Positions 1 to 64,000 of a stretch of 64,000 bases of DNA are shown here, piece after piece (the stretch's first letter is position 1; each line of letters begins with the position of its first letter). Under the pieces are notes generated by a model that ran no database searches, had not been told where the DNA came from, and worked only from the letters and a program-made list of their open reading frames with translations. The translations under genes were made by a program, and so were the position numbers. The stretch is from Mucilaginibacter mallensis (GTDB taxonomy: Bacteria; Bacteroidota; Bacteroidia; Sphingobacteriales; Sphingobacteriaceae), in NCBI RefSeq assembly GCF_900105165.1, contig NZ_LT629740.1, forward strand, positions 5,766,001 to 5,830,000, written 5' to 3'.

Positions 1-336
1 AAATGTTTGCAGATCAGATTGATTGATCACATATAAAATCGTGTCTTCCAGTGCCTGTATGCTTACAAAGGATGCCGTTTGTGGTAAAAAACTCATATAA
101 TCGCACACAAAGTCGCCTTCTTTGTTAAAATAATTGGTTTTTTCCTCTTTGTCATCAGTGGCGTAATAGCGTACCAGCCCGGTCTCAATAAATGCCACGT
201 AACGGCAAACATTACCCGCTTCAAGCAGGTGCTCGCCTTTGCTCAATGTCTTTTTACGGAATAATTGATGTACTACTTCTTCATCATCAGTGGAAAGAGG
301 TATATAACTCCGTATCGCGTTTAACAAACTTTGCAT
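1..336 (-). CDS. Crp/Fnr family transcriptional regulator, 3' part cut by window edge
   Basis: The complementary strand reads 112 residues from an ATG at 336 to base 1 with no stop. The visible part is the cyclic-nucleotide-binding jelly roll of a Crp/Fnr regulator: the typical stretch EAGNVCRYVAFIETGLVRYY lies near residues 39-58 and LEDTILYVIN near 97-106. The DNA-binding half lies outside the window. It is divergent from a second Crp/Fnr gene at 482, with a 145-bp shared control region. Family membership is fairly sure; ligand and targets are unknown. Confidence 0.85.
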   Translation of the reverse strand, partial: MQSLLNAIRSYIPLSTDDEEVVHQLFRKKTLSKGEHLLEAGNVCRYVAFIETGLVRYYATDDKEEKTNYFNKEGDFVCDYMSFLPQTASFVSIQALEDTILYVINQSDLQTF

Positions 337-441
337 CTTTAAAATTACTTATTGCTAATAATAAGCATGGCATATCAATGTATTTTTTTAAGATATTAAA
401 CCTATTGGCGATGTCGTTACATTGCCCGCCAATCATCCTTA

Positions 442-457
442 GTTCGTATATTCGAAC
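442..457. promoter_or_regulatory. Inverted repeat GTTCG-N6-CGAAC, candidate Crp/Fnr-type operator
   Basis: A perfect 5-6-5 inverted repeat lies between two divergent Crp/Fnr regulators, 25 bp upstream of the GTG of the second. The 5-N6-5 architecture is that of known Crp/Fnr operators, though the half-site GTTCG differs from the E. coli TGTGA. Autoregulation is an inference. Confidence 0.4.
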
Positions 458-481
458 CAATAACAATCTTTATAAGCACCC

Positions 482-1066
482 GTGACTATCAACAAACTCT
501 TCGCCAACTTTGATAACTACCTGCCGCTTAATGAAGCTGAGCGGGCAGAGCTTGCGAGTCGGGTTACCGAAAGGATAATAAGACGCAGGCAATTCATTTT
601 GCAGGAGGGTGATATCTGCAAGCATTATACCTTTGTTGCTGAAGGCTGCTTTAAAATATTCCATGTTGATAAAAAGGGCGTTAAACATAACCTGCAGTTT
701 GTTGCTGAAAATGACTGGATAATGGAACTCGACAGTTTTTATACCGATAAACCAAGCCGGGTTTATATTGAAGCCATTGAGCCATCCGTTATTTTGCAGA
801 TAAAAAAGGAAGACCTGTTTTATTTGTTCACCAATATCCCCAAGTTCGACAGGAATTTCCGGGTGATTGTAGAGAACCGGTATGTAGAGCTGGAGAATCG
901 CATACTACAGGCCATCAGTTCAACCGCCGAGGAACGTTACCTGAGTTTTTTAGATCATTACCCCGAGTTATCACAACGATTACCTGGTACGCAAATAGCC
1001 TCCTATTTGGGCATCACGCCTGAATTTTTAAGCAAGATCCGTAAAGATATCTCCAGAAAGCACTAG
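482..1066 (+). CDS. Crp/Fnr family transcriptional regulator
   Basis: This 194-residue protein has the usual length of Bacteroidota Crp/Fnr regulators. Residues about 20-120 form the cNMP-binding jelly roll (FILQEGDICKHYTFVAEGCF) and the C-terminus carries a winged HTH (GTQIASYLGITPEFLSKIRK, near residues 168-188). The start is a GTG just downstream of the palindrome at 442-457; no in-frame ATG lies near. No iron-sulfur cysteine pattern is visible, so oxygen sensing is not supported. Its targets are probably nearby, perhaps the hydrolase/reductase pair at 1273-3059. Confidence 0.9.
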   Translation: MTINKLFANFDNYLPLNEAERAELASRVTERIIRRRQFILQEGDICKHYTFVAEGCFKIFHVDKKGVKHNLQFVAENDWIMELDSFYTDKPSRVYIEAIEPSVILQIKKEDLFYLFTNIPKFDRNFRVIVENRYVELENRILQAISSTAEERYLSFLDHYPELSQRLPGTQIASYLGITPEFLSKIRKDISRKH

Positions 1067-1090
1067 TGTCGTGTAAATCATAAAATGTCG

Positions 1091-1166
1091 CTAGTCATGA
1101 GCCTAAAGTCATGAGTCAAAAGAACGAATCTGACTTACGACTTTGGACTTACGACTAATGACTTTA
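1091..1166. repeat. Degenerate GACTT/AGTC-rich intergenic stretch
   Basis: The gap between the regulator and the hydrolase is filled with short imperfect repeats of GACTTACGACT, AGTCATGAG and similar words. The same kind of text occurs at 3060-3095 and 3239-3275. No coding sense is visible. Confidence 0.45.
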
Positions 1167-1272
1167 CATCAGCATCCTTAAACTACATTAAGGGTATTTC
1201 TTAAGCTATATTATAGGCTGCGGCCCCGCATAACAGCCACCTTTGCATTGTAAATAAAACGAAAAACAAGCA

Positions 1273-2082
1273 ATGGAAGATATAACAGCACGCAGGGGAA
1301 AATTTAACCAATTAGGCAGCATTTATCCTAAGCAAGCATCAGTAAAAACGGGACATGTTATTATAAACGGGGTAAGCTGCTACTGGCTCACACCTGAAAA
1401 ACCGGCACCCAACAAAATAGTTATTCACCTGCATGGCGGGGCTTTTGCGGTGGGCTCTATCCAGTCGCATGAAAGTATGCTTACGCACTTCGCGCATAAA
1501 CTGCAAACCAAAGTCCTGTTTGTTGATTATGCCTTAGCGCCCGAGCTCCCGTATCCAAACGCGCTGAATGATGTGATGAATGTATATACCGCGTTAATTG
1601 CCCAATATCCCGGTTATAAAGTTGATTTTATTGGCGATAGCGCGGGCGCCGGTCTAATCGTATCCGCTGTAGGCGAAATACTTAAAAAGCACATCCAACT
1701 GCCAAACGCTGCCGTATTTATTTCGCCGTGGATCAGTCTGCATTGCGATAACCCATCGCATGAGGATAACCGGGCTATAGATCCTATCCTTAGCCGGGAA
1801 TATTTAAAAAGTTCGGCAAAGGATTATATAGGCAATATCCCTATTGAAATTGTAAGCCCTGAAAATGTGGAACTGAGCGCATTCCCCCCGGTACTGATCA
1901 TGGTAGGCACTAATGAGATCCTGCAGGATGACAGTATTAACTTTTACAACAGCATAAAGGCCATTCAGCCCGCCGCTAAGCTCTCCATTTATGAAAACCA
2001 GGTGCATGTATGGATGTTGACAGGTATGCCGTCAGCAGCATCGCAACAAGCGTTAACAGAGATTAAAGAATTTTTAAACTAA
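1273..2082 (+). CDS. Alpha/beta hydrolase, hormone-sensitive-lipase (HSL) family
   Basis: A 269-residue cytoplasmic carboxylesterase-like protein. It shows the HSL oxyanion motif HGGA at residues 54-57 and the nucleophile elbow GDSAG with Ser123. The likely catalytic His is His245 (NQVHVW); the acid is probably in GTNEILQDD (214-220), which lacks the usual first Asp. There is no signal peptide. The reductase gene follows after 5 bp, so the two are probably cotranscribed. Substrate cannot be read from sequence; a second HSL-family gene lies at 56000. Confidence 0.88.
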   Translation: MEDITARRGKFNQLGSIYPKQASVKTGHVIINGVSCYWLTPEKPAPNKIVIHLHGGAFAVGSIQSHESMLTHFAHKLQTKVLFVDYALAPELPYPNALNDVMNVYTALIAQYPGYKVDFIGDSAGAGLIVSAVGEILKKHIQLPNAAVFISPWISLHCDNPSHEDNRAIDPILSREYLKSSAKDYIGNIPIEIVSPENVELSAFPPVLIMVGTNEILQDDSINFYNSIKAIQPAAKLSIYENQVHVWMLTGMPSAASQQALTEIKEFLN

Positions 2083-2087
2083 TTACA

Positions 2088-3059
2088 ATGATGAAAGCAG
2101 CAGTAACAACAAAGGCAGGCAAGCCTAATGTTATACAGATACAGGAAAAACCAATACCAGCAGTACAAAACGGTTGGGTATTAATTAAGATAAAAGCCTT
2201 TGGGATAAACAGGTCAGAGATATTTACCCGGCAGGGCGATTCGCCCAATGTGAAATTCCCGAGGGTACAGGGCATTGAATGTGTGGGCGAAGTGGAAAAT
2301 GACCCATCCGGCACATACAAAAAAGGCCAGAAGGTAGCAGCGATAATGGGCGGCATGGGCCGCGATTTTGACGGTGGCTACGCGGAGTATGCGGCATTGC
2401 CACTGGCAATTGTGTTTCCTTTTGAAAGCAAACTGCCATGGGAAACTTTGGGCGCGATACCCGAAATGTTCCAGACCGTATCGGGCTCATTAAACGAGGC
2501 ATTGGAGGTTAAAAAGGGTGAAACATTGCTTATCCGCGGCGGCACTTCATCTATCGGGATGCTGGCCTGCCAGTTAGCCAAGCACTATGGCTTAACTGTA
2601 ATAGCCACTACCCGTAATGCTGACAAGGAAGCGCTCCTGAAAAGCAATGGCGCCGATCATGTTTTAGTTGATGATGGCGATATCAGTTCAAAACTAAAAA
2701 GCATTTACCCACAAGGCGTTGATAACGTACTTGAACTCATCGGTATTACTACACTTAAAGATTCGCTAAAATGCGTACGCCCAAGGGGAGTGGTGTGTAT
2801 GACAGGCATACTCGGCGGTCAGTGGACCATGAAGGAGTTCACCCCAATGGGCGATATCCCCTCCCTGGCCCGCCTAACCGTTTACATGGGTGATGCTGCT
2901 AATTTAAGCGACACCCTGCTCCAGGATTTTATCAATGCTGTTGAAGCTGGCGAAATAAGTTTAAATATTAGTAAGGTATTTAAGCTCGATGATATAGTTA
3001 AAGCCCATGAATTGATGGAAAGTAACCAGGCGGGCGGCAAAATAGTAGTTGTAAGTTAG
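2088..3059 (+). CDS. Zinc-independent medium-chain dehydrogenase, quinone-oxidoreductase-like
   Basis: A 323-residue MDR-superfamily protein. The N-terminal GroES-like fold contains GINRSEIFTRQGDSP, and the Rossmann half has LLIRGGTSSIGMLACQLAKH near residues 145-164. The cysteines that bind structural or catalytic zinc are missing, which fits the NADPH:quinone reductase (QOR) branch. It sits 5 bp after the esterase gene. A role in reducing quinones or enones is known for the family; the actual substrate is inferred only. Confidence 0.87.
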   Translation: MMKAAVTTKAGKPNVIQIQEKPIPAVQNGWVLIKIKAFGINRSEIFTRQGDSPNVKFPRVQGIECVGEVENDPSGTYKKGQKVAAIMGGMGRDFDGGYAEYAALPLAIVFPFESKLPWETLGAIPEMFQTVSGSLNEALEVKKGETLLIRGGTSSIGMLACQLAKHYGLTVIATTRNADKEALLKSNGADHVLVDDGDISSKLKSIYPQGVDNVLELIGITTLKDSLKCVRPRGVVCMTGILGGQWTMKEFTPMGDIPSLARLTVYMGDAANLSDTLLQDFINAVEAGEISLNISKVFKLDDIVKAHELMESNQAGGKIVVVS

Positions 3060-3122
3060 TAATCATGAGTCGACAGTCTTTAGTCCTAAATCTAAATGTT
3101 ATTTTTTTGACTTGATACCATA

Positions 3123-3237
3123 GGTGTTCGGAAGATTAAAAAAGGGAGTCATGCTGAGGCACTCGAAGCATGCGGGCAAAGGCCTTTACGCTTACCCCAC
3201 GCTCAATATTCGTAAGAAAATAAGTCTTCCGAACACC
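3123..3237. repeat. MITE-like element, copy A (13-bp terminal inverted repeats)
   Basis: A 115-bp unit is bounded by perfect inverted repeats GGTGTTCGGAAGA (3123-3135) and TCTTCCGAACACC (3225-3237). Its core CATGCTGAGGCACTCGAAG and GGCCTTTACGC recur at 7736-7859 and 11846-11956. Compared with copy B it lacks an internal stretch of about 23 bp, the right arm of the inner hairpin. No target duplication is obvious. Confidence 0.7.
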
Positions 3238-3282
3238 AGTGGACTTTAGACTTAGGACTCTCGACTTTAGACTCAACTCAAC

Positions 3283-4725
3283 TTACAAATTGTGGATATA
3301 GGACAACAGCAATCCCGCGCCAAAATAGGAGGCCTTGGTATTGCCGGGATCGCCCAGCAAAGTATTGCCTTCATTAGGGTTGCTGAAGTTTACGGTTTGC
3401 ATATACTTATCCGTTGTGCCGTATGATAGTAATAAGCCTGCCCGGAAGTTGAATTTTCGTTTTTTAATATTGGCACCTATCTGGCAATGGTAAATATTAT
3501 AATATGCCGTGTTTGAAGTATAACCATTGCCCACATCTTTATATAAGCTGTTATCAGCATAATTATAATCGGTATGCAGTGATATAAAGCCGGTTACCTC
3601 TGGTTTTATCATATAGCTTGCCCCTATACCATAATTTAAGATCGATTTGCGGGCATCTTCAAATTGTAACACCTCAGTCCCATTATAATCGGATGGTGGT
3701 TCGCCTTTAATAAAGGTCGCATTGCGTGGTGTTATTATATCATACTCATTTACTTTGGTAAAGTATTCGGCCGCAAAATATATCTGCCCTTTATCAAAAT
3801 CATAAGCATAGCCAAATGCTGTGCTCAACGGCATTTTATACTTAACCTTTAAGCTTTGCTGCCTTGTGTTAGCCAATAGGTTAAGCGTATCCTTTGGGCC
3901 AATTATTAAGTCGCTAACCTGTTGGTCGCTCAGTAAACTTGCGCTGCCTGCTATATGTAATAAAGGCGATGATACAGTAATACCAACATGGCTCCTGTCG
4001 GCATCGTAGGCTAAACCCGCTTTAAACCTGATCCCCACATTATAATATGATGCGAGGTATGATTCCAGCGTTGTGGCGATGGGTGGCAAGCCCTCTTCGT
4101 CACTGCTGCTGTTATATAACGCTCTTGAGCTGATATCGGTATTGTAGCTTTGCTTACGCAGATCGCCCTCGGCCGACAGGCCAAAAGAAAAATCATTGGA
4201 GATCTTAAATCCTCCGCTTATAATGCCCGAAGTCTCATTAGTGGTGTTAATGTTTTTATACTGCCCGAGGTAAACCTCGGGGCCGGGGCTGTAGGAGTCA
4301 TTGAGCACATTAAACGTAGCATCCCGCTGTTGTGTAGCCTGGAAACTCATTACCGGGGTATGGGTAAGTGCGTAGCCCAAAGTGAAGGGATGATTGCCTT
4401 TAATAGCTATAACTGCCGATACCATTTGTGGAATAATACTGGCCGATGTGGAGTTAAGATCATAACCGGTACCCGCGCCGTTCTTTATTTTGATATCGCC
4501 GTATTGGTATACTGTTCCGCTGATGGATGCTGAACTTTTAGTGTTGTGTGATAATAAGGCGGGGTTTAAAAACATGACACCACTATCGCGGTTAAAGGCT
4601 ACTACAGCGCCCGGGGTTAAATAACCTGCCGGATTATAACCCGACGACCAGTAGTTGGCGTCCTGTGCTTTGGCTGTTTGAACAAAAAGCACAGCACATA
4701 AAAATGTGATAAGGATTTTTGACAT
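3283..4725 (-). CDS. Outer membrane beta-barrel protein, FadL/OMPP1-like
   Basis: A 480-residue exported protein with a signal peptide ending near residue 20 (TAKA-Q). Early in the mature part FLNPALL resembles the NPA region of FadL-family transporters, and the rest is made of alternating amphipathic strands and Gly/Tyr turns typical of a 14-strand barrel, closing with FGAGLLLSYIHNL. FadL proteins pass hydrophobic compounds across the outer membrane. The gene is divergent from the PI-PLC-like gene at 4840. The exact family is less sure than the barrel fold. Confidence 0.72.
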   Translation of the reverse strand: MSKILITFLCAVLFVQTAKAQDANYWSSGYNPAGYLTPGAVVAFNRDSGVMFLNPALLSHNTKSSASISGTVYQYGDIKIKNGAGTGYDLNSTSASIIPQMVSAVIAIKGNHPFTLGYALTHTPVMSFQATQQRDATFNVLNDSYSPGPEVYLGQYKNINTTNETSGIISGGFKISNDFSFGLSAEGDLRKQSYNTDISSRALYNSSSDEEGLPPIATTLESYLASYYNVGIRFKAGLAYDADRSHVGITVSSPLLHIAGSASLLSDQQVSDLIIGPKDTLNLLANTRQQSLKVKYKMPLSTAFGYAYDFDKGQIYFAAEYFTKVNEYDIITPRNATFIKGEPPSDYNGTEVLQFEDARKSILNYGIGASYMIKPEVTGFISLHTDYNYADNSLYKDVGNGYTSNTAYYNIYHCQIGANIKKRKFNFRAGLLLSYGTTDKYMQTVNFSNPNEGNTLLGDPGNTKASYFGAGLLLSYIHNL

Positions 4726-4839
4726 AGGCTTATTTTTTAATAAAAATATTATAAATTCACCATAAGAAAAAGTATTTATAAATCAATTTTTTAATAGTCA
4801 GTTAATTATGGCTGGTTATTTCACCTTTTAACCCGGTTT

Positions 4840-6828
4840 ATGAAGGTCTTAAAAGTTATTGCTGCACTTATATACTTTATTATTTTCGCGGGTTTAATAA
4901 GCCTGCATGCGCAGGATCTGAGCTTTAGTCAGCCCATTAACTTCCTGCCTGCCGCCCATACCGATAAAGCTATTGATATTACCAATTTTAAAGGCGGCTA
5001 TTTTGTAACCTGGAAGGATGCCGGATCAACCGGGAATATCCATGTGAGCTACATCGGCAACCAGAATAGCACCAATTTCTCAGCAAATGAAGCCACAGCC
5101 GGAAACGAAGAAAGCGCCTATGCGCCGGTTTTCAGGGTGGTTAATAACCACATATATGCCTTATGGTTAAGTACAGATGGTTCGTTAAAATATATGATTA
5201 ATAACAGCGATACTTCTTTTAATACGGAAAGTATACATACACTAAGCTTTAACACCCCGGCAAAACTGAGATCAGGCATTACAGCGTCAACGGTTGATGG
5301 CAGACTGGTTATAGCATCGCATACTGATAGTAAATATGATATGGCAATAGCTGTAATTGATGCTGACGATAATGGCATACTTAAGCCTGCCGATCTGCAA
5401 ACGATACCCGGTAAAAAGAGCGGGGAATATCCCTTTGTGGTAACGCTTTCAACTAATATAATCAGGATATGTTATAAGAGCTCCAGCGATCAGGGTGTTT
5501 ATTATTCCGATTTTGATCCTGTGGCTAAAACATGGTCGGCTGATGTGCGGGTTGGCAAATCAAAAACACAGGTATCGCCAGCAGTATATCATTCCTTTAA
5601 TACCACCAGGCTTTTTTACATCTGGAAAGGCTACAAACAGGATAATCATTTGTATTACGCCACCGAAACCGAGCAGGGGCGCCCTAATAATGAGCGTGTT
5701 TTACCCGACTTTTTTACAACAACAAACCCCGTATCTATTTGCACAGTAGATGATAAAAAGTTTATACTGGCATTTGTCGGCATGGATAAAAAATTGTACC
5801 TCAGTTATTTTACCAATTACAATCCCGCGCGCTGGATGGAGGATTTCCTGTTCCCGGCCAAGGGTAATTTAACCCTTAAGGATATTGTGATACCGGGTTC
5901 ACATGATGCAGGCATGTCGGCATTAAACGGTACCGGTGGCGCGCAGGCGGGTTCTATCAATCCCTGCAATACGCTTACGCAAACACAAAATATCGGCAGC
6001 CAGTTAAATGCAGGTCTCAGGATGTTTGACCTACGGGTGGGTAAGTATAAAAATCAGTTCTACATAAAACATAGCTCCTCTGATTGTATGGGCGATGCTA
6101 TCGGCGGGGGGTATGGCGAGCGCTTTAATGATATTCTTGATTCTGTTAAAACATTTTTAGATCATCATAAAAAAGAATTTATCATCTTAACATTCAGTCA
6201 TTTTTGCCCAACTGAGGCTTCGGCAAGCAATGTTGCCGATTCTATTGTAAGCGTATTGGGTAAAGATCATATTTATAATAATAAGGGTAAAAGTATTGAC
6301 CAGATAAAATTGAATGACCTGGCGGGAAAGGTGCTCATCGCCTTTGAAAAATATAGCTACCCGGATAAAATGATCGACTCCAACTCCATGGCCGATGCCG
6401 GGAAAACTTTCCTGAATTTCCGCAGAAAATACGCCGCTACTAACCAGATCACGAACCTTGTAGCTGCCGAAGAGCAGTTTTTTACGTCGATGAAGGATGG
6501 AGTAAGCAAAAATGATTTGATCCGTTTGGATTGGCAGCTTACGCAAAGTAGTGAGGAAGCTGCATTGGTTTGTAATGATTTTCAGAACGAGGATCTAAAT
6601 CCTGTTATTAATAGTGTGATGTTGCTTACTAATGTGATCAAAAAAAATCAGAGTATAACCGATCTGGCTATATCTGGTAACAAATACATTATTGCTAAGG
6701 TTAACGAATGGATAAAAGCTGGTATAATCAACAAAAACAACAAGCCCAACATTGTATATGTGGATGCCGCTGGCGCATGGATAACCGATTATTGCATTCA
6801 GTTAAACAGTAAACCGGTATATAATTAA
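4840..6828 (+). CDS. Secreted PI-PLC X-domain protein with N-terminal beta-propeller-like region
   Basis: A 662-residue protein with a signal peptide (cleavage near LHA-Q, residue 25). Residues about 30-335 have repeated WK-D/YIG/YYS blades resembling sialidase-like propellers. From about 340 a phosphatidylinositol-specific phospholipase C X domain begins: IPGSHDAGM holds the first catalytic His355, and FYIKHSSSD the second His411, followed by EFIILTFSHF. Bacterial PI-PLCs cleave phosphoinositides or GPI anchors without calcium. The propeller may help bind a surface. No C-terminal sorting domain is seen, so release by the type II route or retention in the periplasm is open. Confidence 0.82.
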   Translation: MKVLKVIAALIYFIIFAGLISLHAQDLSFSQPINFLPAAHTDKAIDITNFKGGYFVTWKDAGSTGNIHVSYIGNQNSTNFSANEATAGNEESAYAPVFRVVNNHIYALWLSTDGSLKYMINNSDTSFNTESIHTLSFNTPAKLRSGITASTVDGRLVIASHTDSKYDMAIAVIDADDNGILKPADLQTIPGKKSGEYPFVVTLSTNIIRICYKSSSDQGVYYSDFDPVAKTWSADVRVGKSKTQVSPAVYHSFNTTRLFYIWKGYKQDNHLYYATETEQGRPNNERVLPDFFTTTNPVSICTVDDKKFILAFVGMDKKLYLSYFTNYNPARWMEDFLFPAKGNLTLKDIVIPGSHDAGMSALNGTGGAQAGSINPCNTLTQTQNIGSQLNAGLRMFDLRVGKYKNQFYIKHSSSDCMGDAIGGGYGERFNDILDSVKTFLDHHKKEFIILTFSHFCPTEASASNVADSIVSVLGKDHIYNNKGKSIDQIKLNDLAGKVLIAFEKYSYPDKMIDSNSMADAGKTFLNFRRKYAATNQITNLVAAEEQFFTSMKDGVSKNDLIRLDWQLTQSSEEAALVCNDFQNEDLNPVINSVMLLTNVIKKNQSITDLAISGNKYIIAKVNEWIKAGIINKNNKPNIVYVDAAGAWITDYCIQLNSKPVYN

Positions 6829-6963
6829 GGGCCCACAACCTTGATTTATCAGCCAAGTTTCAAATCTTACTTCTTCTACTGCAATTAATGAGCCCGCTGA
6901 GGGAATTTAATTATCTTCGGAGCGTTGAAGAAAGTAACGATTAATAAGATCCCCCTCAATAAA

Positions 6964-7695
6964 ATGAAAAAGTCATTATTCTTAATTCCAGTATTTTTAA
7001 TGCTGATAAATGTCGGCAGCTATGCCCAAAATAAAAAGGTAGCAGTTGTTACATTTTACATGAACAAACAAATCGACCTGTCGGAGTTTAGCGCGTCTAA
7101 AGATGTAGATATTCAAAGCAAGTTGAACGACGACCCGAAGTTTAACCTTGCGCCATTATTATCAAACTTCCACACCCGTTTTTTTAATAATTACGCGTCC
7201 AATTTCCCCTTCCTGCTTTTACCGGAGGGCGAGGTTGCCAATAATGATGCTTACAAGGCTTTCATCCCTATAGGCGGCGATAACAGCAAAGGTGCTTATG
7301 ATGACAAGCATTACTTTTTACCTGTTGATGGCTATAAAGTTATTTTGCCTTTTGTGAGCCATGCCAACGAAAGAAAGCTGATAAAAATATTTAACCAATG
7401 CGATGGCGTGATGAAGGTATATGTATATTTTTCATTAGTGAAATATGGAGTTGCCGGAATGGGCGTAGTTAAAATTGAGGCGCATTCTGATATATCGTTA
7501 TACAATAAAGATGGCGACCAGATATTCTCCATAAAAGAAGCGGCGAAATCAAGAAATATGAATACGCTTACCGGTGGCATCCCTAAAATGACAGCCGACA
7601 AAATATTGCCAATGTGCCAAAGCGCTATGGATGAGCTGATATCAACCGTGCAAAAGGACTTGCCTAAGCTGGTTAAAAACGGGGCTACGCTGTAA
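6964..7695 (+). CDS. Secreted protein of unknown function
   Basis: A 243-residue protein whose N-terminus MKKSLFLIPVFLMLINVG is a signal peptide ending near SYAQ. The frame is open back to a TTG at 6925, but the ATG at 6964 puts the signal peptide at the very start and is preferred. I do not recognise a family. The mature part is soluble, mixed alpha/beta, with strands such as VMKVYVYFSLVKYG and YNKDGDQIFSI. It follows the PI-PLC gene on the same strand after about 135 bp. Confidence 0.75.
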   Translation: MKKSLFLIPVFLMLINVGSYAQNKKVAVVTFYMNKQIDLSEFSASKDVDIQSKLNDDPKFNLAPLLSNFHTRFFNNYASNFPFLLLPEGEVANNDAYKAFIPIGGDNSKGAYDDKHYFLPVDGYKVILPFVSHANERKLIKIFNQCDGVMKVYVYFSLVKYGVAGMGVVKIEAHSDISLYNKDGDQIFSIKEAAKSRNMNTLTGGIPKMTADKILPMCQSAMDELISTVQKDLPKLVKNGATL

Positions 7696-7735
7696 GCGGT
7701 TAATCCGTTTTAAGCATTTCGTATGGAGACACCAT

Positions 7736-7859
7736 AAATAAAAAGGGAATCATGCTGAGGCACTCGAAGTATGCGGGTAATGGCCTTTACGCTTACCCTT
7801 CGAGTGCCTCAGGGTGACCCCACGCTCAATAATTGTAAGAAAATATATCTTCCGAATAC
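7736..7859. repeat. MITE-like element, copy B
   Basis: This copy shares the core CATGCTGAGGCACTCGAAG and GGCCTTTACGC with the copies at 3123 and 11846. It has both arms of the inner hairpin: GAGGCACTCGAAG and CTTCGAGTGCCTC. Its right end TCTTCCGAATAC (7848-7859) matches the terminal repeat of copy A imperfectly, and the left end has decayed. Confidence 0.65.
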
Positions 7860-7868
7860 TGATGATAC

Positions 7869-7940
7869 AGAGACACAAAATATTGTGTCTCTACGCGTAA
7901 ATCTTTTCATCTCATGTAGAGACGCAAAATTTTGCGTCTC
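7869..7940. repeat. Paired palindromes of the AGAGACACAA / GAGACGCAAAA type
   Basis: Palindrome one is AGAGACACAA-AATA-TTGTGTCTCT (7869-7892). Palindrome two is the perfect 22-mer GAGACGCAAAA-TTTTGCGTCTC (7919-7940). The same pair in the same order and near-equal spacing recurs at 26111-26184, so this is a composite repeat of the REP/BIME kind. Two hairpins next to the 3' ends of flanking genes may also act as a terminator. Confidence 0.7.
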
Positions 7941-7947
7941 CCATTTG

Positions 7948-8388
7948 TTAAACAGGCCTTACCGGCTCCAGGCCATAGGTTTTCATAATAGCCAGTACTT
8001 TTTGCATATCAGGCGGGCCGCCTGCGTTTATCACCTTTGCAATTTCACGAAAGTAAGCCGGGGCGATAGATGCCGGTGAAAGCGTACACAGCACCCGGGC
8101 AGTTTCATTGTGCAAATTATTGAAGCCATGCACAACACCCCTTTTTACAAAGCAATGGTCGCCCGCTTTCAATTCCACTATTTCGGTGCCGACGGTTTGG
8201 GTGATCGTCCCTTCCAGTATGTACAGCGTTTCATCTACCTCAACATGAAAATGCGGTGCAGGTACTTTTACATTTGGTGGTACAATCATTTCAAACTGCA
8301 CCAATGTGCCGTCGGTGTCATCGCCATCCAGCAAAAAATCAAGCTCGAGGCCGCCCATGCGGATAGTTTCTTTAATAAATGGGAACAT
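7948..8388 (-). CDS. Single-domain cupin protein
   Basis: A 146-residue cytoplasmic protein with a complete cupin core: motif 1 is PHFHVEVDETLYILEG, giving the metal ligands His-X-His-X4-Glu, and motif 2 is GDHCFVKRGVVHGFNN with the last His ligand. Such proteins bind a metal and act as small dioxygenases, isomerases or sensors; the reaction cannot be told. It converges with the secreted-protein gene at 6964, with the repeats between them. A second cupin of the same general type occurs at 59921. Confidence 0.85.
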   Translation of the reverse strand: MFPFIKETIRMGGLELDFLLDGDDTDGTLVQFEMIVPPNVKVPAPHFHVEVDETLYILEGTITQTVGTEIVELKAGDHCFVKRGVVHGFNNLHNETARVLCTLSPASIAPAYFREIAKVINAGGPPDMQKVLAIMKTYGLEPVRPV

Positions 8389-8519
8389 CGTGATTTATGG
8401 TTTAAATAAGATAGCTAAATGTAATAATTATCTATTGGAAATTGTAAAAACTTACCGGCCTGGTGTAGCATTTTAGTTTTTGCACCCGTAATGAATATAA
8501 TTAACTCCTATTATTCGTC

Positions 8520-9230
8520 ATGAAAAGTTCAAAAAAATTAAAGTCGGTTTTGGCAGGTGTTGGTTTTGTGAGTTTGTTATCTATTATGTTGCTTTCCTGT
8601 TTAAAGGATCATAACACATATGTAACGGTGCCAACTGCCCAATTAATGGTTGTTCAAGGTTCACCGGATGCGCCAGCAGAAATTCTTTACCTAAACACAA
8701 ACAGAGTAACCTCCCAACCCTACAATTATGGGGATTGGGTTGGTTACTTTAATGCGTACACAGGCACCCGCCAGGTTGTGTTGTATAATTATGCCTCGCA
8801 ATCAGTAATTGTATCAGATACGATTGGTTTAAAACAGGGTGTTGCTTATTCATTATTTCTGGGGAATACCTATACCAAACCGGATTTTATTTTGCTGAAG
8901 GATACCATTTCGCAGCCTGCAAGCGGAAAAGCAAGCATCAGGTTTGTTGATGTAAGTCCGGATGCCGGCGCGGTTGATCTGTCGGCAAATAATACAGTGT
9001 TGGTTTCAAACAAAACCTACAAAGGCGCATCATCGTTTTTGCCGGTTAATGGTAATAACACTACTTATAGTTTCCAGGTGCTAAAAAGCGGAACCAGTAC
9101 TGTTTTAGCTACGCTAAGTAATATTACTATTCAAAACGGGCAGGTTTATACGGTTTGGCTGCACGGCCTTGCAGCAGGCACAGGTACTGCAGCACTAAAA
9201 GCGGATATTATTACGAATGCCTCTTATTAA
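8520..9230 (+). CDS. DUF4397-type surface lipoprotein
   Basis: A 236-residue protein with a lipoprotein signal (IMLLSC, lipid-modified Cys27). The mature part resembles DUF4397 in sequence: VQGSPDAPAEILYLNTNRV and a second related half beginning IRFVDVSPDAGAVDL, so the protein is built of two similar beta-sandwich units. Function is unknown for the family. It is followed by another lipoprotein gene and then by a sigma factor pair, all on the same strand. Confidence 0.75.
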   Translation: MKSSKKLKSVLAGVGFVSLLSIMLLSCLKDHNTYVTVPTAQLMVVQGSPDAPAEILYLNTNRVTSQPYNYGDWVGYFNAYTGTRQVVLYNYASQSVIVSDTIGLKQGVAYSLFLGNTYTKPDFILLKDTISQPASGKASIRFVDVSPDAGAVDLSANNTVLVSNKTYKGASSFLPVNGNNTTYSFQVLKSGTSTVLATLSNITIQNGQVYTVWLHGLAAGTGTAALKADIITNASY

Positions 9231-9315
9231 GAGCGACAAATATTTAATAAAACAGGGTTACATGTAGCGTAATGACTGCTGTTGCCGTAATGTAATTATA
9301 ATATAATACTATAAT

Positions 9316-9756
9316 ATGAAGATAAAATTAATTTACCTTATGCCCTTAATGGCGGTTTTGTTGATCACGGCATGTTCAAAAACAAGTAACAATTCGACCC
9401 CTGTTGTTTTACCAACTGGGAATTTTACCGGCCAGTTTTTACGTGTTCACTATAACAAAACAAACTTAAAGTACGATACGCTAAAGGCTAATCTTAATTT
9501 AGCCATGGCGCAAAGTACTGGCTTTGCCATTACCGGCGATACCTCTACCCTGCATGCAGGTAGTTATGGTTCATATGCGGCAAATGCTTACTATATTCAG
9601 TTTGTTGATGCAACATATTCGGCAGCTGCACCTTTTACCAAGTATCACCTATCGGGTGTATATAATTATACCTATGATGGCTCAACATTAGGTATTTATA
9701 TAATTTATGGTGATACCGTAAAACTGCAATACAATTTTAAAAAGACCACCAATTAA
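9316..9756 (+). CDS. Small lipoprotein of unknown function
   Basis: A 146-residue lipoprotein with a lipobox LITAC (Cys20). The mature part is Ser/Thr/Tyr-rich and strand-forming, with a pattern TGQFLRVHYNKTNLKYDTLK that suggests a small beta-barrel or lipocalin-like fold. I do not recognise a family. A strong terminator follows, separating it from the sigma factor gene. Confidence 0.75.
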   Translation: MKIKLIYLMPLMAVLLITACSKTSNNSTPVVLPTGNFTGQFLRVHYNKTNLKYDTLKANLNLAMAQSTGFAITGDTSTLHAGSYGSYAANAYYIQFVDATYSAAAPFTKYHLSGVYNYTYDGSTLGIYIIYGDTVKLQYNFKKTTN

Positions 9757-9803
9757 ATTATTATTCATACCGGTGAATAGATAATTTTGTAATTCCGAAA
9801 GGG

Positions 9804-9842
9804 TACAGGGTCTTAAAATAACAGGGCCCTGTATCTTTTTTT
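9804..9842 (+). terminator. Rho-independent terminator after the lipoprotein genes
   Basis: A nine-pair stem TACAGGGTC/GGCCCTGTA (one G-T pair) is followed by a run of seven T. Confidence 0.75.
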
Positions 9843-9882
9843 AAAGATCTGGCGATAATCAATATTAACAAGGAACAGGTTA

Positions 9883-10449
9883 ATGCTAAAACCGGCCCGC
9901 ATTGCAGAAGAAGAGCTTATAGCGCAATGTAAAAAAGGTAGTTTAAAGTACCAGGAAATGTTGTATACTCAATTTTATGGCTTTGCTATGGGCATTGGTT
10001 TGCGCTACAGTATTAACAGAGATGATGCCTTAGAGGCTGTAAATGATGCATTTATAAAAATATTTAAAAATATAAACGAATATAATCCGGCCCGGCCCTT
10101 TAAAGCCTGGCTGGCAACGGTTGTAATTAATACAGCCATTGATAGGCGCCGAAAAGAACTAAAGCACCAGCTAAATACAGACCTGGATGATGCCATGATG
10201 GTGCAACATTCTGTTAGTACCGCTGATAACCTGGATGCGCAGGATATTTTAAAACTGCTGGGCCAGCTGCCTGCTATACATGCCACTATTTTTAATATGT
10301 ATGAAATTGATGGCTACAATCACGATGAAATTTCACAAATGCTGGGGATAGCAACAAGCTCGTCGAGGGTATACCTTACGCGAGCGAAAGAAAAATTAAG
10401 AAAGTTATTATTAATCACTACATATAATGAGCGACGATCAGTTAGATGA
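9883..10449 (+). CDS. ECF-type RNA polymerase sigma factor
   Basis: A 188-residue sigma-70 family protein of ECF size. Region 2 covers about residues 25-95 (DDALEAVNDAFIKIFKNI, then RPFKAWLATVVINTAIDRRR) and region 4 about 125-178, with the HTH in YNHDEISQMLGIATSSSRVY. Its last 23 bases overlap the start of the next gene in another frame, implying translational coupling with a membrane partner at 10427 that probably controls it. Confidence 0.92.
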   Translation: MLKPARIAEEELIAQCKKGSLKYQEMLYTQFYGFAMGIGLRYSINRDDALEAVNDAFIKIFKNINEYNPARPFKAWLATVVINTAIDRRRKELKHQLNTDLDDAMMVQHSVSTADNLDAQDILKLLGQLPAIHATIFNMYEIDGYNHDEISQMLGIATSSSRVYLTRAKEKLRKLLLITTYNERRSVR

Positions 10450-11821
10450 TGACTTAAAGAAACGCATTAAGCAGGTGTTTGATAATTACGAAGACAACAC
10501 CGCTGATGAAGGCTGGCTGCTGCTCCGGGAGAAATACCCTGAGAAGGGGGAGAAAGACCGCGTTATATTCTGGCTGTGGCGTATTGCAGGTGTGGCGGCA
10601 CTTTTACTAATGGCATTAGGGCTTGGGCTATGGCTGAATTTTCATGAATCGGGTAAACAAAATATTGCCCAGCATAATAAAAAGAGAGAAATTACTGATA
10701 CAACTACCATCTCAAAAACAGCTGCTATACCTAATGATAAAAAGCAAGTAATAGATTCAGGGGCTAACCTTGCTTATCAGCAGCAGACTACAGTTGCAGC
10801 GCATTCGTATGGCGTTGTTAAAAATACCCCATCTGTACAAGCCGGTGTAAATAATTCCAGTTTATCTGCAAATGCGGGTAGTACATTATTCACAGCTAAG
10901 GTTGATAGCAGCGTCAAAAAAGATGTGGCTTATCAACGTGCGGATAAGGCGAAATCACCTGATACTATAAATAGCCATATAACTACTGCCATTGCAGATA
11001 ATAAATCACCTTTAAAACTTATTTCTACAAGGCCTGCAACAGCGCCTGCTGAAAAAGAACAGCCCAAAGTAGTTGCCAATAACCCGGTAAACAAAGGCAT
11101 GCAGGCGCTTTTTGATAAGGACGCACAAAACAGGGCCACACAAAATACCGAAGAACAAAAGCCAATTGATAAAAAGGTAGCGTTTGCCATATACGCGGCC
11201 ACTTATGTAAACTATGCCAAAGGTAGTAACAAGCAATTTAATACCGGCGTTGGTGGAACAGCTGATATCAGGTTAACAGATAACCTGCGGCTTTCAACCG
11301 GTGTGTCTATAGGGCAAAATACCTTAAGCTATGCCAATAATACTACCGCAGTTGTGCCTATGGCATTAATGGCTGCAGCTTCGCATAATTTTACAACCGC
11401 CTCAAATATGCTATACTCAGTTGCGCCTGCATCAACCAATTTGAATGCGAATTTGGTTAACCTGGATATTCCTGTAGACCTGAAATATGTGTTTAACCCA
11501 CAAAAAGGCAATACATATGTTTCGGCTGGTTTTAGTTCGGGTACATTTATTAATGAAACCTATAACACCATATATAATTATACTAACGGATCATCTGTAC
11601 AGCAAACGGGAGATGCGAGCCATAAATCGTTCGATAATTTTTATTTTGCGCAGATGCTTAATGTATCCTTTGGTGTAGGCTATCCAGTTGGTAAAAATCA
11701 ATTGATAATTGAACCATTCTTCAAATATCCGCTCAACGGGATGGGTGATGAACACCTGTTATTTGGCTCTGGGGGCTTAAACCTGAAATTTAATTTTGAT
11801 CCGCCCAAAAGCAAACATTGA
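10427..11821 (+). CDS. Inner-membrane-anchored protein with C-terminal outer-membrane barrel, likely sigma partner
   Basis: A 464-residue protein. Residues 1-46 are a charged cytoplasmic segment (MSDDQLDDDLKKRIKQVFDN) of anti-sigma character; residues 47-70 form one transmembrane helix (AGVAALLLMALGLGLWL). A long, low-complexity Lys/Asn/Thr/Ala linker runs to about 245. The C-terminus (about 248-464) has strands and Gly-rich turns of an outer membrane beta-barrel, ending GGLNLKFNF. The ATG overlaps the sigma gene by 23 bp. The layout suggests a single chain that links the sigma factor to the outer membrane; this is inference, as are the residue limits of the barrel. Confidence 0.78.
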   Translation: MSDDQLDDDLKKRIKQVFDNYEDNTADEGWLLLREKYPEKGEKDRVIFWLWRIAGVAALLLMALGLGLWLNFHESGKQNIAQHNKKREITDTTTISKTAAIPNDKKQVIDSGANLAYQQQTTVAAHSYGVVKNTPSVQAGVNNSSLSANAGSTLFTAKVDSSVKKDVAYQRADKAKSPDTINSHITTAIADNKSPLKLISTRPATAPAEKEQPKVVANNPVNKGMQALFDKDAQNRATQNTEEQKPIDKKVAFAIYAATYVNYAKGSNKQFNTGVGGTADIRLTDNLRLSTGVSIGQNTLSYANNTTAVVPMALMAAASHNFTTASNMLYSVAPASTNLNANLVNLDIPVDLKYVFNPQKGNTYVSAGFSSGTFINETYNTIYNYTNGSSVQQTGDASHKSFDNFYFAQMLNVSFGVGYPVGKNQLIIEPFFKYPLNGMGDEHLLFGSGGLNLKFNFDPPKSKH

Positions 11822-11845
11822 TAATTGATCGATACCCAAATCATA

Positions 11846-11956
11846 GGTATTAGGAAGATTAAAAAAGGGTGTCATGCTGAGGCACTCGAAGCATGCGGGC
11901 AAAGGCCTTTACGCCTACCCTTCGAGTACCTCAGGGTGACCCTGTGACCCAATATT
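11846..11956. repeat. MITE-like element, copy C
   Basis: The left end GGTATTAGGAAGA (11846-11858) is a degenerate form of the copy A terminal repeat, and the core CATGCTGAGGCACTCGAAG plus GGCCTTTACGC is shared. The inner hairpin right arm CTTCGAGTACCTCAGGGTGA is present, while the right terminal repeat is not recognisable. It lies between convergent genes. Confidence 0.65.
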
Positions 11957-11984
11957 AAAATGCCGGGTACCGATAAATAATAGC

Positions 11985-12779
11985 TTATAAAATAGAGCGG
12001 ATCAAACCGCCCTCAACCCTTATTGATGCCCCGTTTGTAGCCGAAGCCAGCGGACTAACATAGTAAGTCACGGTGTGGGCTACTTCATCAACCGTTGCAA
12101 ACCTTTGCAGCAATGATGTAGGGCGCATGTTTTTAAAGAAATCTTCTTCAACTTTATCTGTTGATACATTGCCTGATTTTGCCAGGTCCTCAATAAAACC
12201 TCCTACTCCTTTTGATTTTGTTGGTCCCGGTAAAATAGCGTTAACTGTTACCTCAGTTCCCTGTGTTAGTTCTGCTAAACCGCGGCTGATAGCTAGTTGC
12301 GCTGTTTTGGTCATACCGTAGTGGATCATTTCATCAGGTATAAAAACGGCAGATTCGCTGGAGATAAAAATAATGCGCCCCCAGTTCTTCTTCAGCATCT
12401 TTGGCAAAAAATGGCGCGATAGACGTACACCGCTCAATACATTCACCTCAAAAAAACGGAACCAATCTTCATCAGGGATATCCTCAAAAGCTTTGGGCTC
12501 AAAAATACCCGCGTTATTGATCAGGATATCAATATCAGGCAGCTGATCGATTAAGTGTTTAACATCATCAGCTTTAGAAAAATCGGCTGGTATGCCCGAT
12601 ACCTTTGCACCTGCAACCAGAGCTTTCAATTCTTCAACTGCTTTACCAACGCCGTCCTGTGTGCGGCCGTTGATGATAACTTCTGTGCCCTCCTGTAATA
12701 AACTCTGGGCTATTGCAAAGCCAATGCCCGCTGTTGAGCCGCTTACAAAGGCTATTTTATTTTTAAGTTGTAAATCCAT
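11985..12779 (-). CDS. Short-chain dehydrogenase/reductase
   Basis: A 264-residue classical SDR. It has the NAD(P)-binding motif SGSTAGIGFAIA at about residues 14-25, NNAG in the centre (INNAGIFEP), the catalytic Ser in ISSESA and Tyr/Lys in YGMTKTA. The C-terminal part ends with GASIRVEGGLIRSIL, where most SDRs have a GG-x-x-x substrate loop. Cofactor choice (NGR near residue 37) points to NADPH. Substrate is unknown. It is a lone gene, convergent with the barrel gene. Confidence 0.9.
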   Translation of the reverse strand: MDLQLKNKIAFVSGSTAGIGFAIAQSLLQEGTEVIINGRTQDGVGKAVEELKALVAGAKVSGIPADFSKADDVKHLIDQLPDIDILINNAGIFEPKAFEDIPDEDWFRFFEVNVLSGVRLSRHFLPKMLKKNWGRIIFISSESAVFIPDEMIHYGMTKTAQLAISRGLAELTQGTEVTVNAILPGPTKSKGVGGFIEDLAKSGNVSTDKVEEDFFKNMRPTSLLQRFATVDEVAHTVTYYVSPLASATNGASIRVEGGLIRSIL

Positions 12780-13028
12780 GTTTAAATGTTTTCGGCTAAA
12801 TTATGGCATATGATTTCTAACTATATAATATCCATGTAAAACCTATAGCATTAGTCGTCGCTTGTTAAACATATTTTTAATTAAGTAATTAATTTACCTT
12901 CTGCTGCAATAATATAAACTTAAGAATGGGGGCATATAGGTTTTTAATATATTTTTTGCATTGTAGGGGTTATTGCCGGCTGTAATGTGTATTAAATAAA
13001 TTAAATTTATAGCCCATTCTAACCCTTA

Positions 13029-16000
13029 ATGTTAAATATCAAACGCGGTGCTAAGCATAAAGTCACAATTTTAAACTGTGGCAGATATCTGCAATTTGTT
13101 TTATTGTCATTAATATTTAGTGCTGATGCTCTTGCACAGGCGCCCAGTATCAGTTATAAAACCCCTCAAGTTTATCCAGTAAATATTCCAATTAGTACAT
13201 TGATGCCTAAAAATGCAGGCGGCGCTGTGCCGGCTACTATTTACGGGCAGGTTACAACTTTTGCAGGAGGCCCAAATGGCAATGTATTTAATGGCCCTAC
13301 CCGTATTTGCGAAGATGCAAGCGGTAATGTATATGTTGCCGACAGGGATAATAACGAGATAAAAAAAGTCACACCGGCTGGTGTGGTAACAGTATTCGCG
13401 AGTGGCTTTAATCAGCCCAATGGTGTTGCCATTGACAAAAACGGGAATGTATACGTAGCCGATGCAGCAAGTAACGCCATAAAACAAATTACGCCAAGTG
13501 GGGCAGTATCAATATTTGCAGGGGGCAGCCAGGGCTCGACAGATGGTAAAGGCGCAGCAGCAAGCTTTTATTACCCATACTCAGTTGCAGTGAATGCCGC
13601 AGGGGATGTATATGTAGCCGACGATGGGAGTAACCTGATAAGAAAGATAACACCTGCGGGAGTGGTAACTACCTTAGCCGGCAGTGGTTTCGGTTATGCC
13701 GATGGACAAGGCTCTGCTGCCAGTTTTGATAGTCCGAATTGCGTTAACACAGATGCCGCGGGGAATATTTATGTTAGCGATCAGCAAAATAACAGGATAA
13801 GAAAAATAACCCCTGCCGGCCTTGTTACTACAATTGCAGGTAATAGCAACGCAGGCGCTTTAAATGGTAATGGCATTTCGGCAACATTTAATTCTCCATC
13901 TGGAGTGGCAGTTGATGCGATAGGGAATATTTATGTAGCTGATCTGGGTAATAGCCTTATACGTAAAATAGATGTACAAGGTAATGTGACTACTCTTGCA
14001 GGTTCAAATACAATAAGTTATGCCGATGGCATAGGTACTGCAGCCGGTTTTTATCACCCAAATGATGTGCAGGTTGATCCCAATGGCTTTCTGCTGGTAG
14101 ATGATTACGGGAATAGTGCTATCCGGAAAATAATTATTACAGGTTATACCATTGATAAAACATTGCCCCCGGGTTTAACTTTCGATCCAACAACCGGTAT
14201 CATCAGCGGTACGCCGACAGCTATTTCATCGTCAACTAATTACACGGTTACTGCTTATAATACAAGTGGTAGCAGCAGTACAATTGTAGACATTACAGTA
14301 ACGGCTACAGCACCACCACCTATTCTTAATCCCCCAATAATAAGCTACCAAACCCCACAGGTTTATGCCGTAAATACAACCATTACGGCATTGGCCCCAA
14401 CCAACACTGGTGGCGCAGTGCCACCAAACCCATATGGCCAGGTTACCACATTTGCAGGTACAGGAACAGTCGGTTCGGCAGATGGGTTAGGCACAGCAGC
14501 AAGCTTTAATGACCCCAGGGGGATAGCTGTTGATAATGCAAACAATATTTATGTTGCAGATAATGGAAACAATAAGATAAGAAAGATAACTCCTGCGGGC
14601 CTGGTAAGTACAGTTGCGGGGAGTGGCGTTGCTGGTGCAGTAAACGGTACCGGTGTAAATGCAAGTTTCACCAATCCTACCGGATTAACAGTAGATGCCG
14701 CGGGCAATATATATGTGGCTGATTCAGGGAATCAGCTGATCAGGAAAATAACGCCTAATGGCGCGGTAACTACCTACGCCGGTAGTGGTTTTGTAGGTGT
14801 TAATGATGGGACAGCAAGTAATGCCAGCTTTAATTTTCCTAATGATGTAATTGTTGATAATGCCGGGACCCTGTATGTTTCAGATTATGTAAATGATGAG
14901 ATTCGTAAAGTTACCACTACTGGCACGGTTAGCACCCTGGCGGGTACCCCGGCAATCGGTTCGGCAGACGGAACTGGTTCTTCCGCCAGTTTCTATAATC
15001 CCGCTGGTTTAACCTTTGATGCATCAGGCAATATTATAGTGGCCGACGCGGACAATGAATTAATAAGGAAAGTAACTCCGGTGGGCGTGGTTACAACCAT
15101 TGCAGGTGATGGTACTAAAGGGGCAAATGATGGAACAGCAAAAGCCTCAAATTTTCGATATCCAGAAGGGGTTACCTATGATGCATCAGGCAATTTATAT
15201 ATAGCGGATACCTTTAATTCGCTTATCCGTAAAATGGACCCGGCAGGTAATGTAACAACCTTCGCCGGTGTTGCAGATGTTTCCGGTCTTAAAAATGGCG
15301 ACAGGTTATCAGCCAACTTTAATGCCCCATTTGGTATAGTTGCAGATCATAACGGCAATTTATATATATCAGATGAAGCCAACTTCGCGATCAGGGAAAT
15401 AGCATTAACGGGCTATACTATTGATAAGCCCCTGCCGGCCGGCCTGGTATTCGATAACACAACAGGTATTATCAGTGGTACGCCAACAGTAACTTCGCCT
15501 GCTACAAATTATACCATTACTGCCTACAATACAAGTGGCAGCGGGAGCGCGGTTGTAAATATTACAGTATTAGCTGCTGGATTTTCATTTCCTGCCATCC
15601 CCGCAAAAACAATGTGCTCTGCTGATTTTGACCCCGGTGCTACAGGCGGCAGCGGCACATATACCTATACCAGCAGCAATACCGCTGTTGCCACTATTGT
15701 AGCAGGGATGATTCATATTGTTGGGCCCGGCACATCAATCATTACAGCCAATGATGGCTCAGGGCCACAAACGCAAACATTAACGGTTAATCCATATGTT
15801 ATACCATCAATAAGTATATCGCCAGATACTTATAGTTCATGCCAGGGTTTATCGGTTACTTATACAGCAACGGCAGTAAATGGAGGGGTTAACCCTACTT
15901 ACCAATGGAATGTGAATGGGCAGCCTGCAGGCACCAACAGTGCTTCATTTACCAGTACTACATTAAACACAGGCGATATTATAACCTGTACCCTCACCAA

Positions 16001-16859
16001 TAATAGCGATTGTACACAGGGCCCGGTTACCTCAAATAATGCGACTATAACAGCATCGCCATATGTTACCCCGGCACTTAAAATACAAAACATAACCAGC
16101 AATAGCGTACCGGCCGGAACAGATATTACATTTACCGCTACACCTACCAATGGCGGCACTAACCCCAGCTACCAGTGGCAAGTAAATGGCGCAAGCGTGG
16201 GTACTGACGGCCCTGTGTTTACCAGTAATTGCTTTAATGACGGAGATATAGTTACCTGTATACTTACTAATGCGGGAGGCGCATGCCTTACTACTTTAAC
16301 TGCAACATCAAACCCAATTGCGGTAACTATTACTAATTCATTAGCGGTGAGTATTACGGCTTCTGCCACCACGGTATACGCGGGTACACCGGTTACGTTT
16401 ACAGCTACATCAAGTATTAATCCTGTAGTGTATCAATGGATGGTGAACAATAAGAATGTGGGTGTCAGCAGCTCTAATTTTATTACTACAACGCTCCATA
16501 ATGGTGATGTAGTTACCTGTACGGTTATGTTAGCCAGTGGCTGTAGCGTATCAGCAGTTAGCAACCCCATAGTAATAACAATTATGCTGACAGCGGACAT
16601 CGCTATCCCCAATGCTTTTACACCTAATGGGGATGGTATTAACGATTTGTGGGATATACCGGCATTGGCTAATTTCCCCAATTGCATCGTGAATATTTAC
16701 AACAGGTATGGCATATTGTTGTATAACTCACGGGGCTACAGTAAGCCTTGGGATGGTAATTATAATGGCAGCAAACTGCCCGTATCAACCTATTATTATG
16801 TGATTGACCTGGGGGGCAAAAGCCCTAAGCTGAGTGGTTATATTACGCTTATCAGGTAA
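13029..16859 (+). CDS. Large type IX-secreted NHL-repeat protein with gliding-associated C-terminal domain
   Basis: A 1276-residue exported protein. After a signal region (to about residue 37) a module ISYKTPQVYPVN...GGAVP, five to six NHL propeller repeats (GNVYVADRDNNEIKKVTPAG) and a putative Ig domain (LPPGLTFDPTTGIISGTPT) spans about 40-425. The whole module is repeated at about 436-855. Then come an Ig-like domain and three PKD-like units with the pattern YQWxVNG. The last about 85 residues (IPNAFTPNGDGINDLWDIP to the end) are a T9SS type B / CHU_C sorting domain, which places the protein on the surface or outside. Likely a surface adhesin or binder; no catalytic motif is seen. Confidence 0.9.
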   Translation: MLNIKRGAKHKVTILNCGRYLQFVLLSLIFSADALAQAPSISYKTPQVYPVNIPISTLMPKNAGGAVPATIYGQVTTFAGGPNGNVFNGPTRICEDASGNVYVADRDNNEIKKVTPAGVVTVFASGFNQPNGVAIDKNGNVYVADAASNAIKQITPSGAVSIFAGGSQGSTDGKGAAASFYYPYSVAVNAAGDVYVADDGSNLIRKITPAGVVTTLAGSGFGYADGQGSAASFDSPNCVNTDAAGNIYVSDQQNNRIRKITPAGLVTTIAGNSNAGALNGNGISATFNSPSGVAVDAIGNIYVADLGNSLIRKIDVQGNVTTLAGSNTISYADGIGTAAGFYHPNDVQVDPNGFLLVDDYGNSAIRKIIITGYTIDKTLPPGLTFDPTTGIISGTPTAISSSTNYTVTAYNTSGSSSTIVDITVTATAPPPILNPPIISYQTPQVYAVNTTITALAPTNTGGAVPPNPYGQVTTFAGTGTVGSADGLGTAASFNDPRGIAVDNANNIYVADNGNNKIRKITPAGLVSTVAGSGVAGAVNGTGVNASFTNPTGLTVDAAGNIYVADSGNQLIRKITPNGAVTTYAGSGFVGVNDGTASNASFNFPNDVIVDNAGTLYVSDYVNDEIRKVTTTGTVSTLAGTPAIGSADGTGSSASFYNPAGLTFDASGNIIVADADNELIRKVTPVGVVTTIAGDGTKGANDGTAKASNFRYPEGVTYDASGNLYIADTFNSLIRKMDPAGNVTTFAGVADVSGLKNGDRLSANFNAPFGIVADHNGNLYISDEANFAIREIALTGYTIDKPLPAGLVFDNTTGIISGTPTVTSPATNYTITAYNTSGSGSAVVNITVLAAGFSFPAIPAKTMCSADFDPGATGGSGTYTYTSSNTAVATIVAGMIHIVGPGTSIITANDGSGPQTQTLTVNPYVIPSISISPDTYSSCQGLSVTYTATAVNGGVNPTYQWNVNGQPAGTNSASFTSTTLNTGDIITCTLTNNSDCTQGPVTSNNATITASPYVTPALKIQNITSNSVPAGTDITFTATPTNGGTNPSYQWQVNGASVGTDGPVFTSNCFNDGDIVTCILTNAGGACLTTLTATSNPIAVTITNSLAVSITASATTVYAGTPVTFTATSSINPVVYQWMVNNKNVGVSSSNFITTTLHNGDVVTCTVMLASGCSVSAVSNPIVITIMLTADIAIPNAFTPNGDGINDLWDIPALANFPNCIVNIYNRYGILLYNSRGYSKPWDGNYNGSKLPVSTYYYVIDLGGKSPKLSGYITLIR

Positions 16860-16861
16860 AT

Positions 16862-18010
16862 CTACAAATGAGCCAACGCCAATTGTGCCACCTCTTCACC
16901 AACTAAGCTACCCATGGCTATGCCCATGCCGTTGCAGCGTACCGCGCAGAATATGCTGGGTTCAATTTGTTTAACTATGGGGTTTATATCCTCGCCAAAA
17001 CCCATAATGCCGCTCCACCAGTAGTCTACTTCAAAGTTCTGACCGGGCAGTATAACATCATTTAAATAGGCGTAGAGTTGTTGCTTTACGGTTTCGGTAT
17101 GACCGAACTCCCATGTGGCCTCCGAATCAAAATCAAGGTTGCGGCCGCCGCCAAAAAGTATGCGGTTATCAATATTTCTGAAATAGTAATACCCCTTATC
17201 AAAATGATAGGTACCTTTAAGCTTTAAACCGGTTATGGGTTTGGTCACCAATACCTGCCCGCGCCCCGGCACTACCTTTAAACCGGGGAACAGCTGACTG
17301 GCGAAGGCATTGGTTGCCAGTATAAGCTTACCCGTTTTAAAACTGCCCTGCGATGTGGACAGATGGATGCCATCACCGAGCCGTTCAACCTTTGTTACTG
17401 CGCAGGAGTTTAAAACCAGTATCCCGGCTTCATAAACCCTTTGCAGTAAAGTACGCATCATTTTTCCTGTATTTATCTGGCCTTCATAGGGGTTATAAAT
17501 TATTCGGCTAACACCTTTAAAGCCAAAATCGGCAATTTTAGCATTGGCTACTGCATAAATGTCAGGTTGGTCAATAGCTTGCTGTAATAGTTTATTGAGG
17601 TAAGGAATCCGTTCGATGGTTTCATCGGCATGCCGGGTTTCGCTGGTCATAAATAACTCGTAGCCCCCGTTTTGATGGAAATCTATATTGGCATCGCCCA
17701 AATTTTGCCGCAGGCGCTGCAGTCCCCGCCATTTATAATCAACCATGCCCACAACCTCATCTTCTGATGATTGCTTTAAGCTCGCAAGTTGCTCTGATAC
17801 AGTGCCAAAGCAGGCAAATCCCGCGTTTTTGGTGCTTGCGCCGGTGGGTAAAAAGCCGCGCTCCAAAACCAATACCTTTAAGGCTGGTTGTTGCTTTTTT
17901 AAGTGTAAGGCGGCGCTCAGGCCCACTAATCCGCTCCCGATAATGATTACATCGGCATAGTCAATAAAAGCGCTGCGTTCCCAGTATGAAAATGTTGTTT
18001 CCGAATTCAT
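16862..18010 (-). CDS. FAD-dependent amine/amino-acid oxidoreductase (DAO family)
   Basis: A 382-residue cytoplasmic flavoprotein. The dinucleotide-binding motif is IIGSGLVGLSAALHLKK (residues about 21-37), followed by VLERGFLPTGASTKNAGFAC, the FAD loop of the DAO family. Substrate-domain features include GRGQVLVTKPI and, close to the C-terminus, RCNGMGIAMGSLVGE, the second FAD contact. Members oxidise sarcosine, glycine, D-amino acids or similar amines; which one cannot be told. It converges with the NHL gene, leaving only 2 bp between the two stop codons. Confidence 0.85.
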   Translation of the reverse strand: MNSETTFSYWERSAFIDYADVIIIGSGLVGLSAALHLKKQQPALKVLVLERGFLPTGASTKNAGFACFGTVSEQLASLKQSSEDEVVGMVDYKWRGLQRLRQNLGDANIDFHQNGGYELFMTSETRHADETIERIPYLNKLLQQAIDQPDIYAVANAKIADFGFKGVSRIIYNPYEGQINTGKMMRTLLQRVYEAGILVLNSCAVTKVERLGDGIHLSTSQGSFKTGKLILATNAFASQLFPGLKVVPGRGQVLVTKPITGLKLKGTYHFDKGYYYFRNIDNRILFGGGRNLDFDSEATWEFGHTETVKQQLYAYLNDVILPGQNFEVDYWWSGIMGFGEDINPIVKQIEPSIFCAVRCNGMGIAMGSLVGEEVAQLALAHL

Positions 18011-18153
18011 AGGTCAAAAAATTAAAAATTCAAAGCCCGGGTTACCTGATCAGTATTCCATTTTAAGCAAAATCCAGCTTTTGAATTTTCACTTTTGAAT
18101 TTTGACTTACATGTGGAATGCTTTTTGAAATAGTCAATATACAAAAAAATAAT

Positions 18154-18882
18154 ATGAATCAGATAGCATTAATTACAGGATATATTGGTCCGGGTTCGGC
18201 CTGGTTCCTTATGATCGTTATTGCGATAGTAAGTTTTATTGTGCAATGGCGATTCAAAAGCAAATTTAAGCAATATTCAGAGATCGGCCTGCTTTCCGGC
18301 CTTTCAGGTGCCGATGTAGCCGAAAAGATGTTGCGGGATAATGGCATTTACGATGTACAGGTAATATCAGTTGAAGGGCAATTAACCGACCATTATAATC
18401 CCGAAACAAAGACGGTTAACCTTAGTCCGGATGTATTTTATAGTCGGAGTGTAGCTGCGGCGGCCGTTGCGGCGCATGAATGCGGCCATGCCGTACAACA
18501 TGCCCGGTCATACGCATGGCTGAGCTTGCGCACATCACTTGTGCCGGTTATCAACGTGGCATCAACCTTAACACAGTGGACCTTATTTTTAGGGGTGATG
18601 CTGTTGTTTTTTACACATAACCCTTTTGTGCTGGCCATAGGTGTTGCCGCGCTGGCATTGGTAACACTGTTCAGTTTTATTACACTGCCGGTTGAGTTTG
18701 ATGCCAGCAAGCGCGCATTAGCATGGTTGAATAACAATTACTCTATTATGCAAACCCGCGAGGAGCATGAGCAAGCCAAAGACGCACTTTGGTGGGCCGC
18801 CATGACCTATGTTGTTGCAGCCCTCAGCGCGCTGGCTACCTTAATGTATTACGCATCGTTTTTACTGAACAGGCGGAATTAA
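18154..18882 (+). CDS. Membrane zinc metallopeptidase (YugP/Zn_peptidase_2 family)
   Basis: A 242-residue integral membrane protein. The frame is open from 18118, but MNQIALITGYIGPGS at 18154 matches the family's short N-terminus. One helix lies at the N-terminus and three near the C-terminus. The zinc motif HECGH (His108, Glu109, His112) sits in AAHECGHAVQHA, preceded by NLSPDVFYSRSVAAAAVAAH. The family acts at the membrane, but its substrates are not known. A terminator follows. Confidence 0.88.
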   Translation: MNQIALITGYIGPGSAWFLMIVIAIVSFIVQWRFKSKFKQYSEIGLLSGLSGADVAEKMLRDNGIYDVQVISVEGQLTDHYNPETKTVNLSPDVFYSRSVAAAAVAAHECGHAVQHARSYAWLSLRTSLVPVINVASTLTQWTLFLGVMLLFFTHNPFVLAIGVAALALVTLFSFITLPVEFDASKRALAWLNNNYSIMQTREEHEQAKDALWWAAMTYVVAALSALATLMYYASFLLNRRN

Positions 18883-18922
18883 GCCCCCAACCCCTAAAGG
18901 GGAGCAATAGTTTAATGATAGG

Positions 18923-18945
18923 AACCCGCTTTATGCGGGTTTTTT
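18923..18945 (+). terminator. Rho-independent terminator after the zinc peptidase gene
   Basis: A perfect stem AACCCGC-TTTAT-GCGGGTT is followed by a T run. Confidence 0.85.
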
Positions 18946-19046
18946 GTTGGCCGATTTTTGGTGGGTTTGAAATTCTAATTGAATTCTAATCTAAACCTTC
19001 AAACTTAAATATTGTCACAGTGTAGTTACATAAATTAAAAACGATT

Positions 19047-20129
19047 ATGAAAAAATTAGCAAAAGCGTGTTTACTTATAACGGCAGTATTATTTGCCGCC
19101 CCTAAAGTGCATGCACAAATTAGTATTGGAGTTACAATTTCGGCCAATGTTGCGCCACCGGCATTACCGGTTTACGTACAACCGGCCTGCCCTACCGATG
19201 GCTATTTATGGGTGCCTGGTTATTGGGCTTATGATAATGATAGCGAGGATTATTATTGGGTGCCCGGTGTTTGGGTAGCTCCACCAACCCCCGGTTATTT
19301 ATGGACTCCCGCGTATTGGGGATATGCCGGTGGTGTTTATGGCTTCCACGCTGGTTACTGGGGAAGACATGTCGGTTTTTATGGTGGTATTAACTATGGT
19401 TATGGCTATGGCGGCGTTGGTTTTGGCGGCGGAGCATGGTCAGGCAATACCTTCCGTTACAATACCGCGGTAGTTAACGTAAATACTACCGTAGTGCATA
19501 ATACTTATGTAGATAAAACGGTGATAGTTAATAATAATGTTACGGTGAATAACCATAACAGCTTTAATGGCCCCGGTGGTGTTACAGCACAACCACGCCC
19601 CGAAGAAATGGCAGCCATGAAAGAGCAGCATGTGCCTCCAACAAGTCAGCAGCAATCACATGAGCATACTGCCAGCCAGGATAAAAGCCAGTTTGCCTCT
19701 GTTAACAATGGCAAGCCAAATAATGCAGCCATGAACAAAGTTGGCGGCAGCCATTTTACGCCTGATGGCCAGAAAGCCCCGCGCAACAATAATAACAATG
19801 CGAACAATAATGCTGCAAACAATGGTCATCAAAATAACGATGCTGCCAAACAGCCTAATGCGCAACAGGATGGGCATGCAAATAATAATGCCGTGAAAAC
19901 TAACGATGCTGAAAAACAAGATCAACAGCAAGCACAGCAGCAACACGCGCAACAGCAGCAGCATAATCAGCAGCAACAACATGTGCAACAGCAGCAACAT
20001 AACCAGCAGCAACAGCGCAACCAGCAGCAGCATAATCAGCAACAGCATAATCAGCAGCAGCATAGGCAACAACAACAACAGCACAAACCTGCGCCAAAGC
20101 CGCATGCTGAACAAAAGCACGAAAAATAA
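19047..20129 (+). CDS. YXWGXW-repeat exported protein with Gln/His-rich tail
   Basis: A 360-residue exported protein; the signal peptide ends near VHA-Q. Residues about 45-125 carry the aromatic repeats GYLWVPGYWAYDND, YYWVPGVWVAPP, GYLWTPAYWGYAGG and HAGYWGRHVG of the YXWGXW family, then a Gly/Tyr stretch and a Val/Asn/Thr segment. From about 180 the chain becomes polar, and the last about 90 residues are almost only Gln, His and Asn (QQQQHNQQQQ-type runs). The family is surface-exposed in Proteobacteria and Bacteroidota, without known role. The tail suggests a disordered, perhaps metal-binding or condensing region. A terminator follows. Confidence 0.8.
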   Translation: MKKLAKACLLITAVLFAAPKVHAQISIGVTISANVAPPALPVYVQPACPTDGYLWVPGYWAYDNDSEDYYWVPGVWVAPPTPGYLWTPAYWGYAGGVYGFHAGYWGRHVGFYGGINYGYGYGGVGFGGGAWSGNTFRYNTAVVNVNTTVVHNTYVDKTVIVNNNVTVNNHNSFNGPGGVTAQPRPEEMAAMKEQHVPPTSQQQSHEHTASQDKSQFASVNNGKPNNAAMNKVGGSHFTPDGQKAPRNNNNNANNNAANNGHQNNDAAKQPNAQQDGHANNNAVKTNDAEKQDQQQAQQQHAQQQQHNQQQQHVQQQQHNQQQQRNQQQHNQQQHNQQQHRQQQQQHKPAPKPHAEQKHEK

Positions 20130-20159
20130 TATAATACCCCTATACTACACCCATAATAC

Positions 20160-20190
20160 GCTCCGCCTGTTAACCAGGCGGGGCTTTTTT
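20160..20190 (+). terminator. Rho-independent terminator after the YXWGXW gene
   Basis: A ten-pair stem built on CCGCCTG-TTAAC-CAGGCGG is followed by six T. Confidence 0.85.
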
Positions 20191-20293
20191 GTTGGTATAT
20201 ATTTGACCACCAGCACATATTTACCGACCAACGCTCGTTTTTTTAATTTGCAGATGCTTAATATTGTGTTGATTTTTAAATACTTATAGCCTC

Positions 20294-21448
20294 ATGTCAA
20301 CTGCCCTGCAAACCGACCAGCCTGCAATTATCCCATCGCAGAAGATCTATTACCTGGATCATATAAAAGTGCTGCTTACTGTTTTGGTGATATTGCACCA
20401 TTCGTTTATTACCTATGGTGGCCCGGGCGGGTGGTATTACAGGCAGCCTACTACCAGCGAGGGTGCGTTAATGCCCATGACTATGTTTGTATCAACCAAC
20501 CAATCATTCTTTATGGGGCTGTTCTTCCTGTTATCAGCTTATTTTGTGGAGCCATCGCTAAAACGCAAAGGGACTAAGGTTTATTTATTGGACAGGCTGA
20601 AAAGACTAGGTATACCGCTGGTATTTTATTCGCTTATCCTATCGCCCGTACTTAATTTTATGGTATACCACTATGGCGATCATAACCCGGTAACCTTTAT
20701 GCAGTTTTTGAGCGGTTATGATGGCTGGATACAATTTGGGGTGCTGTGGTTTGTTGTAGCGCTGCTATTATTTACGCTGCTATTTGTCGCCTTATATAAC
20801 TTAAAGCTCACAGGCAGCCGATCTATTACCAAGCTAAAGGCTGGGCCTGTTTTACTATTTGCTGCAGGTTTAGGGCTCATCACGTTTTTTGTCAGGCTGA
20901 TATTCCCTGTGGGATGGGTGCTGAAGCCTGTTGGCTTTCAGTTTGGGCATTTTACGCAATACATAGCCATGTTTACCATAGGCATACTGGCCCGCCGCGG
21001 TAATCTTGCCGAAAAGCTCGACTTTAAACTCGCAAAACGCTTTATGTGGATAGCTGTTGGCATGCTGGTGATCCTGTTCCCGGTATTGGGCATTATACAA
21101 AAAGTAACACATGCTCCCGGCACGGATTTTAATGGCGGCTGGACCCTGCTTGGGTTTCTGTACAGCTTTTATGAGCAGATCATTGGTGTTTGTATTATGG
21201 TTGCCCTAACCGGTATCAGCATGTATAAGTGGAACAAGCCATCTAAATTTTTAGCCACACTATCGCGCAATACATTCGCGGTGTATATTTTTCACCCGCT
21301 GATATTGATTGGCTTATCATTATTGCTGAGCACTTGGATGGTTGATCCGGTGATAAAACTGGCTATTGTGGCGCCTGGCGCAGTGATCGGCTCGTTTTTA
21401 CTGGCGGCGGTTATTGTGAGGATACCGGGGGTAAATAAGGTGATATAG
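20294..21448 (+). CDS. Acyltransferase 3 family membrane protein
   Basis: A 384-residue polytopic inner membrane protein with about ten helices. The N-terminal IYYLDHIKVLLTVLVILHHS contains the conserved His of acyltransferase family 3, followed by FMGLFFLLSAYFVEPSLKRK, which matches the F-F-x-x-S-x-F motif region. These enzymes O-acylate surface glycans or other extracytoplasmic molecules (OpgC, NodX, OatA types). The acceptor is not evident; neighbours give no hint. Ends close to a repeat cluster. Confidence 0.85.
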   Translation: MSTALQTDQPAIIPSQKIYYLDHIKVLLTVLVILHHSFITYGGPGGWYYRQPTTSEGALMPMTMFVSTNQSFFMGLFFLLSAYFVEPSLKRKGTKVYLLDRLKRLGIPLVFYSLILSPVLNFMVYHYGDHNPVTFMQFLSGYDGWIQFGVLWFVVALLLFTLLFVALYNLKLTGSRSITKLKAGPVLLFAAGLGLITFFVRLIFPVGWVLKPVGFQFGHFTQYIAMFTIGILARRGNLAEKLDFKLAKRFMWIAVGMLVILFPVLGIIQKVTHAPGTDFNGGWTLLGFLYSFYEQIIGVCIMVALTGISMYKWNKPSKFLATLSRNTFAVYIFHPLILIGLSLLLSTWMVDPVIKLAIVAPGAVIGSFLLAAVIVRIPGVNKVI

Positions 21449-21507
21449 AGGGTGAATATTGACCTGCATAGTTGGGGATTGTTTTGAACCTTGCAATGAC
21501 GTGCGGA

Positions 21508-21607
21508 GAAGTCATGCTGAACTTGTTTCAGCACCTCACTTGTAAAGTTTACACCTTGCAAGCCGCTGGTATTGTGGGATCCCGAAACAAGTTCGGGATG
21601 ACGGTTC
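21508..21607. repeat. REP-like element with two inverted repeats (copy 1)
   Basis: The unit contains GCTGAA-CTTGT-TTCAGC, then TTACACCTTGCAAGCCGCT, then CCCGAA-ACAAG-TTCGGG followed by ATGACG. A shortened copy with CTACACTATGCAAGCCGCT and GCCGAA-ACAAG-TTCGGC lies at 37771-37830. It sits in the gap between convergent genes. Confidence 0.6.
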
Positions 21608-21628
21608 ATTAAATCAGGGAGGCAGGGA

Positions 21629-22015
21629 CTAATTCATCCTATAAGGAGTGATGAGATAAAACTCAGGTATTCTTACATCAAATACAAAGTTATCCATCAG
21701 GCGTATCATCTGGTATTCGCCTTTCATGCTGCCCATGTCGGTTTTGAGGTTGCAGCCTGATACATATTCATGGGAATGACCGGGTTCGATCAATGGTTGC
21801 TGGCCTACTACGCCTTCGCCTTCCACTTCGCGCTTGGCGCCGTTGGAATCGAATATATACCAGTGGCGGCTTAACAGCTGCACAGCATAATCACTCATAT
21901 TCTCGATTTTTACCTTATAAGCGAACATAAAGTGGTCGTTCGCTGGATTGGAGTATTCCGGCTGATAGATCGTTTCCACTGAAACTTTAACACCATCAGT
22001 TATAGTAGTAACCAT
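21629..22015 (-). CDS. apaG: ApaG domain protein
   Basis: A 128-residue protein matching ApaG over its full length. Typical stretches are FAYKVKIENMSDYAVQLLSR, HWYIFDSNGAKREVEGEGVV and GQQPLIEPGHSHEYVSGC, ending MRLMDNF-like and PEFYLITPY-like strands of the fibronectin-III-type fold. ApaG has been linked to cobalt/magnesium resistance and dinucleoside polyphosphate levels, though its biochemical role is not settled. It lies 45 bp downstream of dusB on the same strand. Confidence 0.92.
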   Translation of the reverse strand: MVTTITDGVKVSVETIYQPEYSNPANDHFMFAYKVKIENMSDYAVQLLSRHWYIFDSNGAKREVEGEGVVGQQPLIEPGHSHEYVSGCNLKTDMGSMKGEYQMIRLMDNFVFDVRIPEFYLITPYRMN

Positions 22016-22060
22016 GAGGATATTTTAGTTTTCTCAAATATATAATTATCCGGAACAAAA

Positions 22061-23053
22061 TTATGCCATTTCGGGCGCATAATTTTCATTTATTTGCCAT
22101 AAAATCTCGTTCACTTCATCCAGTGTGCCCGCTGTAACCAGTTTCATGCGGTATTCCTTAAAGTGATCTATGCCTTTAAAGTAATTGGAGTAATGCCTAC
22201 GCATTTCAAAAACACCGGTTTTAGCGCCCTTCCATTCAACAGATTTCGTTAAATGGGTTCTGCAGGCATCAATCCTTTCGGCAATAGTGGGTTTATCTAA
22301 ATGCTCGCCGGTGTTGAAGTAATGCTTTATCTCCCTGAAGATCCACGGATACCCTATAGCGGCTCTGCCTATCATCATGCCGTCTACACCAAACTCCATG
22401 CGCCAGTCGGCAGCCTTCTCAGGTGAGTCAATATCGCCATTGCCAAAAATTGGGATCTGAATGCGGGGGTTCTTCTTAATATCACGTATCAGAGCCCAAT
22501 CGGCAACGCCCTTGTACATTTGCGCACGGGTGCGGCCATGTATGGTAAGAGCCTTTATGCCTACATCCTGCAAACGCTCGGCAACTTCATAAACATTTTT
22601 AGTATTATCATCCCAGCCGAGACGGGTTTTAACGGTAACAGGCAAATGCGTGGCTTCAACCACAGCTTTGGTCATGGCAACCATCTTGTCTATGTCCTGT
22701 AACAAGCTGGCACCTGCCCCACGGCAAGCCACCTGTTTAACCGGGCAGCCGTAGTTGATATCCATCAGATCAGGGCCGGCTAATGAGGCTATCTCGGTAG
22801 CTTCGCGCATATGGTCGATATCGCTGCCGAAAATCTGGATTCCTATAGGGCGTTCATATTCAAAAATATCCAGTTTTTGGCGACTTTTTGCTGCGTCACG
22901 GATCAATCCCTCGCTCGAGATAAACTCCGTATACATCATATCCGCACCGTTTTGCTTGCACACATAACGGAAGGGAGGATCGCTCACATCTTCCATCGGC
23001 GCCAGCAATAGCGGGAATTCACCTAAATCAATATTTCCAATTTGTACGCTCAT
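22061..23053 (-). CDS. dusB: tRNA-dihydrouridine synthase
   Basis: A 330-residue FMN-dependent TIM-barrel enzyme that reduces uridines in the D-loop of tRNA. Signatures: LLAPMEDVSDPPFRYVCKQ at the N-terminus, DINYGCPVKQVACRGAGASL with the catalytic Cys, LTIHGRTRAQMYKGVADW, and FGNGDIDSPEKA for phosphate binding. The C-terminal helical domain recognises tRNA. Length and motifs fit the DusB type. It is divergent from the CPBP gene, whose start codon overlaps the probable dusB promoter. Confidence 0.93.
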   Translation of the reverse strand: MSVQIGNIDLGEFPLLLAPMEDVSDPPFRYVCKQNGADMMYTEFISSEGLIRDAAKSRQKLDIFEYERPIGIQIFGSDIDHMREATEIASLAGPDLMDINYGCPVKQVACRGAGASLLQDIDKMVAMTKAVVEATHLPVTVKTRLGWDDNTKNVYEVAERLQDVGIKALTIHGRTRAQMYKGVADWALIRDIKKNPRIQIPIFGNGDIDSPEKAADWRMEFGVDGMMIGRAAIGYPWIFREIKHYFNTGEHLDKPTIAERIDACRTHLTKSVEWKGAKTGVFEMRRHYSNYFKGIDHFKEYRMKLVTAGTLDEVNEILWQINENYAPEMA

Positions 23054-23068
23054 GCCTTATATTCGTTG

Positions 23069-23099
23069 CAAAAATACAAATTTTAACCCGGATGATAAA
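23069..23099 (-). promoter_or_regulatory. Probable dusB promoter
   Basis: On the minus strand TTTA-N19-TATTTTTG matches the Bacteroidota consensus TTTG-N19-TAnnTTTG in all but one base, 16 bp before the dusB ATG. The -33 element reaches into the first codons of the divergent gene at 23092. Confidence 0.5.
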
Positions 23100-24024
23100 T
23101 ATTCCATATAAAGACCTGGATAACAGCAGTAGTGAACTACATCCGGCATTGCAGTTTTTATTGATTTTGGCTACGCTTTTGGTGGCTTTGCTTATTGGTA
23201 CTGCCATTGGCCTGGGCATTATAACCGGTTTATATGGCTATAGTACCTTTACCGCTATAACCGAATCAAACCTTGCAGTGCCCCATGCTATCCCTGCATT
23301 ATGGATATTGCAGTTAACCAGCACAACGCTGCCTATTTTAGCTGCCGCTCTGTTTTTTGCTTATGTAGTTACACCAAAGCCACAGCAATACATCCGGTCG
23401 AACTTTAAATTTTCATGGGTATTGATGTTATTGGTTTTTGCCATTATGTTTATTTCATCACCATTGATTGAGTTTTTATCGAATATAAACGCGAAAATGG
23501 TGCTACCACATTTTTTACAATGGATGCGCGAGAGTGAGGATAATGCCGAAAAACTAACCAATGCCATGCTGCAAATGAATACCATCTGGCAAATGATATT
23601 CGATCTGCTGTTCATAGGCTTGTTTACGGCTGTAGTTGAGGAGTTTTTGTTCAGGGGATGCATTCAAACTATCATTGAAAAATGGACGAAAAATGTGCAC
23701 GTGGCTATTTGGGTAACCGCCATATTGTTCAGCGCTTTTCATATGGAGTTTTTTGGTTTTTTGCCGAGGATGATGCTGGGTGTATTGTTCGGCTATTTTG
23801 TGGCCTGGAGCGGTAGTATATGGACATCAGTTTGGGGGCACTTTATAAATAATGGCACCGCTGTGGTAATAACCTACCTGTATCAGCATAAAGAAATCAG
23901 CATCAGTCCTGACGACCAGCATGTATTTAATTCAGCAGGGTATATAATTAGCTTTATAATTGTTTTATTTTTGTTTTGGGTTTACCGGGACATTGCACTA
24001 AAGAAAAAGCCGGTGCAGGCATAA
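23092..24024 (+). CDS. CPBP family intramembrane metalloprotease
   Basis: A 310-residue membrane protein with about eight helices. The abortive-infection/CAAX-protease motifs are present: EEFLFRG near residue 183-189, then FSAFHMEFFGFLPRMMLG and WGHFINNG carrying the conserved His and Asn. Bacterial members have roles from bacteriocin self-immunity to protein processing; here the substrate is unknown. Its stop codon overlaps the next ATG (TAATG), so it opens an operon with the DUF2007 protein, cdsA and psd, which suggests an envelope or lipid-linked task. Confidence 0.88.
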   Translation: MINIPYKDLDNSSSELHPALQFLLILATLLVALLIGTAIGLGIITGLYGYSTFTAITESNLAVPHAIPALWILQLTSTTLPILAAALFFAYVVTPKPQQYIRSNFKFSWVLMLLVFAIMFISSPLIEFLSNINAKMVLPHFLQWMRESEDNAEKLTNAMLQMNTIWQMIFDLLFIGLFTAVVEEFLFRGCIQTIIEKWTKNVHVAIWVTAILFSAFHMEFFGFLPRMMLGVLFGYFVAWSGSIWTSVWGHFINNGTAVVITYLYQHKEISISPDDQHVFNSAGYIISFIIVLFLFWVYRDIALKKKPVQA

Positions 24025-24236
24025 TGGAAAAAAACTGGGTTAAAATTTACAAATCAACAAATTTTTATCAGTCGGAGATTGTAAAGCAAATGCTTATACA
24101 GCATGCTATTGAAGCGGTATTGCTTAATAAACAGGATTCATCTTATCGTAATTTCGGGAACGTTGAAGTTTATGTACATAATGAGGATTTTAACCATGCC
24201 ATTGAACTGCTTATCCTCAATCAAATAGATCTATGA
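24024..24236 (+). CDS. DUF2007-type small protein
   Basis: A 70-residue protein, MEKNWVKIYKSTNFYQSEIV at the start. It has the layout of DUF2007 (PII-like signal fold): a strand, a helix with V-K-Q-M-L-x-x-x-x-I, and a strand NVEVYVHNEDFNHAIELL. The start at 24024 overlaps the CPBP stop codon by one base; its own end overlaps the cdsA start by four bases (ATGA). The tight coupling points to joint expression. Function is unknown. Confidence 0.82.
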   Translation: MEKNWVKIYKSTNFYQSEIVKQMLIQHAIEAVLLNKQDSSYRNFGNVEVYVHNEDFNHAIELLILNQIDL

Positions 24237-25075
24237 AAACACGCGCCATTACGGGCTTCTTTTTTATTATTGTGATGCTGGCATCGGTGCTGTTGGGGCA
24301 TTATGTATTCGGTGCATTTTACCTGGTTTTAAGTCTGTTTTGCCTGTATGAATTTTATGGCTTGATAAAACAGGGCACAGCAAAACCAAACCTGCCAATG
24401 GGCCTGTTATGCGGCGCTTTATTATACATTGCCTTTGCTTTATTTACTTATAAGGATGCTTTTGCATTGCCAGCATTATCGCAAGGCAGATGTGTGTACA
24501 AGCTGATGTTTTTAACCCCGGTACTATTTGGCGGCATATTTATATGGGAGCTGTTCCGCAAACTGGATGCGCCGTTTAATAACATTGCCTACACGTTTCT
24601 CGGCATTATTTTTACGGTTTTGCCGTTTACCTTCTTCCACGCGCTGGCTTATGCAGGCAGGTTTGAGGGTTTTAACTTTCATTTCCCTATGGCATTTTTA
24701 CTGATGCTGTGGGCCAATGATACCGGTGCTTATCTTACAGGTATGGGTTTTGGTAAACACAAGCTGTTCGAGCGCCATTCGCCTAAAAAGACCTGGGAGG
24801 GCTTTATTGGTGGTGTATTGATAAGCGCAGGTGTAGGTTTAATTATCAGTCATTTTTATGCTGATCTTACCTGGACGCAGTGGGCAGGTATGGCGGTTAT
24901 AATAGGCACCTTCGGCACCATGGGCGACCTGGTGGAATCCATGTTTAAGCGCAGTATTAACGTTAAGGACAGCGGCGGCATACTGCCGGGGCACGGTGGC
25001 TTGCTCGATAGGTTCGACGGATTATTTTTAGCCGTTCCTGTTGTTTATGCTTACCTGTACTTCATTACAAATTAG
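24233..25075 (+). CDS. cdsA: Phosphatidate cytidylyltransferase
   Basis: A 280-residue membrane enzyme that makes CDP-diacylglycerol from phosphatidate and CTP, the entry to phospholipid synthesis. About eight helices are visible. The family signature near the C-terminus is complete: HSPKKTWEGFIGG, then GDLVESMFKRSINVKDSG and LPGHGGLLDRFDGL. The ATGA overlap with the DUF2007 gene and the psd gene downstream place it in a phospholipid operon. Confidence 0.95.
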   Translation: MKTRAITGFFFIIVMLASVLLGHYVFGAFYLVLSLFCLYEFYGLIKQGTAKPNLPMGLLCGALLYIAFALFTYKDAFALPALSQGRCVYKLMFLTPVLFGGIFIWELFRKLDAPFNNIAYTFLGIIFTVLPFTFFHALAYAGRFEGFNFHFPMAFLLMLWANDTGAYLTGMGFGKHKLFERHSPKKTWEGFIGGVLISAGVGLIISHFYADLTWTQWAGMAVIIGTFGTMGDLVESMFKRSINVKDSGGILPGHGGLLDRFDGLFLAVPVVYAYLYFITN

Positions 25076-25132
25076 TAGTTTTGCACAATTATTGTGCGTT
25101 ATATATCGATACAAACAAAAAGAAGATTTAAC

Positions 25133-25942
25133 ATGACCATCCATAAAGAAGGATATACCTCGCTAGCCATAACCGTATTGTTCATATTTGTGTTGAACGC
25201 GGTAATACAGTTTTATTTACCACAGGCGCATGCGCTTAAGTGGTTTATATACATATTATCGGCTTTGTTGTTCCTCATCATTCTACAGTTTTTCCGCAGC
25301 CCCAAGCTAACTATTACCCAGGATGAAGCACAGGTACTTTGCCCTGCCGATGGCAAGGTGGTAGTAATTGAAGAAACAGAAGAGCCGGAATTTTTAAAAG
25401 ACAGGCGTATACAGATCTCTGTATTTATGTCGCCCATTAATGTGCACGTTAACCGCAACCCTATTAGTGGTGTTATCAAATATTTTAAATATCACCCGGG
25501 GAAATACCTGGTGGCATGGCACCCAAAATCATCAACAGAAAATGAGCGTACCACGGTTGTTACTGAAAACAGTGCAGGTACTCAGGTATTGTTCAGGCAA
25601 ATTGCTGGCGCTTTAGCCCGCCGTATTTGCTGGTATGTAAAAGAAGGTGATGAGGTGCAGCAAGGCGAGCAGTTCGGCTTTATTAAGTTTGGATCGAGGG
25701 TGGATATATTTTTACCGCTGGGCACCAAAGTTAAAGTAAACATAAATGATGTGGTAAAAGGCGGCAGAACAGTATTGGCTGAATTAACCCCGCCCGAAGG
25801 TGCTAAGGTTATAAAAGCTGAAACTAAGGTAACTACAGCTGAACCTAAAGAGGTTGTTGCAGATGTTGAGCTGCCGGAAAAACCTGTTAAGGTTGCAAAG
25901 GCTAAAGCGCCTGCTAAGGCATCGGGCAAAAAGATATCTTAA
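25133..25942 (+). CDS. psd: Phosphatidylserine decarboxylase family protein
   Basis: A 269-residue precursor from the ATG at 25133 (the frame is open from 25094, but MTIHKEGYTSLAI fits the family start). Two N-terminal helices anchor it. CPADGKVVVIEE and SVFMSPINVHVNRNPISG are family motifs, and the self-cleavage site is the FGS of IKFGSRVDIFLPLG, which gives the pyruvoyl group on the small subunit. It converts phosphatidylserine to phosphatidylethanolamine. Unusually, the C-terminus carries an extra Lys/Ala/Val-rich tail of about 45 residues (KVAKAKAPAKASGKK). Confidence 0.92.
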   Translation: MTIHKEGYTSLAITVLFIFVLNAVIQFYLPQAHALKWFIYILSALLFLIILQFFRSPKLTITQDEAQVLCPADGKVVVIEETEEPEFLKDRRIQISVFMSPINVHVNRNPISGVIKYFKYHPGKYLVAWHPKSSTENERTTVVTENSAGTQVLFRQIAGALARRICWYVKEGDEVQQGEQFGFIKFGSRVDIFLPLGTKVKVNINDVVKGGRTVLAELTPPEGAKVIKAETKVTTAEPKEVVADVELPEKPVKVAKAKAPAKASGKKIS

Positions 25943-25970
25943 TTAGCAGCATTGCTTTCCAATAATATTA

Positions 25971-26000
25971 ATCCTTGCCCTTAACGGCAGGGATTTTTTT
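25971..26000 (+). terminator. Terminator of the CPBP-cdsA-psd operon
   Basis: A nine-pair stem ATCCTTGCC/GGCAGGGAT (one G-T pair) with a six-base loop is followed by seven T. Confidence 0.85.
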
Positions 26001-26055
26001 GTTTGGTGGCGAATTTGACTCACCCTGATCCCCCATAGCTATGGGGACTGCGCTT

Positions 26056-26092
26056 GTCATCCTTCTCTTCGCTGCGCGAAAAGAAGGATGAC
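26056..26092. repeat. Long perfect-looking hairpin
   Basis: The arms GTCATCCTTCTCTTCGC and GCGAAAAGAAGGATGAC pair over 17 positions with one mismatch around a three-base loop TGC. No T run follows, so it is more like a REP-type palindrome than a terminator. It lies in the gap between psd and rplS (25943-26286), which otherwise holds only the terminators and the palindrome pair. Confidence 0.6.
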
Positions 26093-26110
26093 CTAATGGC
26101 TTTTAATTGT

Positions 26111-26184
26111 AGAGACACAATATTTTGTGTCTCTGTGTACATGTGATGAGCCTGTCTAATGGGAGACGCAATATTTTGCGTCTC
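26111..26184. repeat. Paired palindromes, second locus
   Basis: AGAGACACAA-TATT-TTGTGTCTCT (26111-26134) and GAGACGCAA-TATT-TTGCGTCTC (26163-26184) reproduce the pair at 7869-7940, same order, spacer 28 instead of 26 bases. Confidence 0.7.
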
Positions 26185-26216
26185 TACGGGAGGATTAATG
26201 AAAAATCGTAATCAAC

Positions 26217-26248
26217 AAAAAAAACCTCCCCGGAATGACCCGGGAAGG
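26217..26248 (-). terminator. Terminator of rplS
   Basis: On the minus strand CCTTCCCGG-GTCATT-CCGGGGAGG forms a nine-pair stem followed by eight T, downstream of rplS. Confidence 0.8.
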
Positions 26249-26286
26249 CGAATGCTATATTGTTCCCCCTTTAGGGGGCTAGGGGG

Positions 26287-26634
26287 TTAAACTCTTTTTG
26301 ATTTGATACGAGCTGCCTTACCAGTAAGCGCGCGCAGGTAGTAAAGTTTAGCACGACGTACTTTACCGTGGCTGTTAACTTCTACTTTATCAATGTTTGG
26401 TGAGTTGATAGGGAAGATACGCTCAACGCCGATACCGTTTGAAATTTTACGAACAGTAAAAGTTTCAGATACGCCAGCGCTGTTACGTTGTATAACTACA
26501 CCTTGGTAAATTTGGATACGTTCTTTATTTCCTTCTCTAATTTTATAATGTACGCTTACAGTATCACCGGCTTTGAACGACGGAAATTGATTAACTGTTA
26601 CTGTTTGCTCTTCTACAAATTTTACTAAATCCAT
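26287..26634 (-). CDS. rplS: 50S ribosomal protein L19
   Basis: A 115-residue protein of normal L19 length. Typical L19 text is [40 protein letters not shown] and [18 protein letters not shown], followed by [21 protein letters not shown]19 sits at the 30S-50S interface. It is the last member of the usual rpsP-rimM-trmD-rplS group, here 170 bp after trmD with a promoter-like sequence of its own at 26681-26711. Confidence 0.97.
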
Positions 26635-26680
26635 GATTTTAAGCTCTAAAAGCGATTTTTAACCCGTAAAAATCGGATTG

Positions 26681-26711
26681 CAATTATACGGAGTTTTTTT
26701 GGAAATAAAAA
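26681..26711 (-). promoter_or_regulatory. Possible promoter of rplS
   Basis: On the minus strand TTTT-N19-TATAATTG fits the TTTG-N19-TAnnTTTG consensus with two mismatches, about 45 bp upstream of the rplS ATG. Confidence 0.35.
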
Positions 26712-26804
26712 GTGCGATTTGATTTTTTTTGTTGAATGGTTGATTAGGTTGGATTAAGTGAATAGTTATTGAAAAATAACCTAATCAACCACTCACTCAA
26801 TCAA

Positions 26805-27482
26805 CTACTCATCCAACAAATCGGGCCTTCTCAACCTTGTACGCTCTACGGCCTGCTCAAAGCGCCATTTTTCAATTTCGGGGGTATTGCCACTTAATAA
26901 TATATCGGGCACACGGTGGCCGTTCCATTCCGCCGGGCGGGTATAAACGGGGGCGTCAAGCAAGCCATCCTGAAAGGAATCAGACAATGCCGAAGTTTCA
27001 TCAGATAATACGCCGGGTATCAGCCTTACCACCGCATCAACCAAAACAGCCGCGGGTAGTTCTCCGCCCGAGAGTACATAATCACCAATGGAGATTTCCC
27101 GCGTAACAAATATGTCCCTGATGCGCTGATCGATGCCCTTATAATGCCCGCACAGTATAATGATATTGCCTTTTATAGATAGTTGATTGGCGATCTGCTG
27201 GTTCAAGGTTTCCCCATCGGGCGACATGAAGATGATCTCGTCATAATCGCGCTCGGCTTTTAACTTTTCAATAATGGCGGCGAAAGGTTCAATAGTCATT
27301 ACCATGCCGCTGCCACCACCGTAAGGGTAATCATCAACGCTTTTTTGCTTGTTGGTGGCATAGTCGCGCAGGTTATGTACAACAATTTCGGCAATGCCCT
27401 TTTTTTGCGCACGCTGTAAAATAGAATGTGCAAACGGACTATCCAGCAAACCAGGCAAAACGGAAATGATATCAAAACGCAT
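26805..27482 (-). CDS. trmD: tRNA (guanine-37-N1)-methyltransferase
   Basis: A 225-residue SPOUT methyltransferase that makes m1G37 in tRNAs reading CNN-type codons and so prevents frameshifting. Signatures: [49 protein letters not shown], the knot motif [14 protein letters not shown] and the [20 protein letters not shown] stretch. The end is slightly shorter than in E. coli. Upstream of it, instead of rimM, lie foreign-looking genes (27543-29852). Confidence 0.97.
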
Positions 27483-27542
27483 GGCGCAAAGATAGTTTGT
27501 TTAAGCAGAAAGGTGAAAGACTAAAGCTGAAAGCTAAAAACG

Positions 27543-27953
27543 CTATCCCTTCCAGTCGGGCGAGGCTGGTATCCGGCATTGTAATATCCACTGGTGCCCA
27601 AAGGGATCTTGCAGTGTGCCCTGGCGGTAGCCGTACTCATAATCTTCAACGGGGGAGATAACAGTGGCACCTGCGGCGATAGCTTTATCGAATAGTCCAT
27701 GCACATCGGCAGTCATTAGCCCCAGGGTGATCACACCGGCATGTGCCTGCGGATCAAACGCATTAGAGTGAGGGTAAATTTCATGCAGGTGGAACATCGC
27801 GTCATCTATCATTAATTCTGCTACATGTATGCTGCCATCATCATTGTTAAGCCGCATATGTTCAACGGCTCCAAGGCCATTTTTGTAGAAATCAATATCG
27901 GTTACACCATTACGAATGGTTAACATAGGAGCAAAAGCTGTTTTAGTTTCCAT
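27543..27953 (-). CDS. VOC (glyoxalase/bleomycin-resistance-like) family protein
   Basis: A 136-residue protein taken from the ATG at 27953; the open frame reaches 28040, but that part overlaps the HTH gene. VOC features are MLTIRNGVTDIDFYKNGLGA at the N-terminus, VAELMIDDAMFHLHEIYPHS in the middle and GYRQGTLQDPFGHQWILQ near the end, with a metal-binding-type His and Glu pattern. It resembles the PhnB-type subgroup. Substrate is unknown. Confidence 0.85.
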   Translation of the reverse strand: METKTAFAPMLTIRNGVTDIDFYKNGLGAVEHMRLNNDDGSIHVAELMIDDAMFHLHEIYPHSNAFDPQAHAGVITLGLMTADVHGLFDKAIAAGATVISPVEDYEYGYRQGTLQDPFGHQWILQCRIPASPDWKG

Positions 27954-27981
27954 ATCTGGCTTATTAATATTCAAAAATAGT

Positions 27982-28182
27982 TTAATCTTCGTCATCCAGC
28001 ATAAATACTTCTTCCACAGGTTTTCCAAATACCCGGGCAATTTTTAATGCCAGTACAGTCGAGGGTACATAGCGGTTACTTTCGATAGTATTTATGGTTT
28101 GTCGCGATACACCGATCAGCTCGGCAAGCTCGGCCTGGGTGATGTTTTTTATGGCGCGCTCAACGCGGATGTTATTTTTCAT
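27982..28182 (-). CDS. Small HTH transcriptional regulator (XRE type)
   Basis: A 66-residue protein that is essentially one Cro/CI-type helix-turn-helix: ITQAELAELIGVSRQTINTI is the DNA-binding core, followed by PSTVLALKIARVFGKPVEEV and an acidic end. Its start overlaps the end of the membrane protein gene by four bases (ATGA). Short regulators of this type paired with a membrane protein are common in Bacteroidota and Firmicutes and often regulate their own operon. The palindrome at 28647-28666 is a candidate operator. Confidence 0.9.
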   Translation of the reverse strand: MKNNIRVERAIKNITQAELAELIGVSRQTINTIESNRYVPSTVLALKIARVFGKPVEEVFMLDDED

Positions 28183-28610
28183 CGCAGGTCCCCATCCCTT
28201 TTAAGTAAACGGTTGTTCTGGAAGATCTTCCACTGAAAGCGCACTATAAAGAATACCAGCGGTACCAGTAAATTAAGGAACAGGATATGCTGGGTATCAC
28301 TAGTTAAAATTAAGCTGACGATAAGCAGTACGTAGTTGACATAGATGGCCCATTGTAATGAATCCAGCCGCAGTTGGGAGATCTGCTCATCTTCTATCCT
28401 TTCTTTTGCAAAAGCAACCAAAAACAAGCCAATAGCCATCAGCAGCGTAGTGGCCATAAAGAACAGGTGCTCGCTGCTCAGCAAACCCTCTCCCGGATTA
28501 TGCGCATAAAAACCAAGATGTTTCCTGAACAGTACCACAGGTACATGCGCTACAAACAAGCACCAGCCCAAATACCGGCACCAAAACGGAAATAAAAAGC
28601 GTGATTTCAT
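28179..28610 (-). CDS. Four-helix membrane protein, partner of the small HTH regulator
   Basis: A 143-residue membrane protein with four predicted helices: YLGWCLFVAHVPVVLF, LFFMATTLLMAIGLFLVAF, LQWAIYVNYVLLIVSLILT and ILFLNLLVPLVFFIVRF. I do not recognise a named family. It is cotranscribed with and overlaps the HTH gene. A role as a sensor or as a target of the regulator is possible, but there is no catalytic motif to support one. Confidence 0.8.
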   Translation of the reverse strand: MKSRFLFPFWCRYLGWCLFVAHVPVVLFRKHLGFYAHNPGEGLLSSEHLFFMATTLLMAIGLFLVAFAKERIEDEQISQLRLDSLQWAIYVNYVLLIVSLILTSDTQHILFLNLLVPLVFFIVRFQWKIFQNNRLLKRDGDLR

Positions 28611-28646
28611 GATTTTGTAAAGTTTGATTTACCAAATGTCAAATAG

Positions 28647-28666
28647 ACTGGTAACTATATACCAGT
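28647..28666. promoter_or_regulatory. Inverted repeat ACTGGTA-N6-TACCAGT, candidate operator of the HTH operon
   Basis: A perfect 7-6-7 inverted repeat lies 37 bp upstream of the membrane protein/HTH operon start. The block GGTAACTATATACCAGTTGGGACAAA-like sequence around it (28650-28675) recurs with 23 of 26 bases at 28970-28995, so the putative site appears twice, on either side of the small gene at 28714-28872. The second copy is upstream of the proteasome-like gene. Confidence 0.5.
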
Positions 28667-28713
28667 TGGGACAAATGTAAGTAAACTTTACATTATGTAA
28701 AGAATGTTGTACA

Positions 28714-28872
28714 TTATTGCTGTTTATTCCGTGTATTTATCTCAATTTGAGTGAGTAATTTAACTATTGTAGGAATACTAAATATAGCTCTCATAATTAG
28801 TGCGGATACCAATATCCCTATTCCTGCGAAAACTAAATACATAATAAGTAAGCCGAGTGTTGCGCCGTCCAT
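28714..28872 (-). CDS. Small single-pass membrane protein (52 residues)
   Basis: An ATG at 28872 opens 52 codons: MDGATLGLLIMYLVFAGIGI begins a hydrophobic helix to about residue 29, followed by a charged amphipathic end with VKLLTQIEINTRNKQQ. This design, one helix plus a coiled-coil-like KLL-x-QIE tail, is common in short Bacteroidota proteins that are often missed. It shares the strand of the HTH operon and is bracketed by the direct repeat of the candidate operator. No family is known to me. Confidence 0.6.
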   Translation of the reverse strand: MDGATLGLLIMYLVFAGIGILVSALIMRAIFSIPTIVKLLTQIEINTRNKQQ

Positions 28873-28969
28873 TGTTTTAAGGTTTAAGTGAAAACGAATG
28901 TAAACAAATGTTGGGAATAAACGGGGGTGTCTGTAGCCCCCGTCCTTTAAAAGATAAGCAATCTAAATC

Positions 28970-28995
28970 GGTAGCTACATATCAGTTGGGACAAA
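28970..28995. repeat. Second copy of the 26-bp operator-like block
   Basis: GGTAGCTACATATCAGTTGG plus GACAAA repeats the block at 28650-28675 with three mismatches in 26. It ends five bases before the promoter of the gene at 29109 and could regulate it. Confidence 0.5.
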
Positions 28996-29000
28996 GGGTA

Positions 29001-29031
29001 TTTGATTTTTTAGCTTAAAATTTTATATTTT
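29001..29031 (+). promoter_or_regulatory. Probable promoter of the proteasome-like gene
   Basis: TTTG-N19-TATATTTT matches the Bacteroidota promoter consensus TTTG-N19-TAnnTTTG at all but the last base, giving a leader of about 70 bases. Confidence 0.6.
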
Positions 29032-29108
29032 ACGCTGGAGTAGGAGGTAGGCAAAAATTACTCTTTGTGATTTATTGTTTGTAGGTTTATTAACTAAACC
29101 CAAACCAC

Positions 29109-29852
29109 ATGAAAATAATAATACTATTATTATTGTTGAGCCCTATGTGTTCCATGGGCCAAATAGCACATGGGACATCTGTTGCATGTTTTATTCAAGA
29201 CAATACTATTTGGATTGCAGCTGATTCAAAAATAGCCCACGAAGATGGCTCCTATTTTCTTGGATGCAAAATTAAATCATATAAGGGTTTTGTTTTTTGC
29301 ATGGCGGGAATTTATTCCTATGGAAAAGATTACGATGCTTATTCAATCGTGGGTAAATCTATCGATGAAAACGCGGATTTTAATTCTTTAATAGCAAAAA
29401 CAAGGAAGCGATTAATTAACGGACTATCTAAGGTAATAGAAAACGTAAAAAAAACATCTCCTCAAAATATAAATGACACAATTCCTGTTTTAACGACCTT
29501 GATTTGCGACATGGAAAAAAATAAGTTAAGATTCACTTTTTACTCAATTTATTACAGAAATAATAAGCTAATAGATTCGATATTAATAACTGACAAGGGC
29601 ATGAATAAAGACTCTTCTTTCCAAGATCAATTCGGTAGTAGACCGCATACAATACCTATTTTTACCCAGGGGCAATCTGCTCCTTTGGATTCCAATCCGC
29701 TTTTTAAGATAAATTCACCGGTTGAATATGTTTATTACATGGTTTATTTAAGAACAAAAGCAGAACCAAAAACCGTGGGATTGCCTATAAGTGTAGCCAT
29801 GTTTAGTAACAAAGGCATCCATTGGTATTATAATGACCTTAATTGCCGATGA
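29109..29852 (+). CDS. Secreted Ntn-hydrolase-like (proteasome beta-like) protein
   Basis: A 247-residue protein with an N-terminal signal peptide (MKIIILLLLLSPMCS). Directly after it comes GTSVACFIQDNTIWIAADSK, strongly reminiscent of the start of mature proteasome beta subunits and HslV. If Thr23 is the N-terminal nucleophile after a Gly-Thr cut, Asp39 falls at position 17 and Lys54 at position 32, close to the Thr1/Asp17/Lys33 catalytic set; FVFCMAGIYSYGKDYDA follows where proteasome subunits have their AG-x-x-x-D segment. Export would be unusual for this fold. The gene is clearly more AT-rich than its neighbours, opposes them in direction, and has its own promoter. The assignment rests on pattern only. 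Confidence 0.6.
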   Translation: MKIIILLLLLSPMCSMGQIAHGTSVACFIQDNTIWIAADSKIAHEDGSYFLGCKIKSYKGFVFCMAGIYSYGKDYDAYSIVGKSIDENADFNSLIAKTRKRLINGLSKVIENVKKTSPQNINDTIPVLTTLICDMEKNKLRFTFYSIYYRNNKLIDSILITDKGMNKDSSFQDQFGSRPHTIPIFTQGQSAPLDSNPLFKINSPVEYVYYMVYLRTKAEPKTVGLPISVAMFSNKGIHWYYNDLNCR

Positions 29853-29971
29853 GGTAAAATCGCTTGGTATAAATACCGTTGCCAACACAACAGGTATCAA
29901 TATTTCCATTTATTAAATTGGGATATAGCTAAAATCCTGATTCCTGACTCTTAACTCTTGCTTCTTTCCCC

Positions 29972-30496
29972 CTAATCCAAATAAATCTCCAACAATCCAT
30001 CCGGCAGATCAATAAACACAATACTTTTCACAACATCAATGCCTTTAATAATATCTTCATTTAATGGAAACAGCACTTCGCAGCCTTTGTAAGTTACGTT
30101 GGCTATCAGTTGCTGCGGGTATTCGTTTATTTCGGTTATGATGCCCAGCTCGCCTTCGTTTTCGTCAATGGCGGTAAAGCCTTTCAGGTCCTTTAGGGTA
30201 AACTCGCTTTTTTTCTTTTTGGGTTTTTGTTTGTTGTTAAGGTAAACATCCTTTTTTGCAAGCGGGGTAGCTTTTTCAATGGTATCAATATCCTCCAGGT
30301 ACAGGTAAGCGGTATTCTTCATCGGATATTTTATCGATTCAACAAAATAAGGGATCAGCTTGCCGGCCACATCAATAAATATCGCGGTGATATCAATATC
30401 AGCCAGGTTATCAAAATCAACATATAATTGCAGCTCGCCTTTAAGCCCGCGGGTTTTTAATATGCTGCCTATCCTGAAACAATCTTCGATCTTCAT
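29972..30496 (-). CDS. rimM: Ribosome maturation factor RimM
   Basis: A 174-residue protein with the two RimM domains: N-terminal FRIGSILKTRGLKGELQLYV and the PRC-barrel half containing DLKGFTAIDENEGELGIITE and ending FPLNEDIIKGIDVV. RimM helps assemble the 30S head and binds S19. It lies 173 bp downstream of rpsP. Its normal downstream neighbour trmD starts only at 27482. Confidence 0.95.
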   Translation of the reverse strand: MKIEDCFRIGSILKTRGLKGELQLYVDFDNLADIDITAIFIDVAGKLIPYFVESIKYPMKNTAYLYLEDIDTIEKATPLAKKDVYLNNKQKPKKKKSEFTLKDLKGFTAIDENEGELGIITEINEYPQQLIANVTYKGCEVLFPLNEDIIKGIDVVKSIVFIDLPDGLLEIYLD

Positions 30497-30530
30497 AAAA
30501 TATCTTTTTAAATATCGCTTTTACCCTACC

Positions 30531-30592
30531 CCTCCGTCTCCCTTTGGTCGACACCTCCCCCTAAGCTTAGGGGGAGGCTGGGTGGGGGTTAA
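30531..30592. repeat. Intergenic CCCCTCC/GGGGGAGG inverted repeat
   Basis: CACCTCCCCCTAAGC and GCTTAGGGGGAGGCTG form a long hairpin (CCTCCCCCTAAGCTTAGGGGGAGG is nearly one palindrome). Similar GGGAGG-type hairpins are present at 26261-26284 and 34421-34530, mostly between genes on the 3' side. Confidence 0.5.
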
Positions 30593-30669
30593 ATGGGGTA
30601 TAAAAAACAAAGGCGAAGAATCCTTATCAGATTACTTCGCCCACGTATGTTGTTAAATTCTTATAGAAA

Positions 30670-31206
30670 TTATTCTGCGCTTTCTGCTTCAGCAGCTGGT
30701 GCTTCAGTTTCTTCGTCAGCAGGAGTTTCTTCTACTACTTCAGCAACAGGAGCATTTTTAGCGGCAATAGCAGCAGCTCTTTCTTCTTTCTTTTTAGCTT
30801 CAGCAGCTAAAGCAGTTTTACGGGCTTCGTCTTTTGCTGATACTAAACCAGTTTTCTTGCCAGTGATCTTTCCTTCTTTCTGATCAAGCCATTCCTGGAA
30901 TTTTGTTTCAACCTGCTCAGCAGTTAAAGCACCTTTTTTAAGGCCGCCTTGTAGGTGTTTTTTGTACAATACGCCTTTGTAAGCTAATATAGCACGACAG
31001 GTATCGGTTGGTTGTGCACCATCGTTAACCCAATCTAAAGTTTTGTCGAAATTGATGTCGATAGTAGCTGGGTTAGTGTTTGGGTTGTATGAACCTAAAC
31101 GCTCAATAAAACGACCGTCGCGAGGTGCGCGTGCGTCTGCCACTACGATGTAGTAAAAAGGTTTTCCTTTTTTACCGTGTCTTTGTAGTCTGATCTTAGT
31201 TGCCAT
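30670..31206 (-). CDS. rpsP: 30S ribosomal protein S16
   Basis: A 178-residue protein whose first about 80 residues are standard S16 ([59 protein letters not shown]). The rest is a long Lys/Ala/Glu-rich extension finishing in an acidic Ala/Glu tail (PAAEAESAE), as in many Bacteroidota S16 proteins. It opens the rpsP-rimM group. A promoter lies at 31263-31293, and the leader can form the hairpin TCCCCG/CGGGGA (31238-31262). Confidence 0.96.
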
Positions 31207-31262
31207 TTCTTAATATTTTTATGTGTTCAACATTGTCCCCGGAGTTTCTTTCAGCGGGGATG

Positions 31263-31293
31263 CAAAGGTAAACAAAAAAATAATATATTAAAA
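31263..31293 (-). promoter_or_regulatory. Promoter of rpsP-rimM
   Basis: On the minus strand TTTT-N19-TACCTTTG has a perfect -7 element TAnnTTTG and three of four bases of the -33 element, with exact 19-base spacing, about 57 bp before the rpsP ATG. Confidence 0.65.
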
Positions 31294-31365
31294 TGCTTAT
31301 AACTAAATATTTATAGATGAATAAAATTCGCCGTGTTTTTTGAAAATTTATACTAATATTAAAGT

Positions 31366-31896
31366 ATGAATAAGAAACAACGCATAGCCATTGATATGGA
31401 CGAGGTAATGGCCGATACCATTGATAAATTCATCACACTATACAAACGCGAGCATAACCTTGAAGTTTTACTTGAAAATATGCACGGCAAGGAGTTTGCC
31501 CTGATGTTGCCAGAGGAATTAATAGGCACCAACCGTAAATATGTTAATGAGCCTGGTTTTTTCAGGGATATACCGGTAATGCCCGATAGCCAGCGTGTGA
31601 TAAAGGAACTTAATGAAAAATATGAGGTATTCGTTGTGTCGGCAGCCATGGAGTTCAGGAATTCATTGACTGATAAGCTGGACTGGCTGCACGAGCATTT
31701 CCCTTTTATATCATGGACACACATCATGTTCTGTGGCTTGAAGATTGTTAATGTCGATATATTTATTGACGACCGCATCCGCAATTTTGCTGATTTCGAC
31801 GGGCGTAAGTTATTGTATTCATCGCCGCATAATTTGCTCATAAACGATTATGAGCGTGTTGATAACTGGCAGCAGGTTGCCGATAAATTATTGTAA
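31366..31896 (+). CDS. 5'(3')-deoxyribonucleotidase-like HAD phosphatase
   Basis: A 176-residue HAD-superfamily protein of the NT5C type. Motif I is AIDMDEVMADT (nucleophile Asp and general acid Asp), motif II lies in FVVSAAMEF, and the end has INVDIFIDDRIRNFADF and LINDYERVDNWQQV with the motif IV aspartates. Such enzymes remove phosphate from deoxyribonucleoside monophosphates and tune dNTP pools. It stands alone, divergent from rpsP. Confidence 0.88.
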   Translation: MNKKQRIAIDMDEVMADTIDKFITLYKREHNLEVLLENMHGKEFALMLPEELIGTNRKYVNEPGFFRDIPVMPDSQRVIKELNEKYEVFVVSAAMEFRNSLTDKLDWLHEHFPFISWTHIMFCGLKIVNVDIFIDDRIRNFADFDGRKLLYSSPHNLLINDYERVDNWQQVADKLL

Positions 31897-31950
31897 TTAT
31901 TGATTACATAATTAACTAACTTTATAGCTTAACTAAGCTTTAACTACCAT

Positions 31951-33696
31951 ATGCTCAACCATATACTTGCAGCTTTAAATGATTGTGCTTTAGCCTATGA
32001 CCGGGATGAGGCGAAATATACATTTATTAGCACAGGTATAGATTGCCTTACGGGCTATACTATTGCTGATTTTAAGCAGGATATCGGCTTATGGCAACGA
32101 CTTGTTGATCCGCGTGATAAAGAACAGGTACAAACTGCAACCGATCGTTTAAATGATGGTGATACGGTTAATCTCTGTTATCGTATTATAACCAAAGCGG
32201 GCAAAAGGTGGGTAACGGAAAACCGGAGCCTGTTTATTGATGAGCAAACGGGCCACCTGATCTTACTCAGCGTAGTGAAGGATATCCAACGCGAAGAGGA
32301 AGAAAAGTATAACCAGGAGCATGCCATAGATGGTTACAGTATACTGTTTGATAACAACCCCAACCCAATGTGGATATACGAATTGAGCACGCTTCGTATA
32401 TTAAAGGTTAATACTGCCGCGATAAAAACCTACAGATATACCGAAGAGGAATTCCTGACCATGACCATACAGGACATTCGCCCCGGATCGGAACGTGAAA
32501 AGCTGGATAATTTTTTAGATGAGAAGGAGATAACACAAACAAAATCCGGGTTTAACCAATCGGGGGTTTGGAAGCATATGGCCAGAGATGGCAGCATAAT
32601 TTTTGCTGATATAAATGGCGACGGCATCCGTTATAAAAATCGTGATTGCCGTATAGTGGTGGCAGTGAACGTCACCGAAAAAATACGCTCACGGGAAGAC
32701 GTGAAACTGCGCGAACAGTTTTTGAATTCGCTGATAGATTCGCAAACCAATTTCCTGATGCGAATTGATATTAACGGCAATCACACGTTTGTAAATAAGC
32801 AATTTCTGACAACATTTGGATACACCGGTGATGAGATCATAGGTGCCCACTTTACTACAACATCTGTACCCGAAGAAGAAGAGCTATGCAGGAACGCTTT
32901 TGTCGATTGCATAACCCACCCCGGCGAAGTTATCAAACTGTCACCTAAAAAAGTAGGAAAAAAAGGTGATATACACGATACGGAGTGGGAGTTTATTGCT
33001 ATTACGGATGAAGATGGGCAGGTTACCGGAGCACAGGGGGTTGGGCAGGATGTAACAGAACGTAATAATGCCCAAAAAGAGATCATCTGGACAAAAAACA
33101 ACCTTGAAGCGCTGATCAATAATACGGAAGACCTGATATGGTCGATAAACCGGGATAACAGGTACCTGTATATGAACCAGGCGTTTAGGGATGCGTATTT
33201 TAAAGCAACCGGCACCATACCGGTAAAAGGCGATAGTATTTACCTAAAAGGCGACTTTGATGAAAAAGTCTTTAAAAAGTGGGATGATTTATACAAGCCT
33301 GCTTTTAACGGTACCAGGTATGTGGCCATTGATGAAACTATTGATCCTGAAACCAACGAAACTATATTTTCTGAAGTAAGTTTTAACCCGATATATAACT
33401 CCGAGGGGAAAATTACCGGGGTAGGCTGCTTTGCACGTAATATAACCGAGCGTATAAAAATTAACAAAGCCATCTCCGATCAAAATAAGCGGCTGCAAAA
33501 TATTGCCTCCATCAGTTCGCATGATCTGCGTAAGCCGGTAGCAACCATGCTGGGGTTGATCAATATTATTGATAAGGAGGATTTTTATAATCCTGAGAAC
33601 AAGGAGATCATTGAACACCTGCTAACCGTAGGCTGCGAAATTGACGACGTTATCCGTTTAATTGTTGATAGCTCGTTCACCTCCAATCTGCCTTAG
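31951..33696 (+). CDS. Multi-PAS signalling protein ending in a histidine-phosphotransfer (DHp) domain, no kinase domain
   Basis: A 581-residue cytoplasmic protein with about four PAS/PAC units: near 8-120, 130-235, 250-370 and 385-500, each closed by a PAC-like sequence such as VGQDVTERNNAQKEI and VGCFARNITERIKINKA. The C-terminus is a histidine kinase dimerisation domain, SISSHDLRKPVATMLGL with His524. The reading frame stops after about 57 more residues (VIRLIVDSS), so the HATPase domain is absent. No ATPase coding sense follows in the other frames: the next gene is on the opposite strand. Either it is a genuine DHp-only protein phosphorylated in trans or it is truncated. Confidence 0.85.
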   Translation: MLNHILAALNDCALAYDRDEAKYTFISTGIDCLTGYTIADFKQDIGLWQRLVDPRDKEQVQTATDRLNDGDTVNLCYRIITKAGKRWVTENRSLFIDEQTGHLILLSVVKDIQREEEEKYNQEHAIDGYSILFDNNPNPMWIYELSTLRILKVNTAAIKTYRYTEEEFLTMTIQDIRPGSEREKLDNFLDEKEITQTKSGFNQSGVWKHMARDGSIIFADINGDGIRYKNRDCRIVVAVNVTEKIRSREDVKLREQFLNSLIDSQTNFLMRIDINGNHTFVNKQFLTTFGYTGDEIIGAHFTTTSVPEEEELCRNAFVDCITHPGEVIKLSPKKVGKKGDIHDTEWEFIAITDEDGQVTGAQGVGQDVTERNNAQKEIIWTKNNLEALINNTEDLIWSINRDNRYLYMNQAFRDAYFKATGTIPVKGDSIYLKGDFDEKVFKKWDDLYKPAFNGTRYVAIDETIDPETNETIFSEVSFNPIYNSEGKITGVGCFARNITERIKINKAISDQNKRLQNIASISSHDLRKPVATMLGLINIIDKEDFYNPENKEIIEHLLTVGCEIDDVIRLIVDSSFTSNLP

Positions 33697-33698
33697 AA

Positions 33699-34313
33699 TT
33701 AATCGTTATCCGCATTAAATTCCTGCAAACGGCGGATATTAAGGTTAGGTGTATTTCCGCTGATCTGCTTTATTGTGCCCATAGCTTCAGAGGTGTCAAA
33801 CCTGTCGTAATAAGTGATAGTGGTATTGCCTACGGTTTTCAATTTGCCAATATTATCAAAACCGTCGTACTTATCATAGTAAGTTATTTGGGTATTGCCG
33901 ATAGATTTTAGTTTGCCATGGTTATCGGGACCATCAAACCTGTCGTAATATGTAAATGCCAATTTGCCTATGGATTTTAGTTTGCCAATGTTGTCAAAAC
34001 CATCATATCGGTCATAATAAGTAATGGCTACATCACCGATAGATTTTAGCTTGCCTTTATTATCAGGGCCATCAAATTGGTCGTAATAGGTAATGGCTAT
34101 ATCACCCTGCCCGTTAGCGTTATTATTAGGGTCGACAATTATTTTGCCGCGCATGCTAACACAAATGTTAGTGTTGTTCACCACTATATCTACCGAGCTA
34201 ACAACTGCTTTAGTGTTTGAAGCGTTAAGGTTTATTTTGTACCTGCCCTGTGCGCCGCAGGCATAAGCGGCACTAACTATTACTGCCAGCAGGATTAAAA
34301 GTTTGCGTATCAT
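33699..34313 (-). CDS. Exported protein of five 23-residue ITYYDRFDG repeats
   Basis: A 204-residue protein, starting at the ATG at 34313 with a signal peptide (LLILLAVIVSAAYACG). Residues about 70-185 are five tandem units of 23 residues with the pattern xxITYYDR(F/Y)DG(P/F)DNxGKLKSIG. Units 1-3 and 2-4 alternate FDGPDN and YDGFDN, so a two-unit block was probably duplicated. The repeats look like short beta-strand pairs with an Asp-rich turn, perhaps for calcium or glycan binding. Unknown family; the stop is only 2 bp from that of the PAS protein gene. Confidence 0.75.
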   Translation of the reverse strand: MIRKLLILLAVIVSAAYACGAQGRYKINLNASNTKAVVSSVDIVVNNTNICVSMRGKIIVDPNNNANGQGDIAITYYDQFDGPDNKGKLKSIGDVAITYYDRYDGFDNIGKLKSIGKLAFTYYDRFDGPDNHGKLKSIGNTQITYYDKYDGFDNIGKLKTVGNTTITYYDRFDTSEAMGTIKQISGNTPNLNIRRLQEFNADND

Positions 34314-34420
34314 TTTTATAGGTTTTAGGCTGATGATATACTCAGTTATGAAGGTCAATTATGAAAATTGGAGTATAATAATTATAGAAGGTTTAGTCGT
34401 CTCTCATTTATTCTGGTAAT

Positions 34421-34530
34421 TCCCTCCCTACGGGAGGGGTGCGGATGACTGAGCGTAGGCAGGGAGGGGTTTCTGCGCCAAATAAATACTGGATAAACCC
34501 CTACCTCCCCTTCCCCAAGGAAGGAATCGC
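34421..34530. repeat. GC-rich intergenic hairpin cluster (CCCTCC/GGGAGG)
   Basis: CCCTCCCTACGGGAGGG, then GTAGGCAGGGAGGGGT and CCCCTACCTCCCC form nested inverted repeats in the gap 34314-34563. No coding sense or promoter is apparent in that gap. Confidence 0.45.
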
Positions 34531-34563
34531 ACATTGCCCTCGCTTTTAAAATCGCACCAACAA

Positions 34564-35415
34564 CTACCTGCACATCTCCCAAATCTTAACTGCCTCCACC
34601 GCTTCCTTCACATCATGCACCCGCAAAATATTCGCACCTTTGGTGAGTGCTATGGTATTTAAAGTAGTGGTGCCATTTAAAGCCTCGACAGCGGTAATGC
34701 CAAGGGTTTTGTAGATCATATTTTTGCGCGATATACCCACCAGTACGGGTAATTGTAGTACATTAAAATCCTGCAAGCGGTTCATCAGCGTATAACTATG
34801 TTCTGTTTTTTTAGCAAAACCAAAGCCGGGATCGAGGATCACGTCTTTTACGCCGAGTTGTTTCAGCTGGTAATATTTATTGGTAAAATAGTCAAACACC
34901 TCATTAAATACATCTTCGTACTGCGCCAGTTGGTTCATGTTTTGTGGCGTGCCTTTCATGTGCATTAAAATATAAGGTACTTGCAAGCGTGCCACAGTGG
35001 CAAACATATCGGCATCCAGCCCGCCGCCGCCAATGTCATTGATGATATGCGCCCCGGCCTTTATAGTTGCCTCAGCTACCTGCGCGCGAAAGGTATCAAT
35101 CGATAAAACAGCATTAGGGAATGCCTTAACAATTTCCTCAACCACGGGTAACAGCCGGTCCATTTCCTCCTGGATAGAAATATCTTCAGCGCCCGGTCGT
35201 GAGGAGTAAGCGCCGATATCTAAAAAGGCGGCACCGTCAGTCAGCATTTTTTCGGCTTGCTGTAGGGCCGAACTGGTATCTTGCTTGCGGCTATCGGCAT
35301 AAAAAGAATCGGGGGTAAGGTTAATTATGCCCATAACTTTTGGCATAGTTAAATCTATGAGTTTACTGCCCGCATTCAGGGTTGCCTTTTTATGAAAAAA
35401 TGTATCTTTAGCCAC
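34564..35415 (-). CDS. folP: Dihydropteroate synthase
   Basis: A 283-residue TIM-barrel enzyme that condenses p-aminobenzoate with the pterin diphosphate in folate synthesis and is the target of sulfonamides. Motifs: MGIINLTPDSFYADSRK, GAAFLDIGAYSSRPGAEDIS, INDIGGGGLDADM, ILMHMKGTPQNM, DPGFGFAKKTEHSY and the LRVHDVKEAVEAVKI end. The gene is divergent from the DUF1599 gene. Confidence 0.96.
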   Translation of the reverse strand: MAKDTFFHKKATLNAGSKLIDLTMPKVMGIINLTPDSFYADSRKQDTSSALQQAEKMLTDGAAFLDIGAYSSRPGAEDISIQEEMDRLLPVVEEIVKAFPNAVLSIDTFRAQVAEATIKAGAHIINDIGGGGLDADMFATVARLQVPYILMHMKGTPQNMNQLAQYEDVFNEVFDYFTNKYYQLKQLGVKDVILDPGFGFAKKTEHSYTLMNRLQDFNVLQLPVLVGISRKNMIYKTLGITAVEALNGTTTLNTIALTKGANILRVHDVKEAVEAVKIWEMCR

Positions 35416-35515
35416 TGAAATTTTTGTTGATGGTTGAAAAATTTTACGGGTGTAATTTACTTTATATCTTTAGAAAAAGGAAAGCCGGCAACAACACAAC
35501 CCATAACATTTAATA

Positions 35516-36052
35516 GTGAGTAATACATCAACCGAATACGACGCAGTAATTAACACTTGTAGAGGGCTTTTTATAAAAAAGACCCACGACTATGGTACAG
35601 CCTGGCGCATATTGCGCCCGGCATCAATAACCGACCAGATATTTATCAAAGCGCAGCGCATCCGCACACTGGAGGAAAAAAAGGTATCGAAAGTGGATGA
35701 AGATATTACCAGCGAATACATCGGTATTGTGAATTATTGCGTTATGGCTATGCTGCAGCTGGAATGTGGCCCCGAAACACCGGTTGAGCTGCCGGCTGAT
35801 GAGGTAAGCGTTTTGTATGATGAAAAAGTAAAGGAAACAAAGGACCTGATGCTGGCCAAAAACCATGATTATGGCGAGGCCTGGCGCGACATGCGCATCA
35901 GCTCATTAACTGATCTTATTTTAATGAAGATATTACGCGTAAAACAAATTGAAGATAACAAAGGGCTAACACTGGCATCAGAAGGTATAAAAGCTAACTA
36001 CCAGGATATGCTGAACTATGCTGTTTTTGCGTTAATAAAATTGAACCCCTAA
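35516..36052 (+). CDS. DUF1599 family protein
   Basis: A 178-residue soluble protein, using a GTG start at 35516. It consists of two similar halves, each with (T/N)HDYG-AWR and an LI-x-x-K-x-x-R-x-x-x-E pattern: FIKKTHDYGTAWRILRPASI and MLAKNHDYGEAWRDMRISSL. The domain is related to the nucleotide-modification associated domain 1 proteins. It lies directly upstream of the DoxX gene in the order common in Bacteroidota. Its biochemical role is unknown. Confidence 0.85.
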   Translation: MSNTSTEYDAVINTCRGLFIKKTHDYGTAWRILRPASITDQIFIKAQRIRTLEEKKVSKVDEDITSEYIGIVNYCVMAMLQLECGPETPVELPADEVSVLYDEKVKETKDLMLAKNHDYGEAWRDMRISSLTDLILMKILRVKQIEDNKGLTLASEGIKANYQDMLNYAVFALIKLNP

Positions 36053-36076
36053 TCGCGCCTGGTAAGGCTGATTGAT

Positions 36077-37261
36077 ATGGCAAAAAGAAGATCGACAAAA
36101 AAAAATACCGCAGCCCCCGCATGGGTGTGGATACCACGGTTGCTGGTTGGCCTGCTTTTTATTTTTTCAGGGCTGATAAAGGCTAATGATCCGCTGGGCT
36201 TTTCCTATAAATTGCAGGAATATTTTGAGGTGTTCCATATTACCTTTTTAGATGGCCTTGCGCTTACTATGGCCGTGTTTTTATGCGCCATGGAGATGAT
36301 ACTGGGCTTTGCGCTGCTTATTGGCGTGCGCGGCAAGCAGGTGGCCTGGGGCTTGTTGCTGATCATCATCTTTTTCGCGTTCCTGACCTTTTACTCGGCA
36401 TACTTTAAAGTGGTACAAACCTGTGGTTGCTTTGGCGATGCTATTGTGCTTACCCCATGGCAATCGTTCAGCAAGGATCTTGTTCTATTACTGTTGATAC
36501 TGCTATTATTTAAACATCGTGCAAAAATAAACCCGTTGTTTTCACCTAAAACAAGTGATGGCCTTTTAATAATGGCTGTAATACTGTCAATTGGTGTGGG
36601 CTTATATACCTACAACTTTTTACCGGTGCTTGATTTTCTGCCTTATAAAATTGGCGCCAGTATCCCTGACGAGATGAAAACCCCGCCCGGTGCACAGCCT
36701 GATGAGTTTGAGCAGACCTATCACCTGCAAAACAAGGCTAGCCATGCTACCAAAACAATGACCGATAAGGAGTATATCAAAAGTAATATCTGGAAGGATA
36801 ATAACTGGCAAATAGTGGGTCAGCCGGAATCACGTTTGATAAAGAAAGGCTATACGCCGAAAATTCAGGACCTCACTATTAACGACGGACAGCGTAACGA
36901 TTATACCAATGAGCTGCTGAGCAATCCGTTTTACAGCCTTGTGATAGTAGCCTGGGATTTAAACGATAGCAACGCCGATGCCATAAACCGCATTAACGCT
37001 ATGGCTCTGGATCTTATCCATAACTACAATATACGTACGGTATTGCTCACTTCGAGCCCTGCGGGCGTTGCTGAGGCTTTCGCTAAAGAGCATAAGCTGG
37101 TAAGCGAAATATTTTATGTTGATGAAGTGCCGCTTAAGGAAATGGTGCGCGCCAACCCGGGAGTGTTATTATTAAAGAATGGGGTTATCATCAACAAATG
37201 GCATTATCATTCCCTGCCAAAGTATGATGACCTGGTAAAACAATATTTGCAGAAACAATAA
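36077..37261 (+). CDS. DoxX/MauE-type membrane protein (BT_3928 family)
   Basis: A 394-residue protein. The N-terminal half has about five helices, with ARLLVGLLFIFSGLIKANDP-like start (RLLVGLLFIFSGLIKA), FYSAYFKVVQTCGCFGDAI carrying the conserved CGCFG, and LLIMAVILSIGVG. The C-terminal about 200 residues are periplasmic and thioredoxin-like in outline (SLVIVAWDLND, PGVLLLKNGVIINKWHYH) but lack a CXXC motif. Family members may link membrane redox to respiration. It is followed after 1 bp by aroK. Confidence 0.82.
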   Translation: MAKRRSTKKNTAAPAWVWIPRLLVGLLFIFSGLIKANDPLGFSYKLQEYFEVFHITFLDGLALTMAVFLCAMEMILGFALLIGVRGKQVAWGLLLIIIFFAFLTFYSAYFKVVQTCGCFGDAIVLTPWQSFSKDLVLLLLILLLFKHRAKINPLFSPKTSDGLLIMAVILSIGVGLYTYNFLPVLDFLPYKIGASIPDEMKTPPGAQPDEFEQTYHLQNKASHATKTMTDKEYIKSNIWKDNNWQIVGQPESRLIKKGYTPKIQDLTINDGQRNDYTNELLSNPFYSLVIVAWDLNDSNADAINRINAMALDLIHNYNIRTVLLTSSPAGVAEAFAKEHKLVSEIFYVDEVPLKEMVRANPGVLLLKNGVIINKWHYHSLPKYDDLVKQYLQKQ

Positions 37262-37262
37262 G

Positions 37263-37766
37263 ATGGGCCTGATATTTTTTGTAGGATTTATGGGCTGCGG
37301 TAAAACCACCTGGAGCCGCAAGCTTGCCGCTAAACTGGGTTATGAGTTTATTGACCTTGACCATGTGCTTGAGGAACAGGCGGGCATGAGCATAGCTGAA
37401 TATTTTTCAAGTTTTGGCGAAGCATCATTCCGTGAGTTGGAATCAGCCGTATTAAAACAAACCAAATATCCTGAAAACGCGGTAGTATCCACAGGCGGTG
37501 GCCTGCCCTGCTTTTTCGATCATATGGATTGGATGAACGCGAATGGCAAAACAGTTTATATCAAGCTATCGCCCAAAACCCTTGCCGACAGGCTGGAGAA
37601 CGGCAAAGCCAAGCGCCCCCTATTGCGTGATAAACATGGCGAAGAGCTCATCGCCTTTATAACCGATAAACTGGCCGAGCGCGAAGATTTTTACCTCAAA
37701 GCCGCCCTTATAGCCGATGGCCTGCACATGAGCCCGGAATATTTGGAAGAATTGGTGAACTCCTGA
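37263..37766 (+). CDS. aroK: Shikimate kinase
   Basis: A 167-residue kinase of the shikimate pathway, phosphorylating the 3-OH of shikimate. It has the P-loop GFMGCGKTTWSRKLA (residues 8-22), the DxD motif FIDLDHVLEEQAGMSI, the shikimate-binding FREXE-type FRELESAVLK and STGGGLPCF. The LID region is AKRPLLRDKHG. It starts 1 bp after the stop codon of the DoxX gene, so they are cotranscribed. Confidence 0.94.
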   Translation: MGLIFFVGFMGCGKTTWSRKLAAKLGYEFIDLDHVLEEQAGMSIAEYFSSFGEASFRELESAVLKQTKYPENAVVSTGGGLPCFFDHMDWMNANGKTVYIKLSPKTLADRLENGKAKRPLLRDKHGEELIAFITDKLAEREDFYLKAALIADGLHMSPEYLEELVNS

Positions 37767-37770
37767 ATGG

Positions 37771-37830
37771 TCTACACTATGCAAGCCGCTTTTTCCTGTG
37801 AGGTGCCGAAACAAGTTCGGCATGACGGGC
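37771..37830. repeat. REP-like element (copy 2, shortened)
   Basis: CTACACTATGCAAGCCGCT followed by GCCGAA-ACAAG-TTCGGC and ATGACG parallels the right half of the element at 21508-21607. It lies just after the aroK stop and may also end transcription, though no T run is present. Confidence 0.55.
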
Positions 37831-37894
37831 TGTTAGAGTAACATATTTCCTCCATCTAAAAAAACTATCGGTCAATTACATTGTTGCACTCTTT

Positions 37895-38206
37895 ATGGAC
37901 CACAACGTTTATTTACTAGCCACCGACCCAAAAAATGCTTGCAGGGATGTTATTCACTCAAGGGATACCGCTTTAAAGATCAGAGTATTTTGTTTGAGTG
38001 AGGAAAGATTCAGTCCGCATGAAAACGAGATACAGCTGTATGGCTATGCCCATAGTAAATTATATGCTTTTGAAACCATTAACATAGTAGCTGAAGACGC
38101 GCTTGATGTAGTAGGCGCCATACAATGGTATGCCGATTATATGGATTGCCCTGAAATGGAAATACTCCCCGACGACCCCCGCCCAGGCCAAAATATAGCA
38201 ATGTAA
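37895..38206 (+). CDS. Protein of unknown function
   Basis: A 103-residue soluble protein beginning MDHNVYLLATDPKNACRDVI. It is mixed alpha/beta with an acidic, Pro-rich end (ILPDDPRPGQNI). I recognise no motif. Codon use and reading-frame length look like a real gene, and it lies between aroK and tRNA-Val on the same strand. It could be a minor Bacteroidota-specific protein. Confidence 0.6.
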   Translation: MDHNVYLLATDPKNACRDVIHSRDTALKIRVFCLSEERFSPHENEIQLYGYAHSKLYAFETINIVAEDALDVVGAIQWYADYMDCPEMEILPDDPRPGQNIAM

Positions 38207-38277
38207 GTATGTTTTATAGGTGGTAGTCAATTTTAATTGGCTTAAAATCAAACCGATATAAAAAAGTTAAAATATTT

Positions 38278-38308
38278 TTTGAACAATAAGCGAATGCTCC
38301 TATATTTG
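38278..38308 (+). promoter_or_regulatory. Promoter of tRNA-Val
   Basis: TTTG-N19-TATATTTG is an exact match to the Bacteroidota consensus TTTG-N19-TAnnTTTG, 14 bp before the first base of the tRNA. Confidence 0.85.
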
Positions 38309-38322
38309 CAGTCCCAAAACAA

Positions 38323-38397
38323 GGGAGTTTAGCTCAGCTGGTTCAGAGCATCTGCCTTACAAGCAGAGGGTCACTGGTTCGAACCCAGTAACTCCCA
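38323..38397 (+). tRNA. tRNA-Val (anticodon TAC)
   Basis: A complete cloverleaf: acceptor GGGAGTT/AACTCCC with discriminator A, D arm GCTC-AGCTGGTTCAGA-GC region, anticodon arm TCTGC-CTTACAA-GCAGA, and T arm ACTGG-TTCGAAC-CCAGT. The anticodon TAC reads GTA/GTG valine codons. A CCA end is not encoded in full. An integrase gene lies directly downstream, so the 3' end of this tRNA is a plausible integration target. Confidence 0.97.
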
Positions 38398-38403
38398 CAT
38401 AGA

Positions 38404-38431
38404 AAGGTCTTGCAATTGCAAGGCCTTTTTT
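38404..38431 (+). terminator. Terminator of tRNA-Val
   Basis: AAGGTCTTGCAA/TTGCAAGGCCTT is a nearly perfect 12-pair stem (one G-T) running directly into six T. Confidence 0.85.
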
Positions 38432-38454
38432 ACTTAAAAATGGCCTCTACGATA

Positions 38455-38473
38455 GCAAAAACACGGTTTTTGC
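38455..38473. promoter_or_regulatory. Inverted repeat GCAAAAAC-ACG-GTTTTTGC, left recombinase-associated site
   Basis: A perfect 8-3-8 inverted repeat 121 bp before the first integrase start. A copy with one changed base, GCAAAAAC-TGC-GTTTTTGA, lies at 42693-42711, upstream of the second integrase. This is a candidate recombinase binding or element-end site, or a shared operator. A tandem 11-bp direct repeat TGTGTTACAAA/TGTGTTACAAC follows at 38548-38569. Confidence 0.5.
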
Positions 38474-38593
38474 ATCTAAGAATTCTCATCAGAGGCAAGA
38501 CATCCATAACTCAGTTTAGCAACAATTTTTGTCGAACTTCACGGTTTTGTGTTACAAATGTGTTACAACAATTCCATGGCTAATGAAAACGTT

Positions 38594-39955
38594 ATGGCTA
38601 CTTTTAGCATTAAAGTATTTAAACACCACAAAAAGAAGGATGGAACTTACAATGTAAAGATCTCTATTACTCAGGAAAGAAAGAGAGCCTACATTGATAC
38701 CACCCATTATGTGACGGAGAGAAAGCTCTCCAAAGATTACGAGGTGAAGGACACAATCATCCTAAAAGACCTCTACAACACACTTGACGATTACCGTGAA
38801 GCAGTCTCACGGCTCGGCGTTAAGGTCGATTATATGACCGTTGAAGACATTAAAGTGTTTCTGGAAAAACGCTCTCAACGCGTTGATTTTCTTGAATTTT
38901 GTTTACTGCATATCGACAATTTAGTAGCTGAGGGCCGAGGGAAAACAGCAACCGGTTTCCGGACGGTTTATTACTCGCTAATTGATTTCCTAGGTGGGGT
39001 TCGTCTCTTAGCCGAAGAAATTACGCCGCATTTCCTTTTGTCATTTGAGCGCTTTCTGCGGTCGCCGCGTAAGATCACCCGTTTGAATCAGTTCAAAAAA
39101 CAGGTCACCATTATGTCCAAGGGCTCAAGTGATGCAGGCGTGCATAATTATATGCACGATCTACGCACATTGTTTAATGCTGCCCGTAAATACTATAATC
39201 GACCATCGCTCGGTATTGTGCCAATTCAATTTAGCCCATTCAGTGAATATCAGCTGCCCGAACTGAGTGAAACACGCAAACGTAATCTAACTGCGGAGCA
39301 ACTCCGCGCATTTATTAAATTCGAAGCACCGGAATCTGGTCGTATTCGTGTTGCTTATGACCTTTTCCTGCTATCTTTCTATATGTGTGGTATGAATGCC
39401 GTCGATCTTTACAATTGCGACTTTAAAATTAGCAATGGCAGGTTGGAATATGAGCGATCCAAAACCAAAGAAAAACGTAAAGACCGCGCGTTTATCAGCT
39501 TAAAAGTTCCTGAACCGGCTATATCATTAATTAAAAAATATAATAATCGGTTGCGTTTAGAATATTGCGAGATAGGAAATTTAAACAAGGCTCTGAATAA
39601 AGGTCTGAAAACCATAGGTGAATCTATTGGTGTTCCTGATCTTTCCTTTTACTGGGGCCGACACACATTCGGCAATCTTGCGCGCAACAAATGCCGGAAA
39701 TCCAAAGATGACGTGGCCCTTGCGCTAAATCACGTCGATCATGGCCGACGTACCACAGATATTTACCTGGAGAAGGATTGGACTATAGTTGATGAAGTTC
39801 AGGAGGCGGTAATTGCATTCGTAATAAATAGTGAAGCACCACCCCCAAGTGAAGCAAACGAGGTGCCGAGTAAGCCACCAAAAGATATATCAAAAAAATC
39901 AACCATTGCCAATCCAGAGCAACAAAGGAAGGCTATGAAACTTGTGGGGCATTAA
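38594..39955 (+). CDS. Tyrosine recombinase/integrase (Bacteroidota type), copy 1
   Basis: A protein of 453 residues from the ATG at 38594, chosen because the second integrase begins with the same MAT(F/V)S; the open frame goes back to 38549, but a tandem repeat lies there. N-terminal arm-binding region (KDGTYNVKISITQERKRAYI), core-binding SAM-like domain, then catalytic domain: FYMCGMNAVDLY at box I, where the usual Arg is not apparent, RSKTKEKRKDRAFISL with the Lys, FYWGRHTFGNLARN with Arg/His, LNHVDHGRRTTDIYL with the Tyr nucleophile. It sits just downstream of tRNA-Val and a terminator. Its C-terminus has an extra Pro/Ser-rich tail. Confidence 0.9.
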   Translation: MATFSIKVFKHHKKKDGTYNVKISITQERKRAYIDTTHYVTERKLSKDYEVKDTIILKDLYNTLDDYREAVSRLGVKVDYMTVEDIKVFLEKRSQRVDFLEFCLLHIDNLVAEGRGKTATGFRTVYYSLIDFLGGVRLLAEEITPHFLLSFERFLRSPRKITRLNQFKKQVTIMSKGSSDAGVHNYMHDLRTLFNAARKYYNRPSLGIVPIQFSPFSEYQLPELSETRKRNLTAEQLRAFIKFEAPESGRIRVAYDLFLLSFYMCGMNAVDLYNCDFKISNGRLEYERSKTKEKRKDRAFISLKVPEPAISLIKKYNNRLRLEYCEIGNLNKALNKGLKTIGESIGVPDLSFYWGRHTFGNLARNKCRKSKDDVALALNHVDHGRRTTDIYLEKDWTIVDEVQEAVIAFVINSEAPPPSEANEVPSKPPKDISKKSTIANPEQQRKAMKLVGH

Positions 39956-39967
39956 CATAATCATTAC

Positions 39968-40005
39968 AAATTTAAAACAGGCCAAGTTAGGCCTGTTTTA
40001 AATTT
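39968..40005. terminator. Bidirectional terminator between integrase 1 and the AbiEii gene
   Basis: AAATTTAAAACAGGCC and GGCCTGTTTTAAATTT form a perfect 16-pair stem with a six-base loop (AAGTTA); T runs are present on both strands. Confidence 0.9.
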
Positions 40006-40024
40006 CAACGAAGAAAATATTAAA

Positions 40025-40669
40025 TTATCTATTAGCAACTGCGGCTTCTATATCTTCTTTGATAAATACCCACTCCTTATTTTTTAAGCAAATGGGATCT
40101 AAGTCGAGATCGGCTTCAGCAAACTCCGTAAAGTTATTTCGAATTAAAGGTTCATCATGTGTCCATTCAAAACGTTGCTTATGAAGATTGATCATATCAG
40201 TAATGGTATGTTGATTAAGCAGCACGTGTAAATCCCAAAAATCTTTTTTTCTGCCACCTCTTTGCACCACATCTATCTTCATGGCAATTATTTCTTCAAC
40301 AGTTGCCATACGTACCCCATCTTCTTCTATTGCATCTTGAAAAAAGGGGTCCATAGAATAGTATAAATCCAGTTTAATAACGTTATTGGCATCGGTTCCT
40401 ATAAGATAGGATTTTCCCATACCTGGGTTGCCGCCAAATTCGCCGTCTACATGCCCAAAGTTCTTTCTAAGAAATTTTTCAATGGCATCAAAATCGATAG
40501 AACCGTAATTCGCATCTGTAAATAAATCTATATCTACCGATAACCGGTGTCCCAGATACAGACTTAATGCCGTACCGCCTACGAGTCGAAAGTCTATAAG
40601 CTCCTCCGCGCCCATTAAGGTCATCAGGGAGGTTTTTAGCAGGCTACTAACAGTATTCCAATAGAGCAT
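40025..40669 (-). CDS. AbiEii/AbiGii-type nucleotidyltransferase toxin
   Basis: A 214-residue protein of the DNA polymerase beta-like fold. The signature GG-TALSLYLGHRLSVDIDLF has the nucleotide-binding GG (31-32) and the metal-binding DxD pair (Asp46, Asp48). Further features are IAMKIDVVQRGGRKKDFWDL, the typical K(x)7R-GR-KD helix. AbiEii enzymes act as type IV toxins in abortive phage infection, transferring nucleotides to tRNAs or other targets. It starts 1 bp after the HTH antitoxin gene. The pair is flanked by two integrases. Confidence 0.88.
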   Translation of the reverse strand: MLYWNTVSSLLKTSLMTLMGAEELIDFRLVGGTALSLYLGHRLSVDIDLFTDANYGSIDFDAIEKFLRKNFGHVDGEFGGNPGMGKSYLIGTDANNVIKLDLYYSMDPFFQDAIEEDGVRMATVEEIIAMKIDVVQRGGRKKDFWDLHVLLNQHTITDMINLHKQRFEWTHDEPLIRNNFTEFAEADLDLDPICLKNKEWVFIKEDIEAAVANR

Positions 40670-40670
40670 A

Positions 40671-41177
40671 TTATTTTGCTTTGAGGTGTCCCATTACCAG
40701 CATTTTATTATTTGCGATTCGGGTACTGCCAGTAACTTCTTTAATTTTGTCTTTTCCGTAGAACCTGAGAAGTTCTTTTTTTTCATCGTTGTTTCCCCGT
40801 TCAAATATTCGTTGAATAACTGCCTTATACTGATTTTCCCAATCGATCTTAGTGATATCTGTATCCCAAAATAACGTTTTCCGGATAATAGAAAGATCAG
40901 GCAATTCTCCTGAGTTACCTTTTTGTTGTTCTTTCTTAATTTCATAATATGTTTGAAGCAACAACATAGTTCCTTCTTCTAGACCTAAAGCTTTATCAAT
41001 CTTTAAAGAAAGCGCCGTCGTCAATCCGCGCTGACCCTTTGTTATGCCATTTAAAGTCTGAGGATACTCATGTAATGAAAGTGCGAAAGGGCCTTTTTTC
41101 AGATTTCTCTTCTTAAGCTCCCGTTCAAGAATAATTCCTGGATGAATTCCTTTGTATTTTTCAAGTGCAGTTTCCAT
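40671..41177 (-). CDS. HTH antitoxin-like protein with C-terminal DUF6922-like region
   Basis: A 168-residue protein from the ATG at 41177 (METALEKYKGIHPGIILERE). The N-terminal about 75 residues form a HigA/XRE-like helix-turn-helix, with HPGIILERELKKRNLKKGPF and ALSLKIDKALGLEEG. The C-terminal part LPDLSIIRKTLFWDTDITKI plus RFYGKDKIKEVTGS resembles DUF6922, often found with AbiEii-like toxins in Bacteroidota. It is tightly coupled to the toxin gene and probably neutralises it and represses the pair. It is not AbiEi-like (winged helix), so the pair is a variant. A -7 element TATATTTG is only four bases before the ATG. Confidence 0.8.
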   Translation of the reverse strand: METALEKYKGIHPGIILERELKKRNLKKGPFALSLHEYPQTLNGITKGQRGLTTALSLKIDKALGLEEGTMLLLQTYYEIKKEQQKGNSGELPDLSIIRKTLFWDTDITKIDWENQYKAVIQRIFERGNNDEKKELLRFYGKDKIKEVTGSTRIANNKMLVMGHLKAK

Positions 41178-41287
41178 ATTGCAAATATAAGCAAATTTGT
41201 TTATATTGTTATGTTGCACAAATTATATTCTCAATTTCTTATTTTTAATAATTTTTGGACTTAATTGACAGCCAAAAGTTGAATTCT

Positions 41288-42526
41288 TTAATAAGTGAGA
41301 AACTCAACCACTTTCTTCTGTACTTCATCAACGATACCCCAATCCTTATCCAAATAAATGTCAAGAATTCTATGCCTTTGATCAACATGGTTTAAGGTTA
41401 AATCTAGATCATCTTTACTCACTCCACAAGCATTACGGGCTGTATTTGCAAAGGTATGTCTCGCATAATAGAATGTTATATTAGGAATTCCAGTAATCTC
41501 CCGTAATTCCTTCATCCCTTTGCTAAGTGCAGTATCTAAGCCTAAGTTATTTTTATATTTCAGATGTAGTTGCTCCACATATTTATCTAATAATGGCAGC
41601 GCCTCTTCTATAATTTTAATGCTTATAAATGCATTATCTTTTCTTTGACGAACTGTTTTAGAGCGATTATAATTAACCCTTCCATTTTGGAGGTTATCTT
41701 TTTTTAGCTTGTAAATATCAACAGCGTTCATTCCACATAAATAGAAAGAAAGCATAAAGAGATCTTTTGCGAGCTTGGCCCTGCTACCAGGTTCTGTAAT
41801 GCAGTCTCTTATTTTTTTTAATGCATCAATGGAAATGTTTCGCTTCTTAGTTAGAGGGGATGAACCAACCTTGTATTTTTTAAAAGGGTTATGCTCTATT
41901 TGATAAATACCTAAATCTTCATTGTTATAATGTGCCCGGGCGGCGTTAAATAGAGTTCGTAAATCTTTCATATGACTATGTAATCCATTATCACTTAACC
42001 CAGGCTTTTTGATTATAACTTCTAGGCCTGAATGATTTTTCCTTTTCATTATTCTTCCAGTTCGTAAATAGCGCTCATAGGCGAACAGCATATTAGAATT
42101 AATCTCAATTATAGTTACGCATTCTTTCTTAAAATAATCTACTAAACTGTTTCTTATAGTCCTGTGATTATTTGCTGTACCAATTCTGTCTGCTTCTTTT
42201 AGCATAGCTATATGTTCATCACAAAACTTTATAAAGTCTATACTGTCTCCACCTTCAAGATAATTTTTAAGATCGTCGCAAGACATTAATTTAAGTGCTC
42301 TACCGAGTTTACTTATAGTCCGTCGATAATTGTAAATTGTGTCGCTCGTTAAATTATTAATAATTGGATCTGTAATTTTCAACTTGTCATCCAGATGCCG
42401 TTGTGATACGTAATACTGGGTCTTAATAAGTCGCCTTTCGTTCTTATGATGAAGTCTGATTTTTACATTAAAAGTGCCGTCATTCTTTTGTTGTTGTTTG
42501 TAAATTAATGCTGATACTGTTGCCAT
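41288..42526 (-). CDS. Tyrosine recombinase/integrase (Bacteroidota type), copy 2
   Basis: A 412-residue paralogue of the integrase at 38594, in opposite orientation. The domains correspond: NDGTFNVKIRLHHKNERRLI, the SAM-like domain, box I-like FYLCGMNAVDIYKL (again Asn where Arg is usual), NRSKTVRQRKDNAFISIK, FYYARHTFANTARN, LNHVDQRHRILDIYLDKDW with the Tyr. The gene is visibly more AT-rich than copy 1, so the two may have different origins despite their similarity. Both point inward to the AbiEii pair. Confidence 0.9.
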   Translation of the reverse strand: MATVSALIYKQQQKNDGTFNVKIRLHHKNERRLIKTQYYVSQRHLDDKLKITDPIINNLTSDTIYNYRRTISKLGRALKLMSCDDLKNYLEGGDSIDFIKFCDEHIAMLKEADRIGTANNHRTIRNSLVDYFKKECVTIIEINSNMLFAYERYLRTGRIMKRKNHSGLEVIIKKPGLSDNGLHSHMKDLRTLFNAARAHYNNEDLGIYQIEHNPFKKYKVGSSPLTKKRNISIDALKKIRDCITEPGSRAKLAKDLFMLSFYLCGMNAVDIYKLKKDNLQNGRVNYNRSKTVRQRKDNAFISIKIIEEALPLLDKYVEQLHLKYKNNLGLDTALSKGMKELREITGIPNITFYYARHTFANTARNACGVSKDDLDLTLNHVDQRHRILDIYLDKDWGIVDEVQKKVVEFLTY

Positions 42527-42922
42527 GATTATTGATTTAACCGCAAGATTACAGTATTTAAGAAACTGTGACCTCGAATTGAAAAATGGCTAATATGATG
42601 TTAGAAACGATATTTCGTTAAGTTCTACAAGAAAATCTGCTGAACCTGACGTAAAGATTATGAGCGGTCGACTTGGGCTGATAATATCTTGAGCAAAAAC
42701 TGCGTTTTTGACTTGCTTAGAGCTAATTTATGAACATTTTTTTGTTTTTGCAAATAAACCAATGACGGAATGGTGACGGTTTTTCGTTTAATTCAACAAC
42801 ATTTGCTGCTGCTCGCAGTGGTTATTTTTTTAGTCGTTTACTGATTTCCTGTCAGATAATAATTAGCGTACATTGAGCCGGTCAATAAGAAGCCTTAGTT
42901 AAAACAACGTATTTTGGTTTAA
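42527..42922. other. Gap between integrase 2 and the KTSC gene, with recombinase-associated repeats
   Basis: No coding sequence was found. The stretch holds GCAAAAAC-TGC-GTTTTTGA (42693-42711) and a lone half-site GTTTTTGC at 42744-42751. No copy of the tRNA-Val 3' end was found here or elsewhere in the window. This is probably the right border of the element. Confidence 0.4.
42693..42711. promoter_or_regulatory. Inverted repeat GCAAAAAC-TGC-GTTTTTGA, right recombinase-associated site
   Basis: It matches the inverted repeat at 38455-38473 except for the spacer and last base, and lies 167 bp upstream of the second integrase start. Sequence downstream also shows some resemblance (AAGA-TATCAG against AAGAATTCTCATCAG). 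Confidence 0.5.
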
Positions 42923-43123
42923 TCAAGGCGTGACTTCTTTAAAGGGGTATTTACCCTTAATGTGGCGGTTGAACCAAATACCTTTGACCATGGTGGATCG
43001 CATTTCTTTGAATACCTTTTCCGGTACATTGAGGTAATGATAGACTTTTCCCGAGTGATATCGAATCTCCAACGTTTCGTTCGGAGCGTCATAATTATAA
43101 GAGGCTATGACGGCAGAAGGCAT
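42923..43123 (-). CDS. KTSC domain protein
   Basis: A 66-residue protein made of one KTSC-type domain, YDAPNETLEIRYHSGKVYHY and a second half VPEKVFKEMRSTMVKGIWFN. The domain is named for a conserved Lys-Thr-Ser-Cys pattern in other members; here the region reads STMVKGIWFN. It is related in fold to small RNA-binding proteins, but the function is unknown. It lies 2 bp after the gene at 43126 and likely forms an operon with it. Confidence 0.82.
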   Translation of the reverse strand: MPSAVIASYNYDAPNETLEIRYHSGKVYHYLNVPEKVFKEMRSTMVKGIWFNRHIKGKYPFKEVTP

Positions 43124-43125
43124 GA

Positions 43126-43320
43126 TCAGTTTTCGCTTTCCGGTTTTTCTTCCGGGTGTTCCTCGAAATATTGACGTGCACGTTTCAGGCCGGTCGCTAT
43201 AGCGATTCCTTCATCGCCGCTTTCTCCCAAGATCTCGTTGGCGATCTCTACCGCTTTTTCGCGGAGATATTTCGGTTGGTTCTTATATGATGGCGGATAA
43301 TAGCCGTTATACCAGGGCAT
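43126..43320 (-). CDS. Small conserved-looking protein of unknown function
   Basis: A 64-residue acidic protein beginning MPWYNGYYPPSYKNQPKYLR. Helices with EKAVEIANEILGESGDEGIA and a charged C-terminus (FEEHPEEKPESEN) follow. I recall similar short proteins with a MPW-NG-YP-S start, but no function. The KTSC gene follows after 2 bp. The pair could be cargo of the mobile region or belong to the backbone. Confidence 0.65.
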   Translation of the reverse strand: MPWYNGYYPPSYKNQPKYLREKAVEIANEILGESGDEGIAIATGLKRARQYFEEHPEEKPESEN

Positions 43321-43460
43321 AAAACCTCCTTTTAGTAAATAACTATTATGCAGGATATTTGTTTAACACTTATGACACAAATAATAATCGCGGATGACGG
43401 CACTTTTCCGGGCAACAGGCTACCAGCTTTGTTGTATTAGAATGTACTGGACATCCCTTA

Positions 43461-43586
43461 TTATTCCCAGCGACGCATGTGAAGCATCTGTTTGAAAAAA
43501 ACGACTGGAGCAATAGCTAATGAATGTACTGGTGAAAACCAGAATAAATAACAAACGATTGCAGCAATAATCTTCTTGCTTTTCAT
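43461..43586 (-). pseudogene. 41-residue secreted-protein N-terminus, possible remnant
   Basis: An ATG at 43586 opens 41 codons. The first about 22 residues read like a signal peptide (MKSKKIIAAIVCYLFWFSPV), and the rest (LAIAPVVFFKQMLHMRRWE) is too short to form a domain. It lies between the 43615 gene and the 43126 gene, at the end of the glycan locus. It may be the 5' end of a deleted secreted enzyme or a chance reading frame. Confidence 0.3.
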
Positions 43587-43614
43587 AATATGAATTAATT
43601 GACATCCGTAATAT

Positions 43615-45237
43615 TTAATGACCTGCCAGATCTATGGCAATCGTATTGTTCTCCGGCTTTATACGTAAAACAGCTCCGTTTTCCGGCTTTTCGAAATCTC
43701 CTTTTGTTGCTTTTATATGGTAGGTATGGTCGCCAAAATCAAAATTAACCTGTTTATTTTCTATTGAAGTTAGTGTGGTCTTTGCATCCATATCAACGTT
43801 CAGTTCAAAAAACCAATTTGAATCATGGTTACTTGTAGCAGTGATCTTTATCCTGTTTTCATCAAGCGCTATTTCAAATGTTCCATTGTCTACCGGCCAT
43901 GATATATGGGCTTCTGATTTACTTACATCAGTAAAAATTGGATCACCGCCTTTAACCGGAACCTCTTTCCCATTGTCTATTGTCATCAAATAAAGGCCGG
44001 CTTTTTTATCCCGTTTACCCCATAGATAGCTATCAACAACAGGCAGGGTAAAGAAATAACTTTGATTAGTTGTGGTTACACCTTTTAAATATTTATCGGG
44101 TATATCTTCGTTAAAAAGATGTATATCCCTTATGCGTAAATTTCCATTTTTCCAGGCGACATTGATACGGTAAAATCGACTGTCGTACCAAATTGTCTTT
44201 TGGTCACTTCCTTCCAGGTCTTTTGTAACAGTAAAGGTGGTTGCCGGCGTTACTTTGTACTTCTTCCGGAACCACAGGCCTGATTGTTCCATAGTTTCAA
44301 CCCGCACTTTTCCATCATCCCGTAATTTTTCAATAATCGGCATCTGCATTTCTAATCCGCTGTGCATCGCATCCCAGGTAAAGGAATTTTCCTGACCGGC
44401 CTGGGTATAATTGAATCCGAGCGCGGGGTCATTGGCAAAAGCGGATAAAAACCAATTGATCCATTTTTCATTTCCTCCGGCGTGTGGATAAACAGGTTCC
44501 AGCGTTGTTACGTAACTGCCATCGTCATATTGCCTTATCGGGTCGCTGCCAAGCATTCTGAAAACGGGTACCGGGAGTTGCTTGCTTTCGTTCTGAGCCG
44601 GCATATAAACGTTTGTGCGACTTGGGTAATAAGTCTGGTTCCAATATCCTCCCCAAAGCGTAAAGCCGTCAGTACCATATTGGTCTTTACAATTAGCCGA
44701 TGCTACAATTTTATACTTATCATACATATAATCGAGCGAATGCGCGTCAATTACCCAGGCTGCCACCGATCTTGGATAGTAACCGAAAATCTTTTTGAAA
44801 TCAGCAAAATAAACGTCAATGATCTTTTCCCTTTCTCCAGGGGTATAACCTACTGAAAAACCCACATTAGAATGCCAGTCCCATGCATATTTACCACGCC
44901 ACTTAATCCCGGCTTTTTCAATAAGCGGCTGCGGGAGTTCCCACCAGGCGCCAATTTCAAAGCTATCTTTTGGTAAACTTTTTAACAGTTTCTGGTATCG
45001 CGTATCAATAAGCGCATCGTATTGCAATAAAAAAGTTCCTCCTAAATGGTGTTTTTTCATTAGCGCTATCTGATTGACTACCGTTTGGTAGAGTACATCC
45101 TTAGTAACATTTGGATCGCGCGGCTCTATATCCCGAATAAAATTGACAATGTTTACGATGCGTGGCGATATGGCTTGCTGCGCACTTAGATGATGATAAG
45201 CCAATATAAAAAACAAGGAAAATATTATTTTTTTCAT
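43615..45237 (-). CDS. Secreted glycoside hydrolase/deacetylase-like (beta/alpha)-barrel enzyme
   Basis: A 540-residue exported protein (signal peptide to about residue 19). Residues about 25-330 look like a deacetylase or family-57-type barrel: IVNFIRDIEPRDPNVTKDVL, FEIGAWWELPQPLIEKAG, WDWHSNVGFSVGYTPGEREK, AAWVIDAHSLDYM and ANCKDQYGTDGFTLWGGYW carry the kind of Asp/His/Trp clusters seen in such active sites. The C-terminal 200 residues are beta-rich. It is the last gene of the glycan locus, downstream of SusD, and presumably trims the captured glycan. No CAZy family can be assigned from reading. Confidence 0.6.
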   Translation of the reverse strand: MKKIIFSLFFILAYHHLSAQQAISPRIVNIVNFIRDIEPRDPNVTKDVLYQTVVNQIALMKKHHLGGTFLLQYDALIDTRYQKLLKSLPKDSFEIGAWWELPQPLIEKAGIKWRGKYAWDWHSNVGFSVGYTPGEREKIIDVYFADFKKIFGYYPRSVAAWVIDAHSLDYMYDKYKIVASANCKDQYGTDGFTLWGGYWNQTYYPSRTNVYMPAQNESKQLPVPVFRMLGSDPIRQYDDGSYVTTLEPVYPHAGGNEKWINWFLSAFANDPALGFNYTQAGQENSFTWDAMHSGLEMQMPIIEKLRDDGKVRVETMEQSGLWFRKKYKVTPATTFTVTKDLEGSDQKTIWYDSRFYRINVAWKNGNLRIRDIHLFNEDIPDKYLKGVTTTNQSYFFTLPVVDSYLWGKRDKKAGLYLMTIDNGKEVPVKGGDPIFTDVSKSEAHISWPVDNGTFEIALDENRIKITATSNHDSNWFFELNVDMDAKTTLTSIENKQVNFDFGDHTYHIKATKGDFEKPENGAVLRIKPENNTIAIDLAGH

Positions 45238-45298
45238 AAATAGGTCTTTTTATCAAACAGGACAGCCGCTTTAGCTGCCCTGTTCAACTTAAAATAAT

Positions 45299-47017
45299 TT
45301 ACCATTTGGGATTTTGCTGTAGCGTATGCCCGGCAGTCTGGTATAAATTAATCTCTTGTGTAGGTAAAGGTTGAAGATAATTTTTGGCCGGATCAAATGT
45401 CCGGCCCGATTCTGTTATCATAAAGCCGTTAGCATCTGCCTTCGCCTGGTAAGTAGGCGTGCTGTACAACGGATAGGTTTGCCAGGTCGATCCTTTTATT
45501 TTTATGCCCATTACATTTTCAGGCATTTCTATTTCTGCTGTTTTCCAGCGGCGGATGTCATCATAACGAAAACCTTCCAATGCCAGTTCCACCGTCCTCT
45601 CGCGGCGGATCTCTGTATTCATATCCATACCATGTGCCGCAAGGAAAGCATTGGTAAGGTGAGGCATGCCCACACGATCTCTTAAAAGATTGATAGAAAG
45701 ATTCAGGTCGCCATCACTCAACTGGCCGGTGGATTCAAATGTCGCTTCAGCATAGATCAATAATACTTCAGCATAACGTATGAGGTGCCTGTCAAAATCA
45801 AACAAGCTGGCATCACCCATTTCGCCTGAGTTATTGGCAACCGGGTCTTCTGACATGTACTTGTACAAGATATAACCTGTACTTGGGCTTCGTTGCGGAT
45901 TATCAGGATAATTAGCAACAGGTACAGTAGCATGAAATACACGAACTGTTTTTTTACCCGGAATGATCATCGTCATCGTCATACGCGGATCACGAAGCTG
46001 ATATTCGGAGGTCATGGTCGCATAGCCCTGGAATTTAGAATCAGCATTAGTAATAGGTACACCTACTGTGTCCAAATACATATCGGATAATTTTTTGGTG
46101 GGGTTGTAACCTTGTCCATCACAATCATATGGATATTCCTGCCCTAATATTCCTCTTGCATAACGGCGGTCAAGTATACATTCTTTAGAATCATCACCTG
46201 CTTCAATAAAATTGTACCTGTAGCTTTGCGCGCCACTGCCGGTATATAAAGCATACACGCCACTGTTCATCACCGCTTTAGTTGCCGTAATTGCCTGTGT
46301 GAAATAACTGCTGCCATCAGATAGGCCACGATATTTTTCCCAGGTACCCTCATAAAGCGCCACACGGGCCAGCAATGATAATGCTGCTCCCTTGGTAATA
46401 CGGCCAATTTCTGGCGAAGATAAATTTGACTGAAGGGGTAAATTAGCCGCCGCGGCGCTGAGGTCGCTGATAATAAAATCAGCTGTTTGCTGCTGGGTAG
46501 AGCGCGGCGTATACATAGCTTGATCGTTTACTGTAGGCACAGTAGTGATCAATGGTGCGCCACCATATATTTCCATTATCTTCCAATAATAATATGCTCT
46601 AAAAAATTGCGCTTCTGCAACATAATTTTTAATAGCCGCATCGGTAAGCGCAGCGCCATGGGCCACGATGTTATTAGCATCCCGAATGTATTGATAACTG
46701 TAGTACCAGATTGCACCGTTATTATTACTTGTACCATTTTGCGACACTGTCAGTGTGCCGTTGCTGATGGTATTCGGATTATTAAATGCAATATCAGACC
46801 AGGTATCATCAAATGCAAAGCGGTCAAGGCCCTGGTATAAGGCATCTGCTGCTGATTTAAAATCGCTCGCAGTTTTCCAAAACACAACATCTGTAATTTG
46901 ATCCTGTGGCACTACGTTAAGCTGCTTTTTACAGCCAGGTCCAACGATCGTTACAAGTAGCGTCAGCAAAATAAAACGGTATTTTTGTCTCAAAATATTT
47001 GATATATTTTTTTTCAT
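45299..47017 (-). CDS. SusD/RagB family glycan-binding lipoprotein
   Basis: A 572-residue outer membrane lipoprotein, signal and lipobox near VGPGCKKQL (Cys29). SusD features are the N-terminal TPR-like region (FWKTASDFKSAADALYQGLD), FRAYYYWKIMEIYGGAPLIT, and the C-terminal RELAFEGFRYDDIRRWK-type sequence ELALEGFRYDDIRRWKTAEI with NYLQPLPTQEINL. SusD proteins form the lid of the SusC transporter and bind glycans. The gene follows susC after 11 bp. Confidence 0.95.
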   Translation of the reverse strand: MKKNISNILRQKYRFILLTLLVTIVGPGCKKQLNVVPQDQITDVVFWKTASDFKSAADALYQGLDRFAFDDTWSDIAFNNPNTISNGTLTVSQNGTSNNNGAIWYYSYQYIRDANNIVAHGAALTDAAIKNYVAEAQFFRAYYYWKIMEIYGGAPLITTVPTVNDQAMYTPRSTQQQTADFIISDLSAAAANLPLQSNLSSPEIGRITKGAALSLLARVALYEGTWEKYRGLSDGSSYFTQAITATKAVMNSGVYALYTGSGAQSYRYNFIEAGDDSKECILDRRYARGILGQEYPYDCDGQGYNPTKKLSDMYLDTVGVPITNADSKFQGYATMTSEYQLRDPRMTMTMIIPGKKTVRVFHATVPVANYPDNPQRSPSTGYILYKYMSEDPVANNSGEMGDASLFDFDRHLIRYAEVLLIYAEATFESTGQLSDGDLNLSINLLRDRVGMPHLTNAFLAAHGMDMNTEIRRERTVELALEGFRYDDIRRWKTAEIEMPENVMGIKIKGSTWQTYPLYSTPTYQAKADANGFMITESGRTFDPAKNYLQPLPTQEINLYQTAGHTLQQNPKW

Positions 47018-47028
47018 CTTCTTAATTG

Positions 47029-50000
47029 TTAAAATCTAACATCTAAACCCATAGAATATACCCTGTAATAAGGATAGGTAAATGCACTTGCTGAACCGTC
47101 TTCCGGATCAAAATTGCCACCTAATGTACCTTTGGATATGGTAAACAGGTTTGCACCGCTCAGGTATATCCTGGCCGACTTCATTTTTATCTTTTCTACA
47201 AAAGAGGTAGGAAAATTATAGCCAAGTGTAATGGTTTTGAACCTTAAATACGCGGCATTTTGCAGCGTAAGAGATGAGGTATGGTAATCATAGTTCCTGA
47301 TATCATCATAACCTAAACTTCCGGGGATATATCGCGGATATTGAGCACCCGTGTTTTGCGGTGTCCAAGTCTTTCCAAAATAGTATTGCAGAGAGTTGTA
47401 ATAGAATTCATTTGGCGTAGCGATATCACCGCTATATTGAACTGTTCTTTTGCCAACTCCCTGAACATATACAGCCAGATCAAAGTTCTTGTATTGTACC
47501 GATATATTGGCTGAATAGGTGTATTGCGGAATAGCATTGCCCAGGTAGACCATGTCTCCATTCTGACCTTTTGCGGGGTTGCCATATTCGGTTAATGCGC
47601 CGTCGCCATCAACGTCTTTATACATCACATCACCAATTTGTATATCCTGTGGTACGCCCTGGAGCTTTTTATAGGCAGTTAGCTGGGCCTGGTTCTGAAT
47701 AATTCCGTTGTACACATATCCAAAATAAGAATCTATCGGATAACCCTGGCGTGCATAATTTAACCCTTCGATATAACCGCTACTGTTTTTCAAGCTAACC
47801 AGTTTATCGGAGTTGGTACTTAATTGGGCCATGATGCTGTAGCGCAGTTCGCCGATTTGGTCCTTCCAGGTGACAGAAGCATCAAAACCTTTGGTTACTA
47901 ACCGGCCCTGGTTTTCTGTTGGCGGTGTGGCGCCGAACGTAGCAGGAACACCTACAGCTACCAGCATATCATTATTGACCTTATTAAAGTAATCAAATGA
48001 ACCGGTCAGCTTTGATTTAAGTATTTGGAAATCAATACCGATGTTTTTGTTGGTGATCGTTTCCCATGTTCTGGTTGTTGATGCAGGTGCCGCCGTTGCA
48101 CCAGGGATTCCTGCGTTTGGAGAACCAAGAGGGTATATACCACCATAGGTAATTAATGGGATGTAATCAAATAAACCCAGTGTGCTCAGGTTCTGGTTAC
48201 CGGCCCTGCCATAAGACACGCGTAACTTCAACTGATCGAAAAAATCCAGGTCCTTAATAAATTTCTCCTCGCTTATGTTGTAAGCTAACGCTGCCGAAGG
48301 AAATAGCTGGCTCCAACGCTCGTTGGCCGCAAACTTGGTACTGGCATCAGTACGGGCGGTAATGTCAAGGATGAATTTGTTTTTAAACGAATAACTTAAA
48401 CGGCCAAAATATGATTCCAGCGTCTGGTTATTCAGGTCGCCGGTAAAATTAACGTAAGCCAGGCTGGTTTTATCGGCAAGGTTCAATGTTAAAATGTCAT
48501 TATTAGGAAAATTATAACCGGTTATCGATTGTCCTTCATTATTGGTTTTTTCCAGCGAAGTACCTGCCGTCAGGTCAATCTTACTATCGCCGAATTTTTT
48601 ATCATAATCTGCATAAACCTGGAAAAGTTGATAGGTAGTGCGGCCGTTGGTATAGGTTGCCGAGTTTGGCGTATTGCGGATGTCCTGTACGCCATTGGCC
48701 CAGTTGTAACGGGTGTACGTTGGTAACAATGCGTCTGAATTTAAAAAATCGAGATTTACAGCAGCCTGGCCGGTAATAGTTAATCCTTCGACCGGTTTAT
48801 AGTTAGCCAGGAAATTGGTATGCACCCCGGTAAACCATTGGGTTGTCTGCCCGCCCTGCGCGAGCGATTGCGCGGGGTTCTCATATCCCTGATAGCCGTA
48901 AAAGTTACCTGCCGGGTTGAACACCGGCTGGTAAGGGAACTGGTTGGCCACCTGGTACAAGGGGCTGTCGTATCCCTGATTGATCTCGGTAGGTGTCTTG
49001 GTAATAGTATTTTGAATTTCGGTTCGTGTTTGCAGATCGAAATTTTTGAACAACTGCATATCATCATTAAACCGCAGGTTGTAACGATCCGAGAAATTGG
49101 TACCATATCGTAGAATACCGCCATCGTGATCATAGCCGGCAGAAGCGATAAAAGTATTTTTTTCACCACCGCCTGAAACTGATAAGTTGTGCTGCTCCTG
49201 AACCCCATCTTTATATATCACTTTATTCCAATCGGTAGTGCCATAAAAACCTGGATAACCCGTTACCCCGAAATTCCAGCCCTTTGTTGTATCAACAGGC
49301 GCGTTATTCTGTATATTGGTAAATACGGAATTCGGGAAGCCTGGTTGCCCGGCATTGATCAGGCCATTGTTCATGAATGTGGCGAATTGCAGGGTATTCA
49401 TCATTTTTTTCAAATAGGTTGGCTGCTTTATACCTACGTTTACGGTATAATTTATTTGCAATGGTCCTTTCTTTCCCTGCTTAGTGGTCACCAAAATAAC
49501 CCCATCTGCAGCCCTATTACCATATATGGCTGCGGCAGCATCCTTTAACACTGTTATCGATGCAATATCCCTTGGATTTAACGTGCTCATATCTCCCGGT
49601 ACACCGTCAATCAAGATTAAGGGGTCGCTACCCCCGATATTTGTGGAGGCATTAATAGTAGAAAAACCCCTAACCTGCAATGTATATCCCTGAGCGCCGG
49701 GCTGGCCGCTACCCTGGGTGATGGTTACGCCGGGAAGTTCGCCTTCAAGTGCATCATATACATTATTGATCGGGCGGTTTTCAAATACTTCCGATTTAAC
49801 AGTAGATATCGCACCGGTTATAGCACCTTTGGTTCTTGTTCCATATCCGACTACAACTACCTCCGACAATTTACTATCTGTACTGGCTAAGATAACCGTC
49901 AGGTTGGTTTGTGACCCTACAACGATACTTTGCGATTTATAACCAATAAATGAAAATCGAAGTTCAGTATTGGCGTTGGCTACGTCGATGGCAAAGGAGC

Positions 50001-50523
50001 CGTTACTGTCAGAAACTGTGCCCGCGGAAGTCCCGACGACTGCGACGGTAACACCTGGAATTGTTTGACGGGTTGCGCTATCAATAATTTTACCGGTAAT
50101 GTGAATCGCTTGGTTAACCTCGTTAGTTTTCATTATAGGCGGCGGTGGAGGATTTACAGCCGGCTTCGGTTCTATTAAAACTGTTTTGTTGTTTATTTTA
50201 AAGGTAACAGGCTGATTTTTAAAGCAAGCATCCAGTATCTCCGATAATGATTTATCTTTAAGATCAAGGGTTACAGGCTTGAAATCTTTAATGTCTGAAT
50301 TTTTATAAAGAAAATCAATTGCAGTTTGCTCTCTTATATCTGTTATGACAGTACTCAGGGATGCATTGCGTACATTCAGCGACAAGTGCTGCGCGAATGT
50401 TTCTGCTCTCACCTGAATAAGAGCTAAGGTGAATAATATAACAGTCAGTTTCATTTTAAGGATGATATCGGATGGTATACACGATCTACACCTGAACTTT
50501 GGTTCAGTAAATTTTTTATACAT
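47029..50523 (-). CDS. SusC/RagA family TonB-dependent transporter with STN domain
   Basis: A 1164-residue outer membrane transporter. After a signal region (KLTVILFTLALIQVRAETF) comes a STN domain (about 60-118: AIDFLYKNSDIKDFKPVTLD), which contacts an anti-sigma factor, then a carboxypeptidase-regulatory-like domain (about 135-215: GKIIDSATRQTIPGVTVAVV), the plug (NNVYDALEGELPGVTITQGS, GDPLILIDGVPGD-like text) and a barrel to the terminal SMGLDVRF. The STN domain plus nearby sigma/FecR genes mean substrate import is coupled to transcription. The N-terminal 23 residues before MKLTV are long; an alternative start at 50454 is possible. Confidence 0.96.
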   Translation of the reverse strand: MYKKFTEPKFRCRSCIPSDIILKMKLTVILFTLALIQVRAETFAQHLSLNVRNASLSTVITDIREQTAIDFLYKNSDIKDFKPVTLDLKDKSLSEILDACFKNQPVTFKINNKTVLIEPKPAVNPPPPPIMKTNEVNQAIHITGKIIDSATRQTIPGVTVAVVGTSAGTVSDSNGSFAIDVANANTELRFSFIGYKSQSIVVGSQTNLTVILASTDSKLSEVVVVGYGTRTKGAITGAISTVKSEVFENRPINNVYDALEGELPGVTITQGSGQPGAQGYTLQVRGFSTINASTNIGGSDPLILIDGVPGDMSTLNPRDIASITVLKDAAAAIYGNRAADGVILVTTKQGKKGPLQINYTVNVGIKQPTYLKKMMNTLQFATFMNNGLINAGQPGFPNSVFTNIQNNAPVDTTKGWNFGVTGYPGFYGTTDWNKVIYKDGVQEQHNLSVSGGGEKNTFIASAGYDHDGGILRYGTNFSDRYNLRFNDDMQLFKNFDLQTRTEIQNTITKTPTEINQGYDSPLYQVANQFPYQPVFNPAGNFYGYQGYENPAQSLAQGGQTTQWFTGVHTNFLANYKPVEGLTITGQAAVNLDFLNSDALLPTYTRYNWANGVQDIRNTPNSATYTNGRTTYQLFQVYADYDKKFGDSKIDLTAGTSLEKTNNEGQSITGYNFPNNDILTLNLADKTSLAYVNFTGDLNNQTLESYFGRLSYSFKNKFILDITARTDASTKFAANERWSQLFPSAALAYNISEEKFIKDLDFFDQLKLRVSYGRAGNQNLSTLGLFDYIPLITYGGIYPLGSPNAGIPGATAAPASTTRTWETITNKNIGIDFQILKSKLTGSFDYFNKVNNDMLVAVGVPATFGATPPTENQGRLVTKGFDASVTWKDQIGELRYSIMAQLSTNSDKLVSLKNSSGYIEGLNYARQGYPIDSYFGYVYNGIIQNQAQLTAYKKLQGVPQDIQIGDVMYKDVDGDGALTEYGNPAKGQNGDMVYLGNAIPQYTYSANISVQYKNFDLAVYVQGVGKRTVQYSGDIATPNEFYYNSLQYYFGKTWTPQNTGAQYPRYIPGSLGYDDIRNYDYHTSSLTLQNAAYLRFKTITLGYNFPTSFVEKIKMKSARIYLSGANLFTISKGTLGGNFDPEDGSASAFTYPYYRVYSMGLDVRF

Positions 50524-50579
50524 TTGAATGTTAGGTTAAAGTGAACTAATTGGTGATTCCTACTGGTTTTTTTACCTGA

Positions 50580-50626
50580 TTCAGTCCTGGACTGACATAG
50601 TCAGGGGCGGTGCAAACGTCCCTGAC
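50580..50626. promoter_or_regulatory. Two tandem inverted repeats upstream of susC
   Basis: TCAGTCC-T-GGACTGA (50580-50594) is a perfect 7-1-7 palindrome, followed by AGTCAGGG/CCCTGACT (50598-50605 and 50619-50626). On the plus strand the second is followed by TTTTT. They lie in the 138-bp gap between FecR and SusC and could be a terminator/attenuator or the target of a regulator. Confidence 0.45.
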
Positions 50627-50661
50627 TTTTTCCTCAGTTTATTTTATGGTTAAAAGCTAAC

Positions 50662-51837
50662 CTATAGTCCTCCTTTTTTATTTGTTACATGGATTGTTCG
50701 GCCCGTCATTTTAAAACTGACCTTTCCCAACGCTGACATATTATTTAGGATGTCCTGCAAGTTGGAATCCCGGGAGAAGGTACCGCCGTAGGTCTCGGCC
50801 AAATTTACCTGGTCATATTTTACATCTATATCATACCACCGGCTAAGCGCCTTCATTATGGTTGCTATATTAAAATTGTCGAATTGGAAATACCCATTCT
50901 TCCAGGAAACAACCTGTTGCGTATTAACACTTTGCAAAGTGAATTTGCCTGAGCCGGTCAAGGAGGCAGCCTGCTGTCCGGGCGTTAACAATACTGACTG
51001 GTGGTTAACTGTGCTGGAAAGCGCTATGCTACCCTGTAGCAAAGTTGTTTTACTCTCAGCCTCATCCCGATAAGCGTTTATATTAAAATGAGTGCCAAAA
51101 ACCCTTACGTCCTGCCCGCTGAATAATACATGAAAAGGCTGGTGGGCATTGTGCGCAACTTCAAAATAAGCTTCACCGGTGAGTTTAACTGTTCTTTCTT
51201 TCCCGGCAAAGCGGATTGGGTAGGTTAATTTACTTGCCGCGTTCAGCCATACCTTTGTGCCGTCAGGCAGTAATATCTGGTATTCACCCCCGCGCGGTGT
51301 CTCGATGCTGTTAAAGTCAATTTTGGAATCCTTCTGAGACGCCGGCAGTAGTGTCAAAGCGTAAGTGATCAATCCATTTTGCTGTTTGCTGATGACCACC
51401 CCGCTTTGAGCAATTATTTTGCCCACCTGCTGCTGTTTTAAAACAATCTTATTACCATTGCCCAGCGTTAAGATAGCGGTGTTTGTTCCCGGCTTAATTA
51501 CGCTTGGCTGGTTCTTAGCGACTATTTGAGGTTTTGTACTATTCCGGAAAATTAAAATAATTGATGCAAAAATCAATACGGCTGCTGCTGCTGACACCCA
51601 GCGCAACGCGACTATCCTGAAGCGCAATCTTTTTTCATCTTTTATCCTTTTCTGGAACGAGCCGAACATCCTGCTGGTGATCGCTTCCATTCCGTATTCT
51701 TCCCTGATCCAATCGTCCAGTGCTTTATCACCAAAGTCCACCGTAGCATACCAATCATTTAATTCATTAATTTCCTGCTGCTTAGCATTGTCTTTCAGGT
51801 ATTGATCAATAAGGTAAATAAGTCGTTGATGATCCAT
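50662..51837 (-). CDS. FecR-family anti-sigma factor
   Basis: A 391-residue inner membrane protein. A cytoplasmic anti-sigma part (MDHQRLIYLIDQYLKDNAKQ to about residue 78) is followed by one helix (WVSAAAAVLIFASIILIF, about 80-98) and a periplasmic FecR domain: TPRGGEYQILLPDGTKVWLN, then RFAGKERTVKLTGEAYFEVA and the DUF4974 end (FDNFNIATIMKALSRWYDID). It senses the STN domain of SusC and releases the sigma factor at 51965, which is transcribed divergently. Confidence 0.93.
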   Translation of the reverse strand: MDHQRLIYLIDQYLKDNAKQQEINELNDWYATVDFGDKALDDWIREEYGMEAITSRMFGSFQKRIKDEKRLRFRIVALRWVSAAAAVLIFASIILIFRNSTKPQIVAKNQPSVIKPGTNTAILTLGNGNKIVLKQQQVGKIIAQSGVVISKQQNGLITYALTLLPASQKDSKIDFNSIETPRGGEYQILLPDGTKVWLNAASKLTYPIRFAGKERTVKLTGEAYFEVAHNAHQPFHVLFSGQDVRVFGTHFNINAYRDEAESKTTLLQGSIALSSTVNHQSVLLTPGQQAASLTGSGKFTLQSVNTQQVVSWKNGYFQFDNFNIATIMKALSRWYDIDVKYDQVNLAETYGGTFSRDSNLQDILNNMSALGKVSFKMTGRTIHVTNKKGGL

Positions 51838-51964
51838 AATCGTGTAATTACCAACATGACGGATAAATTTCCCCTAACCGTTATTTCCCCAAATTATTTT
51901 TTTTAAATTATAAAAAGAAAATATCTATAATTGTATTTACACTTCAAAACCGTTATATACTATT

Positions 51965-52540
51965 GTGGAATTGACTGACCAGGAGTTACTTTCGAGTTGG
52001 CAAAACGGTAGTGATCTGGCGTTTGAACAAATCTACAAACGACAGGCGCCTGTTTTACTCGACCATGCTATGCGGAAGACGAACGACAGGGCTGTTTCAG
52101 AAGAGTTGGTTCAGGATACTTTTATCGCCTTTTACAAATTGCGGCTAAAGTCTTCATTCATAAAATCGCTGCCGGCCTACTTATACACTATTCTTAAAAA
52201 CAAGGTACTTGATCACTACCGGCATCAATCCATATTTCTCAAATACGAAGAACATCTGGTGAAAAAACTGGATATGGAAAGCTATTTCGAGGAATCCGCA
52301 GTTGAATATAAGGAGCTGGAAACGTATATCTATAAAAACATCAATAATCTTCCCCGGCAATGTCAAAAGGTTTTCAAACTGAGCCGGGAGGAACAACTCA
52401 GTAATAAGGAGATTGCGCGTCAGTTAAATATCTCGGAAAATACCGTTGAGCAGCACATGCGGAAAGCATTGCGATTATTGAGGGTTTCGTTGACTGCTTT
52501 CGCCCGTTTCGTTGTTTTTATTTTATTATTTAAATATTAA
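51965..52540 (+). CDS. ECF sigma factor of the SusCD locus
   Basis: A 191-residue ECF sigma factor. The start is a GTG at 51965. Region 2: AFEQIYKRQAPVLLDHAMRK, SEELVQDTFIAFYKLRL, and KSLPAYLYTILKNKVLDHYR; region 4: LPRQCQKVFKLSREEQLSNK with ARQLNISENTVEQHMRKALR. A hydrophobic tail (FARFVVFILLFKY) is common in Bacteroidota sigmas of this kind. It is divergent from FecR, which is its likely inhibitor, and it presumably drives the SusCD operon. Confidence 0.94.
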   Translation: MELTDQELLSSWQNGSDLAFEQIYKRQAPVLLDHAMRKTNDRAVSEELVQDTFIAFYKLRLKSSFIKSLPAYLYTILKNKVLDHYRHQSIFLKYEEHLVKKLDMESYFEESAVEYKELETYIYKNINNLPRQCQKVFKLSREEQLSNKEIARQLNISENTVEQHMRKALRLLRVSLTAFARFVVFILLFKY

Positions 52541-52651
52541 TAATCAAAAGAAAATAATTTAAGTACTGGACTATGTATCCTCTTATACACAGGATATACG
52601 ACTATCTTAAAAAACAATTAAAGGACTTGAAGACTTAAGTATATCTTTTTT

Positions 52652-52789
52652 TCAAAAGGCCGCAGCTTCAACCTCACGTATCAACGTGGTTTTGCCTACC
52701 TGACGTGCGCCTCTTATAATAAGCGGTTTACGTGCAGCATTTAATTTCCAGCGATTAAGATAATTCTCAATACTTCTTTTAAAGGCCAT
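52652..52789 (-). pseudogene. 5' remnant of an AAA ATPase (DUF4143 type)
   Basis: Forty-five residues from an ATG at 52789 to a TGA at 52652 give a clear Walker A motif: KPLIIRGARQVGKTTLIREV. This is how DUF4143-type ATPases begin, but they are normally about 400 residues. The frame ends ten residues after the motif, and no continuation is visible in any frame. It is a decayed gene fragment. Confidence 0.75.
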
Positions 52790-52938
52790 AATAGCTAAAC
52801 TTATATTGAATGTAACAGAATAAAGGCAAATTTACTTTATTTATGTAACAAAATAAATCCTGTTTTATTATAATCTTGTAACAGAATAAGGGCAGTATCA
52901 AAACAAAGACAATTATCCGAAATATTCAAATAAAGTGA

Positions 52939-53220
52939 ATAACAGCCACTATTACAAGTGAATATGGAAAAGATATTGCAAAACAGGTGGGTGATGCTCA
53001 CGAAGAAGAGCCTGGCGCTGATCTCACTCAAAGGTCATTTACTGGTACAAATGCAATGGATCAAGCAGATCAAACCGTAGATTTACTGAATAATATAGTT
53101 GGGAGGCAAATTGGACCTGATAATGCCGGGGCATCTATAAAAGATATAACTACAGCAACGCTTAATGAATTTCATACCAATGGGTTATATTATAAAGACT
53201 GGATATTCCCGGGTCGTTGA
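52939..53220 (+). pseudogene. C-terminal fragment of a large secreted (YD-repeat/polymorphic-toxin-like) protein
   Basis: An open frame from a stop at 52936 gives about 93 residues: ITATITSEYGKDIAKQVGDA, then DLLNNIVGRQIGPDNAGASI and TTATLNEFHTNGLYYKDWIF. The sequence looks like the very end of large proteins whose C-terminal domains include DUF6973 (memory only). The first codon is not a start codon; GTG at 52987 would be the first possible start. Probably a remnant; an independent small protein is possible. Confidence 0.45.
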
Positions 53221-53463
53221 TCAACGCGTTTCGGAAAAGGGTTTAGAACATTTCGCTACACTTTGACCTGCTAACTTGTTGATTTAAATATTGAAAATAT
53301 CTTCATCAACACAACTCATCGACCTAATGGGCACAGAACAGGATGGTCATGGATGCCGAAATATTCAATGGAATGAAATGAATCAATTGTTAAGCCGCAT
53401 AAGATCATTCACATATCGGGAGCTTATTAAAATATTTAGAGTAGTTTTACAATAAATATTGTA

Positions 53464-54384
53464 CTAATTAAAAGATTGGCGAAACTTAAGCGGGGAGGAG
53501 CCTGTCTTGCTTTTAAACAATTTATTGAATGTTTGAGGATGGTCAAAACCTAATCCATATGCAATCTCATTCATTGTCAAGTTAGTAGTTGACAGTTTTT
53601 CTTTTGCCAGGTCGAGTACCTTGCTAATAATGAAATCTTTAGTACTTTGACCTGTTAACGTTTTCAATAAACGACTTAAATAATTTGGCGATAGATGAAG
53701 TTTGTCTGCAAAATAGGTTACTGGTGGCATACCTTCGGATGGTAATTTATTACTTTTGAAATAATCATTTAGCAATTCCTCCAGTCTGCTGACAATTTGG
53801 TGATTACTTACCTTTCGGGTTAAGAACTGACGCTGATAAAATCTATCCGCATAGGTAAACAGAAGTTCCAATTGTGCGATAATTACGTCCTGACTGAAAT
53901 TATCGATCCTCGCTTTATATTCATTTGCTATATTTTGCATGATGCTGATAAGAATTTGTTCTTCCGCATCTGAGACGTGCAACGCCTCGTTAGCCTTATA
54001 ATCAAAATATTCATAATGCCGAATCTTCTTAGCCAATGGCGTATTCCATAATAAATCCGGATGTACTAACAGCAGCCAGCCCTGATGGCTTGCTGCTGTC
54101 TCGAAAGGACCTTCAATAGATAGAACTTGCATTGGTGCCATGAACAATAAAATTCCTTCATCAAAATCCACTTCCTGCTGGCCATACTTCAAAATTGCAT
54201 GGAAGCTCTTCTTTAATGCTACACTGTAAAAGTTATGGACGATTGCCCGGGGCGCTTGCTTAGGCTTAAAAGGCATGTCTTCAAACCTGACCAAACTCAC
54301 CAGCGGGTGCAAGGGCTTGGGCAAGCCTAGTATCCGGTGGTATTCCGAAATGGTTTTAATATGTAACGGTGTGGGTTGGCTCAT
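53464..54384 (-). CDS. AraC family transcriptional regulator
   Basis: A 306-residue regulator. The C-terminal about 100 residues have two helix-turn-helix motifs: PPVTYFADKLHLSPNYLSRL and MNEIAYGLGFDHPQTFNKLF, with the ending TGSSPLKFRQ. The N-terminal domain, about 200 residues, is cupin-like (FHAILKYGQQEVDFDEGILL). It faces the NmrA-type gene upstream by 19 bp on the same strand, so the two may be cotranscribed and functionally linked. The effector is unknown. Confidence 0.93.
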   Translation of the reverse strand: MSQPTPLHIKTISEYHRILGLPKPLHPLVSLVRFEDMPFKPKQAPRAIVHNFYSVALKKSFHAILKYGQQEVDFDEGILLFMAPMQVLSIEGPFETAASHQGWLLLVHPDLLWNTPLAKKIRHYEYFDYKANEALHVSDAEEQILISIMQNIANEYKARIDNFSQDVIIAQLELLFTYADRFYQRQFLTRKVSNHQIVSRLEELLNDYFKSNKLPSEGMPPVTYFADKLHLSPNYLSRLLKTLTGQSTKDFIISKVLDLAKEKLSTTNLTMNEIAYGLGFDHPQTFNKLFKSKTGSSPLKFRQSFN

Positions 54385-54403
54385 CAGGTAGTTTACTTAA
54401 GTT

Positions 54404-55270
54404 CTATAAGTTTAATAACAACTTCAACCCTGATTTCAGGTCTACTGGCTTACGCCCTAATGCTTCCTCTAAATCGGTGCTGACCGTGCTTCCTTGTCCA
54501 TTTGCAATATCAGTATAAAATGGCGCTATCATCTCCAGTGCGTGCTCTGGCACACCTTTAGTTCTGGCTTCGGCTATGTAAATATCCATCGTCAAAGGTG
54601 TGTAAGTAACGGTTTTTCCGCAAAGTTCACTGAGTGCATTGGCTACATCTTCAAAAGAATAAGTACGGGTATTGGTAAAATTAAAGATTCGGCTGGCGCA
54701 ATTATCGGTTGATAAAACATTGCCGATAGCTTCCGCCTCATCACTTCTAAGGGCGTAAGATACTCTTCCATCGCCCGCAGGTAAGTTAATGCCTTTTTCC
54801 AGCACATCTTTGCCCAACATATACCCTGCCATTGAATCCATATATAATACATTTCTGAAAATAAGATAATTCATACCACTGCCGATAATAAGATCTTCTG
54901 TCTCGAAATGCGTCCGCATTATATTATTGACCAAAGTTTCTCTATCCTTAAGGCAATTACTTGTATAGGCCAGGCACTTAACGCCAGCACCTTTTGCGGC
55001 ATCAGTTACGTTGCGGTGCTGCTCTACAAGCTTACTCGTATCTAACCCGGACACAAGAAGTACTTTGTCAATTCCTTTCATCGCTTCATCCAGCGAATGG
55101 CGGTTGTCATAATCACCGATCCGTACATCAATACCTTTTGCTTTTAAAGCGGTAGCCTTATCTTCATCTCTTACCAAAGCAGCAATCTGATTGGACGATA
55201 TACCATTTTTCAACATTGTTTCGATGACTATGCCTCCCATTTTACCGGTAGCTCCTGTAATTAATATCAT
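54404..55270 (-). CDS. NmrA-like NAD(P)-binding reductase
   Basis: A 288-residue atypical SDR (NmrA/QorB type), using the ATG at 55270. The N-terminus is MILITGATGKMGGIVIETML, with the G-x-x-G-x-x-G cofactor motif; FRNVLYMDSMAGYMLG and RSDEAEAIGNVLSTDNCASR follow. Proteins of this group reduce quinones or sense the NADP redox state. It has the same general architecture as the protein at 59071. Upstream is the pirin/AraC scar. Confidence 0.88.
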   Translation of the reverse strand: MILITGATGKMGGIVIETMLKNGISSNQIAALVRDEDKATALKAKGIDVRIGDYDNRHSLDEAMKGIDKVLLVSGLDTSKLVEQHRNVTDAAKGAGVKCLAYTSNCLKDRETLVNNIMRTHFETEDLIIGSGMNYLIFRNVLYMDSMAGYMLGKDVLEKGINLPAGDGRVSYALRSDEAEAIGNVLSTDNCASRIFNFTNTRTYSFEDVANALSELCGKTVTYTPLTMDIYIAEARTKGVPEHALEMIAPFYTDIANGQGSTVSTDLEEALGRKPVDLKSGLKLLLNL

Positions 55271-55366
55271 ATGAAATATTTTTTTATACAAATTACAGGA
55301 AAGGAAAGCTGTCAAAATGAACAAAATCTTACTTTATTTAAATAAAATCTCACCATAATTACTTTG

Positions 55367-55650
55367 TCACGTAAAAATCTTGATCCCCTTATCACAAATG
55401 ATTTTTGGACAGCTTGTCAGTTCTTTCGGAACTACCCCGGAAAACTTTTTTACTTCCCTGATGAAGTGAGCCTGGTCGCTAAAGTTTTATTCAGGGTAAA
55501 GCTTGCCTTCCTTAATGTGTCCGAATGATGCCCGGAAGCGCAGAATAGAACAATAGGATTTCAGGTAAATCCCGAACTGCTTATTGAAATATCGGTTGAT
55601 CTGGCGTCTGCTCCAATGAACTTTGTCCGCCAATTTCTGGGCGAATAAAT
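55367..55650 (-). pseudogene. AraC-type regulator remnant with in-frame stop, fused to pirin
   Basis: The minus strand reads AQKLADKVHWSRRQINRYFN, then RFRASFGHIKEGKLYPE, a TAA at 55487-55489, and NFSDQAHFIREVKKFSGVVP to a stop at 55367. Together these form the C-terminal half of an AraC-family HTH domain with a single nonsense codon between PE and NF (CAA to TAA would restore it). The N-terminal domain is gone; upstream the frame runs into the pirin gene. Confidence 0.8.
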
Positions 55651-55997
55651 ATCTGCAAGGCGGTAAGCACGCCACCCTCTGGCAAAACCAACTCTTCGTG
55701 CTGAAATTTCGAACCTGCATTCATCATCATCAGTCTTTTGTTCGTAATGATCTCGACATTTCCTTCCGTGTCCTTATGTTGAACTATGCCACTACGCAGA
55801 TAGGTAAGTATCTCGTCATCTCTATGGGGGTGCATGGGTACTAAAGTACCAGGGGTAACAGTGGCCTGGTCGATCCTTCCAATGGTACCGATACCCGAAT
55901 CATCAGAGTCGGTTCCTTTGCCTGGAAAAAGGATCTCTATTCCAAACCCACCATTTTTCTTTACGATCTTTTCCTGATTTGGAATTATCTGAAACAT
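55581..55997 (-). CDS. Pirin-like protein, truncated after the N-terminal cupin half
   Basis: A 138-residue protein beginning MFQIIPNQEKIVKKNGGFGI. The pirin pattern is clear: GTLVPMHPHRDDEILTYLRS gives the metal-binding His pair, GIVQHKDTEGNVEIITNKRL, SKFQHEELVLPEGGVLTALQ. After IFIRPE the text changes to IGGQSSLEQTPDQPIFQ, which is AraC sequence read in another frame. Intact pirins have about 230-290 residues and a second cupin, missing here. It may be an active single-cupin enzyme or a fossil. It is 2 bp from the hydrolase gene stop. Confidence 0.8.
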   Translation of the reverse strand: MFQIIPNQEKIVKKNGGFGIEILFPGKGTDSDDSGIGTIGRIDQATVTPGTLVPMHPHRDDEILTYLRSGIVQHKDTEGNVEIITNKRLMMMNAGSKFQHEELVLPEGGVLTALQIFIRPEIGGQSSLEQTPDQPIFQ

Positions 55998-55999
55998 AG

Positions 56000-56905
56000 C
56001 TATTTGTTTAATTTCTCTTTTAAAAAGGCACTTGCTTCCTGCATCGCTTGTTCTCCCATCGAACCTGTCCCGAAAAATCCATGGATATTTTCATAATTTT
56101 TATAAACTGTAGGTACGCCGGCCTTTCGCAACTTTTCGGCATAAGCTTTTCCCTCATCTCTTAACGGATCGTAGTTGCAGGTAAAGATCATGGCCGGGGG
56201 CAGGCCTGAAAAATCGGCCGTGCGAAGGATCGATGCTGCTTCGAACAGGGAAGGATCGGTCACATAATTGTCCCAAAACCATTTCATGATTTCCGCGGTA
56301 AGCACATAGTCCTTCCCGTTTTCCTGGTATGACGGATAATGTGCGCTGTAATGATCTGTCACAGGGTAGGTTGCAAACTGTGCTTTCAGCGCAATGCCTT
56401 GCTTTGTTAACATCCGGGCGACGTGCAGCGCCATATAACCTCCCGCACTATCACCGGCTACTGCCATGCTTTCACTTAAACCGCTATATTCCGCAGCACG
56501 CTCATGAAGCCAGATAGCTGCCGCAACGCTGCTTTCAGGCCCTTGAGGATAAGGATGCTCAGGGGCCAGTTGATAAGCTACCGACATGACAATACAGCCG
56601 GTGTTTTTGCAGAGCTGCCGGCAAATTTCATCGTGCGTTTCCAATCCCATCAAAACAAAACCGCCACCGTGGTAATAACTGATTATAGGGAACGGCCCTT
56701 CCCCAAAAGGTATATAAATGCGAACGGGAATGGAATGATGCGTAATGGTTTTTCTGATCACATCTGCAACCTGCGTGGGGCCGGGGTCCTGCGCGGCCTT
56801 CGCCATCGCTTTCCTGGTTTCTTGCGGCGGCGCAAGGTTTAATTTGTCAAATCCGTTTTGCTTTGAGAATGCTATCGTGTCTAAAACTTCTTTTGATAAT
56901 GCCAT
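56000..56905 (-). CDS. Alpha/beta hydrolase, HSL family
   Basis: A 301-residue esterase. The HSL motif HGGGF starts at His79 (YYHGGGFVLMG); the nucleophile elbow GDSAGGYMALH holds Ser153; the acid lies in NYDPLRDEG and the His in ENIHGFFG near the C-terminus. VAYQLAPEHPYPQGPES matches the family well. It is located within the co-oriented series from 60430 to 55581 and is 23 bp downstream of an AraC gene. It may hydrolyse esters produced or oxidised by the neighbouring enzymes. Confidence 0.92.
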   Translation of the reverse strand: MALSKEVLDTIAFSKQNGFDKLNLAPPQETRKAMAKAAQDPGPTQVADVIRKTITHHSIPVRIYIPFGEGPFPIISYYHGGGFVLMGLETHDEICRQLCKNTGCIVMSVAYQLAPEHPYPQGPESSVAAAIWLHERAAEYSGLSESMAVAGDSAGGYMALHVARMLTKQGIALKAQFATYPVTDHYSAHYPSYQENGKDYVLTAEIMKWFWDNYVTDPSLFEAASILRTADFSGLPPAMIFTCNYDPLRDEGKAYAEKLRKAGVPTVYKNYENIHGFFGTGSMGEQAMQEASAFLKEKLNK

Positions 56906-56928
56906 GATCTTGTTTTTAAAAATTGGTG

Positions 56929-57903
56929 TTATGAATTATCCTCTTTGAATTTTTTTGGTTTCGCCTTAAAATATTTTTCAAACAAACGCGAGAAATGGCT
57001 CATATTCTTGAAGCCGAGCCGATAGCCCGTTTCTGATACGGAATAATCCTTGAGCAGTTTGGCGGCTTCATTCATTCTTGCACGCTGAAAATAGTTGTAA
57101 ATAGAATCGCCGAATACCTGGCGAAAAAGCATTTTCATTTTGGTGGGGCTCATGGTGATCTGTTTGGACAGATCAATCAACCGTGGTGCTACCGACAGAT
57201 CTTTAAGGATAATAGACCTAAGCTCGTACAACTTGTCGGCATCGGCCCTGTTGACAGCAACCTCGGCCTCATTAACCCTTTCGGTTATTTTAGCGAACAA
57301 CAGATAAATTAATTCAAGTGCTTTTGCCTGGTAACGCAATAAATAAAATGGCGATCCTAAAGTTATATTACTGAAATCTTTTAGCGTGCTTTCCATCTCA
57401 TCAGACATTAATACATTCAACACAAACGATGGATTGGTTAAGAGCCGATCGCGTAATGCAGCCTCCTCTCCTGATAAATGAAGTAACTCTACCAAAAGTT
57501 CACGTGCCACGTTGATGACCAAAAAGTATATCTCTTGCTGTGCGGGAAAGAATACCTCGGTAAAAAAATTACCTGTACCCAATTCGGCTTCGCATCCCGG
57601 GGCAAAAAGGTGCGTTTCCTGCTGTCCGGTTTCCAAAACGACTTTCCTGCAATCGAACTTAAGCGTCAGCATCTTAGACGGCCCCGTTGATTCCAAGCGC
57701 TTTAATGAAAACTCCTCTTTTAGTATGTAGCGATGCATACAAAGGCTCAGGCCTTCTCTCAATTTTATTTCCTGTATATAACCGTCCCCTAATGATTCCT
57801 GCAAATAAACCCGGTTTTCGGCAACAGGCATTCCAAACATTTTACCAAATGCTTCGGCAAAATGAAACCCTTTTTTAATAACAAATTCAAAAGTAACGGC
57901 CAT
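56929..57903 (-). CDS. AraC family transcriptional regulator
   Basis: A 324-residue regulator. The two C-terminal HTH motifs are RLIDLSKQITMSPTKMKMLF and VSETGYRLGFKNMSHFSRLF, ending YFKAKPKKFKED. The N-terminal 200 residues are of the type found in AraC proteins that respond to small aromatic or siderophore-like effectors, but no ligand can be named. It sits between the old yellow enzyme and the esterase gene in the same transcription direction and probably controls them. Confidence 0.93.
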   Translation of the reverse strand: MAVTFEFVIKKGFHFAEAFGKMFGMPVAENRVYLQESLGDGYIQEIKLREGLSLCMHRYILKEEFSLKRLESTGPSKMLTLKFDCRKVVLETGQQETHLFAPGCEAELGTGNFFTEVFFPAQQEIYFLVINVARELLVELLHLSGEEAALRDRLLTNPSFVLNVLMSDEMESTLKDFSNITLGSPFYLLRYQAKALELIYLLFAKITERVNEAEVAVNRADADKLYELRSIILKDLSVAPRLIDLSKQITMSPTKMKMLFRQVFGDSIYNYFQRARMNEAAKLLKDYSVSETGYRLGFKNMSHFSRLFEKYFKAKPKKFKEDNS

Positions 57904-57974
57904 GCTATTTTCTTAACAGATTGACTTTATGCTGAGTAAACGCCTTACCGTCATCAATGTTTAATGATTAAAAT

Positions 57975-59054
57975 TTACACGGTTACTTGTAGTGGCTTAT
58001 AATCCGTATAACCACGGGAACCAGGCGTGTACAGCGCCGACATGTCAGGTTGGTTCAGGTTTGCGTTTTCAGCAATTCGTTCCGGCAGATCGGGATTAGC
58101 CAGGAATGACCGTCCAAATGCGGCCAGCTCTGCTTTCCCGCTTTCCAAAGCTTTTTCGGCAGTTTCAGGTGTAAGCCCGTTACAAATAATCAATGTGCCA
58201 CCGAAAGCATCCTTTAACTGACTTAAAAAATCATCCTTTACCGCGGGAGACAACCCGATATGTATATAGGCGATTTTCAGTTTACCTAATTCCTGTGCCA
58301 AATATTTATAGGTATTGATAACCTCATCTTCCGCGTAAGCCTTCAGATCACCCATAGTAGAAAATGGTGAAAACCTGATACCGACTTTTTCATAACCTAT
58401 AGCGTCGCCAATTTCCCTGGCCAGGTTGGTAACAAATTTTGCCCTTGCCTGCACACTTCCGCCGTACTCATCGGTACGGTTGTTAAGGTTTGGGTTCAAA
58501 AATTGCTCAATCAGGTAACCGTTAGCGCCGTGAAGTTCGATACCGTCAAAGCCTGCTGCCATAGCGTTTTTTGCCGCGGTAACGTGTCCTTTGATCACAT
58601 CTTTAATGCCTTCGGTTGTGAGCGCTATTGGCTCAGAATTTTCCTGGATACCTTTTGTGTCGGTAAAAATAGGTCCGGCAGCTTTCACAGCCGCGCTGCT
58701 CACCAAATGCAGCCCGCGCGGCAGGTTATCTTCATGACCGATCCTGCCGGTATGCATCAACTGTACAAAAATCCTGCTGCCGCCTGCATGAACAGCCTCT
58801 GTAATTTTTTTCCAGCCTTCCACTTGTTCTTTTGAAAACAAGCCGGGAATACGCGGGTAGCCCAAACTTTCGGGTGTTGGCGAGGTACCTTCGGTAATGA
58901 TCAGGCCCGCGCTATTGCGCTGCCCGTAATATTCAGCCATGAGGTCGTTAGGTATGTTGTCGATGGCCCTGCTTCTTGTCATTGGTGCCATCACCAGGTG
59001 GTTCTTGAGGTTCAAGCCGTTCCTGTTGTACGGCGTCAATAATATATTTTCCAT
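57975..59054 (-). CDS. Old yellow enzyme family alkene reductase (NemA-like)
   Basis: A 359-residue FMN enzyme from the ATG at 59054; the frame extends to 59171 but MENILLTPYNRNGLNLKNHL is the normal beginning. Family motifs are VMAPMTRSRAIDNIPNDLMA, FDGIELHGANGYLIEQFLNP, NNRTDEYGGS, and FGRSFLANPDLPERI. Old yellow enzymes reduce alpha,beta-unsaturated carbonyls, maleimides and nitroesters with NADPH. It is 16 bp downstream of the NmrA gene, so the cupin, NmrA and OYE genes form one operon. Confidence 0.94.
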   Translation of the reverse strand: MENILLTPYNRNGLNLKNHLVMAPMTRSRAIDNIPNDLMAEYYGQRNSAGLIITEGTSPTPESLGYPRIPGLFSKEQVEGWKKITEAVHAGGSRIFVQLMHTGRIGHEDNLPRGLHLVSSAAVKAAGPIFTDTKGIQENSEPIALTTEGIKDVIKGHVTAAKNAMAAGFDGIELHGANGYLIEQFLNPNLNNRTDEYGGSVQARAKFVTNLAREIGDAIGYEKVGIRFSPFSTMGDLKAYAEDEVINTYKYLAQELGKLKIAYIHIGLSPAVKDDFLSQLKDAFGGTLIICNGLTPETAEKALESGKAELAAFGRSFLANPDLPERIAENANLNQPDMSALYTPGSRGYTDYKPLQVTV

Positions 59055-59070
59055 AATAGTATTTCTTAAA

Positions 59071-59913
59071 TTAGTCCAATTCGTTAATAAACTGCGGCAC
59101 CGTGTGCGCATGGCGACCAAGTATGGTCTCGAGTACCAGGGCGTTTCCGCCGGAGAACCCGTATTGATCATATTCCTTATTCATCGTGATGAGCCCTTCA
59201 CGCAGTTCTCCAGGTGGAATTTTTACCTCCTTAGCCCACTCATCAACGGGCATGTCTTTCGCCACGATCGTTTTGCCCGACTTTTTGCTCATCAGCTCCG
59301 CCAGGTCAACCCGGCTGAACATGCCCGGCGATGCCAGTTCAAACGTGCCATAGGATAAGCGTGTATCGGTCATGGCCAAAGCCGCAGCCTCGGCAACATC
59401 CCGGTAATCCACATAGGCCATTTTTGAATCTTTTGAATAGGGCATCATGATTTCGCCGCTTTGTTTGGCTGCCTGCCAGCTTTGCTGCAACATTTGCATA
59501 TACATGGCAGGTTGCAAAATGGTATAATCCATGTTTGAGCGATAAAGCGCCTCCTCTGTCGGACGCTTTTCCGCATGGTTGGCTAAGGACAAGGACGTGT
59601 GATAAACACTGGAGAATACAAATTTGGTAACTCCGGCCTCCTGCGCCGCTTTAACCATGTTCAAACCCGCTTCCACCTCCCGGTTAAATGCCGGTATGAT
59701 ATGGAAGACACCTTCGATTCCAGTGGCCGCATTTTTAAGTGTAACGGGATCATAAAGATCCCCGGTCACAAATTCATCTGCGCCATTCTCAAGGGTTTGT
59801 TTGCCTTTGTTGCCATCCTGTACCAGTGCGGTCACCTGATGGCCGTGTTTTTTTAATTGCGGTAAAACCAACCCGGCAAATTTACCGGTGGCGCCGATCA
59901 TTAATATTTTCAT
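59071..59913 (-). CDS. NmrA-like NAD(P)-binding reductase
   Basis: A 280-residue atypical SDR. The start at 59913 gives MKILMIGATGKFAGLVLPQL with the glycine-rich cofactor loop, then GVFHIIPAFNREVEAGLNMV and FVFSSVYHTSLSLANHAEKR. Family members reduce quinones or act as redox-sensing partners of regulators. It is the middle gene of the cupin-NmrA-OYE operon, with spacing of 7 bp upstream and 16 bp downstream. Confidence 0.88.
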   Translation of the reverse strand: MKILMIGATGKFAGLVLPQLKKHGHQVTALVQDGNKGKQTLENGADEFVTGDLYDPVTLKNAATGIEGVFHIIPAFNREVEAGLNMVKAAQEAGVTKFVFSSVYHTSLSLANHAEKRPTEEALYRSNMDYTILQPAMYMQMLQQSWQAAKQSGEIMMPYSKDSKMAYVDYRDVAEAAALAMTDTRLSYGTFELASPGMFSRVDLAELMSKKSGKTIVAKDMPVDEWAKEVKIPPGELREGLITMNKEYDQYGFSGGNALVLETILGRHAHTVPQFINELD

Positions 59914-59920
59914 GATAGTC

Positions 59921-60430
59921 TTACTTAATGTTATCGAGGTAGTCGGGGGGATAAACTTTTTGCCCATGTTTTTCAGCAATAGCCTGCAATTTTTTTACCG
60001 ATTCGGGATCCATCGGCGGCGGGGGAAGAAACTCGCCATAAGCAACCGGCTTGCCGATCTCTTCGAAAAAAGTCTCCAGGCCTGACGGAACTACCATACA
60101 AAGCAGATGGGCGATTTGATCAGTTTTGTTTTTAAAACTATGAACAACGCCGCCCTTGCGTATATTGACAAATGATCCCTTCTTGGCAATGTATTCACCA
60201 AATTCTGATTTGACTTCGATTTCCCCTTCAATCACATAAAATGATTCCTCGATCTGTGCATGTTCATGCGGGCCCGGGCCGCCGCCGGGCGGGACAAGCA
60301 TATCTATTACTGCAAATGCGCCATTGCTTTCAGCGCCACCGACCAGGATACGGTAATTGTCCCCAACTACAGAGAATATCTTGCCGCCCGTTGCGTCGAT
60401 GGTTATCGGACTCTTTTTCTGGTTTTCCAT
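59921..60430 (-). CDS. Cupin domain protein
   Basis: A 169-residue protein with a full cupin core: PGPHEHAQIEESFYVIEGEI gives the His-X-His-X5-Glu metal ligands, and KGSFVNIRKGGVVHSFKN has the last His. The C-terminal about 50 residues are Pro-rich (FLPPPPMDPESVKKLQAIAE) and end in a short tail. It starts the operon with the NmrA and OYE genes. Dioxygenase or isomerase activity is possible; the substrate is unknown. A group of GTCC/GGAC boxes lies upstream at 60491-60516. Confidence 0.88.
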   Translation of the reverse strand: MENQKKSPITIDATGGKIFSVVGDNYRILVGGAESNGAFAVIDMLVPPGGGPGPHEHAQIEESFYVIEGEIEVKSEFGEYIAKKGSFVNIRKGGVVHSFKNKTDQIAHLLCMVVPSGLETFFEEIGKPVAYGEFLPPPPMDPESVKKLQAIAEKHGQKVYPPDYLDNIK

Positions 60431-60490
60431 ACTTGTTTTTAGATGTAGAACAAAGTTCGCGGTACTTGGTTGTAAAAAATGATGTTCCTA

Positions 60491-60516
60491 TCGGACAATT
60501 AAATAGTCCAATCGGA
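60491..60516. promoter_or_regulatory. Triple GGAC/GTCC boxes, candidate operator of the cupin-NmrA-OYE operon
   Basis: TCGGAC (60491-60496), TAGTCC (60504-60509) and ATCGGAC (60510-60516) form an inverted pair GGAC-N9-GTCC and a second, GTCC-N4-GGAC. They lie about 60-85 bp before the cupin ATG, where a regulator such as AraC or HxlR would bind. Confidence 0.4.
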
Positions 60517-60557
60517 CTTAGTATATCGCGGAAGGGTATCACTAAACAACTCAACAG

Positions 60558-61100
60558 CTAATTAATATTAGCACGTTTTTGTCTTTCTTTAAGCGGGGGC
60601 TGGTTAAAATAATCTGTAAGTTCTAAGGAGTAGATAACGCTTGTTATCTTCCATTTTCCGTCCCTTTTGATTAACGTAAGATATTTGCCACCCCAATTTG
60701 CCATTTTGTTATCTGCCCAAAAGCTGTAATCCATACTTACCGATGCTACCGTTCCGTCTTCAACTATCCTAATGTTATCAAACTTATCTTCGGTTGATTT
60801 ATATCTGGATAAAGACCGCATAAAAGCCTGGTAACTTCCTGAAAAATAATTCCTTTTTGCAGCTTTGATCCCGTTTTTTTCAAATTCCCTGGCTTGGGAT
60901 CTTTCTTTAAGTGCTGCACACCAGGTTACCGGGCCGTCATTGAACAAACTATAAAATGCAATTGAGTCCTTTTCGATCACGTATTTACTGTACTCGTTGA
61001 TGACGTCAGTTATTTCATTCCTGTCAGCTGTCTTTTGCTGAGCATAAGCGTGCTGGGTGATTATCAAAAATACAATCGAAAGAAGTTTTATATTTTTCAT
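60558..61100 (-). CDS. Exported SnoaL/NTF2-like protein
   Basis: A 180-residue protein with a signal peptide (LLSIVFLIITQHAYA-Q). The fold is NTF2-like, of the DUF4440/SnoaL type: NEITDVINEYSKYVIEKDSI at the start, MDYSFWADNKMANWGGKYLT and LIKRDGKWKITSVIYSLEL at the end, the common final strand with WKI. Such domains bind small molecules or catalyse simple isomerisations. It is 28 bp downstream of the tautomerase gene. Confidence 0.82.
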   Translation of the reverse strand: MKNIKLLSIVFLIITQHAYAQQKTADRNEITDVINEYSKYVIEKDSIAFYSLFNDGPVTWCAALKERSQAREFEKNGIKAAKRNYFSGSYQAFMRSLSRYKSTEDKFDNIRIVEDGTVASVSMDYSFWADNKMANWGGKYLTLIKRDGKWKITSVIYSLELTDYFNQPPLKERQKRANIN

Positions 61101-61128
61101 TTGATAATGCTAATAGGTGATATTGATT

Positions 61129-61557
61129 TCAAATGGTAGCAGCGGGGATGCTGTCATTTTTCCTTTGATTATTAATGTATTTATACTCTATCGTTAATCC
61201 TTCGTAACCATAAGCATCTGCTTTCATTTCCTGGATTGCCGTATAACTTACGGGATGAATATCTCCAAGCAAGGTACCTAAGGACTTATGAACAGCCTCT
61301 ATATATTCAGCCTTATCCAACTTAAGGTTGGTAGAATCCGATATTTTAATATTAAGATGGAAACTTTTTGTTTTTAACTCCGCCAGAGATAATGAATTAA
61401 TGAACCAAAGGTGATCCGGGAGGAATGATACCGTGACTACGGTAACATCGGATTTTTTCTTTAAGACTTCTTTTGTAAGACGGCTGATCTGGGTTGCGAG
61501 TTGTTGCGCTAAAGCGGGATCTTCCTGTCCGCTTACTTTTAAATCGATTATTGGCAT
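61129..61557 (-). CDS. Tautomerase-superfamily protein
   Basis: A 142-residue protein beginning MPIIDLKVSGQEDPALAQQL, so the mature N-terminal Pro characteristic of the 4-oxalocrotonate tautomerase group is present. The first half VTVVTVSFLPDHLWFINSLS and second half FHLNIKISDSTNLKLDKAEY look like two beta-alpha-beta units, giving the longer monomer of some subgroups. It would catalyse keto-enol isomerisation in degradation of aromatic compounds or detoxification. It follows the Crp/Fnr regulator by 45 bp. Confidence 0.8.
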   Translation of the reverse strand: MPIIDLKVSGQEDPALAQQLATQISRLTKEVLKKKSDVTVVTVSFLPDHLWFINSLSLAELKTKSFHLNIKISDSTNLKLDKAEYIEAVHKSLGTLLGDIHPVSYTAIQEMKADAYGYEGLTIEYKYINNQRKNDSIPAATI

Positions 61558-61602
61558 ACTTCAATATTTTAATGAAGTACAAAATTCCGTTTAAAACTGC
61601 TG

Positions 61603-62211
61603 TTATTTATTGATGTATGTTAAGAGTTTGATCCGGCTCAGCGATTCAGGCTTTACGCCTAAGTAAGAGGCAATATGGTATTGTGAAACCCGCTGTTCGA
61701 TCCCCGGATATAATTGCAAAACACTTTCCAGCCTTTGAGCAGCCGAATGCTTTAAAAATGAGGTTTCCCGTTTACACTTCCTTATAAAGAAAGTTTCTGC
61801 GATGTATTTACCCAGCTTAAGCCATTCATTATCCCGTGAAACTAACGCCTGATATTGCTCAGAGGTGATGTAAACTACATTTACATCAGTCAGGGCCTGG
61901 ATGTTACAATTGGTAGGCAAGGACGTTAAGAAACTGGTATACGCGCTCACAAAATCGCGCTCAAAATAGAAATCGTTATTAAATTCATCGGATTCACCGG
62001 CACGTATAAACGAGCGCATTATTCCGGAAACCACGATCCCGATAAAATTGCAGGTAGTACCTTCGGTGATCAGGAAGTCTTTTTTGTTTAACAGCTTACG
62101 AAACATAACCTGCCTGAATTCCGCAACATGCCGTTCGTCCAGCCCTTCAATTCCCAAAAGCACACTGTCTAATGCGGCGCGTTCTTCAGCCAAAAGACTT
62201 TCTGTATTCAT
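61603..62211 (-). CDS. Crp/Fnr family transcriptional regulator
   Basis: A 202-residue regulator. The cNMP-binding half has FLITEGTTCNFIGIVVSGIM, and the C-terminal wHTH is RVSQYHIASYLGVKPESLSR. It is the first gene of the set with the tautomerase and the NTF2-like protein and likely regulates them. Cysteines of Fnr-type iron-sulfur binding are not present. Another Crp/Fnr protein lies 1 kb further upstream. Confidence 0.92.
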   Translation of the reverse strand: MNTESLLAEERAALDSVLLGIEGLDERHVAEFRQVMFRKLLNKKDFLITEGTTCNFIGIVVSGIMRSFIRAGESDEFNNDFYFERDFVSAYTSFLTSLPTNCNIQALTDVNVVYITSEQYQALVSRDNEWLKLGKYIAETFFIRKCKRETSFLKHSAAQRLESVLQLYPGIEQRVSQYHIASYLGVKPESLSRIKLLTYINK

Positions 62212-62244
62212 ACTTCAATTATTTCTATCAAAGGTAAATAGTTC

Positions 62245-62349
62245 TTACTTTTCAGTCAACAGGTGCTTTCTGCCCCAATCCGCCATTTCATCGAATACGG
62301 GAGAGAGGCTTTCGCCAAGGCCGCTTAATGAATATTTTACTTCGTAGCA
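62245..62349 (-). pseudogene. C-terminal remnant of an HxlR family regulator
   Basis: The minus strand reads CYEVKYSLSGLGESLSPVFD plus EMADWGRKHLLTEK and a stop. This matches the C-terminus of HxlR-type regulators (VEYSLTELGKSL-like). A TAG directly precedes the Cys, and no N-terminal HTH is found upstream. About two-thirds of the gene is missing. Confidence 0.75.
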
Positions 62350-62406
62350 CTAATCAGATTATTTATAAAATGGGCAGGCTAAATTTGCTTTACTAAGACC
62401 CCCTTT

Positions 62407-63165
62407 TTACCAGGGGTTCACCGTTTCATGATTAAGCCAATGCGTAAAAAAGCACCCGGTTGGGCCATCATCGTCAAGGCATGATAGCCAAACTGCCGGT
62501 TTTGCACCTTGCTCAACTGTATTGGCATTTGGCCTTTCCTGTCCAACCTGCGTTTGCGTTAAACCTGGATCGGCTGCGTTAACTTTAATGCCTGTACCTA
62601 CAAGTTCTTTAGCTAATGTAACTGTAAACATATTAAAAGCGGCTTTTGCAGCGGCATAAGCTAAGCGGGCCGGCTTCGGCCCGTTTTGATGAAGCGGTTC
62701 GCTCGTAAGTGTTACAGATCCGATTGTAGAGGACATATTGACAATCCGGCCTGCAGAGCTTAATCTGATCAATGGTAAAAATGCCTGGGTTGTTGCCACT
62801 TGAGCCATAAAGTTAATGTCCATATATTCGGCAAGCAATTCCTGCGAAATGTCGGAAGGATTATGCTGATCTTCCGGTTTAACAGGTAGCCTTGCAGCGT
62901 TGTTCACCAGGACATCCAACCACCCAAACTGATTTTTAACCTGATTTACTGCGGCGGCTATACTTTCAGCTTTCGTGATGTCAAGTGGTAAAAAATGCGC
63001 AACAATCCCCTGCTGGCTTAGCTTTTCGACAGCTGCCACTCCGGCCATTTCGTTTCGTGCACCCACTAAAACGATCATTCCTTTATTACCTAACTGTCTG
63101 GCTATTTCTAAACCCAACCCACGGTTGGCGCCTGTTATCAGCGCTATTTTTTTCTGTGTTTCCAT
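62407..63165 (-). CDS. Short-chain dehydrogenase/reductase
   Basis: A 252-residue SDR from the ATG at 63165 (a TTG nine bases earlier is less likely). NADP-binding is TGANRGLGLEIARQL, NNAA in LVNNAARLP, the Ser in IVNMSSTIGS, and Tyr/Lys in YAAAKAAFNMF. It resembles the carbonyl-reductase-like subgroup that reduces ketones or quinones. It lies between two regulators, one (HxlR) broken. Confidence 0.9.
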   Translation of the reverse strand: METQKKIALITGANRGLGLEIARQLGNKGMIVLVGARNEMAGVAAVEKLSQQGIVAHFLPLDITKAESIAAAVNQVKNQFGWLDVLVNNAARLPVKPEDQHNPSDISQELLAEYMDINFMAQVATTQAFLPLIRLSSAGRIVNMSSTIGSVTLTSEPLHQNGPKPARLAYAAAKAAFNMFTVTLAKELVGTGIKVNAADPGLTQTQVGQERPNANTVEQGAKPAVWLSCLDDDGPTGCFFTHWLNHETVNPW

Positions 63166-63223
63166 GAGCGGCAAGATACAATGCTGCGCATTACGGTCAC
63201 TTGATAAAAGGCAAGAAATAACG

Positions 63224-63826
63224 TCAGACTTTCATGCGGCCGATTTTTCCCCGAATCCTGCTTAAAGTACTGTCGGTAATGTTAAGGTAGGAAGCAATAT
63301 ATTTTAGGGGTACCCTTTTGATCAGTTCGGGTTGGGTATTTATGAAATGAATATAGCGTTCCGTTGCGCTAAGCTGCACCCGATATAAGGTTCCTGCTTT
63401 TACTCTTGACAATCGTTCCTCATAAAGCATTCTTGCAAATTTTTCGAATACAGGATATTTAATATAAAGCTCCTGAAGTTTTGCATAAGTTATACAAATG
63501 AGCACAGTATCTTCCAGCGCGTGTACATTTACAGATGATGGGACCTGCTGAATGAAACTGAGGGATTCAGATATAAAGCTACCCTCATGCATACAGCCGA
63601 GGGTGTACTCGTCCCCTTCATTCGTTAATGAATACGACCGCACTAATCCTTGTTGAATAAATCCCCAAAAATTACAGATTTGATTTTCCCTCAGAAGAAA
63701 CTGATTTTTTTCAAAAAGACGGATCTTGAAATAATTGACGAGATCTAGGGTGTCCTGGTCATTTAAAGTGATATAATTGTTGATCTTGCGTTTTAGGAAT
63801 TCGAAAGCGTCGTCATCAGCTGCCAT
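63224..63826 (-). CDS. Crp/Fnr family transcriptional regulator
   Basis: A 200-residue regulator. The jelly roll has FLLRENQICNFWGFIQQGLV, and the C-terminal HTH is RVPLKYIASYLNITDSTLSR. It has the same overall length and layout as those at 482 and 61603. It lies 58 bp upstream of the SDR and is divergent from the aminotransferase-like gene at the window end. Ligand and targets are unknown. Confidence 0.92.
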   Translation of the reverse strand: MAADDDAFEFLKRKINNYITLNDQDTLDLVNYFKIRLFEKNQFLLRENQICNFWGFIQQGLVRSYSLTNEGDEYTLGCMHEGSFISESLSFIQQVPSSVNVHALEDTVLICITYAKLQELYIKYPVFEKFARMLYEERLSRVKAGTLYRVQLSATERYIHFINTQPELIKRVPLKYIASYLNITDSTLSRIRGKIGRMKV

Positions 63827-63906
63827 ATATTATATTTTTATACAAAGTAAGTCTATTCCTAAGAATTTAGAAGCTTATTCATTTCAACAACGCTGGGGCA
63901 GCGTTG

Positions 63907-64000
63907 ATGCCTAAGCCCGTTGTAAAAGCCATTCAAAATTACTTAACTATCGAAGAATACCAGGGAGGTTATGAAACTGCGGACCGATATGCTGGTGAAT
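63907..64000 (+). CDS. Class V aminotransferase-like protein, start of gene, cut by window end
   Basis: From an ATG at 63907 the frame reads MPKPVVKAIQNYLTIEEYQG plus GYETADRYAGE to the window edge, the typical beginning of class V PLP aminotransferases (cysteine desulfurase-like, with GGYE). The conserved preceding text FNNAGAALMP is also encoded directly upstream in the same frame (from 63883), but no ATG, GTG or TTG opens it before the stop at 63868. So either an ATT at 63877 is used or the 5' end is damaged. Confidence 0.65.
   Translation, partial: MPKPVVKAIQNYLTIEEYQGGYETADRYAGE

Follow-up and report, generated by a model that had tools for sequence, protein, structure and literature searches.

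Can a proteasome-like enzyme work outside the cytoplasm? The relatives of the proteasome have so far been regarded as machines of the cytosol, most of them ring-forming, and one gene on the chromosome of the soil bacterium Mucilaginibacter mallensis raises the question. In the 64,000-nucleotide stretch of DNA that was analysed (the window), an open reading frame on the + strand (29109-29852) with an ATG start encodes 247 amino acids; an in-frame stop lies about five codons upstream of the ATG, and the open frame amounts to 252 amino acids. The N-terminus reads MKIIILLLLLSPMCSMGQIAHG and runs on into TSVACF...IWIAADSK. The original prediction had seen here a signal peptide followed by GTSVAC and IWIAADSK, all of which are present in the translated frame. 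It had also placed Asp39 and Lys54 at positions 17 and 32 when Thr23 is counted as 1, and a recount gave the same numbers. The features are collected in Table 1.

Table 1. Features of the locus, in window coordinates (↓ marks a predicted boundary)
Feature	Position	Strand	Basis
Sec signal peptide (predicted), residues 1-17, MKIIILLLLLSPMCSMG	29109..29159	+	hydropathy, S-x-G↓Q site, low pLDDT
Propeptide (predicted), Q18-I-A-H-G22, Gly at -1	29160..29174	+	sequence, relatives, structural register
Mature proteasome-like Ntn domain (predicted), Thr23-Arg247	29175..29849	+	AF2 model, Foldseek, VIA-align
Thr23 codon, predicted N-terminal nucleophile (Thr1)	29175..29177	+	superposition; Thr in 21/21 relatives
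Asp39 codon (Asp17 equivalent)	29223..29225	+	invariant in alignments A6, A7
Lys54 codon (Lys33 equivalent), then Ile55	29268..29270	+	Lys invariant in A6, A7
Gly67 codon (Gly47 oxyanion-hole equivalent)	29307..29309	+	at least 90% conserved in A6, A7; AG as in 20S beta
rimM, right flank, insertion-site marker, not part of the system	29972..30496	-	synteny in L068-L075 without the Ntn gene
Membrane-protein ORF, left flank	28179..28610	-	directly adjoins rimM without the Ntn gene in L070, L072, L073, L074

Searches with the window protein gave no meaningful match in Pfam, NCBIfam, PADLOC or the PDB sequences, and the Pfam Proteasome family (PF00227) was not matched. Hits to toxic-shock toxin (E 0.85) and Arfaptin (0.03) were set aside as noise. 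The sole family member that touches Pfam Proteasome by sequence is L016, a relative from another class (genome G516), with E 0.0024 over the N-terminal region (18.0 bits, under the gathering cut-off of 22.4). Weak matches to the phage family phrog_1040, 'peptidase HslV family', occur in 5/15 members (best 0.008). In profile-profile comparison, Anbu, HslV and beta subunits score 26, 15 and 22 (controls 10-16), which is weak but in register.

A first structure model of the window protein, built on a 3-sequence alignment, already matched 20S subunits in Foldseek. The second, an AF2 model from a 15-sequence alignment (pLDDT 74, pTM 0.75), has the order of beta-sheets and helices of the proteasome fold, with H1 (77-87), H2 (91-116) and no helical insertion; residues 1-20 have pLDDT <50. 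With this model Foldseek returned 749 PDB matches at E<=1e-3, with E 1e-8 to 20S beta subunits, and the best 50 of the 749 are all 20S subunits or Anbu. VIA-align gave Z 15.0-16.5 (rmsd ~3) with 167-180 residues aligned in most rows. The four-layer Ntn sandwich on which the original prediction depended is thus matched by a proteasome-type Ntn fold in the AF2 model, Foldseek and VIA-align. In most VIA-align rows residue 23 of the model lies on residue 1 of solved beta5 or Anbu chains. In beta5 chains that keep the propeptide, the match continues upstream in register (21 to -1, 19 to -3), and residue 22 falls at about position -1 of these chains in the structural alignment. Asp39, Lys54 and Gly67 stand where Asp17, Lys33 and Gly47 are in 20S beta. 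In 20S beta, Thr1 is further supported by Asp166 and Ser169; when the sequences are compared by eye with archaeal 20S beta, these places are taken by Pro220 and Val223. Both residues are largely replaced in Anbu too. The model lacks helix H3, which takes part in contacts between rings, and has residues 177-200 disordered; the predicted absence of H3 argues weakly against a double-ring barrel.

A search of 150 Mucilaginibacter genomes with a 15-row profile found family members in 20, and a contig scan contributed 11 further Mucilaginibacter-type loci. Outside the genus members are rare, with three scattered cases: L016, and L034 (genome G954) and L033 (genome G1173), each from another family. 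L003-L009, L017 and L018 were left out, with partial coverage of the protein and the motif missing. The window protein is closest to L002 (28-31% identity; support of 98/93 in the tree); the deep branching order is unsure because of very long branches within one genus. Among the aligned members, Thr is found in 21/21, Asp in 21/21 at 17 or 18 (at 18 in 11 rows of a sister clade, termed here the TC clade) and Lys-[Ile/Leu/Val] in 21/21, so that Thr23, Asp39 and Lys54 are conserved as the original prediction expected. Because divergent relatives repeat the Thr/Asp/Lys pattern in 21/21 cases and Thr23 superposes on Thr1, we do not regard the pattern as chance. Predicted fold and catalytic residues together place the window protein in the proteasome-like family in the sense of Fuchs et al. 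2021.

Close pairs of relatives show purifying selection (dN/dS 0.06/0.91, 0.13/2.27 and 0.08/0.53), values that describe these relatives and not the window copy, which is too distant for the comparison (nearest relative ~30% identical). The genome that holds L002 (G042) has a second family copy, L114/L115, with the frame broken mid-gene (95 + 161 aa); it is either decayed or mis-assembled. Near L111 an IS1595-type transposase-like ORF was recognised by eye (L111 131-1144), in keeping with mobility. Directly upstream of L033 stands a TIR-domain gene (L033 625-2211 and 2303-3256; PF13676 E 1e-15, ThsB-like in PADLOC), and an apparent tyrosine recombinase, recognised by eye, adjoins as well. This locus may be a defence module in which a proteasome-like enzyme acts in the cytosol.

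The signal peptide was called by inspection and hydropathy. The leader of the window protein has Lys2, a hydrophobic core, S-M-G↓Q and no lipobox. Its maximum 10-residue Kyte-Doolittle mean is 3.05, against 1.04 for the N-terminus of the organism's own cytosolic Anbu. Substrates of signal peptidase I in Bacteroidetes have Gln at +1 in ~71% of cases on average, the Q-rule (PMC5837995). The S-M-G↓Q site fits this rule, and the same Gln +1 logic is seen in L002, L016, L034 and L109. An export-type N-terminal segment is present in 20/21 members, either directly before Thr or before a short propeptide that ends in Gly or Gln, and four layouts can be told apart. In layout A, a signal peptide is followed by Gln at +1 and a 5-12-residue propeptide ending in Gly before Thr (QIAHG↓T in the window protein, QINHG↓T in L002, QTRQG↓T in L016, QPVNNDIIIRHG↓T in L034 and QDGLPIGVRSG↓T in L109); L110 and L112 are placed here with HG↓T after a hydrophobic leader. 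In layout B, Thr comes immediately after the signal peptide, as GFS↓TC in TC-clade members and as SKA↓TC in L114. Layout C is SQ↓TC, in L108 (1483-2226) and L111 (1450-2181); to free Thr there, signal peptidase would have to cut, unusually, behind Gln, or one pyroglutamate would have to be taken off. Layout D has no signal peptide and consists of L033 (MIKSLIFG↓TT). Export, as originally proposed, is supported by the N-terminus of the window protein and by the independent, differing export-type leaders of the relatives, several of which follow the Q-rule.

20S beta subunits cleave themselves after a Gly in position -1, and the Gly22-Thr23 pair of the window sequence has the form of Gly(-1)↓Thr(1) in these subunits. 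We consider it quite probable that the window protein is an exported, proteasome-like Ntn enzyme of the Thr type, activated by signal peptidase I and by self-cleavage at Gly22↓Thr23. The precursor would pass the inner membrane by Sec and be cut by signal peptidase I before Gln18. The folded domain would then remove QIAHG by itself at Gly22↓Thr23, through the chemistry of 20S beta maturation, as the sequence and the structural register suggest. By analogy with the family, the freed amine and hydroxyl of Thr23, together with Asp39, Lys54 and the backbone of Gly67, would attack an amide bond of a periplasmic or extracellular substrate. In the sister (TC) clade the signal peptide ends right before Thr, and signal peptidase itself would therefore unmask the nucleophile.

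The closest comparison is with the 20S beta subunit (PF00227), with which the window protein shares the fold, Thr1/Asp17/Lys33/Gly47 and a propeptide with Gly at -1 before Thr1. It differs in its export-type N-terminus, in Pro/Val for Asp166/Ser169, in an identity of ~9-15%, in giving no PF00227 match and in having no alpha subunit or ATPase nearby. The T1/D17 start is in register with HslV, with a weak profile match, but HslV has no such export-type leader, and no HslU partner was seen near the gene. The window genome itself gave no HslV match. Among the genomes sampled from other classes of the phylum, most contain a match to the proteasome family, and the majority of these matches are HslV-like. 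Anbu resembles the window protein in fold (5nyw Z 15.8) and in a C-terminal VGxPI(D) motif, a weak profile match. In Anbu, however, Thr comes right after Met, there is no export segment and a transglutaminase-like gene adjoins. The window genome carries a separate ordinary Anbu, L019, which matches 5loy at 1e-33 and adjoins a transglutaminase-like gene (L019 1495-3083). The window protein was rejected as an Anbu: it is encoded at a different locus, and the sequence match is limited to the weak C-terminal motif. It was likewise rejected as a connectase, an enzyme without H1 and H2 and with a two-helix insertion between S3 and S4, as the model has H1 and H2 and no insertion. Penicillin V acylase, bile salt hydrolase and AHL acylases are exported Ntn enzymes and share export and Ntn chemistry with the window protein, but they belong to other Ntn families with other topologies and nucleophiles and are absent from the best 50 structural matches.

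The original prediction held that the known relatives form barrels, which is not fully right, as Anbu forms a split ring and connectase is monomeric (PMC8665760); Anbu has no known function (PMC8665760). The survey by Fuchs, Alva and Lupas 2021 described, in addition to 20S, HslV, Anbu, BPH and connectase, 22 further proteasome homologues, among them WPH, PHI, PMI-1 to PMI-6, FC1-5 and GPH, and reported propeptides in Psm-beta and HslV only (PMC8665760). Fold and active site put the window protein in the same proteasome-like family as these 22. Signal peptide, secretion, export and periplasm are nowhere mentioned in the text of the survey (PMC8665760), and no exported proteasome relative was found in the open-access literature searched. 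The present family may overlap one of the survey's clusters; it is set apart from them by the survey's text, not by its sequence sets.

The gene lies between rimM and trmD, on the strand opposite to rpsP-rimM-...-trmD-rplS. Its GC content is 0.333 (GC3 0.298) against 0.419 for the window, so that the description as an AT-rich gene running against a ribosomal operon is accurate. Where the surroundings of rimM were read in genomes of the same genus, this site has no Ntn gene. trmD follows straight after rimM in L071 and L075, and a membrane ORF, with or without an HTH gene, lies between them in L070, L072, L073 and L074. What lies between rimM and trmD varies within the genus: in the window this gap holds a pair of the membrane ORF and a small HTH regulator (27982-28610), in L072 and L073 the membrane ORF stands as two or three tandem copies, and in L071 and L075 the gap is empty. 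Members of the TC clade lie at a small number of sites that recur (close to ribonucleotide reductase, to fabG or to other genes), and the rest occur singly. Low GC, the empty site in relatives and the patchy occurrence point to acquisition as a single gene, in support of the origin first suggested. Neither an alpha subunit nor an AAA+ partner was recognised among the window neighbours, as the original prediction had noted, or as common to the homologous loci. No conserved operon or partner gene was found across the family loci, and there is therefore no candidate ATPase or substrate. Searches of plasmid and phage collections by tblastn with the window protein and L016 gave no match, and no relative was found among viral contigs.

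Most likely, the enzyme needs no unfoldase and has peptides, unfolded proteins or small amides as its substrates, and the window protein would be a hydrolase. A tentative alternative, which we rate as the less probable, is that it is an exported Ntn enzyme which is no protease but an amidase, an acylase or a protein ligase, and whose substrate is a small amide (an acyl-amino acid, a lipopeptide, a molecule of the cell wall or of signalling) or the end of a specific protein. The absence of Asp166 and Ser169 and of a predicted H3 would fit such a role, as would the other exported Ntn enzymes, which are acylases. Connectase, moreover, is a monomeric ligase with a proteasome-like fold (PMC8665760). 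Against this reading, the closest folds are 20S and Anbu, with no acylase in the best 50 of 749 matches, and neighbouring biosynthetic or quorum-sensing genes were not recognised. It is very unlikely that the gene is a dead or decayed acquisition, functionless in this M. mallensis strain. An AT-rich, single and patchy gene with no conserved neighbours could be taken in that sense, as could the broken frame of L114/L115; however, the window ORF is intact with all catalytic residues, and dN is far below dS among close pairs of relatives (window copy not included).

The hydrophobic N-terminus could also be a propeptide, or the true start could be Met16, leaving a cytosolic enzyme like HslV. Met13 and Met16 are present, a start at Met16 would give the propeptide MGQIAHG, and L033 lacks a signal peptide, the 8 residues MIKSLIFG being all that precedes TT. 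We consider this improbable: leaders of the n/h/c type stand at the same place in 20/21 relatives, with differing sequences and the export logic kept, five of them combine a Q-rule Gln at +1 with a Gly-ended propeptide, and the TC-clade leader is part of a conserved reading frame. For the TC clade, not for the window protein, the nucleophile might instead be the Cys that follows Thr, but this is unlikely. Asp is exactly 17 from Cys (18 from Thr) in the 11 TC-clade rows, and MAFFT (A7) pairs Cys with the residue after Gln18-type positions and not with Thr. L002, L108, L111 and L114, however, are also TC and have Asp at 17 from Thr, so that a one-residue hairpin indel accounts for the TC clade; GFS↓T is also a better signal-peptidase site than GFST↓C.

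Beyond the single window protein, an exported Thr-type Ntn enzyme as we read it, we lean towards the view that Bacteroidota hold a whole fast-diverging family of exported proteasome-like proteins. Their Thr would be unmasked outside the cytoplasm, either when a Gly-ended propeptide cleaves itself off or directly by signal peptidase I, and they would be unfoldase-free, perhaps monomeric, extracytoplasmic threonine hydrolases or ligases that spread as single genes. If true, this exported branch would show the proteasome fold working without ATP-driven unfolding and would give a simple model for how the proteasome arose and for how signal peptidase activates Ntn enzymes. It could also yield new extracytoplasmic proteases, amidases or ligases.
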